Origin: Desulfobacula sp. | Lineage (GTDB): Bacteria > Desulfobacterota > Desulfobacteria > Desulfobacterales > Desulfobacteraceae | Assembly (NCBI RefSeq): GCF_030611305.1 | Contig: NZ_JAUWQB010000010.1 | Coordinates: 1-59,214 of the forward strand | DNA: 59,214 bases | Direction of reading: 5' to 3' | In this document: positions 1-59,214 of the stretch, in pieces | How the letters are laid out: each line of letters begins with the position of its first letter | How positions within the stretch are numbered: the first letter of the stretch is position 1 | Made by a program: the position numbers and the translations under genes | The notes under the pieces: model-generated | What the model saw: the letters and a program-made list of their open reading frames with translations, nothing else | Databases searched by the model: none | What the model was told of the DNA's origin: nothing

Positions 1-242
1 GGAAGACCTTTGAGAACTTTAAAAAATTATTCAGGCACTGGACGGATAAGATAACCTGGATCGTAACGGGTTTATGGCAGATGTATAAAAATTTGATTCT
101 TATGGCAAATATCCAGATATACAACTACGATAATTGTATCAGATGCTATTGCTGCCAGGAAATATGTCCAGAAAGTGCTATACAACTTAAAACTCCCTTT
201 TTAAGGAAAATAATTTTTGCTTTCGATTATGTTATAAAGTGA
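1..242 (+). CDS. C-terminal fragment of a DUF362-like ferredoxin-domain protein
   Basis: The window opens inside this gene; about 79 codons remain before the TGA. The visible part holds one 4Fe-4S-type cysteine cluster, CIRCYCCQEICPESAI, near the end, followed by a short basic tail. A single C-terminal ferredoxin motif with this spacing is typical of DUF362 proteins, which bind Fe-S clusters and have no firmly assigned reaction. The N-terminal part is outside the window, so the family call is tentative; a generic ferredoxin-domain protein is the alternative. It converges on the NlpC gene that follows. Confidence 0.6.
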   Translation, partial: KTFENFKKLFRHWTDKITWIVTGLWQMYKNLILMANIQIYNYDNCIRCYCCQEICPESAIQLKTPFLRKIIFAFDYVIK

Positions 243-257
243 AATCTTAAAAGAAAT

Positions 258-812
258 CTATTGATCTAACTTTATGGAATAAGCAGGTGAGTCAATTAAA
301 AGTTTGTTTTTTATAATTCGTCGAGACATAACATAATGTTTTTTCCAGTAAGGATTACCGAGATCAGACATTATGACACCTTTTGATGTAGACGCATGAA
401 TGAATTTGTTCTTTCCAATATAAATCCCAACATGCCTTGGATAGGAGTGAGGCATGAAAGCAACTAAATCCCCTGGTTTCAATTGTGATTTATTTATTTT
501 TATTCCCGCAGTAAAAAACTGTTTCGTTGTCCTTGGAACAGTTATGTTAAATAATTTTGTATATATGTAGTGTGCAAAACCTGAACAATCTATCCCTCTT
601 TTGCTGTTTCCTCCCATCTTATGAGGAGTTCCTTTCCATTTTTCAAATTCTTTCAGGATTACATTTTTAATAGAATTTTTGTCAGATTCTTTAGGTTTTG
701 AAATAGTTTGTTCGTTATCATCGATAATTTTAAATTTATGCTGTTTTGGTGAGCAGCTAAAAAATATAGCTATTGAACTTAGTATTAATAAAATTTTAAA
801 TAATATTGCCAT
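258..812 (-). CDS. NlpC/P60 family lipoprotein, putative peptidoglycan endopeptidase
   Basis: A 184-residue protein with a hydrophobic N-terminus ending in a lipobox-like FFSC (Cys20), so it is probably a lipoprotein. The NlpC/P60 domain fills residues 60-165: catalytic Cys76 in DCSGF, His127 in RHVGIYIG, and a third polar residue at His139 in FIHAS. Family members cleave the D-Glu to diamino-acid bond in peptidoglycan stem peptides. The triad looks intact, so the enzyme should be active. It is a single-gene unit on the minus strand, convergent with the ferredoxin fragment. Confidence 0.85.
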   Translation of the reverse strand: MAILFKILLILSSIAIFFSCSPKQHKFKIIDDNEQTISKPKESDKNSIKNVILKEFEKWKGTPHKMGGNSKRGIDCSGFAHYIYTKLFNITVPRTTKQFFTAGIKINKSQLKPGDLVAFMPHSYPRHVGIYIGKNKFIHASTSKGVIMSDLGNPYWKKHYVMSRRIIKNKLLIDSPAYSIKLDQ

Positions 813-1116
813 GTATAATAATAATTTTTAGTTTTGCCAGAATTGTTGTTATTATTTATTTTTATCTGCGATTTTTTCAATAACTGTTGTTTTTGTACAG
901 GCCAATTTTGGGGATGCTCCTTTTGATATTAAGTTATTTGTTTTCTTTGTTGTATTTATTGTTAATGACAGGGGGTTGTCAAGGAGAAGACAGCAAGCGG
1001 TAAAGCAAGCAGGAAATTATGCAGCACATCGACGGGGATTAAACCATCAAAAAAGGGTAGGGCGCAAAACAGGGCGCATTTTTTTCAATTTGTGCCGGTT
1101 TAACGAGAATTTTGAG
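813..1116. other. Intergenic region between NlpC lipoprotein and tRNA-Thr
   Basis: About 300 bases without a convincing gene. A short plus-strand open frame begins near 976 but runs into the antisense of the tRNA and has no credible ribosome binding site. The octamer AGGGCGCA occurs twice close together near 1060-1080. No hairpin with a T-run was found. The 3' end of a tRNA is a common integration target, but no repeated copy of the tRNA end was seen here. Confidence 0.5.
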
Positions 1117-1192
1117 TGGAGCCAATGTACGGATTCGAACCGTAGACCTGCTCATTACGAGTGAGCTGCTCTGCCGCCTGAGCTACATTGGC
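1117..1192 (-). tRNA. tRNA-Thr, anticodon CGU
   Basis: Read on the minus strand it folds as a cloverleaf: acceptor stem GCCAATG with CATTGGC, discriminator U, encoded CCA (1119-1117), D-arm with GGCGGCAGAGC, anticodon stem GCTCA/TGAGC around loop CTCGTAA, and T-arm with GGTTCGAATCC. Anticodon CGT reads the threonine codon ACG. A minus-strand TATAGT (1206-1211) sits at about the right distance to be its -10 element. Confidence 0.95.
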
Positions 1193-1259
1193 TTGCTGTA
1201 AAGATACTATATTAAATGGAAATGTTCAAGCTGCCGTGCAACAGGATTTCCTTTTTTGC

Positions 1260-1289
1260 TTGACAACCTACAAGCTTAGAAAATAAGTA
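1260..1289 (+). promoter_or_regulatory. Possible sigma-70 promoter of the liv operon
   Basis: A consensus TTGACA at 1260-1265 is followed after 17-18 bases by a weak -10 (ATAAGT or TAAGTA, 1283-1289). It lies 50-80 bases before the livM start. The -35 is perfect and the -10 poor, so this is a weak prediction. Confidence 0.3.
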
Positions 1290-1338
1290 GTAATATAAAT
1301 TGTTTCATCAGATAGTTGAGCTAAAAGGATTGTTTTAC

Positions 1339-2388
1339 ATGGATATGAAAAGAGATTATTATGAGGATGTACAACTTTTAACATCTCCGTCTGTTATTTT
1401 CTGGTTTTTAGTTTTAATCGGATCTCTCTATTTATTTCCCTTGGTTGTAAATAATTATTATATCTATGTGGCCAATTATATTGCCATTAATATCATTGTT
1501 GCTGCAGGCTTAAATCTTCTGGTGGGATATACAGGGCAGATTTCCCTTGGTCATGCCGGATTTTTTGCCATTGGTGCCTATGGAACGATTATTCTGATGG
1601 TTAAGGCAGGATTCCCATTTCTTCTGGCCCTGCCATGTGCCGCTTTTATTGCAGGTTGTTTCGGGTTCCTGCTGGGCCTGCCTGCGCTTCGGCTTGACGG
1701 GCCCTATCTTGCCATAGCCACACTGGGATTTGGATTGACCATTACCCAGATTATCGGGCGGATTGAACTTTTTGGTGGCAGGGAAGGTATCCATGCACCA
1801 GACATCACCATTGGCCCCTGGATTCTGGATACGGATAAGGAGTTTTATTACCTGTTGATCACCCTGACAATTTTCCTGCTGCTTTTTATGCGGAATATGA
1901 TCAGGACCAGGGTAGGCCGGGCATTTATTGCCATCCGGGATGCTGATATTGCGGCCCAGACCATGGGGGTGAATATCCTTTACTACAAAACGCTTGCCTT
2001 TGCAGTGAGTGCATTTTATGCCGGCATTGCAGGTGGTTTATATGCCTTTGTTTTAAAGTTTATTGAGCCGGAAATATTTACCCTGATGATGTCCATCATG
2101 TTTCTGGCCATGGTAGTTGTGGGAGGTCTTGGTTCCATGATGGGCGCCATTGCAGGTGCTACGCTTCTTTGCTGGCTGGATTTGAAATTGAGGAATATTC
2201 TTGATATCCCCTATGTCGGTGAATGGCTGGAGCATCTTTCTAAAAGCTGGTTTTCCATTACCGGTGTATCCAATATTCAATATATTGTATTTGGTTCTAT
2301 TTTGATTGCGATCATGCTGTTTGAACCCCTTGGGCTCTATGGCATATGGATTCGAACGAAAAAATATTGGCGAACCTGGCCTTTTTAA
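1339..2388 (+). CDS. livM: Branched-chain amino-acid-type ABC transporter permease, LivM family
   Basis: Inner-membrane permease of a LivFGHKM-type importer. The ATG at 1339 is preferred over the upstream frame start at 1300 because AAAAGGA precedes it by about ten bases; this gives 349 residues. It has about nine hydrophobic segments and the LivM signature around LNLLVGYTGQISLGHAGFF, plus the cytoplasmic loop RTRVGRAFIAIRDADIAAQ that contacts the ATPases. First gene of an operon continuing through livH, livK, livG, livF and an acyl-CoA ligase. The ligase suggests the substrate may be a carboxylic acid rather than an amino acid (inference). Confidence 0.9.
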   Translation: MDMKRDYYEDVQLLTSPSVIFWFLVLIGSLYLFPLVVNNYYIYVANYIAINIIVAAGLNLLVGYTGQISLGHAGFFAIGAYGTIILMVKAGFPFLLALPCAAFIAGCFGFLLGLPALRLDGPYLAIATLGFGLTITQIIGRIELFGGREGIHAPDITIGPWILDTDKEFYYLLITLTIFLLLFMRNMIRTRVGRAFIAIRDADIAAQTMGVNILYYKTLAFAVSAFYAGIAGGLYAFVLKFIEPEIFTLMMSIMFLAMVVVGGLGSMMGAIAGATLLCWLDLKLRNILDIPYVGEWLEHLSKSWFSITGVSNIQYIVFGSILIAIMLFEPLGLYGIWIRTKKYWRTWPF

Positions 2389-2401
2389 TATGGAGACCTA
2401 A

Positions 2402-3277
2402 ATGATTGATTTGATCCAGATGGTTGTCAACGGTATTGCAGTGGGAAGCTCCTACGCCTTAATGGGTCTTGCCATGGTCATCATTTATAAAACATCTGAA
2501 GTACCCAATTTTGCCCAGGGTGAAATGGCCCTTATTTCATCTTTTTTTGCCATGATGCTCTTAACCTCTTTCAATATGTCTGTATATCTTGCTTTCTTTT
2601 GGGCATTCGTATTCGCAGCTCTTTTGGGATGCTTTTTAGAATTTGCAATTCTTAGGCGGGCAAAGGAACCCAATGTCCTGGGGATGATCGTCATCACCAT
2701 TGGTATTGAGATGGTTCTTCTAGGATTTGTGTCATGGAAATTTGGTGCAGACCAAAAATCCATGCCGTTTCCAATAAGCCCCTATGACAGCTTTATTATC
2801 GGGGATATTTTTATCACCAAACTTGAAGTTTTGACATTGGTGGTAGCCTTATTATTAATGAGTGTACTTTATTTATTTTTTAAATATTCAAAACTGGGAC
2901 TTGCCATGAAAGCCACCTAGCAAAACAGTGTAGCCGCACAGATTGTCGGGGTGAGAACCAATCGGATTATGATGATGACCTGGGGGATTTCTTCTCTTGT
3001 GGGAGCTGTGGCAGGCCTGCTGCTTTGTCCGATCATCATGCAGCCTTTTATGATGTGGGATCCCATGCTCAAGGGATTTGCTGCAGCTGTCATGGGGGGA
3101 ATGACCTCTTTGCCAGGCGTTGTTATTGCTGCCTATATGCTGGGGATTATTGAAAATCTGTTTGGCGGATATATATCCATTGAGTTTAAATCAGTGGTTG
3201 CTTTTGTCATTATTGTGCTTGTGTTGTGTGTTAAGCCAAGCGGTCTTTTTGCCAGGCATTATGTAAAAAAGGTTTAA
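2402..3277 (+). pseudogene. livH: ABC permease LivH interrupted by an in-frame TAG at codon 173
   Basis: Second permease of the importer. The frame from the ATG at 2402 stops at TAG 2918-2920 after ...LGLAMKAT, but continues in the same frame with QNSVAAQIVGVRTNR to a TAA at 3277. The joined product is 291 codons, the usual LivH length, and the amber falls inside the conserved cytoplasmic loop (family form MRA-x-x-QN-x-x-AA). Nothing is missing apart from that one codon. It could be a recent nonsense mutation, a sequencing error, suppression, or pyrrolysine insertion. TAG ends at least six other genes here, so a general reassignment is unlikely. Spacing to livM is 13 bases. Confidence 0.85.
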
Positions 3278-3356
3278 TTCAGGTTTAACTCGGGTTTTAA
3301 TCAGGGAATACGTGAACGTAATATAGAACCAATGATTGTTTAAAAAGGAGGGAATG

Positions 3357-4550
3357 ATGAAAAAAAGATTAATGCTTGTTTTATTTGTTTCGTTGGCTTT
3401 TTTGTTGAGCTTTGCTCCAAACCTATGTGCTGAAGAGGGTGTGACAGACACGGAAATCCATCTTGGGCAGTGGGGCCCTCAGACCGGCCCTGCAGCGGCT
3501 TGGGGTAATGTTGCAAGGGGTACAGGCGATTATTTTAAATGGATCAATGACAATGGCGGTATTCATGGCAGAAAAATTGTTTACCACATGTTTGACGACG
3601 GATATAATCCAGCCAAAACAAAGGCCGGGGTTAAAGAACTCCAGGAAGGCACAGGGATGTTTGCCTGGGCCTGTGGCGTGGGAACATCTCCCGGGCTTGC
3701 GGTAAAAGATTATCTGGCTAAAAAAAATATTCCCTGGGTAGGGCCTGCTGCAGGTTCCTTGCACTGGGTAAATCCTCCCCAGAAAAATCTGTTTGCCGTC
3801 TATCCGCTGTATCATGGTGAGGCAAAAGCACTTATTAAATACGCCATTGAAAAAATGGGGAAAAAACGGATTGCCATTGCTTATTTGAATGATGAATATG
3901 GGAAGAACGGGCTGCGAGGGGCTCTTGCAGAACTAAAAGCTCATGGCATGAAAGCAGTTGCTCAGGTGTCCATGGAAAATAAAGATACCGATTTTAAACC
4001 CCATGTGATGAAGCTAAGACAATCCAAGGCAGACCTGGTATTACTGTGGACAGGAGTGGGACATTCTGCAAGAATTGTCGGAACAGCCAAGGCTATGAAG
4101 TTTGAACCCCAGTTCATGAGTACCAGTACCACCTCTGACTTTCCTTTGATGATGAGTATCACAAAAGGTCTTTGGGAAGGTGTGATTACCGCTACGCTGG
4201 GTGAGCTTCCTGATTCTGATCACCCTTTGCTTAATAAATATAAAAAAGAAGTGTTTGATAAATATGCAGCCAAGGAAGAAAGATGGGGCGTTTTTTATTA
4301 TGCCGGCATCATTTTTACCGAGCCTATGATTGAAGGATTGAAAGCTGCAGGACGTGATCTGACAAGGGAAAATTTTATTACGGCTATGGAAGGGATAAAA
4401 GGATTTAAAGGGATCGGCCCTGAAGTTAATTATAAACCTTATAACAAGAATGACATGTATTCACGGCAAGGGGCCTCCCAGACATTTTTGGTTCAGTGTC
4501 TTGCCGGTGGAAAGTATAAGAAGCTGACGGACTGGATGAGTATAAAATAA
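3357..4550 (+). CDS. livK: Branched-chain amino-acid-type periplasmic binding protein, LivK family
   Basis: Periplasmic type I solute-binding protein of the importer. AGGAGG at 3346-3351 sits 5 bases before the ATG at 3357 and only 2 before the ATG at 3354, so 3357 is chosen (397 residues). The N-terminus is a clear signal peptide, cleaved after ...NLCA before EEGVTDTEIHLG. The mature part has the Leu/Ile/Val-binding fold with the usual GPQTGPAAAWG opening and WVGPAAGS loop. It shares the operon with livM, livH, livG and livF. The substrate cannot be read from sequence. Confidence 0.9.
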   Translation: MKKRLMLVLFVSLAFLLSFAPNLCAEEGVTDTEIHLGQWGPQTGPAAAWGNVARGTGDYFKWINDNGGIHGRKIVYHMFDDGYNPAKTKAGVKELQEGTGMFAWACGVGTSPGLAVKDYLAKKNIPWVGPAAGSLHWVNPPQKNLFAVYPLYHGEAKALIKYAIEKMGKKRIAIAYLNDEYGKNGLRGALAELKAHGMKAVAQVSMENKDTDFKPHVMKLRQSKADLVLLWTGVGHSARIVGTAKAMKFEPQFMSTSTTSDFPLMMSITKGLWEGVITATLGELPDSDHPLLNKYKKEVFDKYAAKEERWGVFYYAGIIFTEPMIEGLKAAGRDLTRENFITAMEGIKGFKGIGPEVNYKPYNKNDMYSRQGASQTFLVQCLAGGKYKKLTDWMSIK

Positions 4551-4551
4551 T

Positions 4552-5331
4552 ATGGAATCCTCTTTTTTTCTGGTTGACCACCTGTCTATTTCCTTTGGCG
4601 GGATAAAAGCCCTCCAGGATATCAGCTTTACCATGAATAAGGGTGAGATCTTTTCTGTGATCGGTCCCAACGGTGCAGGAAAGACCACCCTTTTCAACTG
4701 CATATCCGGGCTGTACAAACCGAATCAGGGAAGCATCCGGTTTAAAGGCAATTGTCTTGAAGACAAAAAGCCAGACACTATCGCCAGGATGGGCATTGCC
4801 CGGGCATTTCAGAATATTGAGCTATTTTCCCATATGAATACCATGGAAAATATTATGCTGGGCCGTCATATCCGCATGGAAACAGGACTTTTCAGAGGTA
4901 TGTTCATGTGGGGAAAATCTTCTTTTGCAGCCAGAGAAGAGATTCAACACAGAGAAAAAGTGGAAGAAATTATCGAATTTCTGGAGCTTGAGAATGTCCG
5001 GGACAAGTTTGTGGGAGCTTTACCCTATGGGACCCAGAAGCTTATTGAACTTGGAAGAGCTCTTGCCCTGGAACCCTCCCTGCTCCTGCTGGATGAGCCC
5101 TGTGCCGGCATGAATTCGGAAGAAAAACAGGATATGATTTTCTGGATCAAGGATATTCAGGATGAGTTGGGGATTTCCATTTTGCTCATTGAGCATGATA
5201 TGAAAATGGTCATGGATATTTCAAGCCGTGTTCTGGCCATTAATTTCGGAAAGCAGGTCACCCTTGGAATCCCTGAAGAGGTCCAGCAGAATAAAGAAGT
5301 CCTCAAAGCCTACATTGGGGAGGAAAACTAA
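4552..5331 (+). CDS. livG: ABC transporter ATP-binding protein, LivG family
   Basis: One of two ATPases energising the importer. Walker A GPNGAGKT lies at residues 38-45, the LivG-type signature LPYGTQ at 157-162 (in place of LSGGQ, as is normal for LivG) and Walker B LLLLDEP ending at D181-E182; an EHD H-loop follows. It has 259 residues, standard for the family. It starts one base after the livK stop and is followed two bases later by livF, so the genes are tightly coupled. Confidence 0.92.
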   Translation: MESSFFLVDHLSISFGGIKALQDISFTMNKGEIFSVIGPNGAGKTTLFNCISGLYKPNQGSIRFKGNCLEDKKPDTIARMGIARAFQNIELFSHMNTMENIMLGRHIRMETGLFRGMFMWGKSSFAAREEIQHREKVEEIIEFLELENVRDKFVGALPYGTQKLIELGRALALEPSLLLLDEPCAGMNSEEKQDMIFWIKDIQDELGISILLIEHDMKMVMDISSRVLAINFGKQVTLGIPEEVQQNKEVLKAYIGEEN

Positions 5332-5333
5332 AT

Positions 5334-6110
5334 ATGCCGGATCTGCTAGAAGTAAAAAATATCGAGACCTATTATGATCTGGTTTATGCTATCCGAGGCG
5401 CTTCTTTTGCCGTGGAAGAGGGAAGCATCACAACCATTCTGGGCAATAATGGAGCAGGAAAATCAACCATCTTAAAGACCATCATGGGCCAGATAGAAGA
5501 CCAGCCAGACAAGGGCATCATTGAATTTGACGGTATTCCCATTCAAAAATGGGATACTGATAAAATTGTCCGTAAAGGTATTGCCTATGTGCCGGAAGGT
5601 CGGGAAGTATTTAAGGAACTCACAGTTCATGAACATCTATTGATGGGTGCCTATCTTCGGAAAGACTCGTCAGGGATAAAACAGGATATTAAACAGGTGT
5701 TTGAGTATTTTCCTGTTTTAAAGGAAAGAACCAACCAATGGGCAGGCACACTCTCGGGTGGAGAACAGCAAATGCTTGCCATAGGGAGAGCTTTGATGCT
5801 CAGACCCAGACTGCTGATCCTTGATGAACCGTCTTTAGGGCTTTCCCCCATTCTGGTCAAAGAAATTTTTTCTATTATCACGGAGATAAATTCCAAAGGA
5901 ACCACCATCCTTCTGGTGGAGCAGAATGCCAATATGGCCCTTTCCATTTCTTCCACCGGCCTGATCCTTGAAAACGGTCGGTTTGTAATGAAAGGAAAAG
6001 CAAAAGATCTTTTGGAAGACAAGGATGTCAAAGAGTTTTATCTTGGCATAAAATCCGAAACTTCTGCTAAAGGCTACCAGCGATGGAAAAGAAAGAAAGC
6101 ATGGCGATGA
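5334..6110 (+). CDS. livF: ABC transporter ATP-binding protein, LivF family
   Basis: Second ATPase of the importer, 258 residues. Walker A GNNGAGKS is at 37-44, signature LSGGEQQ from residue 140 and Walker B LLILDEP with D164-E165. AYVPEGREVF at 84-93 is a LivF hallmark. The C-terminal tail is unusually basic (WKRKKAWR) and its last codons overlap the start of the acyl-CoA ligase gene, giving an ATGA-type overlap at 6107-6110. Confidence 0.92.
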   Translation: MPDLLEVKNIETYYDLVYAIRGASFAVEEGSITTILGNNGAGKSTILKTIMGQIEDQPDKGIIEFDGIPIQKWDTDKIVRKGIAYVPEGREVFKELTVHEHLLMGAYLRKDSSGIKQDIKQVFEYFPVLKERTNQWAGTLSGGEQQMLAIGRALMLRPRLLILDEPSLGLSPILVKEIFSIITEINSKGTTILLVEQNANMALSISSTGLILENGRFVMKGKAKDLLEDKDVKEFYLGIKSETSAKGYQRWKRKKAWR

Positions 6111-7918
6111 AAAAGACAGAACCCATATTTGAGACGATTCCCCAGGTGTTTAATCAGACGGTTAGCCAAAACGGTTCAAGGGTTGCTTTGCGAACAAAAG
6201 AGTTGGGTATCTGGCATGATATCACCTGGGATGAATACCATGACAAAGCAAAAAAAGTGGGATGTGCCCTGGTATCCATGGGGTTTGCAAAAGGAGATAG
6301 TGCCTGTATTATCGGCGATAACAGCATTGAGTGGGTGATGGCTGATCTTGGGATTCAGTGCGTGGGTGGAGTGTCGGTCGGGGTCTATGCCACCAATGCC
6401 TGGCAGCAGGTGGAGTATGTGGTCAATCATTGTGATGCCAGGTTTTTATTTGTGGAGAATGAAGAACAATTGGACAAATGGTTGATGTTCAGACAGAATG
6501 CGCCGCTTTTAAAAAAGGTTATTGTATGGGACACAAAGGGACTTCTGGCATTTACAGATCCCATGGTGATGACCTTTGATCAACTCCTTGAAAAAGGCAG
6601 CAAAGCAAATGAAGCGCATCCATCTCTTTTTGAAGACAGGCAGGCCCAGGTCAGGCCGGATGACCTTTCAGTGATCATTTATACCTCGGGCACCACAGGT
6701 CCACCCAAAGGTGCCATGCTCACCCATAAAAATGTGACATGGATGCCTGGGGCTATTGACAGCACTTTAAAAATATCTAAAAGTGATAATGTTTTGTCCT
6801 TTTTGCCATTATGCCATATTTTTGAAAGGCTGTTCAGCGTTTTTATTCCTTTAAAGTTTGCTTATATTGTCAATTTTGTGGAAAAGCCGGATACGGTTAT
6901 GCAGAATATGATGGAAGTCTCTCCGACCTTTGGATATGGTGTCCCAAGGATCTGGGAAAAATACTATTCCAATATCATGATCAAAATGGCGGATGCCACG
7001 TGGTTCAAGCGGTTTGTCTTCAATGTTGCCCTGAAAATAGGTGAAAAACGGGCGGATTGTGTAATGAATTTTAAGACACCTGGTCTTTTTCTCAAAGGTT
7101 TTTATTTCATTGCCTGGTTTACGATTTTCAGAAAGCTGAAAGAACGACTTGGCTTTGAAAATATCCGGGTGGCGATTTCAGCGGCAGCTCCCATTTCAAA
7201 AGAGGTGCTGCGCTTTTATCAATCCATTGGAATGAACCTGATCGAAGTGTATGGACAGACTGAAGGCACAGGTGCTACCACAGTTTCTCCGGAGGATAAA
7301 ACAAAATTTGGAACCGTGGGAAGACCACTTAAAGACATAGAGATTAAAATTGCGGAAGATGGTGAAATCCTTGTCAGGTCTCCAGGGGTGTTTAAAGGAT
7401 ACTATAAAAGCGAAAAAGCAACGGCTGAAACTATTATTGATGGCTGGCTTTACTCAGGAGATGTGGGCGAAATTGATGGGGATGGGTTTTTAAAAATAAC
7501 AGACCGCAAAAAAGATATTATCGTAACAGCGGGCGGTAAAAATATCACCCCTCAGTATATTGAGAATAAACTCAAGGCAAGTATTTATATCAATGATGCT
7601 GTTGTGATCGGAGACAGGCGAAAATTTTTATCCTGCCTGATTATGATTGATGAAGACAATGTTGTGAAATTTGCCCAGGATAACAAAATTCAGTTTTCAA
7701 CCTATAAAGATTTAACCTGTGACGAACAGGTGATTGCGCTCTGTGATCGCGAAGTTAAAAAGGTAAATGAAACTCTTGCCAGGGTTGAAAATATCAGAAA
7801 ATTCACCCTTCTGCCCAAGCGGCTTTACGAAGAAGACGGTGAAGTGACCCCCACCATGAAAATTAAGCGAAAATTCGTCAACGATGCGTTTAAGGATTTG
7901 ATAGAAGCCATGTATTAG
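6107..7918 (+). CDS. AMP-forming long-chain-type acyl-CoA ligase
   Basis: ANL-superfamily ligase of the FadD/long-chain type that activates a carboxylic acid to its CoA thioester via an acyl-adenylate. The P-loop motif YTSGTTGPPKGAML lies near residue 193; YGQTEG (A5) and YSGDVG (A7) are present, and the C-terminal lysine region contains TPTMKIKR. An ATG at 6107 overlaps the livF stop (ATGA) and is taken as the start; in-frame ATGs at 6083 and 6101 are possible. Acyl ligases at the end of liv-type operons usually couple uptake of a fatty or aromatic acid to CoA trapping (inference). It ends with TAG and overlaps the next, convergent gene by four bases. Confidence 0.88.
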   Translation: MKKTEPIFETIPQVFNQTVSQNGSRVALRTKELGIWHDITWDEYHDKAKKVGCALVSMGFAKGDSACIIGDNSIEWVMADLGIQCVGGVSVGVYATNAWQQVEYVVNHCDARFLFVENEEQLDKWLMFRQNAPLLKKVIVWDTKGLLAFTDPMVMTFDQLLEKGSKANEAHPSLFEDRQAQVRPDDLSVIIYTSGTTGPPKGAMLTHKNVTWMPGAIDSTLKISKSDNVLSFLPLCHIFERLFSVFIPLKFAYIVNFVEKPDTVMQNMMEVSPTFGYGVPRIWEKYYSNIMIKMADATWFKRFVFNVALKIGEKRADCVMNFKTPGLFLKGFYFIAWFTIFRKLKERLGFENIRVAISAAAPISKEVLRFYQSIGMNLIEVYGQTEGTGATTVSPEDKTKFGTVGRPLKDIEIKIAEDGEILVRSPGVFKGYYKSEKATAETIIDGWLYSGDVGEIDGDGFLKITDRKKDIIVTAGGKNITPQYIENKLKASIYINDAVVIGDRRKFLSCLIMIDEDNVVKFAQDNKIQFSTYKDLTCDEQVIALCDREVKKVNETLARVENIRKFTLLPKRLYEEDGEVTPTMKIKRKFVNDAFKDLIEAMY

Positions 7919-9138
7919 GTTTTTCTTAAAAGGCGTACTTTTTCAAAATAGGTGTTGCGGCAGAGATCTTCAACTTCCAGCATAGTACGAAAGGCATCGG
8001 AAAAATTATTTTTTCCAATCGTAAACAGACCATGACCATAAACAATGGCACTGTTTGCCTGTTCAAGCGCCAAAGGCAGCGTATTACAAAGTCCGAAAGG
8101 GCCTGTGCCGACTTCGCCCGGCACAATGGGGGTGCACCCCACAAGCCTTTTTTGAGGACATTTGATGTGGCATTGTTCTTTAAAATTACAGGCAGCTTTC
8201 TCAACAGGGTCGCAATCCATGGATAAAATAACCGAGAATTTGGGATGGCCATGGAGGACGGCCTTGCAACGGGTGTGGGAAATGGTTGCAAGGTGGGCTG
8301 TCAGTTCACTTGAGGCGGTAAGACCGGCACTGGTGGAACCGTCCAGGGGAACCGGATCAATGCATCCGCCAAGCTCATCCAGAGAGCTTCCGGTTTGACT
8401 GATGTAAAGGGTTTCGTTCCAGAAATAGGAGACATTGCCGAAATAGGAGTCCACAAGTTCATATTCAACCGTTTTTTGACCGGCCTCAATAATGGCTGAA
8501 TAAACGGTTTCTTCAGTTGGGAAAGGTGACGGGATAAATTCGGGCATTTTTTTTTGTATCGGTTTCACATACGGGATGATGGAGTCAAACAGATCGTGGG
8601 CATCTGCCGTGGCAAGTCCTGTTTGAAGTGCTTCCAGATAATCTGTAAAAAATTTAATAAAACTTGCAAAACAGACAGAGCTTATGGTTACAAATCCCTG
8701 TTCCGGACTTACCATACCATGGGCAACAATTGCAGGGCCTTTGAAATTGTCATCTGTTTTTCCAGGTGCAATGATTACGCTTTTCCTTTTTTTTAACACC
8801 TGGATGATTTGGCCTGCACAAAATTTTTTGATCACGGGCAGATCATGGAGAAAGGTTCTTGTCTCACAATCTTTTGGCTGGATCAAACCATTGGATTTAA
8901 GGGCGCCTTCTGCCAGAAAGTTTATGAGGCTGCCATAGGGTTCCCGGGGCTTTAAAAAAACCAGAGAGTTTATATCCAGTTCTTTAAAAACATTTTCCAG
9001 AAGACGGGTCTCATCTGCCTTGCGGTTCCAGACAAGGGTATCATCCAGCCCGCCAATCAATGGCTGAGAAGGGCCAGAGTTCAGCCCCAGTCTTGCCTGA
9101 ATCAGTTTGTTCGCATATTTATTTACAAGTTGTTCCAT
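7915..9138 (-). CDS. Class II aldolase/adducin family protein with N-terminal extension
   Basis: A 407-residue protein. The C-terminal half (about 215-400) is a class II aldolase domain with metal-ligand candidates His296 and His298 in HGHP and His369 in YGHG, and a likely catalytic Glu278 in SSELTAH. Members cleave or epimerise sugar phosphates such as fuculose-1-phosphate. The first 200 residues are extra compared with a standard aldolase of about 215 residues and may be a second, divergent copy of the fold. It overlaps the upstream aldehyde oxidoreductase gene by 16 bases, so the two are translated together. The substrate is unknown; a link to aldehyde metabolism is an inference from context. 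Confidence 0.75.
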   Translation of the reverse strand: MEQLVNKYANKLIQARLGLNSGPSQPLIGGLDDTLVWNRKADETRLLENVFKELDINSLVFLKPREPYGSLINFLAEGALKSNGLIQPKDCETRTFLHDLPVIKKFCAGQIIQVLKKRKSVIIAPGKTDDNFKGPAIVAHGMVSPEQGFVTISSVCFASFIKFFTDYLEALQTGLATADAHDLFDSIIPYVKPIQKKMPEFIPSPFPTEETVYSAIIEAGQKTVEYELVDSYFGNVSYFWNETLYISQTGSSLDELGGCIDPVPLDGSTSAGLTASSELTAHLATISHTRCKAVLHGHPKFSVILSMDCDPVEKAACNFKEQCHIKCPQKRLVGCTPIVPGEVGTGPFGLCNTLPLALEQANSAIVYGHGLFTIGKNNFSDAFRTMLEVEDLCRNTYFEKVRLLRKT

Positions 9139-10889
9139 AAAAGTCCAAGTGTTTGTGCTTTATCTTTCAGAGGCATACCATTGATGGTAAGCCCCCGGAT
9201 ATCATAATACTTTTTTCGGGCATCCAGAAATACATCTCTGTTGATGGGGGGAATACAAATATTATTTGTGCTTGATCCGGCTTCCGTGAAAAATCGATCC
9301 GGCAGGTCGTCATCGTTTGCGTCAAAGCCGTTCAGCGCGTTCATGATTCGTTCATTATAATAAATGCATTCCCCTTTTTTCAAGAGATCCTGGGCACTGG
9401 TTTCAATTCCTGTGACAGCTTCATAGGCAGTTGCATATTCTTCCAGGCTGGCAGCAAAAAAAGTAAACTTGCAGGCGATAAGTGAGTCCACAACGGCATT
9501 CAGATCTTCAGCAATCTTTATGATCCTGGCCTTGCCGCTGAAACTGAATCGATCCGTGGCCACAGGTTTCCTGAAAATTTCATGACTTATGGGATAGGCA
9601 CGCAAATGACATCCGCCCCGGGTGGACAGGGCATATCCCAGTGCCATGCCGTAAGCTCCCCGGGGATCATAGGCCGGAAGTTCCATCCCTTTGACAGCCA
9701 TAGCGGCTTGAGGGGCTCCCATTTTTTTTGCATACTTTTTTGCTCCCAGGGCAAGATCTTTTCCTTCACCTTTTCCAAAAGCAATATCATCTAAAAGAGA
9801 TAAGACCTTGTCCGGTGTGTAATCAAGGCCGGTTATTTCACGCCTGCAGGCCAGAGTTGACGCCACAGATATGGTATCCATGCCAAAACAATTGCATCGT
9901 TCATTGGCTTTTATGACCAGGTCGGTATTTGCGCACCCGATCAAGGCTGTAAAATGAGACATGGTCTCAAACTCTGGCATAGCCATGGATTGTCTGTTTC
10001 TTGTCCCGATTTTTTTGCAAAGAATATGGCAGCCAAGGCACCCGTGTTTTTTGGGCCCATAGGTTTTGGCGTAGGCGGCTGCATTGAGTCTGGATGCGTG
10101 CTCAAAACGGGTGCGCTGAAAATTATCAGTAGGCATCATTCTGCGGTTGTCCATGAGATCATATACCGCCCCTGTACCAAGGCAGGTGAAGCCGAACTGG
10201 CCCATAAGTGCAGGAGAGGCGGCTGTAAGTCTTAAGATGTCTTCTCTTGCTTCTTTCAGTTTTTTGGGATTTTTGACCTTACTATGACCTGTGCCGTCCA
10301 CCAGGAGATATTTGATTTTTTTTTGGGCAAGGCAAAGTCCAAGCCCGCTTCTGCCGGCAGCGAAATGGCGGTCTACTATTATGGAAGCAAACCGCACACC
10401 ATTTTCAGCCGCCGGCCCTATAGATGCTAAAGATGCATTTCCCGGCCTGATTTGTTTATGGACAGCATTTGTATCAAGCCCCCATAATCCGCTGGCTTCT
10501 TTAAACTCTACCCGGTTATCCTTTATCGTAATGCCGACAGGCGTTTTGCTTTTGCCTTTGATGACAATGCCGTCCCACCCTGCCCGTTTAAGCCGGGTGG
10601 CAAGCTTTCCGCCAACGGAGGAATCTCCCACAAGTCCTGTAAGCGGTGATTTTGAGAGGATATGGGCACGTCCTGATGTAGGGGATATGGTTCCTGTGAG
10701 AGGCCCGGTAAATATACAGATTACCATGTCGGGATGATCCCAGGGCAGTGTTGCACATTGTCTTAAATATCTGCCGCCTAATCCTTTGCCACCGACATAC
10801 CGGTTAAATATGTCGAGACCGGGTTTCTCAATTTCAATGCTTTTTTTTGTCAGATCAATTACCAGTATGTTTCCGGCCCATCCGTGCAT
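9123..10889 (-). CDS. Aldehyde:ferredoxin oxidoreductase, tungsten-containing type
   Basis: Oxidises aldehydes to carboxylic acids with ferredoxin, using a bis-pterin tungsten or molybdenum cofactor and one 4Fe-4S cluster. The start at 10889 (MHGWAGNILVIDL) is chosen because AGAGGA lies about 10 bases upstream and the family begins here; the open frame extends to 10946. In this numbering the cluster cysteines are Cys284, Cys287 and Cys291 (CLGCHILC) and Cys473 (LIACKF), matching the C-x2-C-x3-C...C pattern of Pyrococcus AOR. GGKGLGGRYL and GPLTGT form the N-terminal pterin-binding part. The molybdopterin genes and the tungstate importer in this window fit its cofactor need. Confidence 0.9.
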   Translation of the reverse strand: MHGWAGNILVIDLTKKSIEIEKPGLDIFNRYVGGKGLGGRYLRQCATLPWDHPDMVICIFTGPLTGTISPTSGRAHILSKSPLTGLVGDSSVGGKLATRLKRAGWDGIVIKGKSKTPVGITIKDNRVEFKEASGLWGLDTNAVHKQIRPGNASLASIGPAAENGVRFASIIVDRHFAAGRSGLGLCLAQKKIKYLLVDGTGHSKVKNPKKLKEAREDILRLTAASPALMGQFGFTCLGTGAVYDLMDNRRMMPTDNFQRTRFEHASRLNAAAYAKTYGPKKHGCLGCHILCKKIGTRNRQSMAMPEFETMSHFTALIGCANTDLVIKANERCNCFGMDTISVASTLACRREITGLDYTPDKVLSLLDDIAFGKGEGKDLALGAKKYAKKMGAPQAAMAVKGMELPAYDPRGAYGMALGYALSTRGGCHLRAYPISHEIFRKPVATDRFSFSGKARIIKIAEDLNAVVDSLIACKFTFFAASLEEYATAYEAVTGIETSAQDLLKKGECIYYNERIMNALNGFDANDDDLPDRFFTEAGSSTNNICIPPINRDVFLDARKKYYDIRGLTINGMPLKDKAQTLGLLWNNL

Positions 10890-11095
10890 ATAAGTTCGAA
10901 TCCTCTTTATTTTGCCGGTCCATGATCTTTGGGGCGAATTCCCCATATCGCCCTCTGTTGGCCGCAGCGGTTATTTTTTTATCAATATCATACGATGATC
11001 AGAAATGATACAAAGCACTTCAAAGTTTTACACTATACAAACCAAGGCGCAATATGTCATAGTATCCGGTAAATCAGACTGGAGAAAGGTACCTC

Positions 11096-12274
11096 ATGAA
11101 TTTGTTTGCTATATTGTCAAATATCGGATTGCCGGATATTCTTGATATTTTGTTTATTTCGATTGTCTCCTATCAGTTTTATATCTGGTTTTGGGGCACC
11201 AAGGCTTTCAAAGCCCTGATTGGCATTGTTCTTTTAAGCGGGGTCTTCATTGTGGCCAAATCCTGGGGACTTTTTCTAACCACCTGGGTGTTTCAGATTT
11301 TGTGGCAGGTCTTTGTGATCCTCTTGATTATCTTGTTTCAAAGAGAAATCAGGCAAATGCTTGAGCGGTTTAACCCCCTGAAAACTATAGGATTTAAACA
11401 TAAATCAGCAGCCGATGGCTGGGTTCCGGCGTTTGCAGGCTGGGCGTTTGATGTGGCAAAAAAAAGAATCGGCGCGATCATTGTTTTTGAAAGAACAGAC
11501 CTTGTATTTGATTTGATCACAAAAGGGATTTCCATGGAATGCGACCCTCAACCTGAAATATTGGGCTCCATTTTTTATAAAGAATCTCCTCTGCATGACG
11601 GGGCTATCCTTATTTCCAAAGGGAAAATTTTAAAAACATCCTGCTATCTGCCCTTATCTGCAAGAGAAGATTTGCCCCAGGAATGGGGAACAAGACACAG
11701 GGCCGCTCTAGGGCTGACTGAACAATGCGATGCCTGGGTGATGATTATTTCAGAGGAAAGAGGGGAAGTCTCCTTTGCTGTTGATAATGATATTCGAAAA
11801 GTGAACGATGAAAAAGAGTTGGTTGCTCTTCTTGAGGACGCGGTCTTTGACTTTAAAGAGACAGATACGGATGTTAAAGAAAAGATAAAATTTTGGTTTA
11901 CCAGGCGATATAAAATTAAAATAATAGTTTTTGCTCTGGTTTTTATTATGTGGCTGCTTTTTGCAGGGCAACAAAATTTTGAAAAGAAAATCAATCTGCC
12001 GCTTAACTTCAGAAATACCCCGGCAGGGCTCATGGTATCTCAGCCGGTTGATCCAAAAATTTCTATTATCTGTCGCGGACTTAGGAAAGATGTCAGCCTG
12101 TTGGATGAAAATAATATCATCACTTCTATTGACTTGTTTTCAGCAAAGTCCGGGACATCCTTTTACAATATTACCACGGGAAATTTAACACTACCCAATG
12201 ACAGAGTTCACATTGTACATATCACCCCGGCAAGGATTGAGTTGACACTTGGAAAGAGACCAAAATCAGATTAA
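11096..12274 (+). CDS. cdaA: Diadenylate cyclase (CdaA type) fused to a YbbR domain
   Basis: Membrane enzyme making cyclic di-AMP from two ATP. Residues 10-85 hold three transmembrane helices. The DAC domain (about 100-240) has both catalytic motifs: D168-G-A in HDGAILI and R200-H-R-A-A in GTRHRAAL. After the DAC domain come a fourth helix (about 275-291) and an extracytoplasmic domain (297-386) that I recognise as a single YbbR repeat. In Firmicutes the YbbR protein CdaR is a separate gene next to cdaA and regulates it; here the two are one polypeptide of 392 residues. GGAGAAAGG precedes the ATG. It converges on hgcB, 32 bases away. Confidence 0.88.
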   Translation: MNLFAILSNIGLPDILDILFISIVSYQFYIWFWGTKAFKALIGIVLLSGVFIVAKSWGLFLTTWVFQILWQVFVILLIILFQREIRQMLERFNPLKTIGFKHKSAADGWVPAFAGWAFDVAKKRIGAIIVFERTDLVFDLITKGISMECDPQPEILGSIFYKESPLHDGAILISKGKILKTSCYLPLSAREDLPQEWGTRHRAALGLTEQCDAWVMIISEERGEVSFAVDNDIRKVNDEKELVALLEDAVFDFKETDTDVKEKIKFWFTRRYKIKIIVFALVFIMWLLFAGQQNFEKKINLPLNFRNTPAGLMVSQPVDPKISIICRGLRKDVSLLDENNIITSIDLFSAKSGTSFYNITTGNLTLPNDRVHIVHITPARIELTLGKRPKSD

Positions 12275-12306
12275 AGAGAAAAAGAGCTATTGTTTCATTC
12301 CAGTGC

Positions 12307-12597
12307 TCAGCAGCACTCGCCACTGCCACAGGAGGCGTTTTCTTTTCCTTTTATCCAAACCTGGATAATATAGGCGGCTCAGCCGACACCCGGATTGACG
12401 AATATGGCCTGGGAAGGACAATTGTTAACACAGGCACCACATTCCATGCAGGCATTAAAATCAACAATATGGGCTTTGTCCTGCTTCATTTCAAAAACTG
12501 CTTGAGGACAGACTTCGGTGCACAAGCTACAGCCGATACATTTTTCTTCATTGAGTACCAGGGTTGATACGTCATCTAAATATTTTAAATTTTCCAT
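12307..12597 (-). CDS. hgcB: HgcB mercury-methylation ferredoxin, probable selenoprotein (UGA codon 73)
   Basis: HgcB supplies electrons to the corrinoid protein HgcA during methylmercury formation. Two 4Fe-4S motifs are visible: Cys20/23/26/30 and Cys50/53/56/60. The frame meets TGA at 12381-12379, codon 73, right after FVNPGVG. Read through, it continues AAYIIQVWIKGKENAS and CGSGECC to a TGA at 12309-12307. The 96-residue product matches known HgcB length (about 95) and ends in the vicinal Cys pair typical of HgcB. Codon 73 is where HgcB has its conserved extra cysteine, so Cys-to-Sec replacement is the best reading. A SECIS-like hairpin follows the TGA. The start has AAGGA 9 bases upstream and is 23 bases after hgcA. 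Annotation pipelines would truncate it to 72 residues and lose the C-terminal cysteines. Confidence 0.88.
12351..12381 (-). promoter_or_regulatory. SECIS-like element after the UGA codon of hgcB
   Basis: On the minus strand the UGA is followed by a 10-base spacer, then UUAUCC (12368-12363), loop AGGUUU (12362-12357) and GGAUAA (12356-12351): a perfect 6-bp stem. The loop starts 16 bases after UGA. Bacterial SECIS hairpins lie within the coding region shortly after UGA and carry a G in the first two loop bases; the E. coli fdhF element has loop AGGUCU starting 17 bases after UGA. Position and loop sequence agree closely. SelB binding has not been shown. Confidence 0.75.
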
Positions 12598-12620
12598 ATT
12601 TAAATCCTTCAGGGTTTAGG

Positions 12621-13763
12621 TCAAAATGCAGAATATATCCAGAGCCCGGATGAAATTACCAGGCAAACCAATTGCACAGGGAGGTACCGTTTCATTTCTT
12701 TTTCAACCCCTGAGGGTGACGTAAACGGTGTTGCCCCGGTAAAATTCATAGCCAGATAAGAACTGATGGTCACGCTGAATAAAAAAAGTGCCAGCAATCC
12801 TGCAAAGCTACTAATGGCAAATGATATTATAGTCATCAGGGGTATGGCAAAAATACTTCCGGTAATGATTCCCTTGAGAGCAAATTCCCTGGATGGGATA
12901 AAAGGAAGCAGGACCGGGGTAACAAATGCACCTGAAAATATTCCTGCCGAAAGGGCAAAAATAGAAATTATCCCTCTTTCCCAAGCCCCGGAAAAAGAAA
13001 AAATATCCGGTCCAAAACCGGAAATGATGAACAGAATAAGTGCTGTGAGCAAGGCTGGTTTCAGCACGATTTGAATCTCTACAGGTGCCAGGATGAACCG
13101 TTCATACAGCTTAAATGTGACCTGTCTCATCTTTTTATCCGCTTTTCTGTTATTTTTTAGAAAAATCGGGATATCTTTAGCCCGTATCGGACCATACACC
13201 ACCCTGAATCCGGACTGCTTTTTGACATCTCTTGCCGCTACGCCTGTCGCTCCCAGTTGAGGAACAATGACCCGTTTATGATCCACGATCTTTTCAAGGG
13301 AGCAGTCTTTAATCTTTTTCACAAGTTCCCGGGTTGAAAAGGTTCCCTTCCCTGCCGCGCACCATACATTGATCCCTTTTGTATCCAGTACCAGAATCCA
13401 TGCATCGATGTCATTAAGTTCCTTTCGTAAATGATCAAACGTTAATTTAAAATTTGCAGTAACAAGAACCTCGGAATTTTTATCCGGTTTTCCGATGGCG
13501 TAAAGTCCGGGAGCCACTGTATAGGTATGCCGATTGATGCCGCACCTTACGTAAAAGGTTGAAAAAAGGTCTTTTTTCCCAAGCTTTGATTTGATGATGG
13601 GAATAAGCCCTGCATCGGTTTTAATAAATCTGTTCACATAGGAGCACAGTTTAAACCCTGGTTTCTCATAATCTGCCATGGGGTTGGAAAGTTCAGTCGA
13701 GCTGCTTAAAGAGGCCTCATCCATGGAGGACAGGATATTAACGCCGGAGGTTGATCTTTTCAT
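12621..13763 (-). CDS. hgcA: HgcA, corrinoid mercury methyltransferase
   Basis: HgcA transfers a methyl group from its corrinoid to Hg(II). The diagnostic cap-helix motif NVWCAAGK is at residues 132-139, with Cys135 as the predicted cobalt ligand. Residues 40-200 form the corrinoid domain; four or five transmembrane helices follow from about 230 to 380, with the conserved MNFTGATPFTSPSGVEKEM near the end. At 380 residues it is about 40 longer at the N-terminus than the Desulfovibrio protein, where the ligand is Cys93; the Met codons at 14 or 29 are alternative starts. The annotated start is kept because its ATG overlaps the stop of the HMA gene (ATGA), which suggests coupling. hgcB follows 23 bases downstream. 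Confidence 0.95.
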   Translation of the reverse strand: MKRSTSGVNILSSMDEASLSSSTELSNPMADYEKPGFKLCSYVNRFIKTDAGLIPIIKSKLGKKDLFSTFYVRCGINRHTYTVAPGLYAIGKPDKNSEVLVTANFKLTFDHLRKELNDIDAWILVLDTKGINVWCAAGKGTFSTRELVKKIKDCSLEKIVDHKRVIVPQLGATGVAARDVKKQSGFRVVYGPIRAKDIPIFLKNNRKADKKMRQVTFKLYERFILAPVEIQIVLKPALLTALILFIISGFGPDIFSFSGAWERGIISIFALSAGIFSGAFVTPVLLPFIPSREFALKGIITGSIFAIPLMTIISFAISSFAGLLALFLFSVTISSYLAMNFTGATPFTSPSGVEKEMKRYLPVQLVCLVISSGLWIYSAF

Positions 13764-13966
13764 GCCCTGTATCCGGCCTCATTTATTTTTTTAATCGCTT
13801 TGTCAACAAGTTCTGAATTATCAGCATTAAAAGATGCCTTTTTTGCATTAAGATCAACAGATACATTGGAAATGCCGTCTATTTCTTCAAGAGTCTTTTG
13901 GACCATTCCCGAGCAATGGCCGCAGCTCATACCTTCTACATTCAAAGTTACTTTTTGTGAAGCCAT
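13760..13966 (-). CDS. Small heavy-metal-associated (HMA) domain protein upstream of hgcA
   Basis: A 68-residue single HMA domain with GMSCGHC (Cys15 and Cys18), as in CopZ, MerP and P-type ATPase N-domains, which bind soft metals through the two cysteines. There is no signal peptide, so it should be cytoplasmic, unlike periplasmic MerP. Its TGA overlaps the hgcA ATG by the ATGA arrangement, and AGGATGG precedes its start. The family alone would suggest a copper chaperone. The context, first gene of an hgcA-hgcB operon, makes delivery or buffering of Hg(II) for methylation an attractive inference. No copper ATPase gene is nearby. Confidence 0.85.
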   Translation of the reverse strand: MASQKVTLNVEGMSCGHCSGMVQKTLEEIDGISNVSVDLNAKKASFNADNSELVDKAIKKINEAGYRA

Positions 13967-14026
13967 GTTTAACCATCCTTTTAAAAAGTTAAAACCGATT
14001 TCAGTTGAATCATACCATATAAGTGT

Positions 14027-14054
14027 ATAATAATGATCAAAAAATTTTCGTCAA
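14027..14054 (-). promoter_or_regulatory. Predicted sigma-70 promoter of the HMA-hgcA-hgcB operon
   Basis: On the minus strand TTGACG (14054-14049) and TATTAT (14032-14027) are separated by 16 bases; each matches consensus at 5 of 6. Transcription would start near 14020, leaving a leader of about 54 bases. No ArsR- or MerR-type operator dyad is obvious, suggesting constitutive expression. Confidence 0.5.
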
Positions 14055-14095
14055 CATGTCGGCAATACGTTACCGGCGGTAATATTTGAAAAAGG

Positions 14096-14410
14096 ATGTA
14101 TGACTTGAAAGAATTAAAAGGATCACAAAAAAAGTATTTACGGGGGCTTGCCCATAATCTGAACCCTTCTGCTTTTGTCGGTCAGAAAGGAATTACCGGC
14201 ATGCTTATTGGAGAGATTGATCAGGCCCTTGAAGCAGCAGAGCTGGTCAAGGTAAAATTTAATGATTATAAAGAAAAAGATCAGAAAAAATTTTTAACAA
14301 AAGAGATTGCGAAAGCAACCCGCTCCCATATTGCCGGCATGATAGGGCACGTAATTATTTTGTATCGTCAGCATAAAGATGTGGAAAAACAACAGATCAG
14401 ATTGCCTTAA
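14096..14410 (+). CDS. yhbY: YhbY/CRS1-family RNA-binding protein
   Basis: A 104-residue CRM-domain protein that associates with pre-50S ribosomal particles. The KH-like fold carries the conserved GQKGITG loop near residues 29-35, preceded by LKGSQKKYLRGLAHNLNP. Start choice is uncertain: AAAAAGG directly abuts the ATG at 14096, whereas the in-frame TTG at 14105 has AAAGGA at a normal distance and would give LKELKGSQ, where most family members begin. Monocistronic, divergent from the hgc operon and convergent with the YheT-like hydrolase. Confidence 0.9.
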   Translation: MYDLKELKGSQKKYLRGLAHNLNPSAFVGQKGITGMLIGEIDQALEAAELVKVKFNDYKEKDQKKFLTKEIAKATRSHIAGMIGHVIILYRQHKDVEKQQIRLP

Positions 14411-14421
14411 CCCTCATGTTC

Positions 14422-15384
14422 TTAGAGATCATTGCTGTTTAAGAATTTTATAGCCTGTTTTTCCGACCAGTATAAGTTTTCCTTGTTAAAGGAGACGAAT
14501 CCCACATGCCCTCCTGATTCCGGCATGCTGAGTGTTATATGTTTGTTGGATCCGGCCTCTTTGACGGGGAAGCATGCTTCGGATAAAAACGGATCATTAA
14601 CCGCATTGATGATGAGTGTTGGAACAGTGATATCGGGAATAAATGGTTTGCTGGAACATTTTTTCCAATAGTCATAGGCATTTTTAAACCCATGAACGGG
14701 GGCTGTATACCTGTCGTCAAATGCCTTAAAGTCTTTGATCTTATCATACCCTTTATCATCAATCAGTCCCGGCAGGATTTCCATTTTTGCCTTGATTTTC
14801 TGATGCAGCATTATCAGAAATCGCTTCATATAAATTTTGTTTGTAGGCTTTGCTAAAATTTTTGAGCTGGCTTTTAAATCACAAGGGACAGAGAACACAA
14901 CCGCTTTTTTGACAATGGGATCAGGCGTTTCCCTCCCCAGATACAAGAGGGTCAGGTTCCCGCCGAGGCTGAAGCCGACAAGAGCAATCTCTTTATACGG
15001 ATATCTGTGTTTGGCATGATGGATCACCCAGGACAAATCATCAGTCACTCCATTGTGATAGGATCGAAGCAGGCGGTTGGGTTCACCGCTACAGGATCTG
15101 TAATTCCATGCCAGAGCATCCCAGCCACCATTGTTGATGGCTTTTACCATACCCTTGACATAAGCTCTGCTGGTATTGCCTTCAAGTCCATGGGATACAA
15201 TGGCAAGCCTGTTATTGTTATTTGTTGACCAGTCGATATCAAGAAAATCATTATCAAAGGTTGTAATCCTTTCTCTTTTGTAGCAAACAGAATCAACTTT
15301 TCTGAAAACCACAGGAAAGATAGTCTGAATGTGACCGTTTCCAAAAAGAAAGGGAGGGATATAAATATTTTCAGGCACAGACAT
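14422..15384 (-). CDS. yheT: YheT-family alpha/beta hydrolase
   Basis: A 320-residue hydrolase of the YheT/EMB8 group, serine esterases of uncertain substrate. The N-terminal PPFLFGNGHIQTIFP is the family hallmark, the nucleophile elbow GFSLGG has Ser139, and a GGHVGF near the C-terminus supplies the catalytic His. WNYRSCSGEPNR at about 93-104 is also conserved. Cytoplasmic, no signal peptide. The downstream end converges on yhbY with a gap of only 11 bases. Confidence 0.88.
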   Translation of the reverse strand: MSVPENIYIPPFLFGNGHIQTIFPVVFRKVDSVCYKRERITTFDNDFLDIDWSTNNNNRLAIVSHGLEGNTSRAYVKGMVKAINNGGWDALAWNYRSCSGEPNRLLRSYHNGVTDDLSWVIHHAKHRYPYKEIALVGFSLGGNLTLLYLGRETPDPIVKKAVVFSVPCDLKASSKILAKPTNKIYMKRFLIMLHQKIKAKMEILPGLIDDKGYDKIKDFKAFDDRYTAPVHGFKNAYDYWKKCSSKPFIPDITVPTLIINAVNDPFLSEACFPVKEAGSNKHITLSMPESGGHVGFVSFNKENLYWSEKQAIKFLNSNDL

Positions 15385-15478
15385 GTTCCTTATTTGTACT
15401 GTTTAATTGTTTATAAATTTGATACATTATTTTTTCTATGATGTAAAATTTTAATTAAAATAAGGATACAGCTAACCC

Positions 15479-16549
15479 ATGAAGGTTGGAATTATCGGTC
15501 TGCCTCAGACAGGCAAAAAAACATTGTTTCAAATTTTGACAGGAAATGAGATTAAAGAACCGTCCAAAGCGTTTAAACCCTTGCCCGGTGCCGCAGACAT
15601 TCTTGATTCAAGATTCAATAAACTTGTTGAAATGTATGAACCCAAAAAAAATGTGAGGGCAAGAATTGATCTTGTTCTACTTCCAAAAATGGAAGCTGAA
15701 ACCATTTCCAAAGGTGAGATTTTCAGAGATATTGCAGATATGGACGCCATTTGTCATGTGGTTCGTGCTTTTGAAGATGATGCCATTTACCATGCCCAAG
15801 GGTCTGTGGACGCCATAAGGGATTTTGAGATGGTTAATTCTGAATTGATCATGCACGATCAGATATTTGCTGAAAAACGTATCGAACGGCTTGAGGCCAT
15901 GGTTAAAAAGATAAAGGATGAAGATCAGCAAAAAGAACTTGCGCTGATGAACAAGTTAAAAGATACCCTTGAAGTGGAAAAACCACTAAGATTGATTGAA
16001 TTAATGGATGATGAAGAAAAGATGATTAGAAGTTATCCCTTTATTACAAGGAAAAAATTGGTCATTGCCGTCAACGTGTCTGAAGACGATCTCGGAAATG
16101 AGGTTCTTTTGTCATCATTCAAACAAAGCTGTGAAACCCAAGAAATGGAAGTCATGCTGGTGTCTGCAAAGGTTGAGGCAGAAATTGCCATGCTGGATAC
16201 CCAGGAAGAAAAAGATGAATTTTTAGAAGACCTTGGTATAACGCAAACAGCCCTTGAGAGTCTGACAAAGCTTTGTTTGAAGTCTTTGAACCTGATTTCC
16301 TTTTTTACGGTTGGAAAGGATGAGGTCCGGCAGTGGCTGGTCAGAAAGGGTGCGAAAACGCCCCAGGCTGCGGGAGTAATTCATTCCGACCTTGAACGAG
16401 GTTTTATCCGGGGTGAAGTATTTAAATATGATGAACTCATGGAAGCAGGCAGTGAAGCAGAACTTAAAAAGGGCGGCAAAATTTATGTGGAAGGCAAGGA
16501 CTATCTTGTCGAAGATGGGGATATTTTAAATATCAGGTTTTCCGTCTGA
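15479..16549 (+). CDS. YchF-like protein with DUF933/TGS domain and degenerate G domain
   Basis: A 356-residue paralogue of the YchF/Ola1 ATPase. The C-terminal TGS/DUF933 domain is well kept (SDLERGFIRGEVFKYDEL ... GKDYLVEDGDILNIRF). The nucleotide-binding part is eroded: the P-loop reads GLPQTGKKT where YchF has GLPNVGKST, losing the Mg-binding Ser/Thr, and the switch II DxxG position reads DLVLLP. The YchF-specific stretch DAICHVVRAFEDD is still recognisable. It may be a nucleotide-independent paralogue, or ATP binding may be weakened. A canonical ychF probably exists elsewhere. Single-gene unit. Confidence 0.8.
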   Translation: MKVGIIGLPQTGKKTLFQILTGNEIKEPSKAFKPLPGAADILDSRFNKLVEMYEPKKNVRARIDLVLLPKMEAETISKGEIFRDIADMDAICHVVRAFEDDAIYHAQGSVDAIRDFEMVNSELIMHDQIFAEKRIERLEAMVKKIKDEDQQKELALMNKLKDTLEVEKPLRLIELMDDEEKMIRSYPFITRKKLVIAVNVSEDDLGNEVLLSSFKQSCETQEMEVMLVSAKVEAEIAMLDTQEEKDEFLEDLGITQTALESLTKLCLKSLNLISFFTVGKDEVRQWLVRKGAKTPQAAGVIHSDLERGFIRGEVFKYDELMEAGSEAELKKGGKIYVEGKDYLVEDGDILNIRFSV

Positions 16550-16642
16550 CCGGACTATCAGATAATGTTACTATGTGCCGACAGGACGTATCACCGGGTT
16601 TATTCCAAATTTGTCCTTGAGAGGAGAACCAGCTTTTTTGTT

Positions 16643-16939
16643 TTAGTCAGGAAAAACTTCTTTATAATTCAATAATTTTTCGCGCGTTGATCTTACAGCA
16701 TTCAGCCCTTTTACAATCTTATTTTTTGTTACAAGGGTTGGATCTATCAACATCCTTTCCGTCTGGCTTATCACCTTTGTGCTCACATTAGCGTATTTAG
16801 AAAGAGCCGTTATGGTGAGTCCCTGACCGACCCGGATTTCCTTAAGCCTGTTCAGCCCAATTTCCTTAAGCTTATTCAGCCCAATTGGTATAAATCCGTT
16901 TTTCCCATTTCCCATTTTTTTTCCCATTTTACAGTCCAC
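16643..16939 (-). CDS. Small XRE-type helix-turn-helix regulator
   Basis: A 98-residue protein with a helix-turn-helix around residues 40-65 (LTITALSKYANVSTKVISQTERMLIDPT), resembling the N-terminal part of Cro/C1 repressors. The N-terminus contains a short duplication (GLNKLKEI, GLNRLKEI). There is no ligand-binding or oligomerisation domain. A perfect 19-bp tandem repeat about 80 bases before its start overlaps a plausible -35 box, which would fit autoregulation. Neighbours (ychF-like, ugd) give no hint of its target; it could be a phage or toxin-antitoxin remnant. Confidence 0.65.
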   Translation of the reverse strand: MDCKMGKKMGNGKNGFIPIGLNKLKEIGLNRLKEIRVGQGLTITALSKYANVSTKVISQTERMLIDPTLVTKNKIVKGLNAVRSTREKLLNYKEVFPD

Positions 16940-17018
16940 GCCGTCCTTGGCCTATGTCTCACAAAAATGAACCGATAACACATACACCAGCCAACGAAAT
17001 ATTTGAATAACATCAATT

Positions 17019-17056
17019 TGTCAAGAACTTTTCCTATTGTCAAGAACTTTTCCTAT
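17019..17056 (-). repeat. Perfect tandem 19-bp repeat upstream of the XRE gene
   Basis: The unit TGTCAAGAACTTTTCCTAT occurs twice without mismatch (17019-17037 and 17038-17056). Read on the minus strand each unit ends in TTGACA, a consensus -35 hexamer. The promoter-proximal copy lies about 80 bases before the XRE start. This looks like a duplicated operator overlapping the promoter, but a simple duplication is also possible. Confidence 0.7.
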
Positions 17057-17129
17057 AAATTCCGGAAATTTCCCATTTTTTGCGATGAAACAAATTGAGG
17101 ATACTTTTTACCAGTATGTCATTGCTTTT

Positions 17130-18494
17130 TTATTCGTGTAGAGTGATGTTGTTTACCACAATCTCCCGTCCGATACCATGATACTCAAACCCCCTTTCCA
17201 TCATTTCTTCAGGGTCATACTGGTTTCTGCCGTCAAAAATGATTTTATGTTTCAAAAGATCTGACAAAGCCTTGAAGTCAGGCTGCCGGAAGGCCTTCCA
17301 TTCCGTTGCCAACACCATAGCATCGGCTTCTTCAACAGCATGGTACTGATTGTCCGCAAACATAAGCCGGCCATCCTCAAACCATTTTTCAGGGAACTCT
17401 TTTTTTGCCTGATCCAGAGCCACAGGGTCATAGGCCCTGACACGGGCACCGGCTTTTATCAGCTCTTCAATCAGAACAATGGAAGAGGACTCTCTCATAT
17501 CATCGGTGCCAGGCTTGAACGACATTCCCCAGACACCAAACATTTTATCTGTCAATTCACCGGAGAACCGGGCATTGATTTTTTTCACCAGAACACGCTT
17601 CTGCTCCATATTTCGCTTTTCAACCGCATCCAGAAGTCCTGGCTCAAACCCCACTTCCCGGCTGGATCGTATCAAGGCCTTTACATCCTTGGGAAAACAA
17701 GACCCCCCATATCCGCACCCCGGATAAATAAAGGAATATCCGATCCGGGTATCAGCTCCGATACCTTTTCTGACATTTTCAACATCCACTTCCAGCCGCT
17801 CGCAGATATTGGCGATTTCATTCATAAAGGATATTTTGGTGGCCAGCATGGAATTGGCTGCATATTTGGTCATCTCCGCATCCCGGACATTCATGAGAAT
17901 CAGTTTGTCCCGATTTCTGGAAAAGGGCGCATATAAACGCCTCATGATCTTGGCTGCCCTTGGAGAATCCGTTCCCATCACAATCCTGTCCGGCTTTAGA
18001 AAATCTTTAACCGCAGCCCCTTCCTTTAGAAACTCAGGGTTGCTGACCACATCAAATTTTATATCTTTCCCCCTTTTTTCCAGTTCAGTTTGAATGATTG
18101 CCCTTACCTTATCAGCTGTGCCGACAGGTACAGTAGATTTGTTTACAATAACGGCATACTCATTTATATTTTGTCCAATTTCTTTTGCCGCATGGAGAAC
18201 ATATTGAAGATCTGCAGACCCGTCCTCGCCCTGAGGTGTTCCAACGGCAATCAAAAAGACAGTGGACGTTTTTGCCACCTCGGACAGGCGGGTGGAAAAA
18301 TTTAAAAGCCCTTCTTTATAATTCTGAAGCACCAGGGATTCAAGACCTGGCTCATAAATCGGTAAAATTCCTTTTTTCAGATTTTCAATTTTTTTAGTAT
18401 CAACATCCACACAGGTTACACGGCTTCCCATTTCTGAAAAACATGCCCCTGTCACAAGCCCTACATATCCTGTACCGATAATCGTAAGTTCCAT
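17130..18494 (-). CDS. ugd: UDP-glucose 6-dehydrogenase
   Basis: Converts UDP-glucose to UDP-glucuronate with two NAD+, a precursor for capsule and lipopolysaccharide sugars. The 454-residue protein has the NAD-binding GTGYVG at 7-12, the family motif STVPVGT near 120-126 and the catalytic Cys266 in GCGYGGSCFPKD. Length and motifs are complete. No polysaccharide genes lie nearby. It is followed upstream by the pyrR-moaB operon on the same strand, with a gap of 46 bases. Confidence 0.94.
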   Translation of the reverse strand: MELTIIGTGYVGLVTGACFSEMGSRVTCVDVDTKKIENLKKGILPIYEPGLESLVLQNYKEGLLNFSTRLSEVAKTSTVFLIAVGTPQGEDGSADLQYVLHAAKEIGQNINEYAVIVNKSTVPVGTADKVRAIIQTELEKRGKDIKFDVVSNPEFLKEGAAVKDFLKPDRIVMGTDSPRAAKIMRRLYAPFSRNRDKLILMNVRDAEMTKYAANSMLATKISFMNEIANICERLEVDVENVRKGIGADTRIGYSFIYPGCGYGGSCFPKDVKALIRSSREVGFEPGLLDAVEKRNMEQKRVLVKKINARFSGELTDKMFGVWGMSFKPGTDDMRESSSIVLIEELIKAGARVRAYDPVALDQAKKEFPEKWFEDGRLMFADNQYHAVEEADAMVLATEWKAFRQPDFKALSDLLKHKIIFDGRNQYDPEEMMERGFEYHGIGREIVVNNITLHE

Positions 18495-18540
18495 TAATTT
18501 AAATCCTTATTTTTATGAATAACAAAGTATTATCAAAAAG

Positions 18541-18945
18541 TTATTCTTTGGCGTTTTCGTATGCCTGGGAAAGCCTCTGTTTCAGATATTCAATTTCATC
18601 CTTGTCATATTCATACAGGTCAAAGCAGTATCCGTCTTCACCAAGGAGGCCTTCGGGGATGAGGTCGCCGGTTTCTTCAGGATCGGTTATCATCTCACCA
18701 TAGAAGCAGACAGACAGCCATCTGTCATCGGGATCATCATCTATGATATCCACCATGGCAAACAAAGAGCGGTTTTTCTGGCTTTTGTGCCTTGGGCGTA
18801 AAGAATAGCTCACTTTTGGCCTTGCATGGAATTCCAGGGTGGTATCCTCAAGTGTTTTTAAGTGTTCATAAATTTGGATAAACGCCTGTTTTGTTTTTGA
18901 GTCGGTTTCATTCCAGTTATCAATAAAGTTTTCAAGTTCTTTCAT
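18541..18945 (-). CDS. Conserved hypothetical protein, acidic, 134 residues
   Basis: I do not recognise the family. The protein is cytoplasmic and acidic, with a charged N-terminal helix (residues 1-35), a central beta-rich part (about 38-90, containing RSLFAMVDIIDDDPDDRWLS) and a C-terminal helix rich in Glu/Tyr. No cysteine motif or catalytic signature is visible. It starts 3 bases after the moaB stop and is the last gene of pyrR-moaB, so it is clearly expressed with them; a role in molybdopterin metabolism is only guilt by association. Confidence 0.7.
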   Translation of the reverse strand: MKELENFIDNWNETDSKTKQAFIQIYEHLKTLEDTTLEFHARPKVSYSLRPRHKSQKNRSLFAMVDIIDDDPDDRWLSVCFYGEMITDPEETGDLIPEGLLGEDGYCFDLYEYDKDEIEYLKQRLSQAYENAKE

Positions 18946-18948
18946 TTT

Positions 18949-19452
18949 CTATTCCTTAATGTGTTTCAAGAGATGTCCAAGTTCAGGAAATATCAGGGCA
19001 TTGCAGGCCAGCTTGCAGGCTTTGATGCTGCCCGGCATGCAAAAGATAATGGTCTGCTTTATGATTCCGGCGGTTGCGCGGGAGAGGATGGCTGCCGAAT
19101 CAATCTCTTCAAAGCTTAGCTGGGCAAAAAGAGGGCCAAAGGCGGAAAGCTCTTTTTCAAACAAGGGCTTGACCGCTTCAATAGTAACATCTTTGGGGCT
19201 GATGCCGGTACCGCCTGACATGATAATGGCATCAGGGCAGATCTGATCTGTTACATGTTCGGTTAATTCCCTGATGGCGACAATATCATCGGTTATGGTT
19301 TGATGAATCACCACTTCAAATCCTTCTTTTTTTGCCTGTTTTTTTATCCATGCACCGGACTTGTCTTCAGTGAGATCTCTTGTTGTTGAGACTGAAATAA
19401 CGGCAATTTTAATGTCATCCGGTACGTTTTTTTTGTGTAAAAATGTGCTCAT
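18949..19452 (-). CDS. moaB: Molybdenum cofactor biosynthesis protein, MoaB/Mog family
   Basis: A 167-residue MoaB/Mog-fold protein; the family adenylates molybdopterin before metal insertion. The signature MSGGTGISPKDVT lies at about residues 78-90 and the MPT-binding FCMPGS near 142. It sits between pyrR and a hypothetical gene and faces the divergent mobA-moaE-moaC operon, so cofactor genes are grouped on both sides of a 140-base control region. Confidence 0.88.
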   Translation of the reverse strand: MSTFLHKKNVPDDIKIAVISVSTTRDLTEDKSGAWIKKQAKKEGFEVVIHQTITDDIVAIRELTEHVTDQICPDAIIMSGGTGISPKDVTIEAVKPLFEKELSAFGPLFAQLSFEEIDSAAILSRATAGIIKQTIIFCMPGSIKACKLACNALIFPELGHLLKHIKE

Positions 19453-19455
19453 GTC

Positions 19456-19992
19456 TTAATCCTGTTCAATATAAACTATATCCTGCTTGTCATGTTCGAC
19501 AACCAGGACATTGATCATATCCTGATGTTCGGTGTTGATTGAGATTCCTTTGTAATCCGCCTGGATGGGAAGTTCCCTGTGCCCCCTGTCCACCAGGATG
19601 GCAAGTTCAATACGGGAAGGCCTGCCAAAATCCATTAAGGCATCCATGGCAGCCCTGATGGTTCGCCCTGTAAACAGCACATCATCCACAAGGATAATAT
19701 CCATGTCATCCACACAAAAAGGAATATTAGATGGTCGTACGATCGGCTGGTGGCTGATTTTTGTCCAGTCATCCCTGTACATGTTGATATCCATGCTGCC
19801 AACAGGCAGTGCCACATTCTCTATTTTTCGGATCTGATCAGCCAGCCTTTTTGCAAGAAAATCCCCCCGGGTCTGTATCCCGACAAGGGCAAGGTTTTGG
19901 GTCCCTTTGTGTTTTTCTATTATCTCATGGGACATTCTTGTGATGATCCTGATAAAATCCTGATCGTTAAGGATGGTCTTTTTTTTTTTCAT
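19456..19992 (-). CDS. pyrR: PyrR, pyrimidine regulator / uracil phosphoribosyltransferase
   Basis: A 178-residue type I phosphoribosyltransferase. The PRPP loop ILVDDVLFTGRTIRAA is intact and the PyrR-specific DRGHRELPIQADYKG follows. In Firmicutes PyrR binds pyr leader RNA; in proteobacteria it may act only as an enzyme. No other pyr gene is nearby, and it is co-transcribed with moaB, whose start is 3 bases downstream. Confidence 0.9.
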   Translation of the reverse strand: MKKKKTILNDQDFIRIITRMSHEIIEKHKGTQNLALVGIQTRGDFLAKRLADQIRKIENVALPVGSMDINMYRDDWTKISHQPIVRPSNIPFCVDDMDIILVDDVLFTGRTIRAAMDALMDFGRPSRIELAILVDRGHRELPIQADYKGISINTEHQDMINVLVVEHDKQDIVYIEQD

Positions 19993-20132
19993 ATAACGGG
20001 CTTCCCTTGATTTATATGTATTTTAGAATGTGTATCATCTTTTTTTATGGTGGGCAACACCTTGATTTTAACTTTGAGTTGCTATAATTTCAGTGTAAGA
20101 TAAAATTTTATCTTTGAGCAGGAATAGTGTGA

Positions 20133-20741
20133 ATGAAATTTGACTGTACAGGTGTGATACTGGCCGGCGGGAAAAACAGCAGGCTACCGGGAAAGAAGAA
20201 GGCCTTTAGAAAGATCGGGGATTTCATGATTATTGAAAGTATTTATGGATTGCTCTCGAATCTGTTTAAGGAAGTCATTATCGTGGTAAACGAACCAGAA
20301 GAGTTTGCCGGATGGGACATGACAATTGTGACGGATATCATTCCTTCAAAGTGCGCGCTCGCAGGTCTTCATGCAGGTCTTTTTTATGCATCTTATCCAT
20401 ATGCGTATGTAGCGGCCTGTGATACCCCTTTTATCGAGCAGTCGGTTGTTGAATATATCGTGGGCCAGATTCAGCCGGGGTATGAAGTGATTATTCCCCG
20501 CACGGATGACGGGCTTGAAGCATTGTCTGCCGTGTATTCAAAGGATTGTATTCCTTTGATAGAGGAGAATCTCAAAAAAAATATTTTTATGATTAAAAAA
20601 TTTTTCAGAAAAAAAAAGGTCAAGGAGATTCCAGTGGAACAATTAAAAATGCTGGACCCCAAAATGAGGTTTATCTTTAATGTGAATACACCAAAAGATC
20701 TTGAGAAAGCCAAAATAATCGCAAATAAAACAGGGCAGTAA
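20133..20741 (+). CDS. mobA: Molybdenum cofactor guanylyltransferase MobA
   Basis: Attaches GMP to molybdopterin to make the bis-guanine-dinucleotide cofactor used by formate dehydrogenases and DMSO-reductase-type enzymes. The 202-residue protein begins with GVILAGGKNSRLPGKKKAF, the nucleotidyltransferase GTP loop (LAGG-x-S-R-x-x-x-K), and has ACDTPFIE as the metal-binding Asp motif near residue 95. First gene of mobA-moaE-moaC-rmuC-mltA. Slightly divergent: a lysine-rich C-terminal region (KKNIFMIKKFFRKKKVKE). Confidence 0.87.
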   Translation: MKFDCTGVILAGGKNSRLPGKKKAFRKIGDFMIIESIYGLLSNLFKEVIIVVNEPEEFAGWDMTIVTDIIPSKCALAGLHAGLFYASYPYAYVAACDTPFIEQSVVEYIVGQIQPGYEVIIPRTDDGLEALSAVYSKDCIPLIEENLKKNIFMIKKFFRKKKVKEIPVEQLKMLDPKMRFIFNVNTPKDLEKAKIIANKTGQ

Positions 20742-20755
20742 ATAAGGGGAGAGAT

Positions 20756-21115
20756 ATGAATATAGCAACAATGGTAGAGCAGATAAAACAACATCCTGAT
20801 TACCATAAGGCTGGGATGATTTTATGCCATAACGGTGTGGTCAGAGCCACGTCCCGGGAGGGCGATGAAGTGACCGGACTTGAAGTTGTTGTGGACCATG
20901 ACAGGCTGGATCAGATCCTTGATGAACAGAAAAAAAGGCCGGGTATTATTGATATCCTGATTCATATCAACGAGGGGAAAGAACTTGCTGTTGGCGATGA
21001 CGTGATGTTTCTGGTGGTTGCAGGGGATATCCGGGAGAATGTACTTGAAGCATTGACGGATACATTGAATTTAGTGAAGACTGAGGCAACAAGCAAAAAA
21101 CAATATTTTAAATAG
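20756..21115 (+). CDS. moaE: Molybdopterin synthase catalytic subunit-like protein, MoaE family
   Basis: A 119-residue protein resembling MoaE, which with MoaD converts precursor Z into molybdopterin. Visible features are the GMILCHNGVVRATSREG strand and the IHINEGKELAVGDDVMFLVVAGDIR region, which corresponds to the MoaE part HR-x-G-x-L-x-x-G. The normal HR is replaced by HIN, so activity is less certain than the fold. AGGGGAG precedes the start. It lies between mobA and moaC, with no moaD gene in between. Confidence 0.78.
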   Translation: MNIATMVEQIKQHPDYHKAGMILCHNGVVRATSREGDEVTGLEVVVDHDRLDQILDEQKKRPGIIDILIHINEGKELAVGDDVMFLVVAGDIRENVLEALTDTLNLVKTEATSKKQYFK

Positions 21116-21123
21116 GTAAAAAA

Positions 21124-21600
21124 ATGACGGATTTTACACACCTTGATAAAGACGGCAGGGTCAGAATGGTGGATGTGGGAGATAAGGCCGAAACCAAGCG
21201 GGTCGCCGTTGTTGGCGGGAAGATCTCAATGGAACCCGATACCCTTGACAGGATCATGGATGAAAAAGTGAAAAAGGGAAATGTTCTTGAAGCAGCGAGG
21301 ATTGCCGGTGTCATGGCAGCAAAGAAAACATCGGATTTGATTCCCATGTGTCACCCGTTAAATATCACTCATGCCAGGATCGATTTTTCCTTTGATAAGG
21401 AAAACCATGCCATTGATATTGAAGCCGAAGTGTCGCTGACAGGAAAAACCGGCGTTGAAATGGAAGCATTGACGGCTGTTTCCGTCGCGGCCTTAACCAT
21501 ATATGACATGTGTAAATCCTATGACAAGGCCATGAGAATATCCGATATCTATCTGAAATCCAAATCAGGAGGTAAAAGCGGAACATATTCTGCAAAATAG
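21124..21600 (+). CDS. moaC: Cyclic pyranopterin monophosphate synthase MoaC
   Basis: Second step of molybdopterin synthesis, acting on the MoaA product. All family landmarks are present in 158 residues: TSDLIPMCHPLNIT with the catalytic His, TGKTGVEMEALTAVSVAALTIYDMCK, and KSGGKSG at the end. It starts 8 bases after moaE and ends with TAG immediately before the GTG of rmuC. Confidence 0.95.
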   Translation: MTDFTHLDKDGRVRMVDVGDKAETKRVAVVGGKISMEPDTLDRIMDEKVKKGNVLEAARIAGVMAAKKTSDLIPMCHPLNITHARIDFSFDKENHAIDIEAEVSLTGKTGVEMEALTAVSVAALTIYDMCKSYDKAMRISDIYLKSKSGGKSGTYSAK

Positions 21601-21601
21601 T

Positions 21602-22777
21602 GTGATTACTCTTGAAAATCTGGCATATCTGGGGAGTGGTTTTTGTGTGGGGGTACTTGTCTGTGCCATCCTTGCAAAATCAGGGGTTCTGGTTTTTTCA
21701 AAAAAGTTGAAAAATTTGTCTAATGAGGCATTGTTTGATAATTCCGCTAAATTTATTGAGCTTGCGGATAAATATTTTTCTTCCTATGTGAAAGAGGCCA
21801 GAAGAGATTTTGATATCAAGGGAAATGAGATTTTAAGAACGGTTGATCCTGTCCGACAGACCCTTGATAAATATGAGGCCCATTTAAATGTTATGGAAAA
21901 AGATAGAGAAAAGGCCTATGGTTCCATCACTGAAAAGCTCCTGGAAATGGGAAGGAACCAGAACCTTCTTCATGTTGAAACCGGAAATCTTGTTAAGGCA
22001 TTAAGGGTTCCCCATGTCAGGGGGCGATGGGGGGAAATCACCTTAAAGAGAGTGGCTGAACTGGCCGGGATGGCCGAGTATTGTGATTTTGAAGAACAAC
22101 TTTCATCCGGGAGCGGCAAGGGTTCTGTCAGACCTGATATGGTGGTCACTCTGCCGGGAAACCGTAAAATTATTATTGATTCCAAGGTTCCTTTGATGGC
22201 CTATCTTGATGCGCTTGAAGCATCCGGGGAAGAGGAAAGGAAAGACCGGATGAAAGATCATGGGCGTCAGGTAATGAAGCATATTTTAAACTTATCGTCC
22301 AAGAATTATTTTAAAGAGATTTCGCCAACCCCTGAATTTGTCGTGCTGTTCATCCCGGGAGAAAATTTTTTCAGCGCTGCTTTGACAGTGTGTCCGGATC
22401 TGATTGAAAAGGGGATAGAAAAAGGGGTGATCCTTGCCACGCCTACTACGTTGATAGCCCTTTTAAAAGCGGTTTCTTATTCCTGGAAACAGAAAAAAAG
22501 CTATGAAAATGCAGAAGAGATCAGAAATCTCGGGATTGAGCTTTTTTCCAGGCTTTGCAGTATGACCGACAATATCAACCGCCTTGGAAAGGATATTGAA
22601 AAGTGTGTGACAACCTATAACAGGACGGTGGGAGCAATGGAAACTAGGGTTATGTCTACGGCTAAAAAACTGGAAAGCCTTGACGTCTCTTCTCAAACCA
22701 TGGATGATCTACATAAAATAGATTATTCAAAAATGTTTACCAAAGAATTTAGCAAGCGATATCAAGATGATGAATAA
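21602..22777 (+). CDS. rmuC: DNA recombination protein RmuC homologue
   Basis: A 391-residue RmuC-family protein: one N-terminal transmembrane helix (about 6-28), a coiled-coil stretch to about 120, then the nuclease-like RmuC domain with GRWGEITLKRV, IIDSKVPL and ATPTTLIALLKAVSYSW. RmuC limits recombination at inverted repeats in E. coli. The start is GTG at 21602, one base after the moaC stop, and the end overlaps the mltA start by 11 bases, so it is in the same transcription unit. Confidence 0.9.
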   Translation: MITLENLAYLGSGFCVGVLVCAILAKSGVLVFSKKLKNLSNEALFDNSAKFIELADKYFSSYVKEARRDFDIKGNEILRTVDPVRQTLDKYEAHLNVMEKDREKAYGSITEKLLEMGRNQNLLHVETGNLVKALRVPHVRGRWGEITLKRVAELAGMAEYCDFEEQLSSGSGKGSVRPDMVVTLPGNRKIIIDSKVPLMAYLDALEASGEEERKDRMKDHGRQVMKHILNLSSKNYFKEISPTPEFVVLFIPGENFFSAALTVCPDLIEKGIEKGVILATPTTLIALLKAVSYSWKQKKSYENAEEIRNLGIELFSRLCSMTDNINRLGKDIEKCVTTYNRTVGAMETRVMSTAKKLESLDVSSQTMDDLHKIDYSKMFTKEFSKRYQDDE

Positions 22778-23993
22778 AATGTCAATAAAACAGACAGGGG
22801 TTTTCTTCCTTGTAATCATGGTATGTTTTTTTACCGGATGCTTTCCCGGAATCAGAGAAGAAATTACACAGTTTAGTTCCCTGAAAAAATTGAACCCCAA
22901 GAAACATCCTTTATTTATTGATAATTTGGATTTTAAAGGGTTGGCAGCTTCCATTGATCACAGTCTTGAGTATTTTAAAAAGGTACCCTTGGAACGAAAA
23001 TATCACTATGGAAAAGAGATATATACGGCTGCCCATATGATTGCATCTTTGGAAACGTTTAAGGCATTTTTGGAAAAAAAGCCTTCCACCAAAGTTTTGA
23101 ATGCATTTATCAGATCCAGTTTTGTTGTTTATGAAGCAGCAGGGAACGAGGATGGCGACGTACTTTTTACCGGATATTTTGAGCCGACCTATGAGGGGAG
23201 CCTTAAAAAGAGTACTGCTTACCCATATCCGGTTTATTCCAGACCTGATGATTTACTGGAAATTGATTTGTCAGCATTTTCAGATCAGTTTAAAGGTCAC
23301 AACCGCCTGATGGCAAGGGTCAACGATTCAAAAAATAGGGTGGTGCCATATTATTCAAGGAAACAAATTAATTTTATAGAAGATTTCCACACAAGATCAG
23401 TGCCCGTCGTATGGGTCAAAAGCCGAGTAGATCGTTTTTTCTTGGAAATTCAGGGATCGGGAATAATTGATTTGGGCAAAGGGGAAATATTAAGGGTTCA
23501 CTATGCCGGGACCAACGGGAACGCATATCGATCCATCGGGCGATATCTGATCAGGAAAAACGAGATTTTAAAAGAAAACATGTCCATGCAGGCTATCAGA
23601 GCCTGGCTTGAGCTGCATCCTCAAAGAATGGATGAAGTCCTGCACCATAATGAGAGTTTTGTGTTTTTCCAAAAAGAAGAAGGCGGTCCTTATGGCAGTC
23701 TTGGTGTTGAAGTTACGGCCTTGCGATCCATTGCCACGGACAGAAGATTATTCCCCAAGGGAGCCTTGTGCTTTATGCAGGCCCAATTGCCGGATACCGT
23801 AAATATTAATCCTTTAAATGAATGGGAAAAAGCTTCTTTTTTTGTATTAAACCAGGATACGGGCGGAGCCATTAAAGGACCTGCAAGGGCGGATCTTTTT
23901 TGCGGAAACAATAATTATGCTGAATTTACTGCGGGCCATATGAATAAATATGGGAAATTATTTTTTCTTGTCCTTGATCCGGATCGAGGTTAA
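22767..23993 (+). CDS. mltA: Membrane-bound lytic murein transglycosylase A
   Basis: Outer-membrane lipoprotein that cleaves glycan strands to 1,6-anhydro-muropeptides. It has a signal sequence with lipobox FTGC (Cys25), the MltA barrel domain (VLFTGYFEP-x-YEGS near residue 130) and the C-terminal 3D domain with VLNQDTGGAIKGPARADLFCG, containing the catalytic Asp. The 408-residue length is normal. Last gene of the mobA-led operon; the tungstate transporter genes converge on it after 3 bases. Confidence 0.92.
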   Translation: MMNKMSIKQTGVFFLVIMVCFFTGCFPGIREEITQFSSLKKLNPKKHPLFIDNLDFKGLAASIDHSLEYFKKVPLERKYHYGKEIYTAAHMIASLETFKAFLEKKPSTKVLNAFIRSSFVVYEAAGNEDGDVLFTGYFEPTYEGSLKKSTAYPYPVYSRPDDLLEIDLSAFSDQFKGHNRLMARVNDSKNRVVPYYSRKQINFIEDFHTRSVPVVWVKSRVDRFFLEIQGSGIIDLGKGEILRVHYAGTNGNAYRSIGRYLIRKNEILKENMSMQAIRAWLELHPQRMDEVLHHNESFVFFQKEEGGPYGSLGVEVTALRSIATDRRLFPKGALCFMQAQLPDTVNINPLNEWEKASFFVLNQDTGGAIKGPARADLFCGNNNYAEFTAGHMNKYGKLFFLVLDPDRG

Positions 23994-23996
23994 TAT

Positions 23997-25037
23997 TTAA
24001 AGCCATTCAACATCATTTGAGGAAAATTGTAGAACCACCTTTTTCCCAGGATAGAGATCAAGGCTGCTGATTTGATCGGAGGTCAATCTGAGAACAAAGG
24101 AAAGATCGTGAATAGAGATGAAGGCCATGATATGTTCAGTTTGCTTTTCCAGGAGCATTGAAACGATATGGCCGGACAGTTGATTCAGAATGCCATTGTC
24201 CGGTTGTTTTTCAAGTGCAATGGAAATATTTTTTTTTCTGATAATGGCAGTACATGTTTTTGGGGCAGGGGCTTTTAGGGTGATGATCTGTCCGTCATCA
24301 AGCTTTTTTACAAGGTTTTTTTTATTTGTTTTTTCATCCGATTTTACAAAGGGTCCGGTAATAATGTTTTCCATGCCTGTGGAAAATATGTTTCCTTTAA
24401 AGATGGAAAGCTGTTTGTCACTGATGGAATAGAGCCATTGCAGATCATGGCTTGCAATGACAAGGGTGGCCCCCCAATTATCCCTGGCTTTCAAGGATGC
24501 TTTGCGGATCAGTTCAGCACTTTCAGTGTCAACACTTGCAATGGGTTCATCAAGGAGCAGAACTTCGGGTTTTAGGATAAGCCTGGCAGCCATGGCAACC
24601 CTTTGAGCTTCTCCACCTGACAATTCGTGCCATTTTCTATGGGCAAATTTTTGATAATCAAGCCCGACATTTAAAAGCGCTTTTTTTACCCTCTCTTTGA
24701 GGTGGGTTTTGTCTTTTCTGATTTTCAGACCATAGGCAATATTTTCAAAAACTGTCCGTTTTAAGAGATAGGGTTTCTGGGTCAGAAGCGTCACCTTTGA
24801 CCGGACGGTTGGTGAAAAGGGAAGTTCCAGATTTCCTTTATAAAAGATATGTCCCCGGGTTGGTTTCCGGGCAAAAGCCAAAAGTTTTAAAAGCGTGCTT
24901 TTGCCGCTGCCATTTGGCCCGATAAGACCTGTGATCGAGCCTTTTTCAATTTTAAGGTCATTAATATCGAGCACTTTTGTGTTTCCATAATAGTGATGGA
25001 TATCTTGTAAATGGTATGCTAATTTTTTTTTTGTCAT
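23997..25037 (-). CDS. tupC: Tungstate ABC transporter ATP-binding protein, TupC-like
   Basis: ATPase of a tungstate (or molybdate) importer, 346 residues. Walker A GPNGSGKST is near residues 37-45, signature LSGGEAQ and Walker B VLLLDEP follow. The C-terminal 120 residues form a TOBE/Mop-like region (ITLKAPAPKTCTAIIRKKNISIAL...) which in ModC binds the oxyanion as a regulatory signal. It overlaps tupB by 4 bases and belongs to tupA-tupB-tupC. Confidence 0.87.
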   Translation of the reverse strand: MTKKKLAYHLQDIHHYYGNTKVLDINDLKIEKGSITGLIGPNGSGKSTLLKLLAFARKPTRGHIFYKGNLELPFSPTVRSKVTLLTQKPYLLKRTVFENIAYGLKIRKDKTHLKERVKKALLNVGLDYQKFAHRKWHELSGGEAQRVAMAARLILKPEVLLLDEPIASVDTESAELIRKASLKARDNWGATLVIASHDLQWLYSISDKQLSIFKGNIFSTGMENIITGPFVKSDEKTNKKNLVKKLDDGQIITLKAPAPKTCTAIIRKKNISIALEKQPDNGILNQLSGHIVSMLLEKQTEHIMAFISIHDLSFVLRLTSDQISSLDLYPGKKVVLQFSSNDVEWL

Positions 25038-25720
25038 TGCTTCCTTAAAAAAGACAGGGAAAGGTTCACAATAAAGGCAATGGTGATTAAAACAAGCCCC
25101 AGGGCAATGCCATCGGCAAACTGACCCTTGTTTGTTTCAAGGGCAATGGCTGTTGTGATCGTCCGGGTGTGGTACTTGATATTGCCGCCGACCATCATTG
25201 ATATGCCGACTTCGGTTAACACCCTGCCATAGGCTGTGACCGCCCCTGCCAGGATACCGAACCTGACCTCCCAAAGACAGGTGGCAATGATATGACGTCT
25301 GCCTGCACCAAGGGAGACAAGGGTCAGTTTTAGGTCATGGTCAATGTTTTCAATGGTGGAAGCAGTAATCGCGGTTACAATTGGGAAGGCAAGGATGGTC
25401 TGGCCTATTGCAATTCCTGTCAGGGTGAAAAGCAGACCCAGTTCGCCCAAGGGGCCCTGTCGCGAAATAAATGCATAAACGGCAAGGCCGATGAAAACAG
25501 TTGGGAGGGCAAGCATGGTATCAAGAATCGTTCTTAAATGCTTTTTGCCTTTAAAGTCAAAATATCCAAGAAGAAAGCCGCAGGGCAGACCTGCTCCAAT
25601 GCTCAAGACCATGGAGCCCGTGGATACTTTTATTGTTGCCCAGACCGCAGTCCAGGTTGAGCTGTCGCCGTATAGCAGAAGCTCGATGGCTTTGATAAAG
25701 CCTGCAACAATAAAATCCAT
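25034..25720 (-). CDS. tupB: Tungstate ABC transporter permease, TupB-like
   Basis: A 228-residue inner-membrane permease with five to six helices. The EAA-type loop is visible as TLVSLGAGRRHIIATCLWEVRFGILAGAV. Close to TupB/WtpB-type permeases by size and by company with a TupA-type binding protein. It starts 12 bases after the tupA stop. Confidence 0.87.
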   Translation of the reverse strand: MDFIVAGFIKAIELLLYGDSSTWTAVWATIKVSTGSMVLSIGAGLPCGFLLGYFDFKGKKHLRTILDTMLALPTVFIGLAVYAFISRQGPLGELGLLFTLTGIAIGQTILAFPIVTAITASTIENIDHDLKLTLVSLGAGRRHIIATCLWEVRFGILAGAVTAYGRVLTEVGISMMVGGNIKYHTRTITTAIALETNKGQFADGIALGLVLITIAFIVNLSLSFLRKQ

Positions 25721-25732
25721 AAACTCCTTTAA

Positions 25733-26569
25733 TTATTTTGCGTTTGGTATAAACAGATTTTTGCCAAGAAGCCTGAAGTTTTTTATCAAATCCTGGGTAT
25801 TTTGTGAAGCCATCCAGTCTGAGAATTTGAGCGCCAGATCATATTTGACGTTCGGACAGTTTTTCGGATCAAGTGTTAATACGCTGTATTGATTCAAAAG
25901 GATGTTGTCTCCTTCAACCAGAATCTTTAACGGGGCATTGCCGCCATTCCAGGACTGGTATTTAATGTATGTGCCTCTGTCTGTCATGGTATATCCATCC
26001 CTTTCCCGGGCAACATTGATGGTGGCAAGCATGCCCTGTCCTGTCTGGACATACCATTTTTCTTTGTCAGGCAGCTGGATACCGGCGTTTTCCCACAGGA
26101 GTTTTTCTTTTTTATTGGTTCCGGAATCATCACCTCGGCTCATGAACATGGCCTGTCTGCTTTCGATCGATTTGAGGGCATCGGATATGCTTTTGCCTTT
26201 TATGCCGGCCAGATCATTTTCAGGCCCTATGATAACAAAATCATTATACATGATTTCTCTCCTGTCTTTTCCGTATCCATTTGCCATATATTTTTTTTCT
26301 GCGGGCGGGGCGTGAATCAGCAGAACGTCAACATCACAGTTCTGGCCAAGCTTTAATGCCTTACCCGTTCCCGTGGCAGTCCATTTCAGGGAAATCCCGG
26401 TTTCTTTTTCAAAGTGGGGGATAAGATAATCCAGAAGGCCTGTATTATCCGTGCTTGTGGTGGTTGCCATCATCAGGCTTTTGCTCTGGGCCTGTGCGCT
26501 GACGGCAAGGAACATTGTGAAGATAACAGCTAAGGTATAGGTAAAAATTCTCTTTTTGTTCATTTTCAA
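25733..26569 (-). CDS. tupA: Tungstate-binding periplasmic protein TupA
   Basis: A 278-residue type II binding protein with a signal peptide cleaved after AVSAQA. The mature N-terminus carries MMATTTSTDNTGLLDYL; TTTS is the TupA oxyanion-binding motif that favours tungstate over molybdate. GDDSGTNKKE and RERDGYTMTDRGTY complete the site. The nearby tungsten-type AOR gene and pterin genes support tungstate as the physiological ligand. Confidence 0.9.
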   Translation of the reverse strand: MKMNKKRIFTYTLAVIFTMFLAVSAQAQSKSLMMATTTSTDNTGLLDYLIPHFEKETGISLKWTATGTGKALKLGQNCDVDVLLIHAPPAEKKYMANGYGKDRREIMYNDFVIIGPENDLAGIKGKSISDALKSIESRQAMFMSRGDDSGTNKKEKLLWENAGIQLPDKEKWYVQTGQGMLATINVARERDGYTMTDRGTYIKYQSWNGGNAPLKILVEGDNILLNQYSVLTLDPKNCPNVKYDLALKFSDWMASQNTQDLIKNFRLLGKNLFIPNAK

Positions 26570-26613
26570 GTCTCCAATAAAGTTTTTTAAAATTTATTTG
26601 TCGAAATGAGGTT

Positions 26614-26642
26614 TGAATATGTTAATATTAGGGAAGAGTCAA
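26614..26642 (-). promoter_or_regulatory. Possible promoter of tupABC
   Basis: Minus-strand TTGACT (26642-26637) and TATTCA (26619-26614) with a 17-base spacer, about 45 bases before the tupA ATG. No Moco/Tuco riboswitch fold was recognised in the leader. Confidence 0.4.
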
Positions 26643-26707
26643 CAATATATTTGAATATCTTTAAGAAAAAGAAAAATACTTACCGATACAAACCAATAAT
26701 TACAATA

Positions 26708-26956
26708 TTATCGATCTTTTAAGAAAAGACTATGATATTCATCTTCAGAAAGATGCTGTTTCAATTTGTCATTAATAAACAGGTATATTTCTTCGAGTTC
26801 CTGATCAGGCAGCCTTGGGAGAATTGTTTTTAAAAATGAATCTTCAGAGAATTTTTGAAGATAAAACATAATGGTTTCTTCATCTGTTTCCCGATTAAGG
26901 CCAAAAGCCCCCAGACCTTTATATTTCTGAACAAAATTGTGTGTATCCTTTTTCAT
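26708..26956 (-). CDS. Hypothetical protein, 82 residues
   Basis: Not recognised. A small, soluble, probably all-helical protein with a charged C-terminal half (LPDQELEEIYLFINDKLK). The coding character is good: it runs from an ATG with AAAGGATTTA upstream and has no long competing frame. It lies between the amidohydrolase and tupA on the same strand, with over 130 bases on the tupA side, so it is probably not part of the transporter operon. Confidence 0.6.
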   Translation of the reverse strand: MKKDTHNFVQKYKGLGAFGLNRETDEETIMFYLQKFSEDSFLKTILPRLPDQELEEIYLFINDKLKQHLSEDEYHSLFLKDR

Positions 26957-27034
26957 ATAAGTAAATCCTTTATTGGTTAATGATGACGTCTGTATTTTCC
27001 CATATGGATACTCATCTACTGTGGCTGGCAGCTA

Positions 27035-27874
27035 TTATCCAAACAATAAGGCAGCATTTTTACCCAGTATTTGTTCCTTTTGAAGGGGAGTGATGTTTGA
27101 ATTGTCAATATCCTTGAAATACCTGTCAGGTGTCAGCAACGGAAAATCCGTCCCAAAAAGAACCTTGTCTACTACTCCCGCATCAACCGCGATGTCATAG
27201 ATTTGTGAATCATATAAAAAAGGGGAGGCAGCTGTGTCATACCAGATATTTTTTAAGGTGCCTTTTGTCTCTTTTTTCATAATATTGTAAAACAAAATTC
27301 CCCCTCCCCAGTGGGCCAGGATAATTTTATTGTCAGGAAAGGTTTTGGCAAGCGTGTATATCTGCTCCAGGGTGATGGGTGTTTTACCGGGATATTTGTG
27401 TCCTACCGGTTCATTGGTGTGGATCATGCAGGGCAGGTCACCTTTATCTCTTAAAACGGCCATGACAGGATCAAGGAATGCCAGAGCCTCTTTGTTAATC
27501 CCGGAAAGGTAGAATGCCAGTTCTCCTGCACCGCAAAGACCGGCATCAATACATCTTTGGGTTTCGTCAGCTGCACCATCCCAGGACGCATTGAAACAGG
27601 CAAGACCCTTAATTCGGTCCGGGTGTTTTAGTACCGACTCAATGATGATGTTATTGTTTAGTTTTGTATGGTCAGGGTTTCGCCAGGGGAATCCGCAAAT
27701 AACAGAGATATCAATTTGATATATGTCCATTGATTCTATTAAATCATCAATATTACTGATTTTAGCTTCAGGCGAATTATAAAGCAGCTTGAATTCAGGC
27801 TCATTATCAAAGTATTCGGAACGGTCCTGTTTGATTTTTTTTGGAAAAATATGGGTGTGTGTATCAATAATCAT
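27035..27874 (-). CDS. Amidohydrolase-family metal-dependent hydrolase
   Basis: A 279-residue amidohydrolase-2 type TIM barrel. MIIDTHTHIFP holds the first metal-binding His-x-His pair; KIILAHWGGG and LFGTDFPLLTPDRY supply the later His and the catalytic Asp. The open frame extends to 27925, but the ATG at 27874 has AGGATAA upstream and places the HxH motif at the N-terminus as usual. Relatives include uronate isomerase-like and aminocarboxymuconate-decarboxylase-like enzymes; the substrate is not evident. Divergent from the siroheme gene. Confidence 0.85.
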   Translation of the reverse strand: MIIDTHTHIFPKKIKQDRSEYFDNEPEFKLLYNSPEAKISNIDDLIESMDIYQIDISVICGFPWRNPDHTKLNNNIIIESVLKHPDRIKGLACFNASWDGAADETQRCIDAGLCGAGELAFYLSGINKEALAFLDPVMAVLRDKGDLPCMIHTNEPVGHKYPGKTPITLEQIYTLAKTFPDNKIILAHWGGGILFYNIMKKETKGTLKNIWYDTAASPFLYDSQIYDIAVDAGVVDKVLFGTDFPLLTPDRYFKDIDNSNITPLQKEQILGKNAALLFG

Positions 27875-27972
27875 GTAAATTATCCTAAATAACAGGGTTA
27901 GATATTGAAAAATATCATAGGGCAATATATATTAATTATTTTATGCAAACAAGGGTTGAATAAAGGAGAACA

Positions 27973-28641
27973 ATGAAATATTATCCCATATTTCTTGAGT
28001 TGAAAGGCAGGGATTGTCTTGTCGTGGGGGGTGGCAATGTCGGGGCAAGAAAGGCCGTAACCCTTGAAAAATGCGGTGCAAAGGTAAAAGTGATCAGTGA
28101 TCGCTTTTCTCCTAAGTTTGATGATTTGAAAAAAACATCCATTTGTCTTGAAAAAAAAGAATATGAAAAGAAAGATATGAACGGGATGTTTCTTGTTTTT
28201 GCGGCGACCAATGATGCTGATTTGAACCAACAGATAAAAAGCGATGCTTCAATGCTCAATATTCTCTGTAACATAGCCGATGCACCCCAAAATAGTGACT
28301 TTCTGCTTCCTTCGATAGTGGACAGGGGAGATCTTATCCTGGCCATTTCAACATCCGGATCAAGTCCTGCAATGGCAAAGAGAATCAGGAAGGATCTTGA
28401 ACATCAGTTTGGTCCTGAGTATGCTCAATTGTTATTTTTGATGGGGAATATTCGCAAAAAACTTTTATCATCAGGGCATGCCCCGAATGAACATAAAGAG
28501 ATATTCCATACCCTCATTGAGAAAGGGATTCTTGAACTGATCGAAGCAAATGATGCAATAAACATAAACGCGGTCTTATGTGATGTTCTTGGAAAGCAAT
28601 ATTCATATCAAGATCTTGTTTCTTCAAGGAGCGATGAATGA
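27973..28641 (+). CDS. Precorrin-2 dehydrogenase (siroheme synthase N-terminal domain type)
   Basis: NAD-dependent oxidation of precorrin-2 to sirohydrochlorin on the way to siroheme or heme, the prosthetic chemistry of dissimilatory sulfite reductase. The 222-residue protein has the Rossmann motif VVGGGNVGARKA (residues 17-28) and the Met8/CysG-type STSGSSPAMAKRIR near 120. The methyltransferase half of CysG is absent, as in SirC. It overlaps the ccsA-like gene by 4 bases and starts a tetrapyrrole operon. Confidence 0.9.
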   Translation: MKYYPIFLELKGRDCLVVGGGNVGARKAVTLEKCGAKVKVISDRFSPKFDDLKKTSICLEKKEYEKKDMNGMFLVFAATNDADLNQQIKSDASMLNILCNIADAPQNSDFLLPSIVDRGDLILAISTSGSSPAMAKRIRKDLEHQFGPEYAQLLFLMGNIRKKLLSSGHAPNEHKEIFHTLIEKGILELIEANDAININAVLCDVLGKQYSYQDLVSSRSDE

Positions 28642-29471
28642 GTCTTCAAACTGCGGATATGGTGTTACAGCTGACAACCGTGCTCTATTTCATAAGCATG
28701 GCAGGATATCTGCTGTTTTTGTTTAAACAAAAATCAATGTATCAAAAAACAGCCTTTCGCCTGATTACAACAGCCATTGTGTTTCATTTTATCAGCATGA
28801 TGATCTACACGATAGCAACCCGGCATGCGCCCATACAGAACTTATCCCAGAGTTTATCCGCAGCAGCACTTGCTCTGGGCTGCATGTTTCTGTTTTTCCA
28901 ATACAAATTTGATCTTAAAATTCTCGGGGTTTTTGCTTCAGCATTGTTATCTGCCATTATGCTGGCGGTATTGATGATTCCCGATGCACCGGTTGAAAGT
29001 AATGCTGTTTTTAAAGGGTTCTGGTTTTACTCCCACATTATCCTGGTGCTTACAGGCGAGGCTGCCCTTGGGCTGGCCTGCGGAACCGGGATATTATACC
29101 TGTTGCAGGAAAAAGGGATCAAGACAAAAAGTCCCGGCTTCTTTTTTAAGCGCCTGCCGTCATTGGATTTTCTGGATAATGTCGGGTATACTTGTTTAAC
29201 CACGGGATTTGCCCTGCTTACAATCGGCCTTGTGACAGGGTTTATCTATGCAAAAATCATCTGGGGCACATTCTGGAGCTGGGATCCCAAAGAAGTATTT
29301 TCTGCCGGCACCTGGCTGGTTTATGCGGCTTTGCTGCATCTTCGCCTTTATTCGGGATGGCGCGGCAGAAAATCAGCCATAATGACCATAATCGGCTTTT
29401 TTATCATTATGTTCACGTTTCTTGGGGTCAATATGCTGTTGGGCGGTCATCACCAGGCCTTTACAAAATAA
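28638..29471 (+). CDS. CcsA/HemX-type cytochrome c assembly membrane protein
   Basis: A 277-residue integral membrane protein with about eight helices and the Trp-rich heme-handling motif WGTFWSWDPKE near residues 209-219, followed by conserved His residues (LLHLRLY, GGHHQAF). CcsA handles heme for cytochrome c maturation; HemX homologues next to hemA influence HemA level. Both readings are possible, and the position directly before hemA makes the HemX-like role plausible. Confidence 0.85.
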   Translation: MSLQTADMVLQLTTVLYFISMAGYLLFLFKQKSMYQKTAFRLITTAIVFHFISMMIYTIATRHAPIQNLSQSLSAAALALGCMFLFFQYKFDLKILGVFASALLSAIMLAVLMIPDAPVESNAVFKGFWFYSHIILVLTGEAALGLACGTGILYLLQEKGIKTKSPGFFFKRLPSLDFLDNVGYTCLTTGFALLTIGLVTGFIYAKIIWGTFWSWDPKEVFSAGTWLVYAALLHLRLYSGWRGRKSAIMTIIGFFIIMFTFLGVNMLLGGHHQAFTK

Positions 29472-29481
29472 AGAAAGAACA

Positions 29482-30759
29482 ATGTCAAAAATTATTTTAA
29501 TCGGCATAAATCATAAAACCGCGCCCGTGGAACTCAGGGAGAAACTCTCTTTTTCCGATGAAGAGACCTTAAAAGCCCTTGAATTTTTAAAACAGGATGA
29601 AGACATTAAAGAAAGCCTTATATTTTCCACCTGTAACCGGACAGAAGTTCTATATGTTCCTGAAACCGGTGAACAGATTGATAAAATTATCGCATTTATT
29701 TCGCATCATAAGAAAGTTGACATATCCGAGTTTAAAAATTCCTTATATATTCATAAAGAGGATGATGCGATCCGGCATTTGTTCAGGGTTGCCTCAAGTC
29801 TGGATTCAATGGTGGTTGGCGAACCCCAGATTTTAGGCCAGATCAAGCAGGCCTACAGGGTTGCTGTAGAAAGCAAGGCCTCAGGCGTGCTGCTGAATCG
29901 GCTGATGCACAAGACTTTCAGTATTGCAAAAAAAGTTAGAAAAGAAACAGGGATTGGTGATAATGCAGTTTCCATCAGCTATGCTGCCATTGAACTTGCC
30001 AATAAAATTTTTTCGGATTTATCCCAAAAGAGTGTCATGCTGCTGGGGGCCGGTGAAATGGCGGAACTGGCTGTGGAACACCTGATATCCAATAAAGTTA
30101 AAGATATTGTGGTGGCAAATCGAACCTTTAAAAATGCAGTGGATCTTGCCCAAAAATTCAATGGTCAGGCTGTTAAATTTGAAGAAAGGGAAGACGCATT
30201 AAAAGACGTTGATATTATTATCAGCTCAACCGGTGCAACAGATTATGTGTTGACACAAAACCAAGTCAAACGGGTCATGAAAAAAAGGCGTCATCATACG
30301 CTTTTTTTCATTGATATTGCCGTTCCAAGGGACATTGACCCGAAAATTAACACGATTTCCAACGCCTATGTTTATGATATCGATGATTTGAAAAATATTG
30401 TCGAGTCAAATATTGAGCAACGGGGGAAAGAGACGGTTAAAGCTGAAAGATTTATCGAAGTAGCCGTGTTAAAATTTCGCAAATGGCTGGAAAGCCTTGC
30501 CGTTGTGCCGACGATTAAGGCACTGAACGATAAAATGTCTTCCATAGTTGAAATTGAATGTAAAAAAACCCTTTCAAATCTGAACCATTTTTCACAAGAA
30601 GATATTGAGGCAATCAAACGCATGACCCGGGCCATTGCAACCAGAACCATTCATGACCCCATCCTTTTTTTGCGTAATACCGGTGACCATAGAGATGATT
30701 CCCTTTACCTCAATGTTACACGACAATTATTTAACCTGGATATACCCGAAGAAGAATAG
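29482..30759 (+). CDS. hemA: Glutamyl-tRNA reductase
   Basis: First committed step of C5-pathway tetrapyrrole synthesis, reducing Glu-tRNA to glutamate-1-semialdehyde with NADPH. The ATG at 29482 with AAAGAAAG upstream is used; the open frame starts earlier at 29422 inside the previous gene. The 425-residue product has the catalytic Cys51 in STCNRTEV, GEPQILGQIKQAY, and the NADPH motif GAGEMAELA. With the precorrin-2 dehydrogenase and CcsA/HemX proteins it forms the tetrapyrrole operon. Confidence 0.95.
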   Translation: MSKIILIGINHKTAPVELREKLSFSDEETLKALEFLKQDEDIKESLIFSTCNRTEVLYVPETGEQIDKIIAFISHHKKVDISEFKNSLYIHKEDDAIRHLFRVASSLDSMVVGEPQILGQIKQAYRVAVESKASGVLLNRLMHKTFSIAKKVRKETGIGDNAVSISYAAIELANKIFSDLSQKSVMLLGAGEMAELAVEHLISNKVKDIVVANRTFKNAVDLAQKFNGQAVKFEEREDALKDVDIIISSTGATDYVLTQNQVKRVMKKRRHHTLFFIDIAVPRDIDPKINTISNAYVYDIDDLKNIVESNIEQRGKETVKAERFIEVAVLKFRKWLESLAVVPTIKALNDKMSSIVEIECKKTLSNLNHFSQEDIEAIKRMTRAIATRTIHDPILFLRNTGDHRDDSLYLNVTRQLFNLDIPEEE

Positions 30760-30813
30760 TCAAAGATTTTGTTATTTGCTTTACCAACAATTGGAATCCT
30801 TCCATATTAATTC

Positions 30814-30841
30814 TTTACATTTTATTAAATTCAAGTATAGT
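30814..30841 (+). promoter_or_regulatory. Predicted sigma-70 promoter of dksA
   Basis: TTTACA (30814-30819), 16-base spacer, TATAGT (30836-30841), about 46 bases before the dksA ATG at 30888. It lies downstream of hemA, so dksA and the PHP-RNase III gene probably have their own promoter. Confidence 0.5.
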
Positions 30842-30887
30842 ATCAAATTTCGGATATTCTTGTATATTAAGAAAAAGGGCAAACATA

Positions 30888-31250
30888 ATGAAAAAAGAAG
30901 ATTTAGATTTTTTTAAAAATCTTTTAGATGACAGGCTTCATGAACTCCTTTCCAATGCTGACAGCACTGTAACCGGTATGACCAAACCAAAAGAGAATTT
31001 TCCCGATCCAACGGACAGGGCTGCCCATGAAGCTGAGAGAAATTTTGAACTCCGTATAAGAGATCGTGAACACAAATTGATCAAGAAAATCAAAAAAGCA
31101 CTTGTGCGTATCGGAAACCAAACATTTGGAGTATGTGAGGTTTGTGAGGAACAGATCTCCATTAAACGGCTTAAGGCACGACCTGTCACTACCCTGTGTA
31201 TTGACTGTAAAACACGTGAAGAGGATATGGAGAAGGCTCTTGGCGTTTAG
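30888..31250 (+). CDS. dksA: DksA-type RNA polymerase-binding transcription factor
   Basis: A 120-residue DksA: a coiled-coil N-terminal half with acidic tip DPTDRA (40-45) that reaches into the RNA polymerase secondary channel, and a C4 zinc finger Cys83/86/104/107 (CEVC...CIDC). It acts with ppGpp in the stringent response. It is followed after 3 bases by the PHP-RNase III gene, so the two are co-transcribed. Confidence 0.93.
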   Translation: MKKEDLDFFKNLLDDRLHELLSNADSTVTGMTKPKENFPDPTDRAAHEAERNFELRIRDREHKLIKKIKKALVRIGNQTFGVCEVCEEQISIKRLKARPVTTLCIDCKTREEDMEKALGV

Positions 31251-31253
31251 CAG

Positions 31254-32831
31254 ATGCAAGATAGCTCATTGATTGACCTTCATGTACATTCTACAGCTTC
31301 GGATGGGTCGTTTTCTCCCCTAGAAATTATAACTCTGGCAAAAAAGGCCGGACTCAGAGCCATTTCTATAACAGATCATGATACAATAGATGGTATCAAG
31401 GAAATCTTAAAAAGTCCCTTAACAACTTGCCCGGAATTTATTACCGGAGTTGAAATCAGTTGCGAGCCGCCATCCAGATTCAAGGATGTGGGAAGTGTTC
31501 ATCTGTTGGGATATGGGTTCAGCGTTTATGATAAAAATCTCAATGTTATTCTTGATGATGCGAAAAAGGCCAGAGTCCAAAGAAATCCGAAAATTATTGA
31601 AAAATTAAACAGCCTTGGATTCAACATCAGCATTGAGCAGGTGGAAAAGCGCTTTGGTGCGAACCAGACCGGTCGTCCTCACATTGCAGAACTCATGAAG
31701 GAACTGGGATATGTAAAAACCTTCAGGGAAGCGTTTGATAAGTATCTTGGCAAAAGCGGACCCGCTTATGTGGATAAATATAAAGTGTCCTGTCAGCAGG
31801 CAATTCAAACGATTCTTGAGGCAGGCGGGATTCCTGTCCTGGCACATCCAGGATTGCTGAGGTTTAATAAAACTCATCAACTGGAAAATTTTATTGATAC
31901 CCTTATCTCCTATGGCCTTGTAGGCATAGAGGTTTATTATACCGACCATGACGCCTCATTGACATCTTTTTATCAAGAACTTGCAAACCAAAAGGGCATG
32001 ATGATGACAGGCGGCTCTGATTTCCATGGGATATTTAATGAAGGAGTTCATATCGGTTCGGGTAAAGATAATCTCAACATCGGATACTCTTTATTTAAAG
32101 CATTAAATAACCGTTTGGAAGAAACAAAAAAAAAATATACAAATTTAAGCATCCTTGAAAAGAATATCGGATATTCATTTAAAGACAAATCATTATTGAA
32201 TAATGCAATGTGCCACAGGTCTTATTTAAATGAAAATCAGGATTCATGCTCTTCTGATAATGAGCGGCTTGAGTTTTTGGGGGATGCCGTTTTAGGGTTA
32301 TGCATCGGGCACGTGTTGATGGAAAAGAGCCCGTTAGAAAAAGAAGGAGAGCTTTCAAAGCAAAGATCCAATCTCGTCAGTGAACCTGCCCTTGCCGATA
32401 TGGCAAGGTTTATAGACCTTGGCAGATTTATCCGGCTTGGAAAAGGGGAAGCATTTTCCAGGGGATTTGATAAAAATTCCATACTGTCCGATACCTTTGA
32501 AGCTGTTATTGCAGCTATTTATCTGGATGCGGGGTTTGATACAGCATACCGGTTGACCCATGATCTTTTCAGTGAAAGCCTTGAAAAAATTCTGTCAAAT
32601 GAAAAGATTGTTGATTATAAGAGCATATTGCAGGAATTTGCCCAGGAGCATGGTGCAATAATACCCCAATATGTTATCCTCAATGAGACCGGCCCTGATC
32701 ATGATAAAACGTTTGAGATCAGTTTAAATCTTTTTGGTATCGAGTCCAAAGGTCTTGGGAAAACAAAAAAAGCAGCAGAGCAGGATTCTGCTAAAAAAGC
32801 CTTAAAGATTCTTAAAAAAATAAATCCCTGA
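31254..32831 (+). CDS. rnc: PHP-domain phosphoesterase fused to ribonuclease III
   Basis: One 525-codon frame encodes two enzymes. Residues 1-285 are a PHP phosphoesterase with metal motifs DLHVHSTASDG (8-18), DHDTIDG (41-47), LAHPG (197-201) and GSDFHG (254-259), like the YciV/RnaAM 3'-5' phosphatase/exonuclease group. From about 298 a complete RNase III follows: signature ERLEFLGDAVL with Glu337, Glu340 and Asp344, second acidic pair Asp413/Glu416, then a double-stranded RNA-binding domain (about 453-522). No stop or frameshift separates them. The fusion would pair dsRNA cleavage with a phosphatase or exonuclease step (inference). Confidence 0.92.
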   Translation: MQDSSLIDLHVHSTASDGSFSPLEIITLAKKAGLRAISITDHDTIDGIKEILKSPLTTCPEFITGVEISCEPPSRFKDVGSVHLLGYGFSVYDKNLNVILDDAKKARVQRNPKIIEKLNSLGFNISIEQVEKRFGANQTGRPHIAELMKELGYVKTFREAFDKYLGKSGPAYVDKYKVSCQQAIQTILEAGGIPVLAHPGLLRFNKTHQLENFIDTLISYGLVGIEVYYTDHDASLTSFYQELANQKGMMMTGGSDFHGIFNEGVHIGSGKDNLNIGYSLFKALNNRLEETKKKYTNLSILEKNIGYSFKDKSLLNNAMCHRSYLNENQDSCSSDNERLEFLGDAVLGLCIGHVLMEKSPLEKEGELSKQRSNLVSEPALADMARFIDLGRFIRLGKGEAFSRGFDKNSILSDTFEAVIAAIYLDAGFDTAYRLTHDLFSESLEKILSNEKIVDYKSILQEFAQEHGAIIPQYVILNETGPDHDKTFEISLNLFGIESKGLGKTKKAAEQDSAKKALKILKKINP

Positions 32832-32854
32832 TGACTTGATTGGAGGTTTCCCTT

Positions 32855-33907
32855 ATGGATCAGACAATCAAACCCCTTGTTATACCGGTATTCATTCCTC
32901 ATTCAGGATGTCCTCATCAATGTGCATTCTGTAATCAATCCATTATTACCAACCAGAAAGAAAGACTGCCGGATAAAACAGCCATTCATCAAACTGTGAC
33001 ACAGTATTTACAGTATAAAGGCAAGCGTGAACAGGTGGAGCTTGCTTTTTTCGGAGGAAATTTTTTGGGGCTGGCGCATGAAACCATCATTCAATTACTT
33101 GATCTGATCCAGCCCTATATCCATACAAAAAAAATTGGCGGTATACGGTTTTCCACCCGACCGGATACCATCACCCGACAGGCACTTGATCTGGTCAACC
33201 CATACAATATATCTGCCATTGAACTGGGTGTCCAGTCCATGAACGATGAGATTTTGTTGAATTCAAACAGGGGCCACACCGGCAAGGATACGATAAGCGC
33301 CATACACTTGTTGAAAGAATATTCATTCAAGATCGGTGTCCAGGTAATGGTGGGGTTGCCGGGTGATTATGAGGATTCATTGTTTGAAAGTACAAAAAAA
33401 GTGGCACAACTTACTCCTGATTTTGCCAGAATTTATCCATTGATGGTTTTGAAAGGCAGTCTCATGGAGCAATGGTATCAAAAGGGCAGGTATCAGCCGC
33501 TCAGCCTTGAAGAGAGTATCAGGCTTGTTAAAAAAATGGTTCAAATATTTAAAGCGGCTAAGGTCGATGTTATTCGCATGGGACTGCAGGCTTCCGGCAT
33601 GATGGAAGATGAATCAATGGTGCTTGCCGGGCCATGGCACCCTGCATTTGGGCATCTTGTTTTATCTGAGCTTTTTTATGATAGAGTCTGTAGGAAGATA
33701 GACAGGTCACCTGACCTGCTGAGATCAGAAAGGCTTGCCTTAACCGTTCATCCAAAATCAGAGTCGCGGCTGAGAGGAGACAAAAATATTAATTTAAAAA
33801 GGCTTGGCGAGCGATATCCATCTTTAAAGTTTTTAATTCGCCTGGATGCAGCAATGTCAGCTGACCAGGTAGGTATCAGCCAGGCGAATCCTAAATTCCT
33901 TCTTTAA
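32855..33907 (+). CDS. Radical SAM protein (Elp3-like domain)
   Basis: A 350-residue radical SAM enzyme with the 4Fe-4S motif Cys19-x3-Cys23-x2-Cys26 (CPHQCAFC) and the Elp3/MiaB-like core (FFGGNFLGL, RFSTRPDTI, ELGVQSMND). GGAGG at 32842-32846 supports the ATG at 32855 rather than the TTG at 32840. The reaction is unknown; homologues often sit next to rnc in Desulfobacterota, which suggests RNA modification (inference). It overlaps the convergent PBP1A gene by 17 bases. Confidence 0.85.
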   Translation: MDQTIKPLVIPVFIPHSGCPHQCAFCNQSIITNQKERLPDKTAIHQTVTQYLQYKGKREQVELAFFGGNFLGLAHETIIQLLDLIQPYIHTKKIGGIRFSTRPDTITRQALDLVNPYNISAIELGVQSMNDEILLNSNRGHTGKDTISAIHLLKEYSFKIGVQVMVGLPGDYEDSLFESTKKVAQLTPDFARIYPLMVLKGSLMEQWYQKGRYQPLSLEESIRLVKKMVQIFKAAKVDVIRMGLQASGMMEDESMVLAGPWHPAFGHLVLSELFYDRVCRKIDRSPDLLRSERLALTVHPKSESRLRGDKNINLKRLGERYPSLKFLIRLDAAMSADQVGISQANPKFLL

Positions 33908-36296
33908 AAAGATCTTCGGAATCAGAAGCCGTATCCGGTTTTGGTGTATATTCGGTCGGCACGGTGCCTTCCTTAAAGCATTCAAAGATTGTCTCTTCAG
34001 ATTCTTCAATGGGAAGCAGTCCTGTTTTGGCATCAATTTTTGCAAAAACGATGCCCTCTGGAACATTAAAGGTACTGGCAGGTTTTCCTTCCAACGCATT
34101 TTTCATAAATTCAAGCCAGATGGGACTGGCTGCTCTTGATCCGGTCTCTCCTTTTCCAAGAGAGGCTTCCTGGTCAAGTCCGACCCAGACACCTGTAGTG
34201 TATCTCGGTGTATAGCCCATGAACCAGGCATCAAACAGATTGTTTGTTGTTCCTGTTTTTCCTGCAACAGGGCGTTTAAGGGCTTTAATTCTCCAGCCTG
34301 TCCCTGATTTTATAACACTTTCCATGATATTGGTCATGATATAGGCCGTACTCATATCAATGACTTTTTTTCGAATCAGTTTGGAGGTTTCAAGTAAGTT
34401 CCCGTCTCGGTCATAAATTTTTGTGATAAATACAGGCTCAACCAGATAGCCCAGGTTTGGGAAAACAGAATAAGCATTGACAAGTTCAAGCAACGAAAGC
34501 CCAGATGATCCAAGTGCAGTGGATAAATCCTGACTGATATCTGATGCAATTCCAAGGTTTCGGGCATAATCGGTTATATAATCTATTCCGATATCCTGAA
34601 GAATTTTAATGGTGACAACATTTCTTGATTTTACAAGGGCGTTACGGAACAGGGTCGGGCCAAAAAATTTTTCTTTGTAATTGCGGGGTTTCCATATAAA
34701 ATCACGTTCCGTGTCTTCATAGACAACAGGGGAATCTATGATGACACTTGCAGCCGTATATCCCTTATCAAGGGCCGCAGCATAAATAATGGGTTTGAAT
34801 GCGCTTCCCGGCTGGCGCCTGGATTGATAAGCCCGGTTAAACTGACTATTTCTGTAATCGCGTCCACCAATCATGGCTTTTACATGACCGGTTTCCGCCT
34901 CAATGCTCAGCAACGCAGACTGGGCGACGGGTTCCTGCTCCAGAGTGAACTCAAACTCATTGTTTTCAACGATGTCATTGACCGCTTTAACCATAATGAT
35001 ATCCCCGGGCTTAAAAACCTGGGAAGGTTTTTTAACTTTGGCTTCATAATAAGCGACTTCAAGGTCTGGTTCTCTGGCCCATGTCATGGTTTCAAGCTTA
35101 ATTATACCGTGAAAATTTCCTACTCTGACCCTGGTGACACCTTTTTTATCATCAATACTTAGTACAACCCCCTGATAGGTATTTCCTTTTTTCAGCAGCT
35201 GATTGTCGAGTTTTTCTGAAATGTTTGCGCAGAAATCCTCTATTTGAAGGGCAGGGATGCTTTTCAACGGACCTCGATACCCCGTTCGCCTGTCGAGTTC
35301 AATCAGACCTTTGTTTACGGCATCCCTTCCGATTTTCTGGAGTTCAATATTGACGGCTGTGTGTATCTGAAGGCCCTGTTTGTATAGAGCATCTTTGCCG
35401 TAATGTTTTTCAACATATCGTCTGACATGCTCGGTATAACAGGGGACTCTTTCAATAAACCAGTTTTTTCTGGGTTTGATATCCAGTTTGAGATCAATGG
35501 CTTCTGTGACATCAAGATTTGTGATAAGACCATCTTCCTTCATCCGGTTCAGTACATAAATCTGTCGCTGTTTAGCCCGGTCGGGAAATCTGAAAGGAGA
35601 ATATCTGCTGGGTGCCTGGGGCAGGCCTGCCAGCATTGAACATTCTGCTATATTAAGATCTTTTGTATGTTTTCCAAAATAGTTTTCAGATGCCGCTTCC
35701 ACGCCGTACGCCCCGTGACCCAGATATATCTGGTTTAGATAAAGAAAAAGGATTTCATCTTTTGTGAATTTTTTTTCAATCCTGTAAGCAAGCATAGCTT
35801 CTTTAAATTTTCTTTCATAGGTCCGTTCCGGGGTCAACAAAAAAGATTTAGTGACCTGCTGGGTGATCGTGGAGCCGCCCTGGACAATGGTGCCAGCTTT
35901 AAAGTTTTTTAAAAATGCTCTGAATATGGAAAGAATATCAATGCCGGGGTGTTCCCTGAACCTTGAATCCTCTGCTGCCACAAAAGCGTTGATCAGATTT
36001 TCCGGCATTTCAGATAAAGGGATGACAACCCTTCTTTCCTCATAAAATTCTCCGATTTTCCTTCCATCATCTGAAAACACACTGGTCACAGTGGCAGGGC
36101 TGTAATCTTTCAAGGTGTTTATTTTCGGCAGATCACGGCTGAGATAATAGTAAAGTCCGGCAAGGCCTGCACAACCCAGAAGTCCTGAGATAATAAATAA
36201 AATAAAAAACCACTTGAAAAGGGAAAGAACAATACTTTTTTGCTTTTTTTTGCTTCTCTGTTTCAGTATCTCGGATTTGCTTTTTCTTTTTGCCAT
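33891..36296 (-). CDS. mrcA: Class A penicillin-binding protein (PBP1A)
   Basis: Bifunctional peptidoglycan glycosyltransferase/transpeptidase of 801 residues. A basic cytoplasmic start and one transmembrane helix (about 27-50) precede the GT51 domain with catalytic Glu109 in AAEDSRFREHPG and QGGSTITQQ. An OB-like linker and the transpeptidase domain follow, with SAFK as the serine motif (RQPGSAFKP), SRN and KTGTTN. It ends with an acidic, low-complexity tail. Complete; single-gene unit. Confidence 0.94.
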   Translation of the reverse strand: MAKRKSKSEILKQRSKKKQKSIVLSLFKWFFILFIISGLLGCAGLAGLYYYLSRDLPKINTLKDYSPATVTSVFSDDGRKIGEFYEERRVVIPLSEMPENLINAFVAAEDSRFREHPGIDILSIFRAFLKNFKAGTIVQGGSTITQQVTKSFLLTPERTYERKFKEAMLAYRIEKKFTKDEILFLYLNQIYLGHGAYGVEAASENYFGKHTKDLNIAECSMLAGLPQAPSRYSPFRFPDRAKQRQIYVLNRMKEDGLITNLDVTEAIDLKLDIKPRKNWFIERVPCYTEHVRRYVEKHYGKDALYKQGLQIHTAVNIELQKIGRDAVNKGLIELDRRTGYRGPLKSIPALQIEDFCANISEKLDNQLLKKGNTYQGVVLSIDDKKGVTRVRVGNFHGIIKLETMTWAREPDLEVAYYEAKVKKPSQVFKPGDIIMVKAVNDIVENNEFEFTLEQEPVAQSALLSIEAETGHVKAMIGGRDYRNSQFNRAYQSRRQPGSAFKPIIYAAALDKGYTAASVIIDSPVVYEDTERDFIWKPRNYKEKFFGPTLFRNALVKSRNVVTIKILQDIGIDYITDYARNLGIASDISQDLSTALGSSGLSLLELVNAYSVFPNLGYLVEPVFITKIYDRDGNLLETSKLIRKKVIDMSTAYIMTNIMESVIKSGTGWRIKALKRPVAGKTGTTNNLFDAWFMGYTPRYTTGVWVGLDQEASLGKGETGSRAASPIWLEFMKNALEGKPASTFNVPEGIVFAKIDAKTGLLPIEESEETIFECFKEGTVPTEYTPKPDTASDSEDLFKEGI

Positions 36297-36443
36297 AACA
36301 TCCTGAAAAATATTTAAATATTTAATGTTTTTTTAGATGGTTATTATCAGATTACTTGTGTTATGGCAATACTTATGGAGCTGCAAAACAGGGTGATCGC
36401 AAATAGATTTGATTACGATTGTCAGAAAATAAAGTTGAACGCC

Positions 36444-36566
36444 TTGAATGAGGGGCGGAGGTACGACGTCCCTCTCTATTCAAATGTTATTGATTATATT
36501 GATGTCCTTTACATATTTCAACTCGACCTTTATTGGCCCTCCTGGCCGATTGAATGCCGGGTTAGG
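36444..36566. repeat. Two adjacent hairpins, one resembling an integron attC site
   Basis: Hairpin 1 (36444-36483): TTGAAT-GAGGG pairs with CCCTC-tct-ATTCAA. Hairpin 2 (36517-36554): TTCAA and TTGAA flank TCGACC/GGCCGA with one unpaired base, and fits better on the minus strand (a G-U pair replaces an A-C mismatch). Hairpin 2 has outer boxes CCTTTAC (about 36505) and GGTTAGGG (about 36559), the R''-L''-loop-L'-R' layout of attC sites in about 60 bases. It abuts the protease stop codon. No integrase is in the window, so the attC reading is tentative. Confidence 0.4.
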
Positions 36567-37371
36567 GCTGTGTTGCGGTTGAACTATCGACTCGGTTGGA
36601 AAGCCCATCTTTAGCTACCTGGAGCAACTGCATTACCAATTCAGTTTTAAGGACGATACCGAGGCCGATTGTCTGCTTTACGCCCAGTGAATATTCAACA
36701 GGCATCGTTGTTAGCTCAGCGTTCTTGATCATTGTTTGGGTCACCACCCCGAGCAGTCGATACTTTCCGGCTACAACAACAAAGACTGGACTGCCGCTAG
36801 AACCTGGGAATACTTGAGCGTCAATCAGAACCTGCTTCAAGCCATTGAAATCGACGGATGGCAATGTGGCGAGATAGCCTTTCCTCAAGATGGGGAGGTT
36901 GTGCGCCGTGTCAAAGCGGTTATCTGGATAGCCAACGAAAGAAACTTCTGTCCCAGGCAACAGTTTGGTGAGATCGATTTCCTCTGTGAACTCGCAGTGA
37001 AGATGTTTGGAATAGACGCCATGGCTTGGCCCGGCAAAAGCACTCACGTTGATGCAGGCTAAGTCGATTTTATCGTCAGGATGACTATAGTAGTGCTCTG
37101 AAAAATTCTGAATTACGATGGGGAGAACTTGTCCGAGATCTGGCTCATCTACCCCGTTCTTGAGCTTATGAAAATTCAAAATAATGGTCCGGTGTGGGTC
37201 GCCGAATACATGCTTATTCGATACCAAGAAATGTCCTACCATTCCTTCTTGTCGTAATGGCATGTTAAATAAGAAGCCCGTGCCAATTGAACTGGACTTC
37301 CCGTCTGAACTTGGAATTGTGATCCTCAAAGTCGTAAAGAATACTTGGTTCTCAAACTTGCTCAAGTCCAT
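36562..37371 (-). CDS. Trypsin-like serine protease, probably horizontally acquired
   Basis: A 269-residue chymotrypsin-fold peptidase without signal peptide: His54 in SNKHV, Asp103 in DLACI and Ser192 in FPGSSGSP form the triad. The opening DLSKFENQVFFTTLRI and SIGTGFLFN are typical of cytoplasmic stand-alone trypsin-like proteases found in accessory regions. Only about 10-20 bases with GAAGGGAA separate its start from GTTAGC, and hairpins abut its stop, as in a gene cassette. Its codon use looks more GC-rich than its neighbours. The target is unknown. Confidence 0.8.
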   Translation of the reverse strand: MDLSKFENQVFFTTLRITIPSSDGKSSSIGTGFLFNMPLRQEGMVGHFLVSNKHVFGDPHRTIILNFHKLKNGVDEPDLGQVLPIVIQNFSEHYYSHPDDKIDLACINVSAFAGPSHGVYSKHLHCEFTEEIDLTKLLPGTEVSFVGYPDNRFDTAHNLPILRKGYLATLPSVDFNGLKQVLIDAQVFPGSSGSPVFVVVAGKYRLLGVVTQTMIKNAELTTMPVEYSLGVKQTIGLGIVLKTELVMQLLQVAKDGLSNRVDSSTATQP

Positions 37372-37804
37372 GTGATTCCCTTCGCTGCTAACAAGTAATT
37401 AAGCGGTTGTCCGTATATCACTCTAAATATTGATAATTAACCGCATATCTTTAAAATATGGGGCATATCTGACTATGTAAACTAAAAGAAATCTGAATCA
37501 AAATATCGTATCAATATTTCTGAAGCCTGTAAAGGCATTTCGATTGATCAACTTTGGTGGAAATATAATTGATTCAGAAAGGATATACCGGAATGTTTTT
37601 TATTGGAGACTTGACGTAACAAAAATGACAAACCCCCATTAAGGTAGTTACATCAACATTATTTTTGTTAAAATCTATAATCTATTTAGTTCGTTTAAAA
37701 TGATCTGTTTAAAATAGATTGAAAAAAACCAACCTTCCATTTATCATTAAAAAACATATAGATCTTGGTTGTCTGAATTTTTAACCCTATTCAAGGAAAT
37801 ATTC
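37372..37804. other. AT-rich intergenic region between the protease and DUF503 genes
   Basis: No gene seen. Directly beside the protease start is GCTAACAAGTAATTAAGCGG (about 37387-37406), which resembles half of an attC site, and GCGGTT/AACCGC form a weak dyad around 37403-37443. The rest is AT-rich. A good promoter for the DUF503 gene lies at 37653-37681. Confidence 0.4.
37653..37681 (+). promoter_or_regulatory. Predicted promoter of the DUF503 gene
   Basis: TCAACA (37653-37658), 17-base spacer, perfect TATAAT (37676-37681). The transcript would have a leader of about 115 bases before the ATG at 37805. Confidence 0.45.
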
Positions 37805-38092
37805 ATGGTGGTCGGAACTGGCAAAATCAAATTTAAACTGTACGGTGTCAGTTCCTTGAAGGAAAAACGCAGTATCGTTAAATCCATTATCAACCGAATT
37901 AAAAACAAGTTCAATATCTCCATTGCCGAAACAGACTATAATGACAGTCATTCGTGGGCTCAAATCGGGTTTTCAATCATCGGCAACGATCCAAGGGTGG
38001 TGAATTCAAAGCTGGACAAGGTATTTAATTTGGCCGATGATATTGGCCTTGCACAGATTACGGACACTCAAATTGAAATTATTCATCTATAA
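37805..38092 (+). CDS. DUF503 (YlxP-like) protein
   Basis: A 95-residue DUF503 protein; the family signature LKEKRSIVKSIINRIKNKFNISIAE is clear. DUF503 genes often accompany rbfA/infB, where they may help ribosome maturation, but here it stands alone. CAAGGAAA lies 7 bases before the ATG at 37805; the open frame upstream to 37769 is not supported. Confidence 0.88.
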   Translation: MVVGTGKIKFKLYGVSSLKEKRSIVKSIINRIKNKFNISIAETDYNDSHSWAQIGFSIIGNDPRVVNSKLDKVFNLADDIGLAQITDTQIEIIHL

Positions 38093-38115
38093 ATTGTTGC
38101 CGAATGTATTAAATT

Positions 38116-38460
38116 TTACAAGCGCTGTTTCTGTAGAGGAGGTGGGAAACCCTGTTCAGCTGCAGCCTTATACTTGCTGAAAACATAAGGTTCATAAATG
38201 GTCGGGTTATCCTGGAGTTCACCCAGCCTGGCATCTATTTCCCTTCTTTTTATATCTATTTTCCAATTGCTCCAGTCTTCCAGGGATTCCCATTTGCTGA
38301 TCACAACCACTCTGTTTGTATTTTCAGCACAAATCAGAGTTTCTCCTGAAATATAGCCTTTTTGATGCATGGCATTGAAACGGAGATTTTTCAGCAGTGA
38401 AAAAAAATGTTTTTCCTTGCCTTCACGAACGTTCCTTTTAATAATGACTTTTACAAGCAT
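38116..38460 (-). CDS. Antibiotic biosynthesis monooxygenase (ABM) domain protein
   Basis: A 114-residue dimeric alpha+beta barrel protein of the ABM superfamily, with MLVKVIIKRNVREGKEKHF and VVVISKWESLEDWSNW matching the family's first strand and central Trp region. Such proteins act as small monooxygenases or quinone/heme-related enzymes; without a partner gene the substrate is unknown. Convergent with the DUF503 gene, gap 23 bases. Confidence 0.8.
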   Translation of the reverse strand: MLVKVIIKRNVREGKEKHFFSLLKNLRFNAMHQKGYISGETLICAENTNRVVVISKWESLEDWSNWKIDIKRREIDARLGELQDNPTIYEPYVFSKYKAAAEQGFPPPLQKQRL

Positions 38461-38740
38461 GATACCCCCTTCTTAAGTCTGTTTTTTGAATCAGAGTTGA
38501 TTTTATCTTGCATCAACTCACACCATGTAATTTTTTGATCAAAAAAAGATATAATCTGCTGAGTAGAGATCAATTGAGATTTGAGATCGTGCTTATTCTT
38601 AATTGAAGTTGCTCTTTAGTAGTCTGCATTGAATATAGATAAAATTTAACACATGAATGAATTTAATGCAATGTAACAACCATCTTTAAGCAGGGTCAGC
38701 ACATGTAAATATTAAACGGTTCCTACCAAAGATGAAATAT

Positions 38741-39472
38741 TTATCCTGCATATCCAACAGGCATGATCAGCAGGGGTTCGTGTAAGCGGGGTATCTTCAT
38801 AGCCTTAATGAGCTTATTATCATGAAATGCTCCGACGATTCCGGCCTTGAGTCCCAGAGCTTCTGCCTGGAGAAAAAGATTTTGACCTATATGGCCTGCT
38901 TCAATCATCGCATATCGAACACCTCGTTCCCTATATTTAACGGTCACTCGGCTATACTCTGCAGTAATAACAAGATTAAGCGGTGCTTTGGCCATCCACA
39001 TCTGGGAAAAAGCGGCCCTGGCGACACTATCTCTCAAGTCTTGTTTTGTCACCCATGACACCATGTGCCTTCTGACTTCATAGTGATAAACGCCGGCTTC
39101 AATCTGTTCTACACTGTCTTGTCCTACAACAGCATAGACATCCATGGGATACAGTGCCCCTGCTGAAGGGCTACTCCGCTTGAATCCGTTGTTTTCAGTA
39201 ATACCCTGGGCAGACCATAACAGCTGGGCGAATTGATCTAAACTTAAAATCTGCGGTTTATACGACCGGACGGTCCTTCGTTGTTTGATCGCCGTCTCTA
39301 CTGCGATCGTTCCTTCTGTTTTAGCTGGTGGCAGTTTCATGACATCCCCTTGATATGGCTCGTTGTTTTTTGAAATTGCCTGTCTCAAAGGCCAGGATGA
39401 GGCAATACCAAAAGCAGCAACCCAATTCAAAAAACAGGCTAAGATCTTTCTTCGTTCTTTTTTGAAATTCAT
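38741..39472 (-). CDS. SagB/ThcOx-type nitroreductase-family oxidoreductase
   Basis: A 243-residue FMN-dependent oxidoreductase. TAIKQRRTVRSYKPQ is the FMN-binding arginine segment, SPSAGALYPMDVY the SagB signature, and YAMIEAGHIGQNLFLQAEALGL the conserved dimer/FMN helix. The N-terminus contains one hydrophobic helix (about 8-25) that could be a membrane anchor or signal. SagB enzymes dehydrogenate azoline rings in peptide toxins, but no cyclodehydratase or precursor peptide is nearby, so a general nitroreductase-like role is more likely. Confidence 0.85.
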   Translation of the reverse strand: MNFKKERRKILACFLNWVAAFGIASSWPLRQAISKNNEPYQGDVMKLPPAKTEGTIAVETAIKQRRTVRSYKPQILSLDQFAQLLWSAQGITENNGFKRSSPSAGALYPMDVYAVVGQDSVEQIEAGVYHYEVRRHMVSWVTKQDLRDSVARAAFSQMWMAKAPLNLVITAEYSRVTVKYRERGVRYAMIEAGHIGQNLFLQAEALGLKAGIVGAFHDNKLIKAMKIPRLHEPLLIMPVGYAG

Positions 39473-39705
39473 TTTAACCCTTGCATGTATTTTAAATTCA
39501 ACAATACAATTACTGTTATCATGTTTTCAATATGATATCTTAAAAATATTAAAGGTGTCATAAAATCATGTCAGTTCGCAGCAGGGATAATCCTTGAAAA
39601 AAAGATTTCTTTTCACTTTAAAAGATGATATATTGCAGCCGAATTTTGAACCGCGGGATCTGTTCCGGTGGTTTTTTTATTTAATGAAAAGGAAATAAAA
39701 CAACA

Positions 39706-41331
39706 ATGATTTGCGCAACCAACGTTACCCTCGCCTATGGCAAGAGGGTTTTGTTCAAAGACGTCAATATAAAGTTTACACCGGGAAACAGCTACGGACT
39801 CATCGGCGCCAACGGCGCAGGGAAGTCCACATTCTTAAAGATTCTTGCCGGGGATATCGAATCGGACACAGGAACCATCTCAGTAGGGCCCAGAGAGCGA
39901 ATCGCGGTTTTAAGACAGGATCACTTTGCCTTTGATGAGGATACGGTTTTAAACACTGTGATCATGGGCCATGAAAAGTTGTACAGAATTATGATGCTAA
40001 GAGATGCACTTTATGCCAAGTCTGATTTTTCCGAAGAAGACGGCATCAGGTCAGGTGAGCTTGAGCTCGAATTTGCAGAGATGAACGGCTATGAGGCAGA
40101 GTCTGAAGCGGCGGTTCTTTTAAACAGTCTGGGAATTATCGAAGAGCTGCATGAGAAAAAGATGAAGGAGCTCGAGGGCGGGGAAAAGGTTCGGGTGCTT
40201 CTTGCCCAGGCCTTGTTCGGAAACCCGGCCGTCCTGCTCCTGGACGAGCCCACCAACAACCTGGACATCAAATCCATTGCCTGGCTTGAGGGGTTTCTCT
40301 ACCGGTTCAAGAACACGGTAATCGTGGTATCACATGACCGCCATTTCATGAACCAGGTGTGCACTCACATTGCAGATATTGATTTCGGTAAGATCTCTGT
40401 GTACATGGGGAATTACGATTTCTGGTACCAGGCCAGTCAGCTGAACCTGAAACAGAAACAGGCGGAAAACAAGAAGGTCACTGACCGGGCCAATGAACTG
40501 AAGGCGTTTATCCAGCGGTTCAGTTCCAACGCCTCCAAATCCAAGCAGGCCACTTCCCGGAAGAAACTTTTAGAGAAACTCACCATTGAGGACATGCCGG
40601 TGTCGTCAAGAAAATACCCGTTTATCTGCTTTAAGCCGGAACGACCCTGTGGTAATGTGATCCTGGAAGTGGACGGACTCACCAAGACCATTGATGGGGA
40701 AAAGGTATTGGATAATGTGAGTTTTATTGTGAACGGTGGAGATAAGATCGTTTTTATGAGCAAAAACAGCATGGCGAAGACCACCCTTTTTCAAATTCTG
40801 GCCGGGGAAATGGAACCTGACAGCGGTACTTTCAGGTGGGGTGTCACCATTACCCAATCCTATTTTCCCAAGGAACACAACGCTTATTTCAAAGGTGATC
40901 AAAGCCTTATCGACTGGCTTCTACAGTTCGCTCCCCCAAAGGAGAACGAGAATTTTGCCCGGACATTCCTGGGACGTATGCTTTTTTCCGGAGATGATGC
41001 CACTAAAAAAATCAGCATGCTTTCGGGTGGGGAAAAGGTTCGCTGCATGCTCTCAAGGATGATGCTTTCCGAATCCAATGTCCTGATCATGGATGAACCC
41101 ACCAACCACCTGGATCTGGAATCCATCACCGCCTTAAATGACAGCCTGGTCAAATTCCAGGAGGTGATTCTTTTCACCTCCCATGACCATGAGTTTGTGA
41201 ACACCTTGGTAAATAGAATTATCGAAATCACCCCGGGCGGTGTCATTGATCGGCTCATGACCTTTGACGAGTATATTGAAAGCACGGAAGTTGCAAAAAT
41301 TCGGGAAGCTATGATCCGGAAGGCGGCTTAA
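39706..41331 (+). CDS. ABC-F family ATPase, YbiT-like
   Basis: A 541-residue soluble protein with two ABC domains and no membrane segments, acting on ribosomes. Domain 1: GANGAGKST near 35, signature LEGGEKVRVLLAQAL, LLLDEPTNNLD. A charged linker (about 235-305) contains the P-site interaction helix. Domain 2: degenerate Walker A MSKNSMAKTTLF in place of GxxGxGKST, then LSGGEKVRCMLSRMM and LIMDEPTNHLD. The altered second P-loop matches the YbiT subgroup. The gene is more GC-rich than its surroundings. Confidence 0.92.
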   Translation: MICATNVTLAYGKRVLFKDVNIKFTPGNSYGLIGANGAGKSTFLKILAGDIESDTGTISVGPRERIAVLRQDHFAFDEDTVLNTVIMGHEKLYRIMMLRDALYAKSDFSEEDGIRSGELELEFAEMNGYEAESEAAVLLNSLGIIEELHEKKMKELEGGEKVRVLLAQALFGNPAVLLLDEPTNNLDIKSIAWLEGFLYRFKNTVIVVSHDRHFMNQVCTHIADIDFGKISVYMGNYDFWYQASQLNLKQKQAENKKVTDRANELKAFIQRFSSNASKSKQATSRKKLLEKLTIEDMPVSSRKYPFICFKPERPCGNVILEVDGLTKTIDGEKVLDNVSFIVNGGDKIVFMSKNSMAKTTLFQILAGEMEPDSGTFRWGVTITQSYFPKEHNAYFKGDQSLIDWLLQFAPPKENENFARTFLGRMLFSGDDATKKISMLSGGEKVRCMLSRMMLSESNVLIMDEPTNHLDLESITALNDSLVKFQEVILFTSHDHEFVNTLVNRIIEITPGGVIDRLMTFDEYIESTEVAKIREAMIRKAA

Positions 41332-41350
41332 GCAACCGTATCCCAAGGGG

Positions 41351-42025
41351 TCAGGGTTTTTTTGCAAGCCAGATTGTGTGCCGGCTTCCTTTTTTGGATG
41401 TGTGGGCTCGCACGGTTATTGTTTCAGTCTGGAATCCACATTGCGTCAGGCGGCGGGTGAATGTCTCGTTTGCTCCGGAAGACCAGACAGCAAGAATCCC
41501 CTCGGGGCAAAGAGCAAAAAAGGATGTTTCCAGACCGGATCTGCTGTATAGGCGGTTATTGGTTTTCCGGGTAAGCCCTTCAGGGCCATTGTCCACATCG
41601 AGCAGTATGGCATCCCAAACGGATTTTTTTCTTCCGATGGTTTTTACCACATCTTCTTCTGCGACAGATACCCGGGAATCATCCAGCGGCATTTCTGCAA
41701 GGTGCCCCAGGTATTCCCGGTTCCATCTGACCACAGCCGGAATCAGTTCGGATACAATGATACGTGTGTCCGGTTTCGATTGTTCAAGTGCTGCTGCCAG
41801 GGTGAAGCCCATGCCGAGGCCGCCAATGAGAATTCTTAAGTCCGATTTTTGTTTGATACGGCTGTATGTGAGATCAGCCAGCGCATCTTCAGAACCGTGG
41901 ACGCGGCTGTTCATCAGCTCTGTTCCTGCGGTTCGGATCGAGAATTCCGTACCGCGTTTCCGCAGGGTAACGTAGCCTTCATGTCCGGGAATTTTTGCCC
42001 GGTCAATTTTTTCCCAGGGGATCAC
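41351..42025 (-). CDS. Spermidine synthase-like methyltransferase-fold protein
   Basis: A 224-residue class I methyltransferase-fold protein of the spermidine synthase-like group. ILIGGLGMGFTLAAAL is the nucleotide-binding loop, VSELIPAVVRWNREYLGHLA the ribose-binding acidic loop and AILLDVDNGPEG the third motif. The N-terminal tetramerisation strands of true SpeE are missing, so it is probably not polyamine synthesis. Converges with the ABC-F gene, gap 19 bases. Confidence 0.82.
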   Translation of the reverse strand: MIPWEKIDRAKIPGHEGYVTLRKRGTEFSIRTAGTELMNSRVHGSEDALADLTYSRIKQKSDLRILIGGLGMGFTLAAALEQSKPDTRIIVSELIPAVVRWNREYLGHLAEMPLDDSRVSVAEEDVVKTIGRKKSVWDAILLDVDNGPEGLTRKTNNRLYSRSGLETSFFALCPEGILAVWSSGANETFTRRLTQCGFQTETITVRAHTSKKGSRHTIWLAKKP

Positions 42026-42049
42026 ACGCTTTTCCTCATGTTCTATTGT

Positions 42050-42823
42050 TCATTCTTTAATCTGATGAATAAATTGAGTCATAATCTTTAATACTTTTTC
42101 AGGCTGTTCAAGGTGTGGAGAGTGCCTGCAATCATCAATCAGATAAGTTTCGGCATGTTTAACATGGCTTTTAATGGAGTTAATCTGTTTTTCAGTTCCA
42201 TACTGATCGTCTTTTCCCTGGATGGCAAGCATGGGAACTTTGATTCTGCATAAGTATTTTTCAATGTTCCATTTGATAAAATCAGGGTGTAGCCAGACGT
42301 CGTTCCAGCCCCTGAACGCGTTATCCGTATTTTTACCATGATATTTCTCAAGACTTTGCCTTAAGTTATGCTGTTCATAATTTATTTTTGCCTGTTGGAT
42401 GCAATCCACGGTGATCTGTTCGCAGAAAACGTGGGCCGCCTCCGTGATCAGACCTTTCAGGCCTTTTGCATATGGACTGCCGGCAAAGATAGTTCCAATT
42501 GATCCACCGTCGGAATGGCCGATCAGAATATAGTTTTCTATTCGAGTTTCTTTTATAATTTCAGGCAGTATGGTTAACGCTTCTTTGTGCATGAAATTGA
42601 TTTTCCATGGGGTAGGGCACGGATCTGAATTGCCGTATCCAAACCTTGAAAAAACCAGGGATGGGCAACCCGTGTTCTGGGATACCATCCGGGGGAAATC
42701 TTTCCACATTTCGGTACACCCTATGCCTTCATGCAAAAAGATCAGGGTTAGGCGATCTGTTTGTCTTTTCTGATGCCATTGTATCTCAATCTTTTTGGAA
42801 CCAAGTTTTAAAAAGTCTGTCAA
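42050..42823 (-). CDS. Alpha/beta hydrolase
   Basis: A 257-residue hydrolase with oxyanion motif FLHEGIGCTEMW, nucleophile elbow ILIGHSDGGSIG and a final His in DDCRHSPHLEQP. The resemblance is to BioH- or haloperoxidase-like esterases; the substrate is unknown. It lies 24 bases upstream of the spermidine-synthase-like gene on the same strand and probably shares its transcript. Confidence 0.88.
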   Translation of the reverse strand: MTDFLKLGSKKIEIQWHQKRQTDRLTLIFLHEGIGCTEMWKDFPRMVSQNTGCPSLVFSRFGYGNSDPCPTPWKINFMHKEALTILPEIIKETRIENYILIGHSDGGSIGTIFAGSPYAKGLKGLITEAAHVFCEQITVDCIQQAKINYEQHNLRQSLEKYHGKNTDNAFRGWNDVWLHPDFIKWNIEKYLCRIKVPMLAIQGKDDQYGTEKQINSIKSHVKHAETYLIDDCRHSPHLEQPEKVLKIMTQFIHQIKE

Positions 42824-43007
42824 ATTTTATGTTCCTTTCATAACATTATTAACGTATTGTTTGGTACAAGACAAACAAAAACAACTCTTGGAACCGAACA
42901 CTTTCCTTCTGTCCGGCAGGTGCAATTTTTAAAATTTGACTTTTTGAACAATACTGGTTATTTAATTAAGTTTTGATTATTACACTCTAACGGAGTTGTT
43001 ACATATC

Positions 43008-43394
43008 ATGGTAAAATTTGATTTTAAACTTGATTTTAAAAAAGGCAATGGATTGATTCCTGCTATTGCACAGGATTACAAAACAGGGGAAGTCCTGATG
43101 CTTGCCTATATGAATGAACAAGCCTTTAATGAAACTATGAAGAGTGGAAAAGCCACATACTATAGCCGATCAAGGAATGTATTGTGGAAAAAAGGGGAAA
43201 TATCCGGCCATGTGCAGAATGTAAAGGAAATCCGGGTGGATTGTGATAATGATACCATCCTTTTAAAGGTGGACCAGGTGGGTGGTGCCGCTTGCCATAA
43301 AGGGTATAAGAGCTGTTTTTTTTCAAAAGTGGAAGATAATGATTTAAAAATAGTAGAATCGAAAATTTTTGATCCAAAAGAGGTATATAAATAA
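43008..43394 (+). CDS. hisI: Phosphoribosyl-AMP cyclohydrolase
   Basis: Third step of histidine synthesis, opening the purine ring of PR-AMP. The 128-residue protein has the metal and substrate motifs [27 protein letters not shown] and [11 protein letters not shown], with no PR-ATP pyrophosphohydrolase domain. The ATG at 43008 is used; the frame also opens with a TTG at 42996. The stop overlaps the hisG start (TAATG). Confidence 0.94.
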
Positions 43395-44269
43395 TGGAAA
43401 AAATATTGAAATTAGGAATTCCCAAGGGAAGCCTTCAGAATGCAACCATAAATCTTTTTAACCGGTCCGGGTGGAAAATCAGTCTCGAAGGGAGAAGTTA
43501 CTTCCCCGATATAAACGATGACGCCATTGAATGCGCCATGTGCCGTGCCCAGGAGATGTCCATCAATGTTGAAAGTGGCGTCATCGATGCCGGATTGACA
43601 GGCCTTGACTGGATTGCAGAGCATGAATCCGATGTCCATGTGGTGACCGATCTTATCTATTCAAAAGTCAGTGCCCGACCTGCAAGATGGGTGATTGCCG
43701 TTGCAAATGATTCCCCCGTAAAAACCCTTGAGGACCTTGCAGGTAAAACCATTTCCACTGAGCTTGTAAAATTTACAAAACGGTTTTTTAAAGACCGGAA
43801 TATTGATGTAAACATAAAATTTTCCTGGGGTGCCACAGAGGCTAAAATTGTTTCAGGCCTTGCAGATGCCATTGTGGAGATCACGGAAACCGAGAGTACG
43901 ATAAGGGCTCATAATTTAAGGGTGATCCATGAAGTCATGGTAACAAACACCCAATTGATTGCAAATAAGACAGCCTGGAAAAGTCCTGCGAAAAGAGAGA
44001 AGATAGAACAGATCGCCATGTTGCTGCAAGGGGCACTCGTTGCTGAAAAGCTGGTGGGAATAAAAATGAATGTGCCTGAAAATAAAATTGCAAAGGTTGT
44101 TTCGCTTCTGCCGAGTCTGAATGCTCCCACCATAGCGTCTTTATATCAATCCGACTGGTTTGCTGTTGAAACCATTATTGATACGGGACTGGTCAGAGAT
44201 TTGATTCCACAATTATTAAAAGCTGGCGCAGAAGGAATTATTGAATATCCGTTAAACAAGGTACTCTAA
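43394..44269 (+). CDS. hisG: ATP phosphoribosyltransferase, long form
   Basis: First step of histidine synthesis. The 291 residues include the two-lobed catalytic part (LGIPKGSLQ at the start; DAGLTGLDWI, DAIVEITETESTIRAHNL in the PRPP-binding lobe) and the C-terminal regulatory domain from about 215, so it is the HisZ-independent long form inhibited by histidine. Translationally coupled to hisI and followed directly by the aminotransferase. Confidence 0.94.
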   Translation: MEKILKLGIPKGSLQNATINLFNRSGWKISLEGRSYFPDINDDAIECAMCRAQEMSINVESGVIDAGLTGLDWIAEHESDVHVVTDLIYSKVSARPARWVIAVANDSPVKTLEDLAGKTISTELVKFTKRFFKDRNIDVNIKFSWGATEAKIVSGLADAIVEITETESTIRAHNLRVIHEVMVTNTQLIANKTAWKSPAKREKIEQIAMLLQGALVAEKLVGIKMNVPENKIAKVVSLLPSLNAPTIASLYQSDWFAVETIIDTGLVRDLIPQLLKAGAEGIIEYPLNKVL

Positions 44270-45427
44270 ATGAAACCCGCTGACAGATGTGAAAAGATAA
44301 CGCCTTTTATTGTTATGGAGATCCTTGAAAAGATCCATAAAATGGAAGCATCCGGTATTGATGTCATCCATATGGAGATCGGAGAGCCTGATTTTAATGT
44401 GCCCGCCTGTGTTAATAAGGTCGCCATTGAAGCTTTTTCCAAAAATGAGACACACTATACCCACAGCCTGGGTGATATCCGGCTGAGGGAGGCCATCAGC
44501 GAATATCATAAAATAACCTATAACACGACCATTGATACCGGGCAGATTCTGGTGACCTCAGGCACTTCTCCGGCTATGCTGCTTTTGTTTTCCGTCCTTG
44601 TAAATCCCGGGGATGAGATTATTATTTCTGATCCACACTATGCCTGCTATGCAAATTTCATCAATTATGTTCAAGGGGTTCCGGTGACGGTTCAGGTCCT
44701 GGAAGAAGAAGGGTTTATTTATACTCCTGAAGCAATAAAAGAGAAAATCACGTCTAAAACCCGTGCTATATTCATCAATTCCCCCTCCAATCCAACGGGA
44801 AATGTTATTCCAAAAGACAGAATGCAGCAGATTGTGGATATTGCAGAAGCCAACAACCTTTATGTGATTTCAGATGAAATTTATCACGGGCTTGTCTATG
44901 AAGGAAAAGAACATTCAATTTTTGAGTTTACAGATAACGCTTTTGTGTTGAACGGCTTTTCAAAACTTTTTGCCATGACCGGCCTGCGTCTTGGATATCT
45001 GATAGCGCCACCTGAATTTGTCCGGGCGTTACAGATTCTTCAGCAGAATTTTTTCATTTGTGCAAATTCCGTGGCTCAGCTTGCAGGTGCAGCAGCTTTA
45101 AAAGGTGCCCATAAAGAGACCCGGGTCATGAAAGAGACGTACAACAAGCGCCGCATCTATGTCATTGAGAGATTAAAGAAAATGGGGCTTGGGATTACCA
45201 TTGAACCCACAGGTGCATTCTATGTGTTTGCCAATGCAAAACACATCTCAACCGATTCATATGCCCTTGCCTTTGATATTCTGGAAAAAGCCCATGTCGG
45301 GGTCACCCCGGGGATTGATTTTGGGGCAAACGGGGAAGGGTACTTACGATTTTCCTATGCAAATTCCATGGAGAATCTGAAAATTGGCTTAGATCGTATG
45401 GAAGGTTATTTAAAAAACTTGTCATGA
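44270..45427 (+). CDS. PLP-dependent class I/II aminotransferase
   Basis: A 385-residue fold-type I aminotransferase: SPSNPTGNV at 171-179, DEIYHGLVY from 202 and the PLP-binding Lys232 in NGFSKLFAMTGLRLGY. It is closer to aspartate/aromatic aminotransferases than to HisC. It begins directly after the hisG stop, so a role in amino-acid synthesis near the histidine genes is likely, but the substrate is open. It overlaps engB by 4 bases. Confidence 0.9.
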   Translation: MKPADRCEKITPFIVMEILEKIHKMEASGIDVIHMEIGEPDFNVPACVNKVAIEAFSKNETHYTHSLGDIRLREAISEYHKITYNTTIDTGQILVTSGTSPAMLLLFSVLVNPGDEIIISDPHYACYANFINYVQGVPVTVQVLEEEGFIYTPEAIKEKITSKTRAIFINSPSNPTGNVIPKDRMQQIVDIAEANNLYVISDEIYHGLVYEGKEHSIFEFTDNAFVLNGFSKLFAMTGLRLGYLIAPPEFVRALQILQQNFFICANSVAQLAGAAALKGAHKETRVMKETYNKRRIYVIERLKKMGLGITIEPTGAFYVFANAKHISTDSYALAFDILEKAHVGVTPGIDFGANGEGYLRFSYANSMENLKIGLDRMEGYLKNLS

Positions 45428-46017
45428 TGATTAAAACTGTCGAGTTCGTTAAGAGTGCTGTTAAGCCATCCCAGTACCCGGAGTATGATTTTCCGGAAAT
45501 TGCTTTTGCGGGCCGATCCAATGTAGGCAAGTCCTCTTTGATCAATACACTGATCCAGAGAAAGAGTATGGTGAAAACGAGCTCAAAACCGGGATGTACT
45601 CAGCTCATCAATTTTTTTCTGGTTAATGAAACGCTTTCTTTTGTGGATCTTCCAGGGTATGGCTATGCTAAAGTATCAAAAAAAATCAGGTCTCAATGGC
45701 AGCCAATGGTTAACCTGTATCTTTCCCAGCGCAAAAGTCTTTTTGGGTTGATTCTATTGATAGATATTAGAAGAGATCCGGCCAAAGAAGAATTTGATAT
45801 GATGGAATGGCTGGAAGCCCATGAAATACCATATCTGGTGGTTTTAACAAAATCTGATAAATTGTCAAAAACAAAGCAGCAGAAAAGGCTCTTTTCTATT
45901 TGCTCCCAAATGAACCGGGAAAAGAACAATGTTATTCTTTTTTCAACAAGGACAAAAAAAGGAAGAGATACCATTTTAGAGGAAATTGAGAATTTAATGG
46001 GTGGGTATAATGAATAA
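45424..46017 (+). CDS. engB: Ribosome biogenesis GTPase EngB/YsxC
   Basis: A 197-residue GTPase for 50S assembly. G1 is GRSNVGKS at 30-37, G3 DLPGYGYA, G4 TKSDK. Translationally coupled to the aminotransferase upstream (ATGA) and to era downstream. Confidence 0.95.
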   Translation: MMIKTVEFVKSAVKPSQYPEYDFPEIAFAGRSNVGKSSLINTLIQRKSMVKTSSKPGCTQLINFFLVNETLSFVDLPGYGYAKVSKKIRSQWQPMVNLYLSQRKSLFGLILLIDIRRDPAKEEFDMMEWLEAHEIPYLVVLTKSDKLSKTKQQKRLFSICSQMNREKNNVILFSTRTKKGRDTILEEIENLMGGYNE

Positions 46018-46906
46018 GAAAGAAGAAAATAATATCCGATCAGGATTTGTGGGAATCATCGGCGCTCCCAATGCAGGAAAATCCACTTTGCTCAACCAGG
46101 TGCTGGGTCAGAAAATTTCCATCACATCCAAAAAACCTCAGACAACCCGGGATAGAATTCTTGGTATTGTTAACAGGCCGTTATCCCAGATTATTTTCGT
46201 TGATACACCGGGGATACATAAGAGTACAACCCTGTTGAACAAGAGAATTGTTGGTCAGGCCATGCTGGCTTTAGAAGATGTGGATGTGATCCTGTTTATG
46301 GTAGACGCTTCATCCAGAAATTATTCAGCAGAGAAACTGATCATATCGCAATTGAAAAAAACACCTAAAATTATTGTCCTTGCGTTGAATAAAATTGATC
46401 TGGTTAAAAAGGCACAGATCTATAGCCTTGTTGAGGAATTTCAACAATTGCATGACTTTAAAGCCATTATTCCGATTTCAGCTAAAAATAATATCCAGAT
46501 AAAAAACATACTTGAAGAAGTCGAAGGATCATTAGCAAAAGGTCCCAGGCTGTTCCCTGAAGAGACATTTACGGATGTGTCTGAAAAATTTATGGTCAAA
46601 GAGATAATAAGGGAAAAAGTATTTCGGTTAACAGGGATGGAGATCCCTTATTCAAGCGCGGTTACTGTGGATTCTTTTGAAGTGGAAAAAAAGCTGATTG
46701 TCATCCATGCCAGTATCCATGTCATCAGGGATTCTCAAAAGGGTATCATTATTGGGAAAAGAGGTTCCATGCTGTCAAAAATTGGGACTAAGGCAAGAAA
46801 AGATATTGAACAAATGACCGGGCAAAAGGTACTGCTAAAATTGTTTGTAAAAGTGACAAAGAACTGGGTCGACAATAGAAGGATTTTGGACGAGTTTGGT
46901 TACTAA
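46010..46906 (+). CDS. era: GTPase Era
   Basis: Era matures the 16S rRNA 3' end. The P-loop GAPNAGKST is at 18-26, G3 DTPGIHK, G4 NKIDL, and a C-terminal KH domain has GIIIGKRGSMLSKIG. The ATG at 46010 overlaps the engB stop by 8 bases; an in-frame GTG at 46001 is an alternative. 298 residues, complete. Confidence 0.95.
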   Translation: MNKKEENNIRSGFVGIIGAPNAGKSTLLNQVLGQKISITSKKPQTTRDRILGIVNRPLSQIIFVDTPGIHKSTTLLNKRIVGQAMLALEDVDVILFMVDASSRNYSAEKLIISQLKKTPKIIVLALNKIDLVKKAQIYSLVEEFQQLHDFKAIIPISAKNNIQIKNILEEVEGSLAKGPRLFPEETFTDVSEKFMVKEIIREKVFRLTGMEIPYSSAVTVDSFEVEKKLIVIHASIHVIRDSQKGIIIGKRGSMLSKIGTKARKDIEQMTGQKVLLKLFVKVTKNWVDNRRILDEFGY

Positions 46907-46910
46907 ACCC

Positions 46911-47204
46911 ATGGATCAGTTTTTTACTTTCACAGATGAAGTCTTTTTAAAAAAAGAACGGGATAAGGCAAGAAAACTACGATCAAGTCAATGGTGGAAG
47001 CGGAAACGCGCTTTGGGAATTTGTCATTATTGTAAAAATATTTTTTTGCCAAAAGAACTCACCATGGATCATGTCATTCCTTTAGCCCGTGGCGGGAGGT
47101 CGGAAAAGTTTAATCTTGTGCCATGCTGCAAAGACTGTAATACGAAAAAAAAGCAGCTCCTTCCTTCGGAATGGGAAGAGTATATGACTTTCCTGAAAAA
47201 ATAA
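46911..47204 (+). CDS. Small HNH endonuclease-domain protein
   Basis: A 97-residue HNH protein. The zinc cysteines are Cys38/Cys41 (CHYC) and the CCKDC group (72-76), and the catalytic core is DHVIPLARGG (from 53) with Asn68. It starts 4 bases after the era stop, so it is translated with era. Such stand-alone HNH proteins (YajD-like) have no established role; it could cut DNA or be a housekeeping nuclease. A strong terminator begins at its stop codon. Confidence 0.85.
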   Translation: MDQFFTFTDEVFLKKERDKARKLRSSQWWKRKRALGICHYCKNIFLPKELTMDHVIPLARGGRSEKFNLVPCCKDCNTKKKQLLPSEWEEYMTFLKK

Positions 47205-47241
47205 ACAGCGGGATAGAGTTTTCCTGCCCGCTGTTTATTTT
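47203..47241. terminator. Bidirectional intrinsic terminator
   Basis: AAACAGCGGG (47203-47212) pairs perfectly with CCCGCTGTTT (47227-47236), followed by ATTTT; A-rich sequence on the other side serves the opposite strand. It closes the his-engB-era-HNH operon and the convergent repeat-protein gene. Confidence 0.88.
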
Positions 47242-47257
47242 GAAATTTAAGATAAGC

Positions 47258-48055
47258 TTATTTTTTATTGCAAAGCCTGTGAATGGTTTGTGCATGCCAT
47301 TCTCCACGGCCGGAGAATGTGGGTTGACCTAACTCAACCAAACGGCTTGCAACCATGTCAAATGTGGCACCTTCGGCTCTCATGCTGTGGATGATATCCA
47401 TGACAGTTTTACGGCTGAGAAGTTTTGGGTCGGCTGAAGCATTTTTTTCATTCTTTTTTGCCACGATTTTTTTTCTTTTTCGAATGATCGTTTTTTTAGG
47501 TTCGATATTTTCAACAGGCGTTTTAACAGGCTTTTTAACAGGCTTTTTAACAGATTCAGTGATGTCAGGTTCAGTGATGTCAGATTCAGTGATGTCAGAT
47601 TTCGGTTTTTGGGAGGTTACATAATGGTGTTCAAAAGTTTTTTTATAGGCACTATTTTTTATAGGCACTGGTACCTTTCCGGGATCGATATTCAGATGAT
47701 CTACAATTTTTTCAATGGCAATGGCCTGGCGTTCCAGCATATCTATAGTTCTTTCCTGGGCATTTATCATGTAATCCTGATTTTTTGCCAGGATTTCAAA
47801 ATGGCTGCCTAAGCTTTCAATGGCTTCTGCTAACATGATTATTGTTGAAGTATCATCCATTGGGGGCTGATTTCCAGCTTGCTGTGGAGCAGGGGATTTT
47901 TTCATGTACTGGTTTCTGGTGTTCTGGTATCCGCCAGAAGAAGGAAACCTGGGGGGACTGGTGTAATGATAGGAATTATCATAGTTTTTACGCGTTTTGG
48001 GTGTTTGTTGTTTTCCAGCCTGGCCATTACGAAGGCTTTGTAAAAAATCATTCAT
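47258..48055 (-). CDS. Low-complexity hypothetical protein with short internal repeats
   Basis: A 265-residue protein with a disordered N-terminus rich in Pro/Gln/Tyr (1-65), a helical segment (about 68-120, likely coiled coil), then low-complexity repeats DITES/DITEP and VKKPVKKPVKTPVE, a basic stretch RKRKKIVAKK, and a C-terminal domain with TFSGRGEWHAQTIHRL resembling the DNA-binding tail of serine recombinases. At DNA level 15-bp (TCAGTGATGTCAGAT-like) and 12-bp (AACAGGCTTTTT) units repeat at about 47525-47600. Possibly a DNA-binding structural protein. Confidence 0.65.
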   Translation of the reverse strand: MNDFLQSLRNGQAGKQQTPKTRKNYDNSYHYTSPPRFPSSGGYQNTRNQYMKKSPAPQQAGNQPPMDDTSTIIMLAEAIESLGSHFEILAKNQDYMINAQERTIDMLERQAIAIEKIVDHLNIDPGKVPVPIKNSAYKKTFEHHYVTSQKPKSDITESDITEPDITESVKKPVKKPVKTPVENIEPKKTIIRKRKKIVAKKNEKNASADPKLLSRKTVMDIIHSMRAEGATFDMVASRLVELGQPTFSGRGEWHAQTIHRLCNKK

Positions 48056-48375
48056 TTAGTTCATATCCTCCTCGGACTATATAAAAATGTCAAAAATGGT
48101 GATACCAAATTTGATTAAAATCGTTTAAATTTTTCAACCCATTGATTTTTAAAGGAAAATTCAAAATTTCTTTAATGTCAGCGTAATACTAGAGTCAGGT
48201 ATTTATCCTGTTTTTCCAAACTTTTGTCAAGCTTTTTTTACGATTTTTCAAATGGCGACAAGGGTGCGCCTTTTCGTAGTTTTTAATCGTAGTTTTTAAT
48301 CGTTTGAAACATGATTTTCTTTATGATAAAATTTATTATTTGATAATTTTTATGAATAGTGAGGGGGAAATTAGT
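48056..48375. other. Intergenic region upstream of queF with a 13-bp tandem repeat
   Basis: About 320 bases without a gene. CGTAGTTTTTAAT occurs twice head to tail (48275-48287, 48288-48300). No preQ1 riboswitch fold was recognised despite the downstream queF. Confidence 0.6.
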
Positions 48376-48780
48376 ATGATTGAAAATAAAACCTATAAGA
48401 CCAATTATAAAATTGAAGATCCAAGTATTGTAAAGACTGATCTTTTAGAATCCTTACCATACGCCTATAAATCAAAACGAAGTATTGATATCATCATTAA
48501 GCAGCCAGAATATACGTCGGTATGTCCAATGACAGGCCTGCCGGATAATGGCTGCATCACGATAAAGTACCAACCTGATGAGACCATTGTTGAACTGAAG
48601 TCATTAAAATACTATTTGTTGCAATTTAGAAACGTCGGCATGTTTTATGAACATGTGGTCAACAAGATCCTTGATGATCTGGTTCAGGTTTTAAAGCCCT
48701 TAAGAATGGAAGTCACAGGTGAATTTACACCCAGAGGAGGAGTCAGTTCCATAGCAACAGCCGTTTATGAAAAAGAATAA
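48376..48780 (+). CDS. queF: NADPH-dependent 7-cyano-7-deazaguanine reductase QueF
   Basis: Reduces preQ0 to preQ1 in queuosine synthesis. The ATG at 48376 has GAGGGGG 7 bases upstream; earlier in-frame starts are unsupported. The 134-residue unimodular form has the catalytic Cys50 in EYTSVCPMTGLPD and the QueF motif LKSLKYYLLQFRN followed by GMFYEHVVN. Confidence 0.93.
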   Translation: MIENKTYKTNYKIEDPSIVKTDLLESLPYAYKSKRSIDIIIKQPEYTSVCPMTGLPDNGCITIKYQPDETIVELKSLKYYLLQFRNVGMFYEHVVNKILDDLVQVLKPLRMEVTGEFTPRGGVSSIATAVYEKE

Positions 48781-48784
48781 AAGT

Positions 48785-49750
48785 CTACGCCATACCGGTT
48801 TCAAATTCTTTGATGAGCGTCAGTACATGATTCTTTGAATTGATGCGGGATATATTTTTTCTAAAATTAGAACTCCCGGGCATTCCTTTTACAAACCATG
48901 AAAGCCTGCCTCGAAGCATTTTGCAGGCAGGCTTTTCTCCAAAATAAGTCACATACATCTCGGTCAACCGCTCCATTGTCCTGAACATGTCGTAATTTGA
49001 AGGGATTTTATAAGATCCGGTAGCAAGAAAATCATCAATCTGGGACAGGATAAATGGATTTTTCATGGCAGCTCGCCCAACCATGACAGCATCACATCCG
49101 GTCTGTGTGACCATTTTTTGAGCATCTTCAACAGTGTTAATGTCGCCATTGCCAATAACAGGAATAGACAATTGCTGCTTTAATTCTTTAATTAAGTCCC
49201 AGTTTGCCTTGCCTTTAAATCCCTGGCTTGCGGTTCTGGGATGCATGACAATGGCATCAACTCCTGTATCCTGAGCGATTTGTGCAAGGTTGAATGCCTG
49301 TTGACCTGAAGGGTCCCATCCAGACCGTAATTTTATTGTCAGCGGCAGATCAATTGCCTTTCGGACGGCCGTTAAGATTGTTTTACTTAGTTCGGGGTCT
49401 TTCATCAATGCAACCCCGGCCCCCTGTTTTACGACCTTTTTCACACTGCATCCAAAGTTAATATCGATAATATTGGCAACTTTCAGGTCCTGTACAACTT
49501 TTGCACCTTTTGCCATGGAGTCGGGATCAGAGCCGAACAATTGAACAGACAGGGGCTGTTCTTCTTTTTTAGAAGATAAAAGATCCAGGGTTTTTTCAGA
49601 GTTATAAAAAATACCTTTGGCGCTGACCATTTCAGAACAGACAACAGCACAACCGCATTCTTTTACAAGAAGTCGGAACGGCAGGTTGGTAATTCCTGCA
49701 AGGGGAGCTAAAAAGGTTTTTCCGTTTATAGACAGGTCTTTAATTTTCAT
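48785..49750 (-). CDS. dusB: tRNA-dihydrouridine synthase, DusB type
   Basis: A 321-residue FMN enzyme reducing uridines in tRNA D-loops. It opens with LAPLAGITNLPFR; the catalytic Cys is in INFGCSVKKVVKQGAG, where most relatives have GCP. VMVGRAAMKNPF is the phosphate-binding loop. It overlaps the DUF1848 gene by 4 bases, giving a three-gene operon with the upstream hypothetical. Confidence 0.92.
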   Translation of the reverse strand: MKIKDLSINGKTFLAPLAGITNLPFRLLVKECGCAVVCSEMVSAKGIFYNSEKTLDLLSSKKEEQPLSVQLFGSDPDSMAKGAKVVQDLKVANIIDINFGCSVKKVVKQGAGVALMKDPELSKTILTAVRKAIDLPLTIKLRSGWDPSGQQAFNLAQIAQDTGVDAIVMHPRTASQGFKGKANWDLIKELKQQLSIPVIGNGDINTVEDAQKMVTQTGCDAVMVGRAAMKNPFILSQIDDFLATGSYKIPSNYDMFRTMERLTEMYVTYFGEKPACKMLRGRLSWFVKGMPGSSNFRKNISRINSKNHVLTLIKEFETGMA

Positions 49751-50667
49751 TGAATTTTAGTTTTTTTAATGAAGGTATCAATTTGAGGGTTTGCATAGCA
49801 AAAAAGACAATTATGGAAACATGGATGTTCTTCATACGATCCAATATCAATGGATTTAGTGCAGTTACACCCCTGTTTTGAGCGTTGGCCGTAGTCTCTT
49901 TTAATTTCAGGGTGACCCCTAAAGAGTGTTTTTAACAAATTGCCGTCTACACATGAATTTTGTTGAATCCTTGTATCGGCATCAAGATTTGAGAATAATT
50001 CTTTTTCACAACACAGATAAAGCGTTATGCCAGTTGTTGCCAAATGTTTTTCCATTCGATGAATCACTGCTTTTTTTTTATCCATGGACGGATCAGCAAA
50101 AAAAACAGTCTGATGATTTTTTTGGCATAAAAATTTAAGTCTTCTCTGGATCTTGGCGTAGTTGTCAAAAAAACTTGTGACACATTTTTTGATGCCGAAT
50201 TTTGATGCCTTTGCTGCTATCATGGTAAAGTCTGAAAGATTGTTTTTTGCCGGGCCGCTGTCGTCTGTTTCATAAAAACAAATGGGGTCAAACCGCCAGG
50301 ATATTTTTTCAGGTCCAAAGAGGGAGGCAAGTTCGCTTAATTGTTCAAGCCTTTTTTTTAAGGGTGGCAGATTAGGCTCAAGTAAAGAGATTTCCGAATT
50401 TATTGTAAAATTGAAATAGAGATTGAATCCAAGTCGCGTCAGTTTTTCCCCCGCTTTAACTTTGATAAATGCATCATAGTTTTTTGACCAGAATACAATT
50501 GAATGAATTGAACCCCCGGACACCTCGACTTTTTTAATGGTTTTGTTGTATGGATTTTTTATGTTGAAAAATCCGAGTTTGATATGGTCCATGAACCAGT
50601 CCAGGTAGAAGGCGGGAATATCCGTTCTTCTTGAGGCAGATAAGATCTTATCCGGATTCCGGTTCAT
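49747..50667 (-). CDS. DUF1848 family protein
   Basis: A 306-residue protein with the DUF1848 opening ILSASRRTDIPAFYLDWF and the C-terminal cysteine-rich part CNCTKSIDIGSY...CFHNCLFCYANP, which looks like a metal or Fe-S site. The family has a TIM-barrel-like architecture reminiscent of radical SAM proteins with the cysteines moved to the C-terminus; function unknown. Coupled to dusB (4-base overlap) and to the preceding hypothetical (20-base overlap), hinting at RNA modification. Confidence 0.85.
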   Translation of the reverse strand: MNRNPDKILSASRRTDIPAFYLDWFMDHIKLGFFNIKNPYNKTIKKVEVSGGSIHSIVFWSKNYDAFIKVKAGEKLTRLGFNLYFNFTINSEISLLEPNLPPLKKRLEQLSELASLFGPEKISWRFDPICFYETDDSGPAKNNLSDFTMIAAKASKFGIKKCVTSFFDNYAKIQRRLKFLCQKNHQTVFFADPSMDKKKAVIHRMEKHLATTGITLYLCCEKELFSNLDADTRIQQNSCVDGNLLKTLFRGHPEIKRDYGQRSKQGCNCTKSIDIGSYEEHPCFHNCLFCYANPQIDTFIKKTKIQ

Positions 50668-51019
50668 GATTCTTTTTCAAGCCGGGAAAAGAGATGATCT
50701 TGGCTTGTTCCTTTTTTCCGGAGCCAATATTTTTTTTGGTTTTCTGATCGGAAGGATTGTCTGGCTTTGATAATGGTAGATCTTCAATAGGGCTTTCAAC
50801 CTTTTCTATTTTCATTTTTTTACCATTCATATGAAACTCCTGGCCATTAATATAGTCATCTTTTAAAGTCCATGTGACAAACTGCAAAGGGATTTGGAGC
50901 ATTAGCAGTTTGATATGATACCAGTCTTTTTTTGCATCCGGCAGGATACTCTCCACCCTTGCAAAAGATATGGGCATATCTTCAAGATATATTAAGACAA
51001 GTTCATTAACAGCGGTCAT
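50648..51019 (-). CDS. Hypothetical protein, N-terminal beta domain with basic tail
   Basis: A 123-residue protein of unknown family. The first 80 residues alternate short strands (VLIYLEDMPISFARVESI, YHIKLLMLQIPLQFVTWTL); the remainder is charged and disordered with a KTKKNIGSGKKEQ stretch. The ATG at 51019 follows GGGAGG, whereas the longer frame would need a TTG at 51052. First gene of the operon with DUF1848 and dusB. Confidence 0.7.
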   Translation of the reverse strand: MTAVNELVLIYLEDMPISFARVESILPDAKKDWYHIKLLMLQIPLQFVTWTLKDDYINGQEFHMNGKKMKIEKVESPIEDLPLSKPDNPSDQKTKKNIGSGKKEQAKIISFPGLKKNHEPESG

Positions 51020-51104
51020 AGCCCTCCCATCCGTTTTTATTTTTCTTGTCAATTGGCTTCATATAACATAATCTTTTCATTACTACAAAGAATGGAATGA
51101 AAAG

Positions 51105-52514
51105 ATGACCCCTGTTGATGAAAAAAAATGGAAAATTTTTTTCCTTGTTGCAACCTCAATTTTTATGTCAACCCTGGATTCCAGTATTGTCAATGTCGCA
51201 CTCCCTTATATGATGCAGGATTTGCAAACAGATATGCAAACCATTCAGTGGGTTGTCTTAATTTATCTTATGACCATTTCTTCTCTGCTTTTAACCTTTG
51301 GCAGGCTTTCTGATATTAAAGGCAGGAGATCTGTGTATGTCCTGGGGTTTGCTATATTTGTGGCTGGTTCTCTATTATGTGGTATGGCCCGAACGCCTCA
51401 ATTTTTAATTATTTCCAGGGCTGTACAAGGGTGTGGGGCTTCTATGCTGATGGCCTGTTCACCAGCCCTGATTGTAGATGTTTTCCCTGTTCAGGAGCGG
51501 GGAAAAGCACTTGGAATGATCGGGGCCGTGGTCGCTGCCGGGCTTACGACCGGACCGGTCGTTGGCGGGCTTATTCTTGAATATCTCTCTTGGCGGTTCA
51601 TTTTTTATATCAATATTCCCATTGGGATCGCTGCCGCCATAGGCGGAATATTTATTTTAAAAAGCGTTCATACGGCCCAGGGAAGCTATGAGCCCATGGA
51701 TAAAACAGGAAGTGTTTTATTGATCATTATAATATCAAGCCTGATTATTTTTTTGACACAATTGTCCAAGTGGGGGATAGCTTCAATTCTGTCCCTCTCA
51801 TTTGCAGGCCTTTGCATCCTGGCAAGTATCTGTTTTGTGGCAAATGAGGCAAGATCGGACTATCCATTGTTTGATATGGAACTTTTGAAAATAAAATTAT
51901 TTTTATTTCCTGTGATTTCTTCGGCTATTTTATTTGCGGCTCTTTTTGTTATTGTCTTTATGCTGCCGTTTTACCTGACATATCCCTGTGGTTTTTCCGC
52001 ATCAAAAACAGGGTTGATCATGATCGTTCTTTTTTTGTTCCTTTTATTTGTAAGTCCCGTGTCAGGAATGCTGTATGATACGTTTGGTTCAAGGCGTTTA
52101 TGCATGATTGGCATGAGTGTTTTGACATTGTCTCTGATTTCATTAATGCATATTCATCCGTCCATGGGTGTTTTATCAATTATGTGGCGGATTGCCCTTG
52201 CCGGAATCGGAACAGCGCTTTATGTGTCTCCCAATAATACGGCCATTATGAGTTGTGTGCCATTGTCAAGACGCGGAATAGCCTCCGGGGCTGTTGCTAC
52301 GGCCAGGAATATCGGGATGGTGATCGGAGTTGCGCTGGCCGGATTGATTTTTACAAGTTCTTTTTCAACGCTTACAAATGGCTCAACCCTTGAAAATTAT
52401 CTGGCAGCAATGGAACCTTTTTTTATGATCAGTTTTAAGCGAACAATGGCTATGGGTGCTGTCCTTTCAGTTTTTGGAATAGTTGTAACCTTTGCCAGGG
52501 GCAAAGAACGCTGA
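51105..52514 (+). CDS. MFS drug efflux transporter, DHA2 (EmrB/QacA) family
   Basis: A 469-residue proton-antiporter with about 14 helices. STLDSSIVNVALPYM is the DHA2 motif in helix 1; GRLSDIKGRRSVYVLGF is MFS motif A after helix 2; AAGLTTGPVVGG corresponds to motif C. No membrane-fusion (EmrA) partner is nearby, so it probably acts alone in the inner membrane. Substrate unknown. Confidence 0.9.
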   Translation: MTPVDEKKWKIFFLVATSIFMSTLDSSIVNVALPYMMQDLQTDMQTIQWVVLIYLMTISSLLLTFGRLSDIKGRRSVYVLGFAIFVAGSLLCGMARTPQFLIISRAVQGCGASMLMACSPALIVDVFPVQERGKALGMIGAVVAAGLTTGPVVGGLILEYLSWRFIFYINIPIGIAAAIGGIFILKSVHTAQGSYEPMDKTGSVLLIIIISSLIIFLTQLSKWGIASILSLSFAGLCILASICFVANEARSDYPLFDMELLKIKLFLFPVISSAILFAALFVIVFMLPFYLTYPCGFSASKTGLIMIVLFLFLLFVSPVSGMLYDTFGSRRLCMIGMSVLTLSLISLMHIHPSMGVLSIMWRIALAGIGTALYVSPNNTAIMSCVPLSRRGIASGAVATARNIGMVIGVALAGLIFTSSFSTLTNGSTLENYLAAMEPFFMISFKRTMAMGAVLSVFGIVVTFARGKER

Positions 52515-52546
52515 ATAAAGAATGATTCCGCCAGGAGGAGGGGTGT

Positions 52547-53338
52547 ATGGCACAATCGAACACGAAAAATTTATCAGTTTTGGATCAACCTCAAGTTTTG
52601 AGGTATCTTTTCCATCCGCGATTTGAAGACAGCTTAAGGCAGACAAGAAACAACCGGGCTGACATAATGATCCCGGTTGACGAAGGGATTCAGGTGGGTG
52701 CGTCATTTCATTTTGTAAAGAATGATGCACCTGTGATACTTTTTTTCCATGGCAACGGGGAAATTGTTTCCGATTATGACGATTTCGGATGTCTGTATAA
52801 TGATATAGGTATTAATTTTTTAGTCGTAGATTACCGGGGATATGGAAGATCAACAGGCAGCCCATCTGTCACATCAATGATGAAGGATTGCCTCAGGATT
52901 TTTGATTTTGTCCTGGCGTATATGTCAACTATGAAATTGACCGGCCCTCTCTGTGTTATGGGAAGATCTTTGGGCAGTGCATCAGCAATTGAACTTTGTG
53001 CTACAAGAGCAAATGATTTTAAATGTCTGATGATTGAAAGTGGATTTGCCTGGGCGGCACCATTGCTGCAGAAGCTTGGTATTAATCCTCAGATCATCGG
53101 CTTTAAGGAAGAACTGGGTTTTGAAAATATCGATAAAATTAAAACATTTTCAAAACCCTTTCTTTTGATTCATGCTCAATTTGATCACATTATTCCATTT
53201 TCAGATGGCCAGGCGCTCTTTGATGCATGTGCTTCAAGCGATAAAACACTTTTGGAGATCAAGGGGGCAAATCATAATGATATTTTTATGAGAGGAATGG
53301 GCCAATACCTGGAACATATTAAAAAGATCTGTCTTTAG
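52547..53338 (+). CDS. Alpha/beta hydrolase, serine aminopeptidase S33-like
   Basis: A 263-residue hydrolase with oxyanion motif FFHGNGE, VVDYRGYGRSTGSP, nucleophile elbow VMGRSLGSASA and a late His in KGANHNDIF. The HGN and RGYG motifs place it near YfhR/BEM46-type hydrolases. AGGAGGGG precedes its start. It is 32 bases downstream of the MFS gene and likely co-transcribed. Confidence 0.88.
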   Translation: MAQSNTKNLSVLDQPQVLRYLFHPRFEDSLRQTRNNRADIMIPVDEGIQVGASFHFVKNDAPVILFFHGNGEIVSDYDDFGCLYNDIGINFLVVDYRGYGRSTGSPSVTSMMKDCLRIFDFVLAYMSTMKLTGPLCVMGRSLGSASAIELCATRANDFKCLMIESGFAWAAPLLQKLGINPQIIGFKEELGFENIDKIKTFSKPFLLIHAQFDHIIPFSDGQALFDACASSDKTLLEIKGANHNDIFMRGMGQYLEHIKKICL

Positions 53339-53344
53339 CGTTGT

Positions 53345-53872
53345 TTATTTTTCCATAAAGGGAACGATAAAGATCGGAACGCCGGACCGTTTCAATACCT
53401 TTCTTACCACATGGTCTCCCATGGCTTCTGCCAGGAGGCCTTGTTGTTTGCACCCCATGACGATCAAGTCGCATTCTTCCTCTTTAGCCGTTGATGTGAT
53501 TTCATCGGCAATGGAACGACCTTCAGCCACCAGAATTTTCGAAATCAGGGAATGATTTTCAGATGCGTCTTTGTTCTGTTCGGCACCTTCAAAAAAGCCG
53601 GCAATGGCCTGACGGATTTTCAGGGCATCAATATTTTTTCCTATCAGGATGTCTCTTGCCCCATTTCGATGCTTTGATTTTAAGTTTTCATATAATTGTT
53701 CGCCAAACGCCATTTGGATTCGTTTTTCAGAATGCTGAGTTTCTTCCATCACATGAAGAACGACGATATTTGCATTATTGCGGATGGCCAAAGTAGCAGC
53801 ATGCTCAAAAACCTGCTTCATACTGGCAGAAAGATCAGATGCAAAAAGGATGTTTTTTGTTGGTTGAATCAT
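53345..53872 (-). CDS. Universal stress protein family protein
   Basis: A 175-residue single-domain UspA protein: N-terminal ILFASDLSASM and the ATP-binding loop VMGCKQQGLLAEAMGDHVVRKVLKRSGVPIFIV. The usual G-x2-G-x9-G(S/T) reads G-C-K-Q-Q-G...G-D, so ATP binding is uncertain. Convergent with the hydrolase gene, gap 6 bases. Confidence 0.9.
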   Translation of the reverse strand: MIQPTKNILFASDLSASMKQVFEHAATLAIRNNANIVVLHVMEETQHSEKRIQMAFGEQLYENLKSKHRNGARDILIGKNIDALKIRQAIAGFFEGAEQNKDASENHSLISKILVAEGRSIADEITSTAKEEECDLIVMGCKQQGLLAEAMGDHVVRKVLKRSGVPIFIVPFMEK

Positions 53873-53935
53873 TTTCAGTACTCCCGTATTTTTATTTAAG
53901 GAATGGTTATTTTAGCGTTTTATCACATATATTAA

Positions 53936-54220
53936 TTAATTGGGCGTGTAATCAGCTCTCTTTTTTAACTCTTTGCCACATTTAAAGAAGGGAAGCTTTT
54001 TAGAATCAATCCGGACAGTTTCTCCGGTTTTCGGATTTCTGCCGGTATAGGATTTATATTCTTTCAGATAAAAGGACCATAGCCCCCTCAGTTCGACTCG
54101 ATTCCCATCTGTCAGGGCATTTGTCATCTCTAAAAAAAATAAATTCACGACGTCAGTTGCTTCATTTTGACTCAGAGAACATCTGTTTTTCAGTGTTTCA
54201 ATCAATTTAAGCTTATTCAC
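53936..54220 (-). CDS. HU/IHF family DNA-binding protein
   Basis: A 94-residue histone-like protein with ELRGLWSFYLKEYKSYTGRNPKTGETVRI; GRNPKTGE is the DNA-bending arm with the intercalating Pro. The sequence is closer to IHF-beta/HU variants. GTG start at 54220 with GGAGA at a normal distance. Confidence 0.92.
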   Translation of the reverse strand: MNKLKLIETLKNRCSLSQNEATDVVNLFFLEMTNALTDGNRVELRGLWSFYLKEYKSYTGRNPKTGETVRIDSKKLPFFKCGKELKKRADYTPN

Positions 54221-54311
54221 TTATTATCTCCATATTATTAATATACACTAAAAATTATTCTATATGTATAATAAAAAAATTAATGATAACACAATAGGTA
54301 AAAGCTCCTAT

Positions 54312-55271
54312 CTATTTATTAAATTCAAGTTCAGCGTTGAAAAAGCGTTTCACCATGTCCTGGTATTTAGCGATAGAGTTGGTTTTCAGTATGTTTTTAA
54401 GCGGTTTTCTGCTTTGCTTAAAGGATGCAAGATAGCTCCAGAATCCTTTCATTCGTCCGGTTAAATGAGCCGGTCCAGAGAATATTTTTTTATAACTGTC
54501 AAAAAGATCGTCATGAAAATCTTTTAATCGTTCAATTTGATCTTTCTTTACGATAATTTGTTTTATATTTTCTGCAAGGAATGGGTTGGAAAGAATTCCC
54601 CGGCCAATCATGAACCGTCTGATATGGGGGAATTTTTTTTGAACGGCATAAAATGAATTTAAATCCGTTATATCACCGTTATAAGTGAGCGGGTGCCGGC
54701 TGCAAAGAAGTGTTTTCTCAAATGCATCATGATCTGGTGTCCCCTCATACATTTGTAGCCCGGTTCTGGGGTGAAGAATGATTTCATCTAAGGGATATTT
54801 ATCCAAAACAGGTAAGACCTTGAAAATTTCATCTTTTGATCTTCTGCCTAACCGGACTTTTATAGAAAGTGTATTTGAAATTTTGGATAACACGGTATCC
54901 AGAAAGGTATCAATTTCCTCAGGATACATTAAAAGCCCTGACCCCCTCTTTTTTTTTGCAATTTTTGAATGGGGACAGCCCAGGTTCCAATTTATTTTTT
55001 GATGACCCATTTCATAAAGGTGATCAGCAAGAAATATGAAGTCTTTGGCAACATTTCCAAGAATTTGAGGAACTACAAAAAGTTTCTTGTTATTTTCAGG
55101 ATCGACATCTTTTATTCTGGAGGGTTTTAATCGCATCTGGCCCATGGTTGAAATGAATGGAGCCACCGCCTCATCAACACCTGAAAAATGATCTGAGAAT
55201 ACATTTCGATAGGTGACGTCGGTAAAACCCTGGAGCGGAGCAAGTATTATGGTTGTATCGGTTTTTTTCAT
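54312..55271 (-). CDS. tRNA-dihydrouridine synthase, DusA/DusC-like
   Basis: A second Dus in the window, 319 residues. ILAPLQGFTDVTYRNVF opens the barrel; the catalytic Cys is in INWNLGCPHSKIAKKKRGSGLL; MIGRGILSNPFLAE is the phosphate loop. The subgroup cannot be fixed by eye; it is distinct from the DusB above. A single gene, divergent from the acyl-CoA synthetase. Confidence 0.9.
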   Translation of the reverse strand: MKKTDTTIILAPLQGFTDVTYRNVFSDHFSGVDEAVAPFISTMGQMRLKPSRIKDVDPENNKKLFVVPQILGNVAKDFIFLADHLYEMGHQKINWNLGCPHSKIAKKKRGSGLLMYPEEIDTFLDTVLSKISNTLSIKVRLGRRSKDEIFKVLPVLDKYPLDEIILHPRTGLQMYEGTPDHDAFEKTLLCSRHPLTYNGDITDLNSFYAVQKKFPHIRRFMIGRGILSNPFLAENIKQIIVKKDQIERLKDFHDDLFDSYKKIFSGPAHLTGRMKGFWSYLASFKQSRKPLKNILKTNSIAKYQDMVKRFFNAELEFNK

Positions 55272-55327
55272 ATATGGCGGCTAATTTTGATTAATAGTTT
55301 AAATTCACAAGAAATCAGAAATAAACT

Positions 55328-55357
55328 TTGACAAACATTGTGGTGATAACTTATACA
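55328..55357 (+). promoter_or_regulatory. Predicted sigma-70 promoter of the acyl-CoA synthetase gene
   Basis: Perfect TTGACA (55328-55333) and TATACA (55352-55357) with an 18-base spacer; transcription would start near 55364, about 59 bases before the ATG at 55423. Confidence 0.55.
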
Positions 55358-55422
55358 ATCAAGTGTTTTAGTCAAATCTTATAACGAACATTAAATAAGA
55401 ATGCAAGGAGTGTTTCAAAGGT

Positions 55423-57189
55423 ATGAAAGAGTTTTTCAAAGAGGTTATCCGGATAAATATGATGGAAGAAACCCTGGACAAGGAAGATTGCGCCAGAAAA
55501 CTGTTTGCCCGGTTAAATGCCATGGAACCGCCTGAATATTTTAATTGGGCCGCTGACATATTTGAAGATCTTCATGTCAAGGGAAATCCTGAAAAAAAAG
55601 CCTTGATCTGGACAGATATCGATACTTTGGAGACCAAAACTTATTCTTACAGAACCTTATCGCAAAAGGCAAATCAACTGATAAATTTCTTTTTAAAATC
55701 AGGGGTCGAAAAAGGGGATAATCTCTATATGATGAGTCCCGTCTTACCTGAAAGCTGGTTTGCGGGACTTGCCTGCATTAAGGCGGGAATGGTCAATGTT
55801 CCAACAGCAACTACAATGAGTCAAAGAGAGTTGGAATTCAGGTTTGAAACCTATCCTCCCAAGGCTATCGTGGCAGATGAAGATTCTGCATGCCTGATTG
55901 ATAAAGCTCTTGAAGAAATAGATATTGAACCGAAACTTAAACTGGTTTTAGGACAAAAAGAGGGCTGGATATCATTTGATGCGATTGAAAATGAATCCCT
56001 TGAAGCTGAGACTGCAAAGACAAGATACGACGATATTCTTTTCTGCTTTTTCACTTCGGGGACAACCGGTCTTCCTAAAAGGGTCGGACACACAGCAATA
56101 TCGTACCCGGTGGGACACTTGTCAACCACAGTGATGATTGGTATAAAGCCTGATGATGTCCATCATAACCTGAGTGCACCCGGATGGGCAAAATGGGCAT
56201 GGTCCAGTTTTTTTGCCCCCTTTAATGTCGGTGCCACAACAACCGGGTTTAAATTTTCATTTCTGGATGGAGAACAATATCTTGATGCTGTTTCAAGGCA
56301 TGGAGTGACAACGTTTTGTGCGCCTCCGACCGCCTGGAGAATGTTTGCGAACATGAATCTTGACTCTTTTAATCTGTCGTGTTTAAAGCAATCTGTCAGC
56401 GCCGGAGAACCCTTGAATCCCGATGTGATTGAAAAATGGAAAAACCATACCAACACAGAGATAAGGGACTTTTACGGTCAGACTGAATCCACAGCCATGA
56501 TTGGAAACCCTCCCTGGATGAAGGGTAAAATGCGGTCAGGATCTTTTGGGCATCCTTCATTTATGTATGATGTGGCGTTGGCCGATAATGAAGGCAATGA
56601 GATCACTGAAGCGGACCAGGTGGGCCACATTGTGGTCAAACTCGATAAATGGCGGGCCATTGGGCTCTTTTCAGAATATATTGGCAGTCCTGAAAAAATG
56701 AGTTCCGTTTTCGTGGGTAATTATTATTATACCGGTGACCGGGCATCTTTTGATGAAGACGGGTATTGGTGGTTTGTGGGAAGAGCTGATGATGTGATTA
56801 AATCCTCGGATTACAGGATCGGTCCCTTTGAAGTTGAAAGTGCCCTTGTGGAATATCCTGCCGTAGCAGAAGTGGCAGTCATCGGTGCTCCTGATCCAAA
56901 TCGATATCAGCTTGTTAAAGCCTATGTGATTTTAAATCCAAGTTATCAGGCTTCGAGGGAACTGGCGCTGAAACTTTTTAAACATACCATCACCATTTTA
57001 CCCAAATTTAAAATCCCAAGAATCATAGAGTTTGTTCCTGAAATCCCAAAGACCATCAGTGGCAAAATCAGGCGAATTGAATTAAGACAAATTGAAATTG
57101 CCAAACAAGGGAATGCGGTTGATGAAGAAATTAAGGAATATTTTTACTGGGATTTTTCAGAACTGAATTCAAAAAAGAAATTTACATAA
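55423..57189 (+). CDS. AMP-forming acyl-CoA synthetase, medium-chain type
   Basis: ANL ligase of 588 residues. The P-loop is FFTSGTTGLPKRVGHT, A5 is DFYGQTESTAMIG, A7 YTGDRASFDEDGYWWFVGRADDVIKSSDYRIGPFEVES, and the catalytic lysine region is PKTISGKIRRIE. It resembles medium-chain (MACS) acyl-CoA synthetases rather than FadD. CAAGGAG precedes the start. Its end overlaps a convergent CoA-transferase gene by 8 bases; the two may act on the same acyl-CoA pool. Confidence 0.9.
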   Translation: MKEFFKEVIRINMMEETLDKEDCARKLFARLNAMEPPEYFNWAADIFEDLHVKGNPEKKALIWTDIDTLETKTYSYRTLSQKANQLINFFLKSGVEKGDNLYMMSPVLPESWFAGLACIKAGMVNVPTATTMSQRELEFRFETYPPKAIVADEDSACLIDKALEEIDIEPKLKLVLGQKEGWISFDAIENESLEAETAKTRYDDILFCFFTSGTTGLPKRVGHTAISYPVGHLSTTVMIGIKPDDVHHNLSAPGWAKWAWSSFFAPFNVGATTTGFKFSFLDGEQYLDAVSRHGVTTFCAPPTAWRMFANMNLDSFNLSCLKQSVSAGEPLNPDVIEKWKNHTNTEIRDFYGQTESTAMIGNPPWMKGKMRSGSFGHPSFMYDVALADNEGNEITEADQVGHIVVKLDKWRAIGLFSEYIGSPEKMSSVFVGNYYYTGDRASFDEDGYWWFVGRADDVIKSSDYRIGPFEVESALVEYPAVAEVAVIGAPDPNRYQLVKAYVILNPSYQASRELALKLFKHTITILPKFKIPRIIEFVPEIPKTISGKIRRIELRQIEIAKQGNAVDEEIKEYFYWDFSELNSKKKFT

Positions 57190-59038
57190 AAGACATTTTA
57201 ACATCCACTTCGCCACTGCCGCTTCGTAAGAATTTTGCTGACGGATATTTTTTTTGGAACACATTGATCATTTTGCGGTTTTCAGCCAGAACCGTTGCTA
57301 TAAATTGTTTGTAATTATTCTCCTTTGCAATGGTTTCAAGGATTTTAAGAAGATATGATCCAATCCCCATTCCATGGAGTTTTTCCTTAACAAGAAATGC
57401 CACTTCAGCGGAATCAGCATCAGCTTCAGCATAAGATCCAATAGCCACAATCTGTTTTCGTTTGCCCAACTGCATCAGTCCGATGATGGTCATGTTTCTC
57501 CGATAATCCACCAGGGCCCATTGTTTTTGAAGCATATCCCTTGAAAAGATTTTTCGTTTGTTAAAAAATCTGTAATAAATAGAGTCTTCCTGCAAAGAAT
57601 AGTAAAAATGCCTGGATTCAAATTCATCAGACGGTAAAAGGGGTCTGAAATCAATGGTTTTTCCATTGGTCAGTTTTTTTGAATAGAGGTATTGATCCAG
57701 AAATAAAAGATCCTGGGTTGTCGGCGGGAGCTGATCCGGGAATATATAATGCCTTTTTTTAGCTTCTTCTATCAGATTTTTTCTGAATTTCGGGTGAGCA
57801 ATCCGGGCAAGTTCCATTACCCGTTGATAGATGCTCTTCCTTCGCATCTCTGCAATGCCATACTCGGTCACAATAATATCAATATCTCCCCTGGTTGTTG
57901 CCACGCCGGCACCTTCACTTAAATGGGTGACGATTCTTGAAATTTCACCATTTTGAGCGGTTGACGGAATGATAATAATGGAAAAACCACCCTCTGACAT
58001 GGCTGAACCCCTGATAAAGTCAACCTGGTCACCCATGCCGCTATAAAAAAGATACCCTTTTGAATCTGAACAGACCTGGCCTGTCAAATCCACCTCAAGG
58101 GCAGAACTGATGGAGATGAAATTATCATTTTTAGCAATTATATTGGGATCATTTACAAATTCAGAAGATTTAAAATAAAAAATGGGATTGTTGTCAACAT
58201 AATCATATAATTCTTTAGAACCCATACACAGGGATGCAACAACCCTGTCCGGGAGGTATGATTTTTTTTTGTTGGTGATGACTTTTTTTTTAAATAAAGG
58301 TAAAAGGCCGTCTGTGACAACCTGTGTGTGGATACCTAAGTTTTTTTTGCCGGAAAGATAGGGAACAACGGCATCGGGCAGATGTCCAAAGCCAATTTGC
58401 AGCGTCGCACCGTCATCCACAAGCCTGTTGACATAATGGCCGATTCTTTCAACAATTTTCTGGTTTTTCATTTCCGGAAGAGATTCAAGTATGGGTTCTT
58501 TATGCTCTACAAGATAATCAATTTCATCAATATGGATAATACCGTCTCCCCATGTTCTGGGCATTTCAGGGTTGACCTGAGCAATGACAATCTCTGCATT
58601 TTTCATCCCGGAAAGGGTAATATCAACCGAGATACCCAAACTGCAATAACCGTGGTTATCCGGCGGACTGATCTGTATCAGGGCAACATCAAGTCCGATT
58701 TCATGGTTTTCAAAAATTTTAGGGATCTGTGACAGATAAACAGGAATATAATCGATTTTTCCTTCAAAAGCAGCTTGCCGCATTAAAAGAGAAATGAAAA
58801 ATAATTTTATAGAGAATCTTGAAAGAAAATTTTCATCATTAACATATTTGGAAAGGGTAGCTGAAAGCATTTGATAGATAACAATATCCTGAATGGATAA
58901 ATCTTCTACCATGGCCTTTATTAATTTCTGGGGTTCCCCACATCCGGTGCCGATAAAGACCCTTGAGCCGTTTTTTATTTTTTTGACGCTCTCCTGCGTT
59001 GTAAGCAGTTTGTCAGGGCAAACATTCCTAAGATCCAT
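57182..59038 (-). CDS. Acetyl-CoA hydrolase/CoA-transferase fused to a GNAT domain
   Basis: A 618-residue two-domain protein. Residues 1-430 are a CAT1-type CoA transferase/acetyl-CoA hydrolase: GTGCGEPQKL near the start, GMGDQVDFIRGSAMSEGG and VTEYGIAEMRRKSIYQR. After a linker, residues 465-618 form a GNAT N-acetyltransferase with the acetyl-CoA loop LHGMGIGSYLL. The transferase half would move CoA between acetate and another acid. The GNAT half could acylate proteins with the same CoA esters, a feedback link (inference). Confidence 0.9.
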   Translation of the reverse strand: MDLRNVCPDKLLTTQESVKKIKNGSRVFIGTGCGEPQKLIKAMVEDLSIQDIVIYQMLSATLSKYVNDENFLSRFSIKLFFISLLMRQAAFEGKIDYIPVYLSQIPKIFENHEIGLDVALIQISPPDNHGYCSLGISVDITLSGMKNAEIVIAQVNPEMPRTWGDGIIHIDEIDYLVEHKEPILESLPEMKNQKIVERIGHYVNRLVDDGATLQIGFGHLPDAVVPYLSGKKNLGIHTQVVTDGLLPLFKKKVITNKKKSYLPDRVVASLCMGSKELYDYVDNNPIFYFKSSEFVNDPNIIAKNDNFISISSALEVDLTGQVCSDSKGYLFYSGMGDQVDFIRGSAMSEGGFSIIIIPSTAQNGEISRIVTHLSEGAGVATTRGDIDIIVTEYGIAEMRRKSIYQRVMELARIAHPKFRKNLIEEAKKRHYIFPDQLPPTTQDLLFLDQYLYSKKLTNGKTIDFRPLLPSDEFESRHFYYSLQEDSIYYRFFNKRKIFSRDMLQKQWALVDYRRNMTIIGLMQLGKRKQIVAIGSYAEADADSAEVAFLVKEKLHGMGIGSYLLKILETIAKENNYKQFIATVLAENRKMINVFQKKYPSAKFLRSGSGEVDVKMSFM

Positions 59039-59107
59039 TCAATTTCTCCTGCCATGCCTGTAAAGAAGATTAAGTGCGCTAATTATTAAATAATTAAAAG
59101 GGTAAAC

Positions 59108-59214
59108 CCCCGGCTTTGCCGGGGAGACTCCCAGAGTTTGACAATTCCGGGAATATACGAAAGTCTCCAATAACGTGAACCGCTCAAAGATCACAAAATA
59201 GGAGACTTTCGATG
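59108..59214 (+). mobile_element. Possible left end of an IS200/IS605-like insertion sequence
   Basis: A GC-rich hairpin CCCCGGC-TTT-GCCGGGG (59108-59124) is followed by an inverted repeat CGAAAGTCTCC (59158-59168) / GGAGACTTTCG (59201-59211) that ends directly before an ATG (59212-59214) at the window edge. Subterminal hairpins ahead of a transposase start are typical of IS200/IS605 ends. The second arm carries GGAG as a ribosome binding site, so the dyad could also repress translation. No transposase sequence is visible, so the call depends on what follows. Confidence 0.4.

What the first reader, a model, noticed from the sequence alone, without database searches (positions are those of the whole stretch)
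12307..12597. Selenocysteine in HgcB: UGA replaces the conserved Cys73
Seen: the hgcB frame has TGA at codon 73, continues in frame for 23 codons with HgcB-like sequence and ends in the CGSGECC vicinal Cys pair; total 96 residues. Known: HgcB has about 95 residues, two ferredoxin clusters, a conserved extra Cys (position 73 in Desulfovibrio desulfuricans ND132) and a C-terminal Cys pair needed for methylation. Inferred: the UGA is read as selenocysteine, placing a residue with very high Hg(II) affinity where the thiol normally acts. I know of no described selenoprotein HgcB. Standard annotation would truncate it and could miss the mercury-methylation potential.
Basis: partly seen in the sequence, partly recalled or inferred. 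Interest (0 to 1): 0.95.

Follow-up and report, generated by a model that had tools for sequence, protein, structure and literature searches.

The report
Selenocysteine version of mercury-methylation ferredoxin HgcB
A sulfate-reducing bacterium appears to make one half of its mercury-methylating enzyme with selenocysteine in place of a key cysteine; this kind of selenoprotein is already in print, and here it is the only form seen in a whole bacterial family and may have reached a second lineage.

Summary
In detail: hgcB (minus strand, 12307-12597) has TGA at codon 73 (12379-12381) and ends in CGSGECC. Selenocysteine is very well supported. In the family, 55 of 86 genomes gave an hgcB hit and all 55 have TGA at this codon. 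A 7-bp hairpin with a G-containing loop 17 nt after the UGA is in 64 of 64 Sec-type genes, with frozen synonymous codons. The genome has selA, selB, selD and tRNA-Sec. The novelty claim fails: a 2026 review lists HgcB (NF040864, GVGU) as a selenoprotein, crediting Haft and Gwadz 2023; a 2024 paper cites the same work. Not seen in the passages I read: fixation in the family; Sec-HgcB in 8 genomes of other families of the order but in no other of 114 phylum-sample genomes whose match covers the site; one Sec clade on the HgcA tree for every placed Sec form but one; and that one (G614) joining a Cys-type HgcA and HgcB amino half to a Sec-type tail (an earlier quick tree did not reject one clade). 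Nothing here detects selenium.

The parts
12307..12597 (-). hgcB, 96 residues with Sec at 73, stop TGA at 12307-12309
   Evidence: NF040864 121 bits
12379..12381 (-). in-frame TGA, codon 73, aligned with the conserved Cys73; context GVG-U-AAYIIQVWIKG
12351..12368 (-). bacterial SECIS-type hairpin: 7-bp stem UUAUCCA/UGGAUAA, 4-nt loop GGUU, loop 17 nt after the UGA
   Evidence: fold of the window region; same stem in 64 of 64 Sec forms
12310..12315 (-). C-terminal Cys95-Cys96 pair
12621..13763 (-). hgcA (corrinoid protein, NVWCAAGK motif with Cys), 23 nt upstream of hgcB
   Evidence: NF040863 435 bits; translation
13760..13966 (-). heavy-metal-associated (HMA) domain protein with GMSCGHC; its stop overlaps the hgcA start (ATGA); probable first gene of the operon (inferred from position)
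   Evidence: PF00403 57.9 bits

Best explanation
hgcB here encodes a selenoprotein form of the mercury-methylation ferredoxin HgcB. Ribosomes reach UGA at codon 73; SelB with Sec-tRNA(Sec) is recruited by the hairpin that begins 10 nt after the UGA and inserts selenocysteine; translation goes on for 23 codons to the C-terminal Cys pair. Sec73 then does what Cys73 does in other HgcB proteins. In a published model this residue sits at the start of the C-terminal extension, within reach of the C-terminal pair, and was proposed to receive methylmercury after methylation on the HgcA corrinoid; a selenolate there would bind Hg(II) or CH3Hg+ more strongly than a thiolate (general chemistry, recalled). 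Shown here by sequence: the TGA, its conservation, the hairpin, the Sec machinery and selection on the tail. Inferred: decoding as Sec, and the role of the residue. The Sec forms form one HgcA clade apart from one chimera-like locus, which suggests one main Cys-to-Sec change and a second, later acquisition.
For: TGA aligned with the conserved Cys: 64 Sec-type and 119 Cys-type unique hgcB sequences read (the reading pattern accepted only C or TGA at the site). Family: 55 of 55 hits have TGA. Hairpin: 7 of 7 pairs in 64 of 64 Sec forms, against 3 of 119 Cys forms, which are 3 of the 40 Cys forms with the same YIIQ residues. Ile codons +4, +5 and +9 are ATT, ATC and ATA in 64 of 64, although Ile at the same positions in Cys forms varies (62 ATC/18 ATT/6 ATA; 68/25/8; 26/15/7) and the Sec genes' own upstream codons use all three. 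The hairpin meets the published loop, stem, spacing and G rules. selA 600 bits, selB 349, selD 370 and tRNA-Sec 76.5, all above cut-off, in the same assembly. The genome's own selD has an in-frame TGA followed by a similar sequence, ATCCA-GGGACGC-TGGAT (judged by eye). Cys73 to Ala abolishes methylation in vivo in ND132 (PMC7305189, passage).
Against: No direct evidence of selenium. The stem bases never vary, so no compensatory change can be counted, and the one variable pair tested (7-36) gave p = 0.06. In one search, 10 of 64 Sec forms have a 42-nt energy above the -7.5 kcal/mol limit of the published model (the window's is -9.0). Fold of the window region against shuffles: z = -1.88, 10 of 200 shuffles as good. 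tRNA-Sec was found in 55 of 63 Sec-HgcB genomes (stricter filters; five of the eight misses are under 90% complete, but G079 is rated 100%) and in 16 of 17 Cys-HgcB genomes, so its presence does not discriminate. The window's genome and most relatives are drafts.
Confidence: 0.94

Rival explanations
1. UGA is a true stop and the 72-residue ferredoxin is the product; the tail is a relic.
For: A standard ORF call ends there. Four relatives have odd tails (L010 ERS, L013 GCG, L018 CCIG then TAG, L021 ACCCN) and L115 has a second in-frame TGA before its CC.
Against: 59 of 64 Sec forms still end in CC; synonymous change dominates past the hairpin; in the family no TAA or TAG stands at the codon in 55 of 55 hits. 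A 72-aa product would lack residue 73 and the Cys tail, both important for methylation in ND132 (PMC7305189).
Confidence: 0.03
2. UGA is read through with an ordinary amino acid (leaky suppression or a reassigned code).
For: No call speaks for it directly; any readthrough would keep the tail under selection.
Against: The codon lines up with Cys, which Sec commonly replaces; the hairpin fits the bacterial SECIS model; sel genes are present; hgcA and hgcB themselves end in TGA, so UGA also serves as a stop here.
Confidence: 0.02
3. Sequencing or assembly error, a Cys codon misread as TGA.
For: Draft assembly.
Against: TGA at this codon in 64 unique sequences from 63 genomes, including the single-contig genomes G045 and G046.
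Confidence: 0.005

Closest known systems
Selenoprotein HgcB, NCBIfam NF040864, motif GVGU, WP_250697400.1 (Haft and Gwadz 2023, as listed in PMC13188914)
   Same: Same protein family, same GVGU motif
   Different: Nothing that I could establish; the 2023 paper is not held, so its organism list and any SECIS analysis were not seen
Cys-type HgcB, as in Desulfovibrio desulfuricans ND132
   Same: Two CxxCxxCxxxCP motifs, extra residue at 73, C-terminal Cys pair, hgcA next door (ND132 features from PMC7305189)
   Different: Cys instead of Sec; in the Cys forms read here Ile codons after the site vary and the full 7-bp stem is rare (3 of 119)
Sec-containing SelD of the same genome
   Same: In-frame TGA followed by an ATCCAGG...TGGAT stretch
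   Different: Unrelated protein

Membership tests
HgcB (NF040864) | Score over the curated family cut-off | tested here: met
   121 bits against 99, codon 73 read as C
HgcB (NF040864) | Two CxxCxxCxxxCP cluster motifs | tested here: met
   C20-C30P and C50-C60P in the translation
HgcB (NF040864) | Extra conserved Cys about 12 residues after the second motif | tested here: inconclusive
   Position 73 is TGA; met in substance only if UGA is decoded as Sec
HgcB (NF040864) | At least one Cys in the C-terminal tail | tested here: met
   CGSGECC, if the UGA is read
HgcB (NF040864) | hgcA next to it | tested here: met
   NF040863 435 bits, 23 nt upstream
HgcB (NF040864) | Mercury methylation activity | not testable with these tools
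   Needs the organism or the purified proteins
Bacterial selenoproteins | In-frame UGA aligned with Cys of homologues, conserved in relatives | tested here: met
   64 TGA and 119 Cys sequences at the same site; 55 of 55 hits in the family
Bacterial selenoproteins | bSECIS: loop 3-9 nt with G in its first two positions, stem 4-16 bp, UGA-loop distance 16-37 nt, energy at most -7.5 kcal/mol (PMC13188914) | tested here: met
   Loop 4 nt (GGUU), stem 7 bp, distance 17 nt, -9.0 kcal/mol for the window's 42 nt; 10 of 64 Sec forms miss the energy limit
Bacterial selenoproteins | selA, selB, selC, selD in the genome | tested here: met
Bacterial selenoproteins | Selenium in the protein | not testable with these tools
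   75Se labelling or mass spectrometry needed

The most novel reading that the evidence does not exclude
Sec at HgcB 73 was acquired twice: once in the ancestor of the Desulfobacteraceae-type hgcAB, where it became the only form seen, and once in a Cys-type lineage (G614, L180), either by transfer of just the UGA-SECIS tail into a resident hgcB or by convergence on a hairpin that the conserved YIIQxWIKG residues of Cys forms already almost encode (24 of 40 such Cys genes have 6 of 7 stem pairs).
Probability: 0.55. Interest if true: 0.5.

Novelty: already known. Interest (0 to 1): 0.4.

Why it matters
Residue 73 is essential for methylmercury formation in ND132, so a lineage in which it appears always to be selenocysteine is a natural test of what that residue does and of whether selenium supply bears on methylation. 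Gene callers that stop at UGA give a 72-residue ferredoxin and hide the Cys tail. The frozen hairpin gives a DNA signature (the pattern) that finds Sec-type hgcB directly. The general fact is already in print; the family-wide fixation and the second acquisition are the parts that may add to it.

Tried and rejected
Rfam at a permissive threshold listed five chance-level hits in 11800-13000 (E 0.46 to 6.9), none a Sec element. Five phylum-sample hits flagged '1 TGA' (G311, G124, G298, G362, G350) looked like further Sec-73 forms; reading them showed Cys at the site and the TGA in the tail. In G311, G298 and G362 it looks like the ordinary end; in G124 (L119) and G350 (L122) it stands where relatives have a tail Cys, see Noticed in passing. 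G650 in the order sample also has Cys at the site, and so do G257 (TAG) and G750 and G597 (TAA in the tail). Lower-stem covariation (pair 7-36): not significant, p = 0.06. Sec in HgcA: every HgcA found by motifs that accept C or U has Cys (57 Sec-HgcB and 110 Cys-HgcB loci; 51 and 81 with another motif); the hgcA stop is TGA in some relatives and TAA in others, so it is a stop. A quick tree that included L180 (50 Sec and 55 Cys rows) did not reject one Sec clade (AU p = 0.741, the held tree scoring higher); the careful tree did (p = 0.0046). That second test came after the first tree and used a chosen subset (32 of 63 Sec and 35 of 110 Cys HgcA rows), so its p-value is post hoc. DNA identity of the 5' part of L180 was not decisive (0.745 to the best Cys, 0.699 to the best Sec; L068, inside the Sec clade, is equally ambiguous). 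The viral-contig scan with the Sec-HgcB pattern found nothing. The window pattern had the spacing wrong by one base and tests nothing. No structure prediction was run.

Full report
What is there. The window is contig C55 of a 3.57 Mb draft genome (159 contigs, 97% complete). Genomes of the same genus code share hgcB DNA with records titled Desulfobacula (NCBI lineage Desulfobacteraceae). On the minus strand, hgcA (12621-13763) is followed after 23 nt by hgcB (12307-12597). hgcB has 96 residues if codon 73, TGA at 12379-12381, is read; it ends in CGSGECC and a second TGA. HgcB scores 121 bits against a cut-off of 99 and HgcA 435 against 275. A heavy-metal-associated domain protein overlaps the start of hgcA.

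Conservation of the TGA. In the genus, 20 of 26 genomes carry hgcB and 20 of 20 have TGA at this codon. In the family, 55 of 86 genomes have an hgcB hit over the cut-off and 55 of 55 have TGA, each read at GVGU. At most 52 candidates a genome were scored, so copies may be missed: G071, without an HMM hit, has the Sec pattern at a contig edge, and G061 has it twice. In a sample of 395 genomes of the phylum, 116 had hgcB. Five other than the window's own were flagged with TGA; all five have Cys at the site and the TGA in the tail. G332's match stops before the site. So none of the other 114 whose match covers the site is Sec-73. In an order sample, 165 of 389 had hgcB (the row list was cut). Ten places outside the family were flagged with TGA; nine loci in eight genomes (G605, G704 twice, G660, G493, G565, G554, G614, G524) are Sec-73 and one, G650, is not; G750 and G597, flagged with TAA, have Cys. 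A pattern search of 389 genomes of the class gave 62 genomes: 54 of the family and the same eight.

The SECIS. After the TGA every one of 64 Sec-type genes can form TTATCCA/TGGATAA with a 4-nt loop starting GG (AG in one, L113), 17 nt after the UGA. This matches the published bacterial model in loop size, G position, stem length and spacing (PMC13188914, passage); 10 of 64 miss its energy limit. The codons are frozen: ATT 64/64, ATC 64/64, CAG 63/64, ATA 64/64, while codons just outside (Gly +11, Ala +15) vary, and Cys forms use other Ile codons at the same positions. Because the stem never varies there is no covariation evidence; the lower stem gave p = 0.06. The genome's own selD has an in-frame TGA with a similar stretch behind it (judged by eye).

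Machinery. selA, selB, selD and tRNA-Sec are present over their cut-offs. tRNA-Sec was found in 55 of 63 Sec-HgcB genomes and 16 of 17 Cys-HgcB genomes: necessary, not diagnostic.

History. In an HgcA tree of 56 Sec-HgcB and 55 Cys-HgcB loci (the 55 nearest of 110) the Sec rows are one side of a branch, SH-aLRT 100. That set lacked seven Sec loci whose HgcA did not match my motif, L180 among them, and L019, dropped because its HgcA looks frameshifted. With L180 (G614) added, a quick tree put L180 among Cys rows but did not reject one clade (p = 0.741). The careful tree of 67 rows put L180 next to G650 of the same family code (support 99/84), rejected one Sec clade (AU p = 0.0046, post hoc), and held the other 31 Sec rows together at 100/99.7. 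HgcB agrees: on the 26 residues before the site L180 scores -12.4 bits, towards Cys-type (next lowest Sec form -0.9, median +16.9), while its tail lies within the Sec range; 63 of 64 Sec forms have ECGACV, L180 has ECGACA. So L180 is a Cys-type HgcA and HgcB amino half with a Sec-type tail: tail transfer or convergence. The other eight Sec loci outside the family (seven genomes, G704 having two) nest inside the Sec clade (seven, L178), as whole-operon transfer or mis-binned contigs would give.

How it likely works. In ND132 Cys73 to Ala abolishes methylation and loss of both tail cysteines cuts it by 95%; Cys73 was modelled at the start of the helical extension and proposed to receive CH3Hg+ from the tail (PMC7305189, passages). 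HgcAB was later reported to use SAM to methylate the corrinoid (PMC11588087, passages). Sec73 most likely takes the same place as a stronger mercury ligand. This functional step is inference.

What is known. PMC13188914 (passages) lists 'Mercury methylation ferredoxin HgcB, NF040864, GVGU, WP_250697400.1' and attributes it to Haft and Gwadz 2023; it also lists HgcA with motif CU. [quoted passage not shown] Haft and Gwadz itself is not held: nothing of it was read. Searches for hgcB with selenocysteine, hgcB with selenoprotein, and hgcAB with selenocysteine returned 1, 3 and 0 papers. I saw no statement on family-wide fixation or a second acquisition in the passages read, but the primary paper may hold one.

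Noticed in passing
window 13760-13966 (-): HMA-domain (GMSCGHC) small protein whose stop overlaps the start of hgcA. An HMA ORF was seen upstream of hgcA in 3 of 64 Sec loci (L002, L013, L020) and an ArsR-type regulator with a CVC or similar motif in 13 of 64, neither in 119 Cys loci, by strict motif search of the 0.3-1.5 kb held upstream of hgcB, so absence is weak evidence.
   Followed up: partly
L122 (G350) and L119 (G124), hgcB tails: Cys at site 73, but an in-frame TGA in the tail where relatives have a Cys: PPD-U-SDGCGDG...SCC in L122 against PPQCGCSGSGCC in L127, and SCC-U in L119 against SCCC in L126. A hairpin follows in L122, but its loop lies 11 nt after the UGA, outside the 16-37 nt of the model. 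One sequence each: a second Sec site, a shortened tail or an error.
   Followed up: partly
L010, L013, L018, L021, L115 (hgcB tails): Five of 64 Sec forms do not end in CC: ERS, GCG, CCIG then TAG, ACCCN, and L115 with a second in-frame TGA before a CC; errors, decay or alternative tails.
   Followed up: no
G061:C1:4038800 and 4045998; G704:C32 and C426: Two Sec-type hgcB copies in one genome, in G061 about 7 kb apart.
   Followed up: no
L180 (G614:C6): Chimera-like hgcB: Cys-type HgcA and amino half, Sec-type tail and hairpin.
   Followed up: yes
G004, G013, G016, G022, G023, G025 (same genus): No hgcB hit, although G023 and G025 are rated 100% complete: the gene pair is patchy inside the genus.
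   Followed up: no
G000:C34, selD (L043): SelD itself has an in-frame TGA in this genome (SGUAAK), with a stretch behind it like the hairpin of hgcB.
   Followed up: partly
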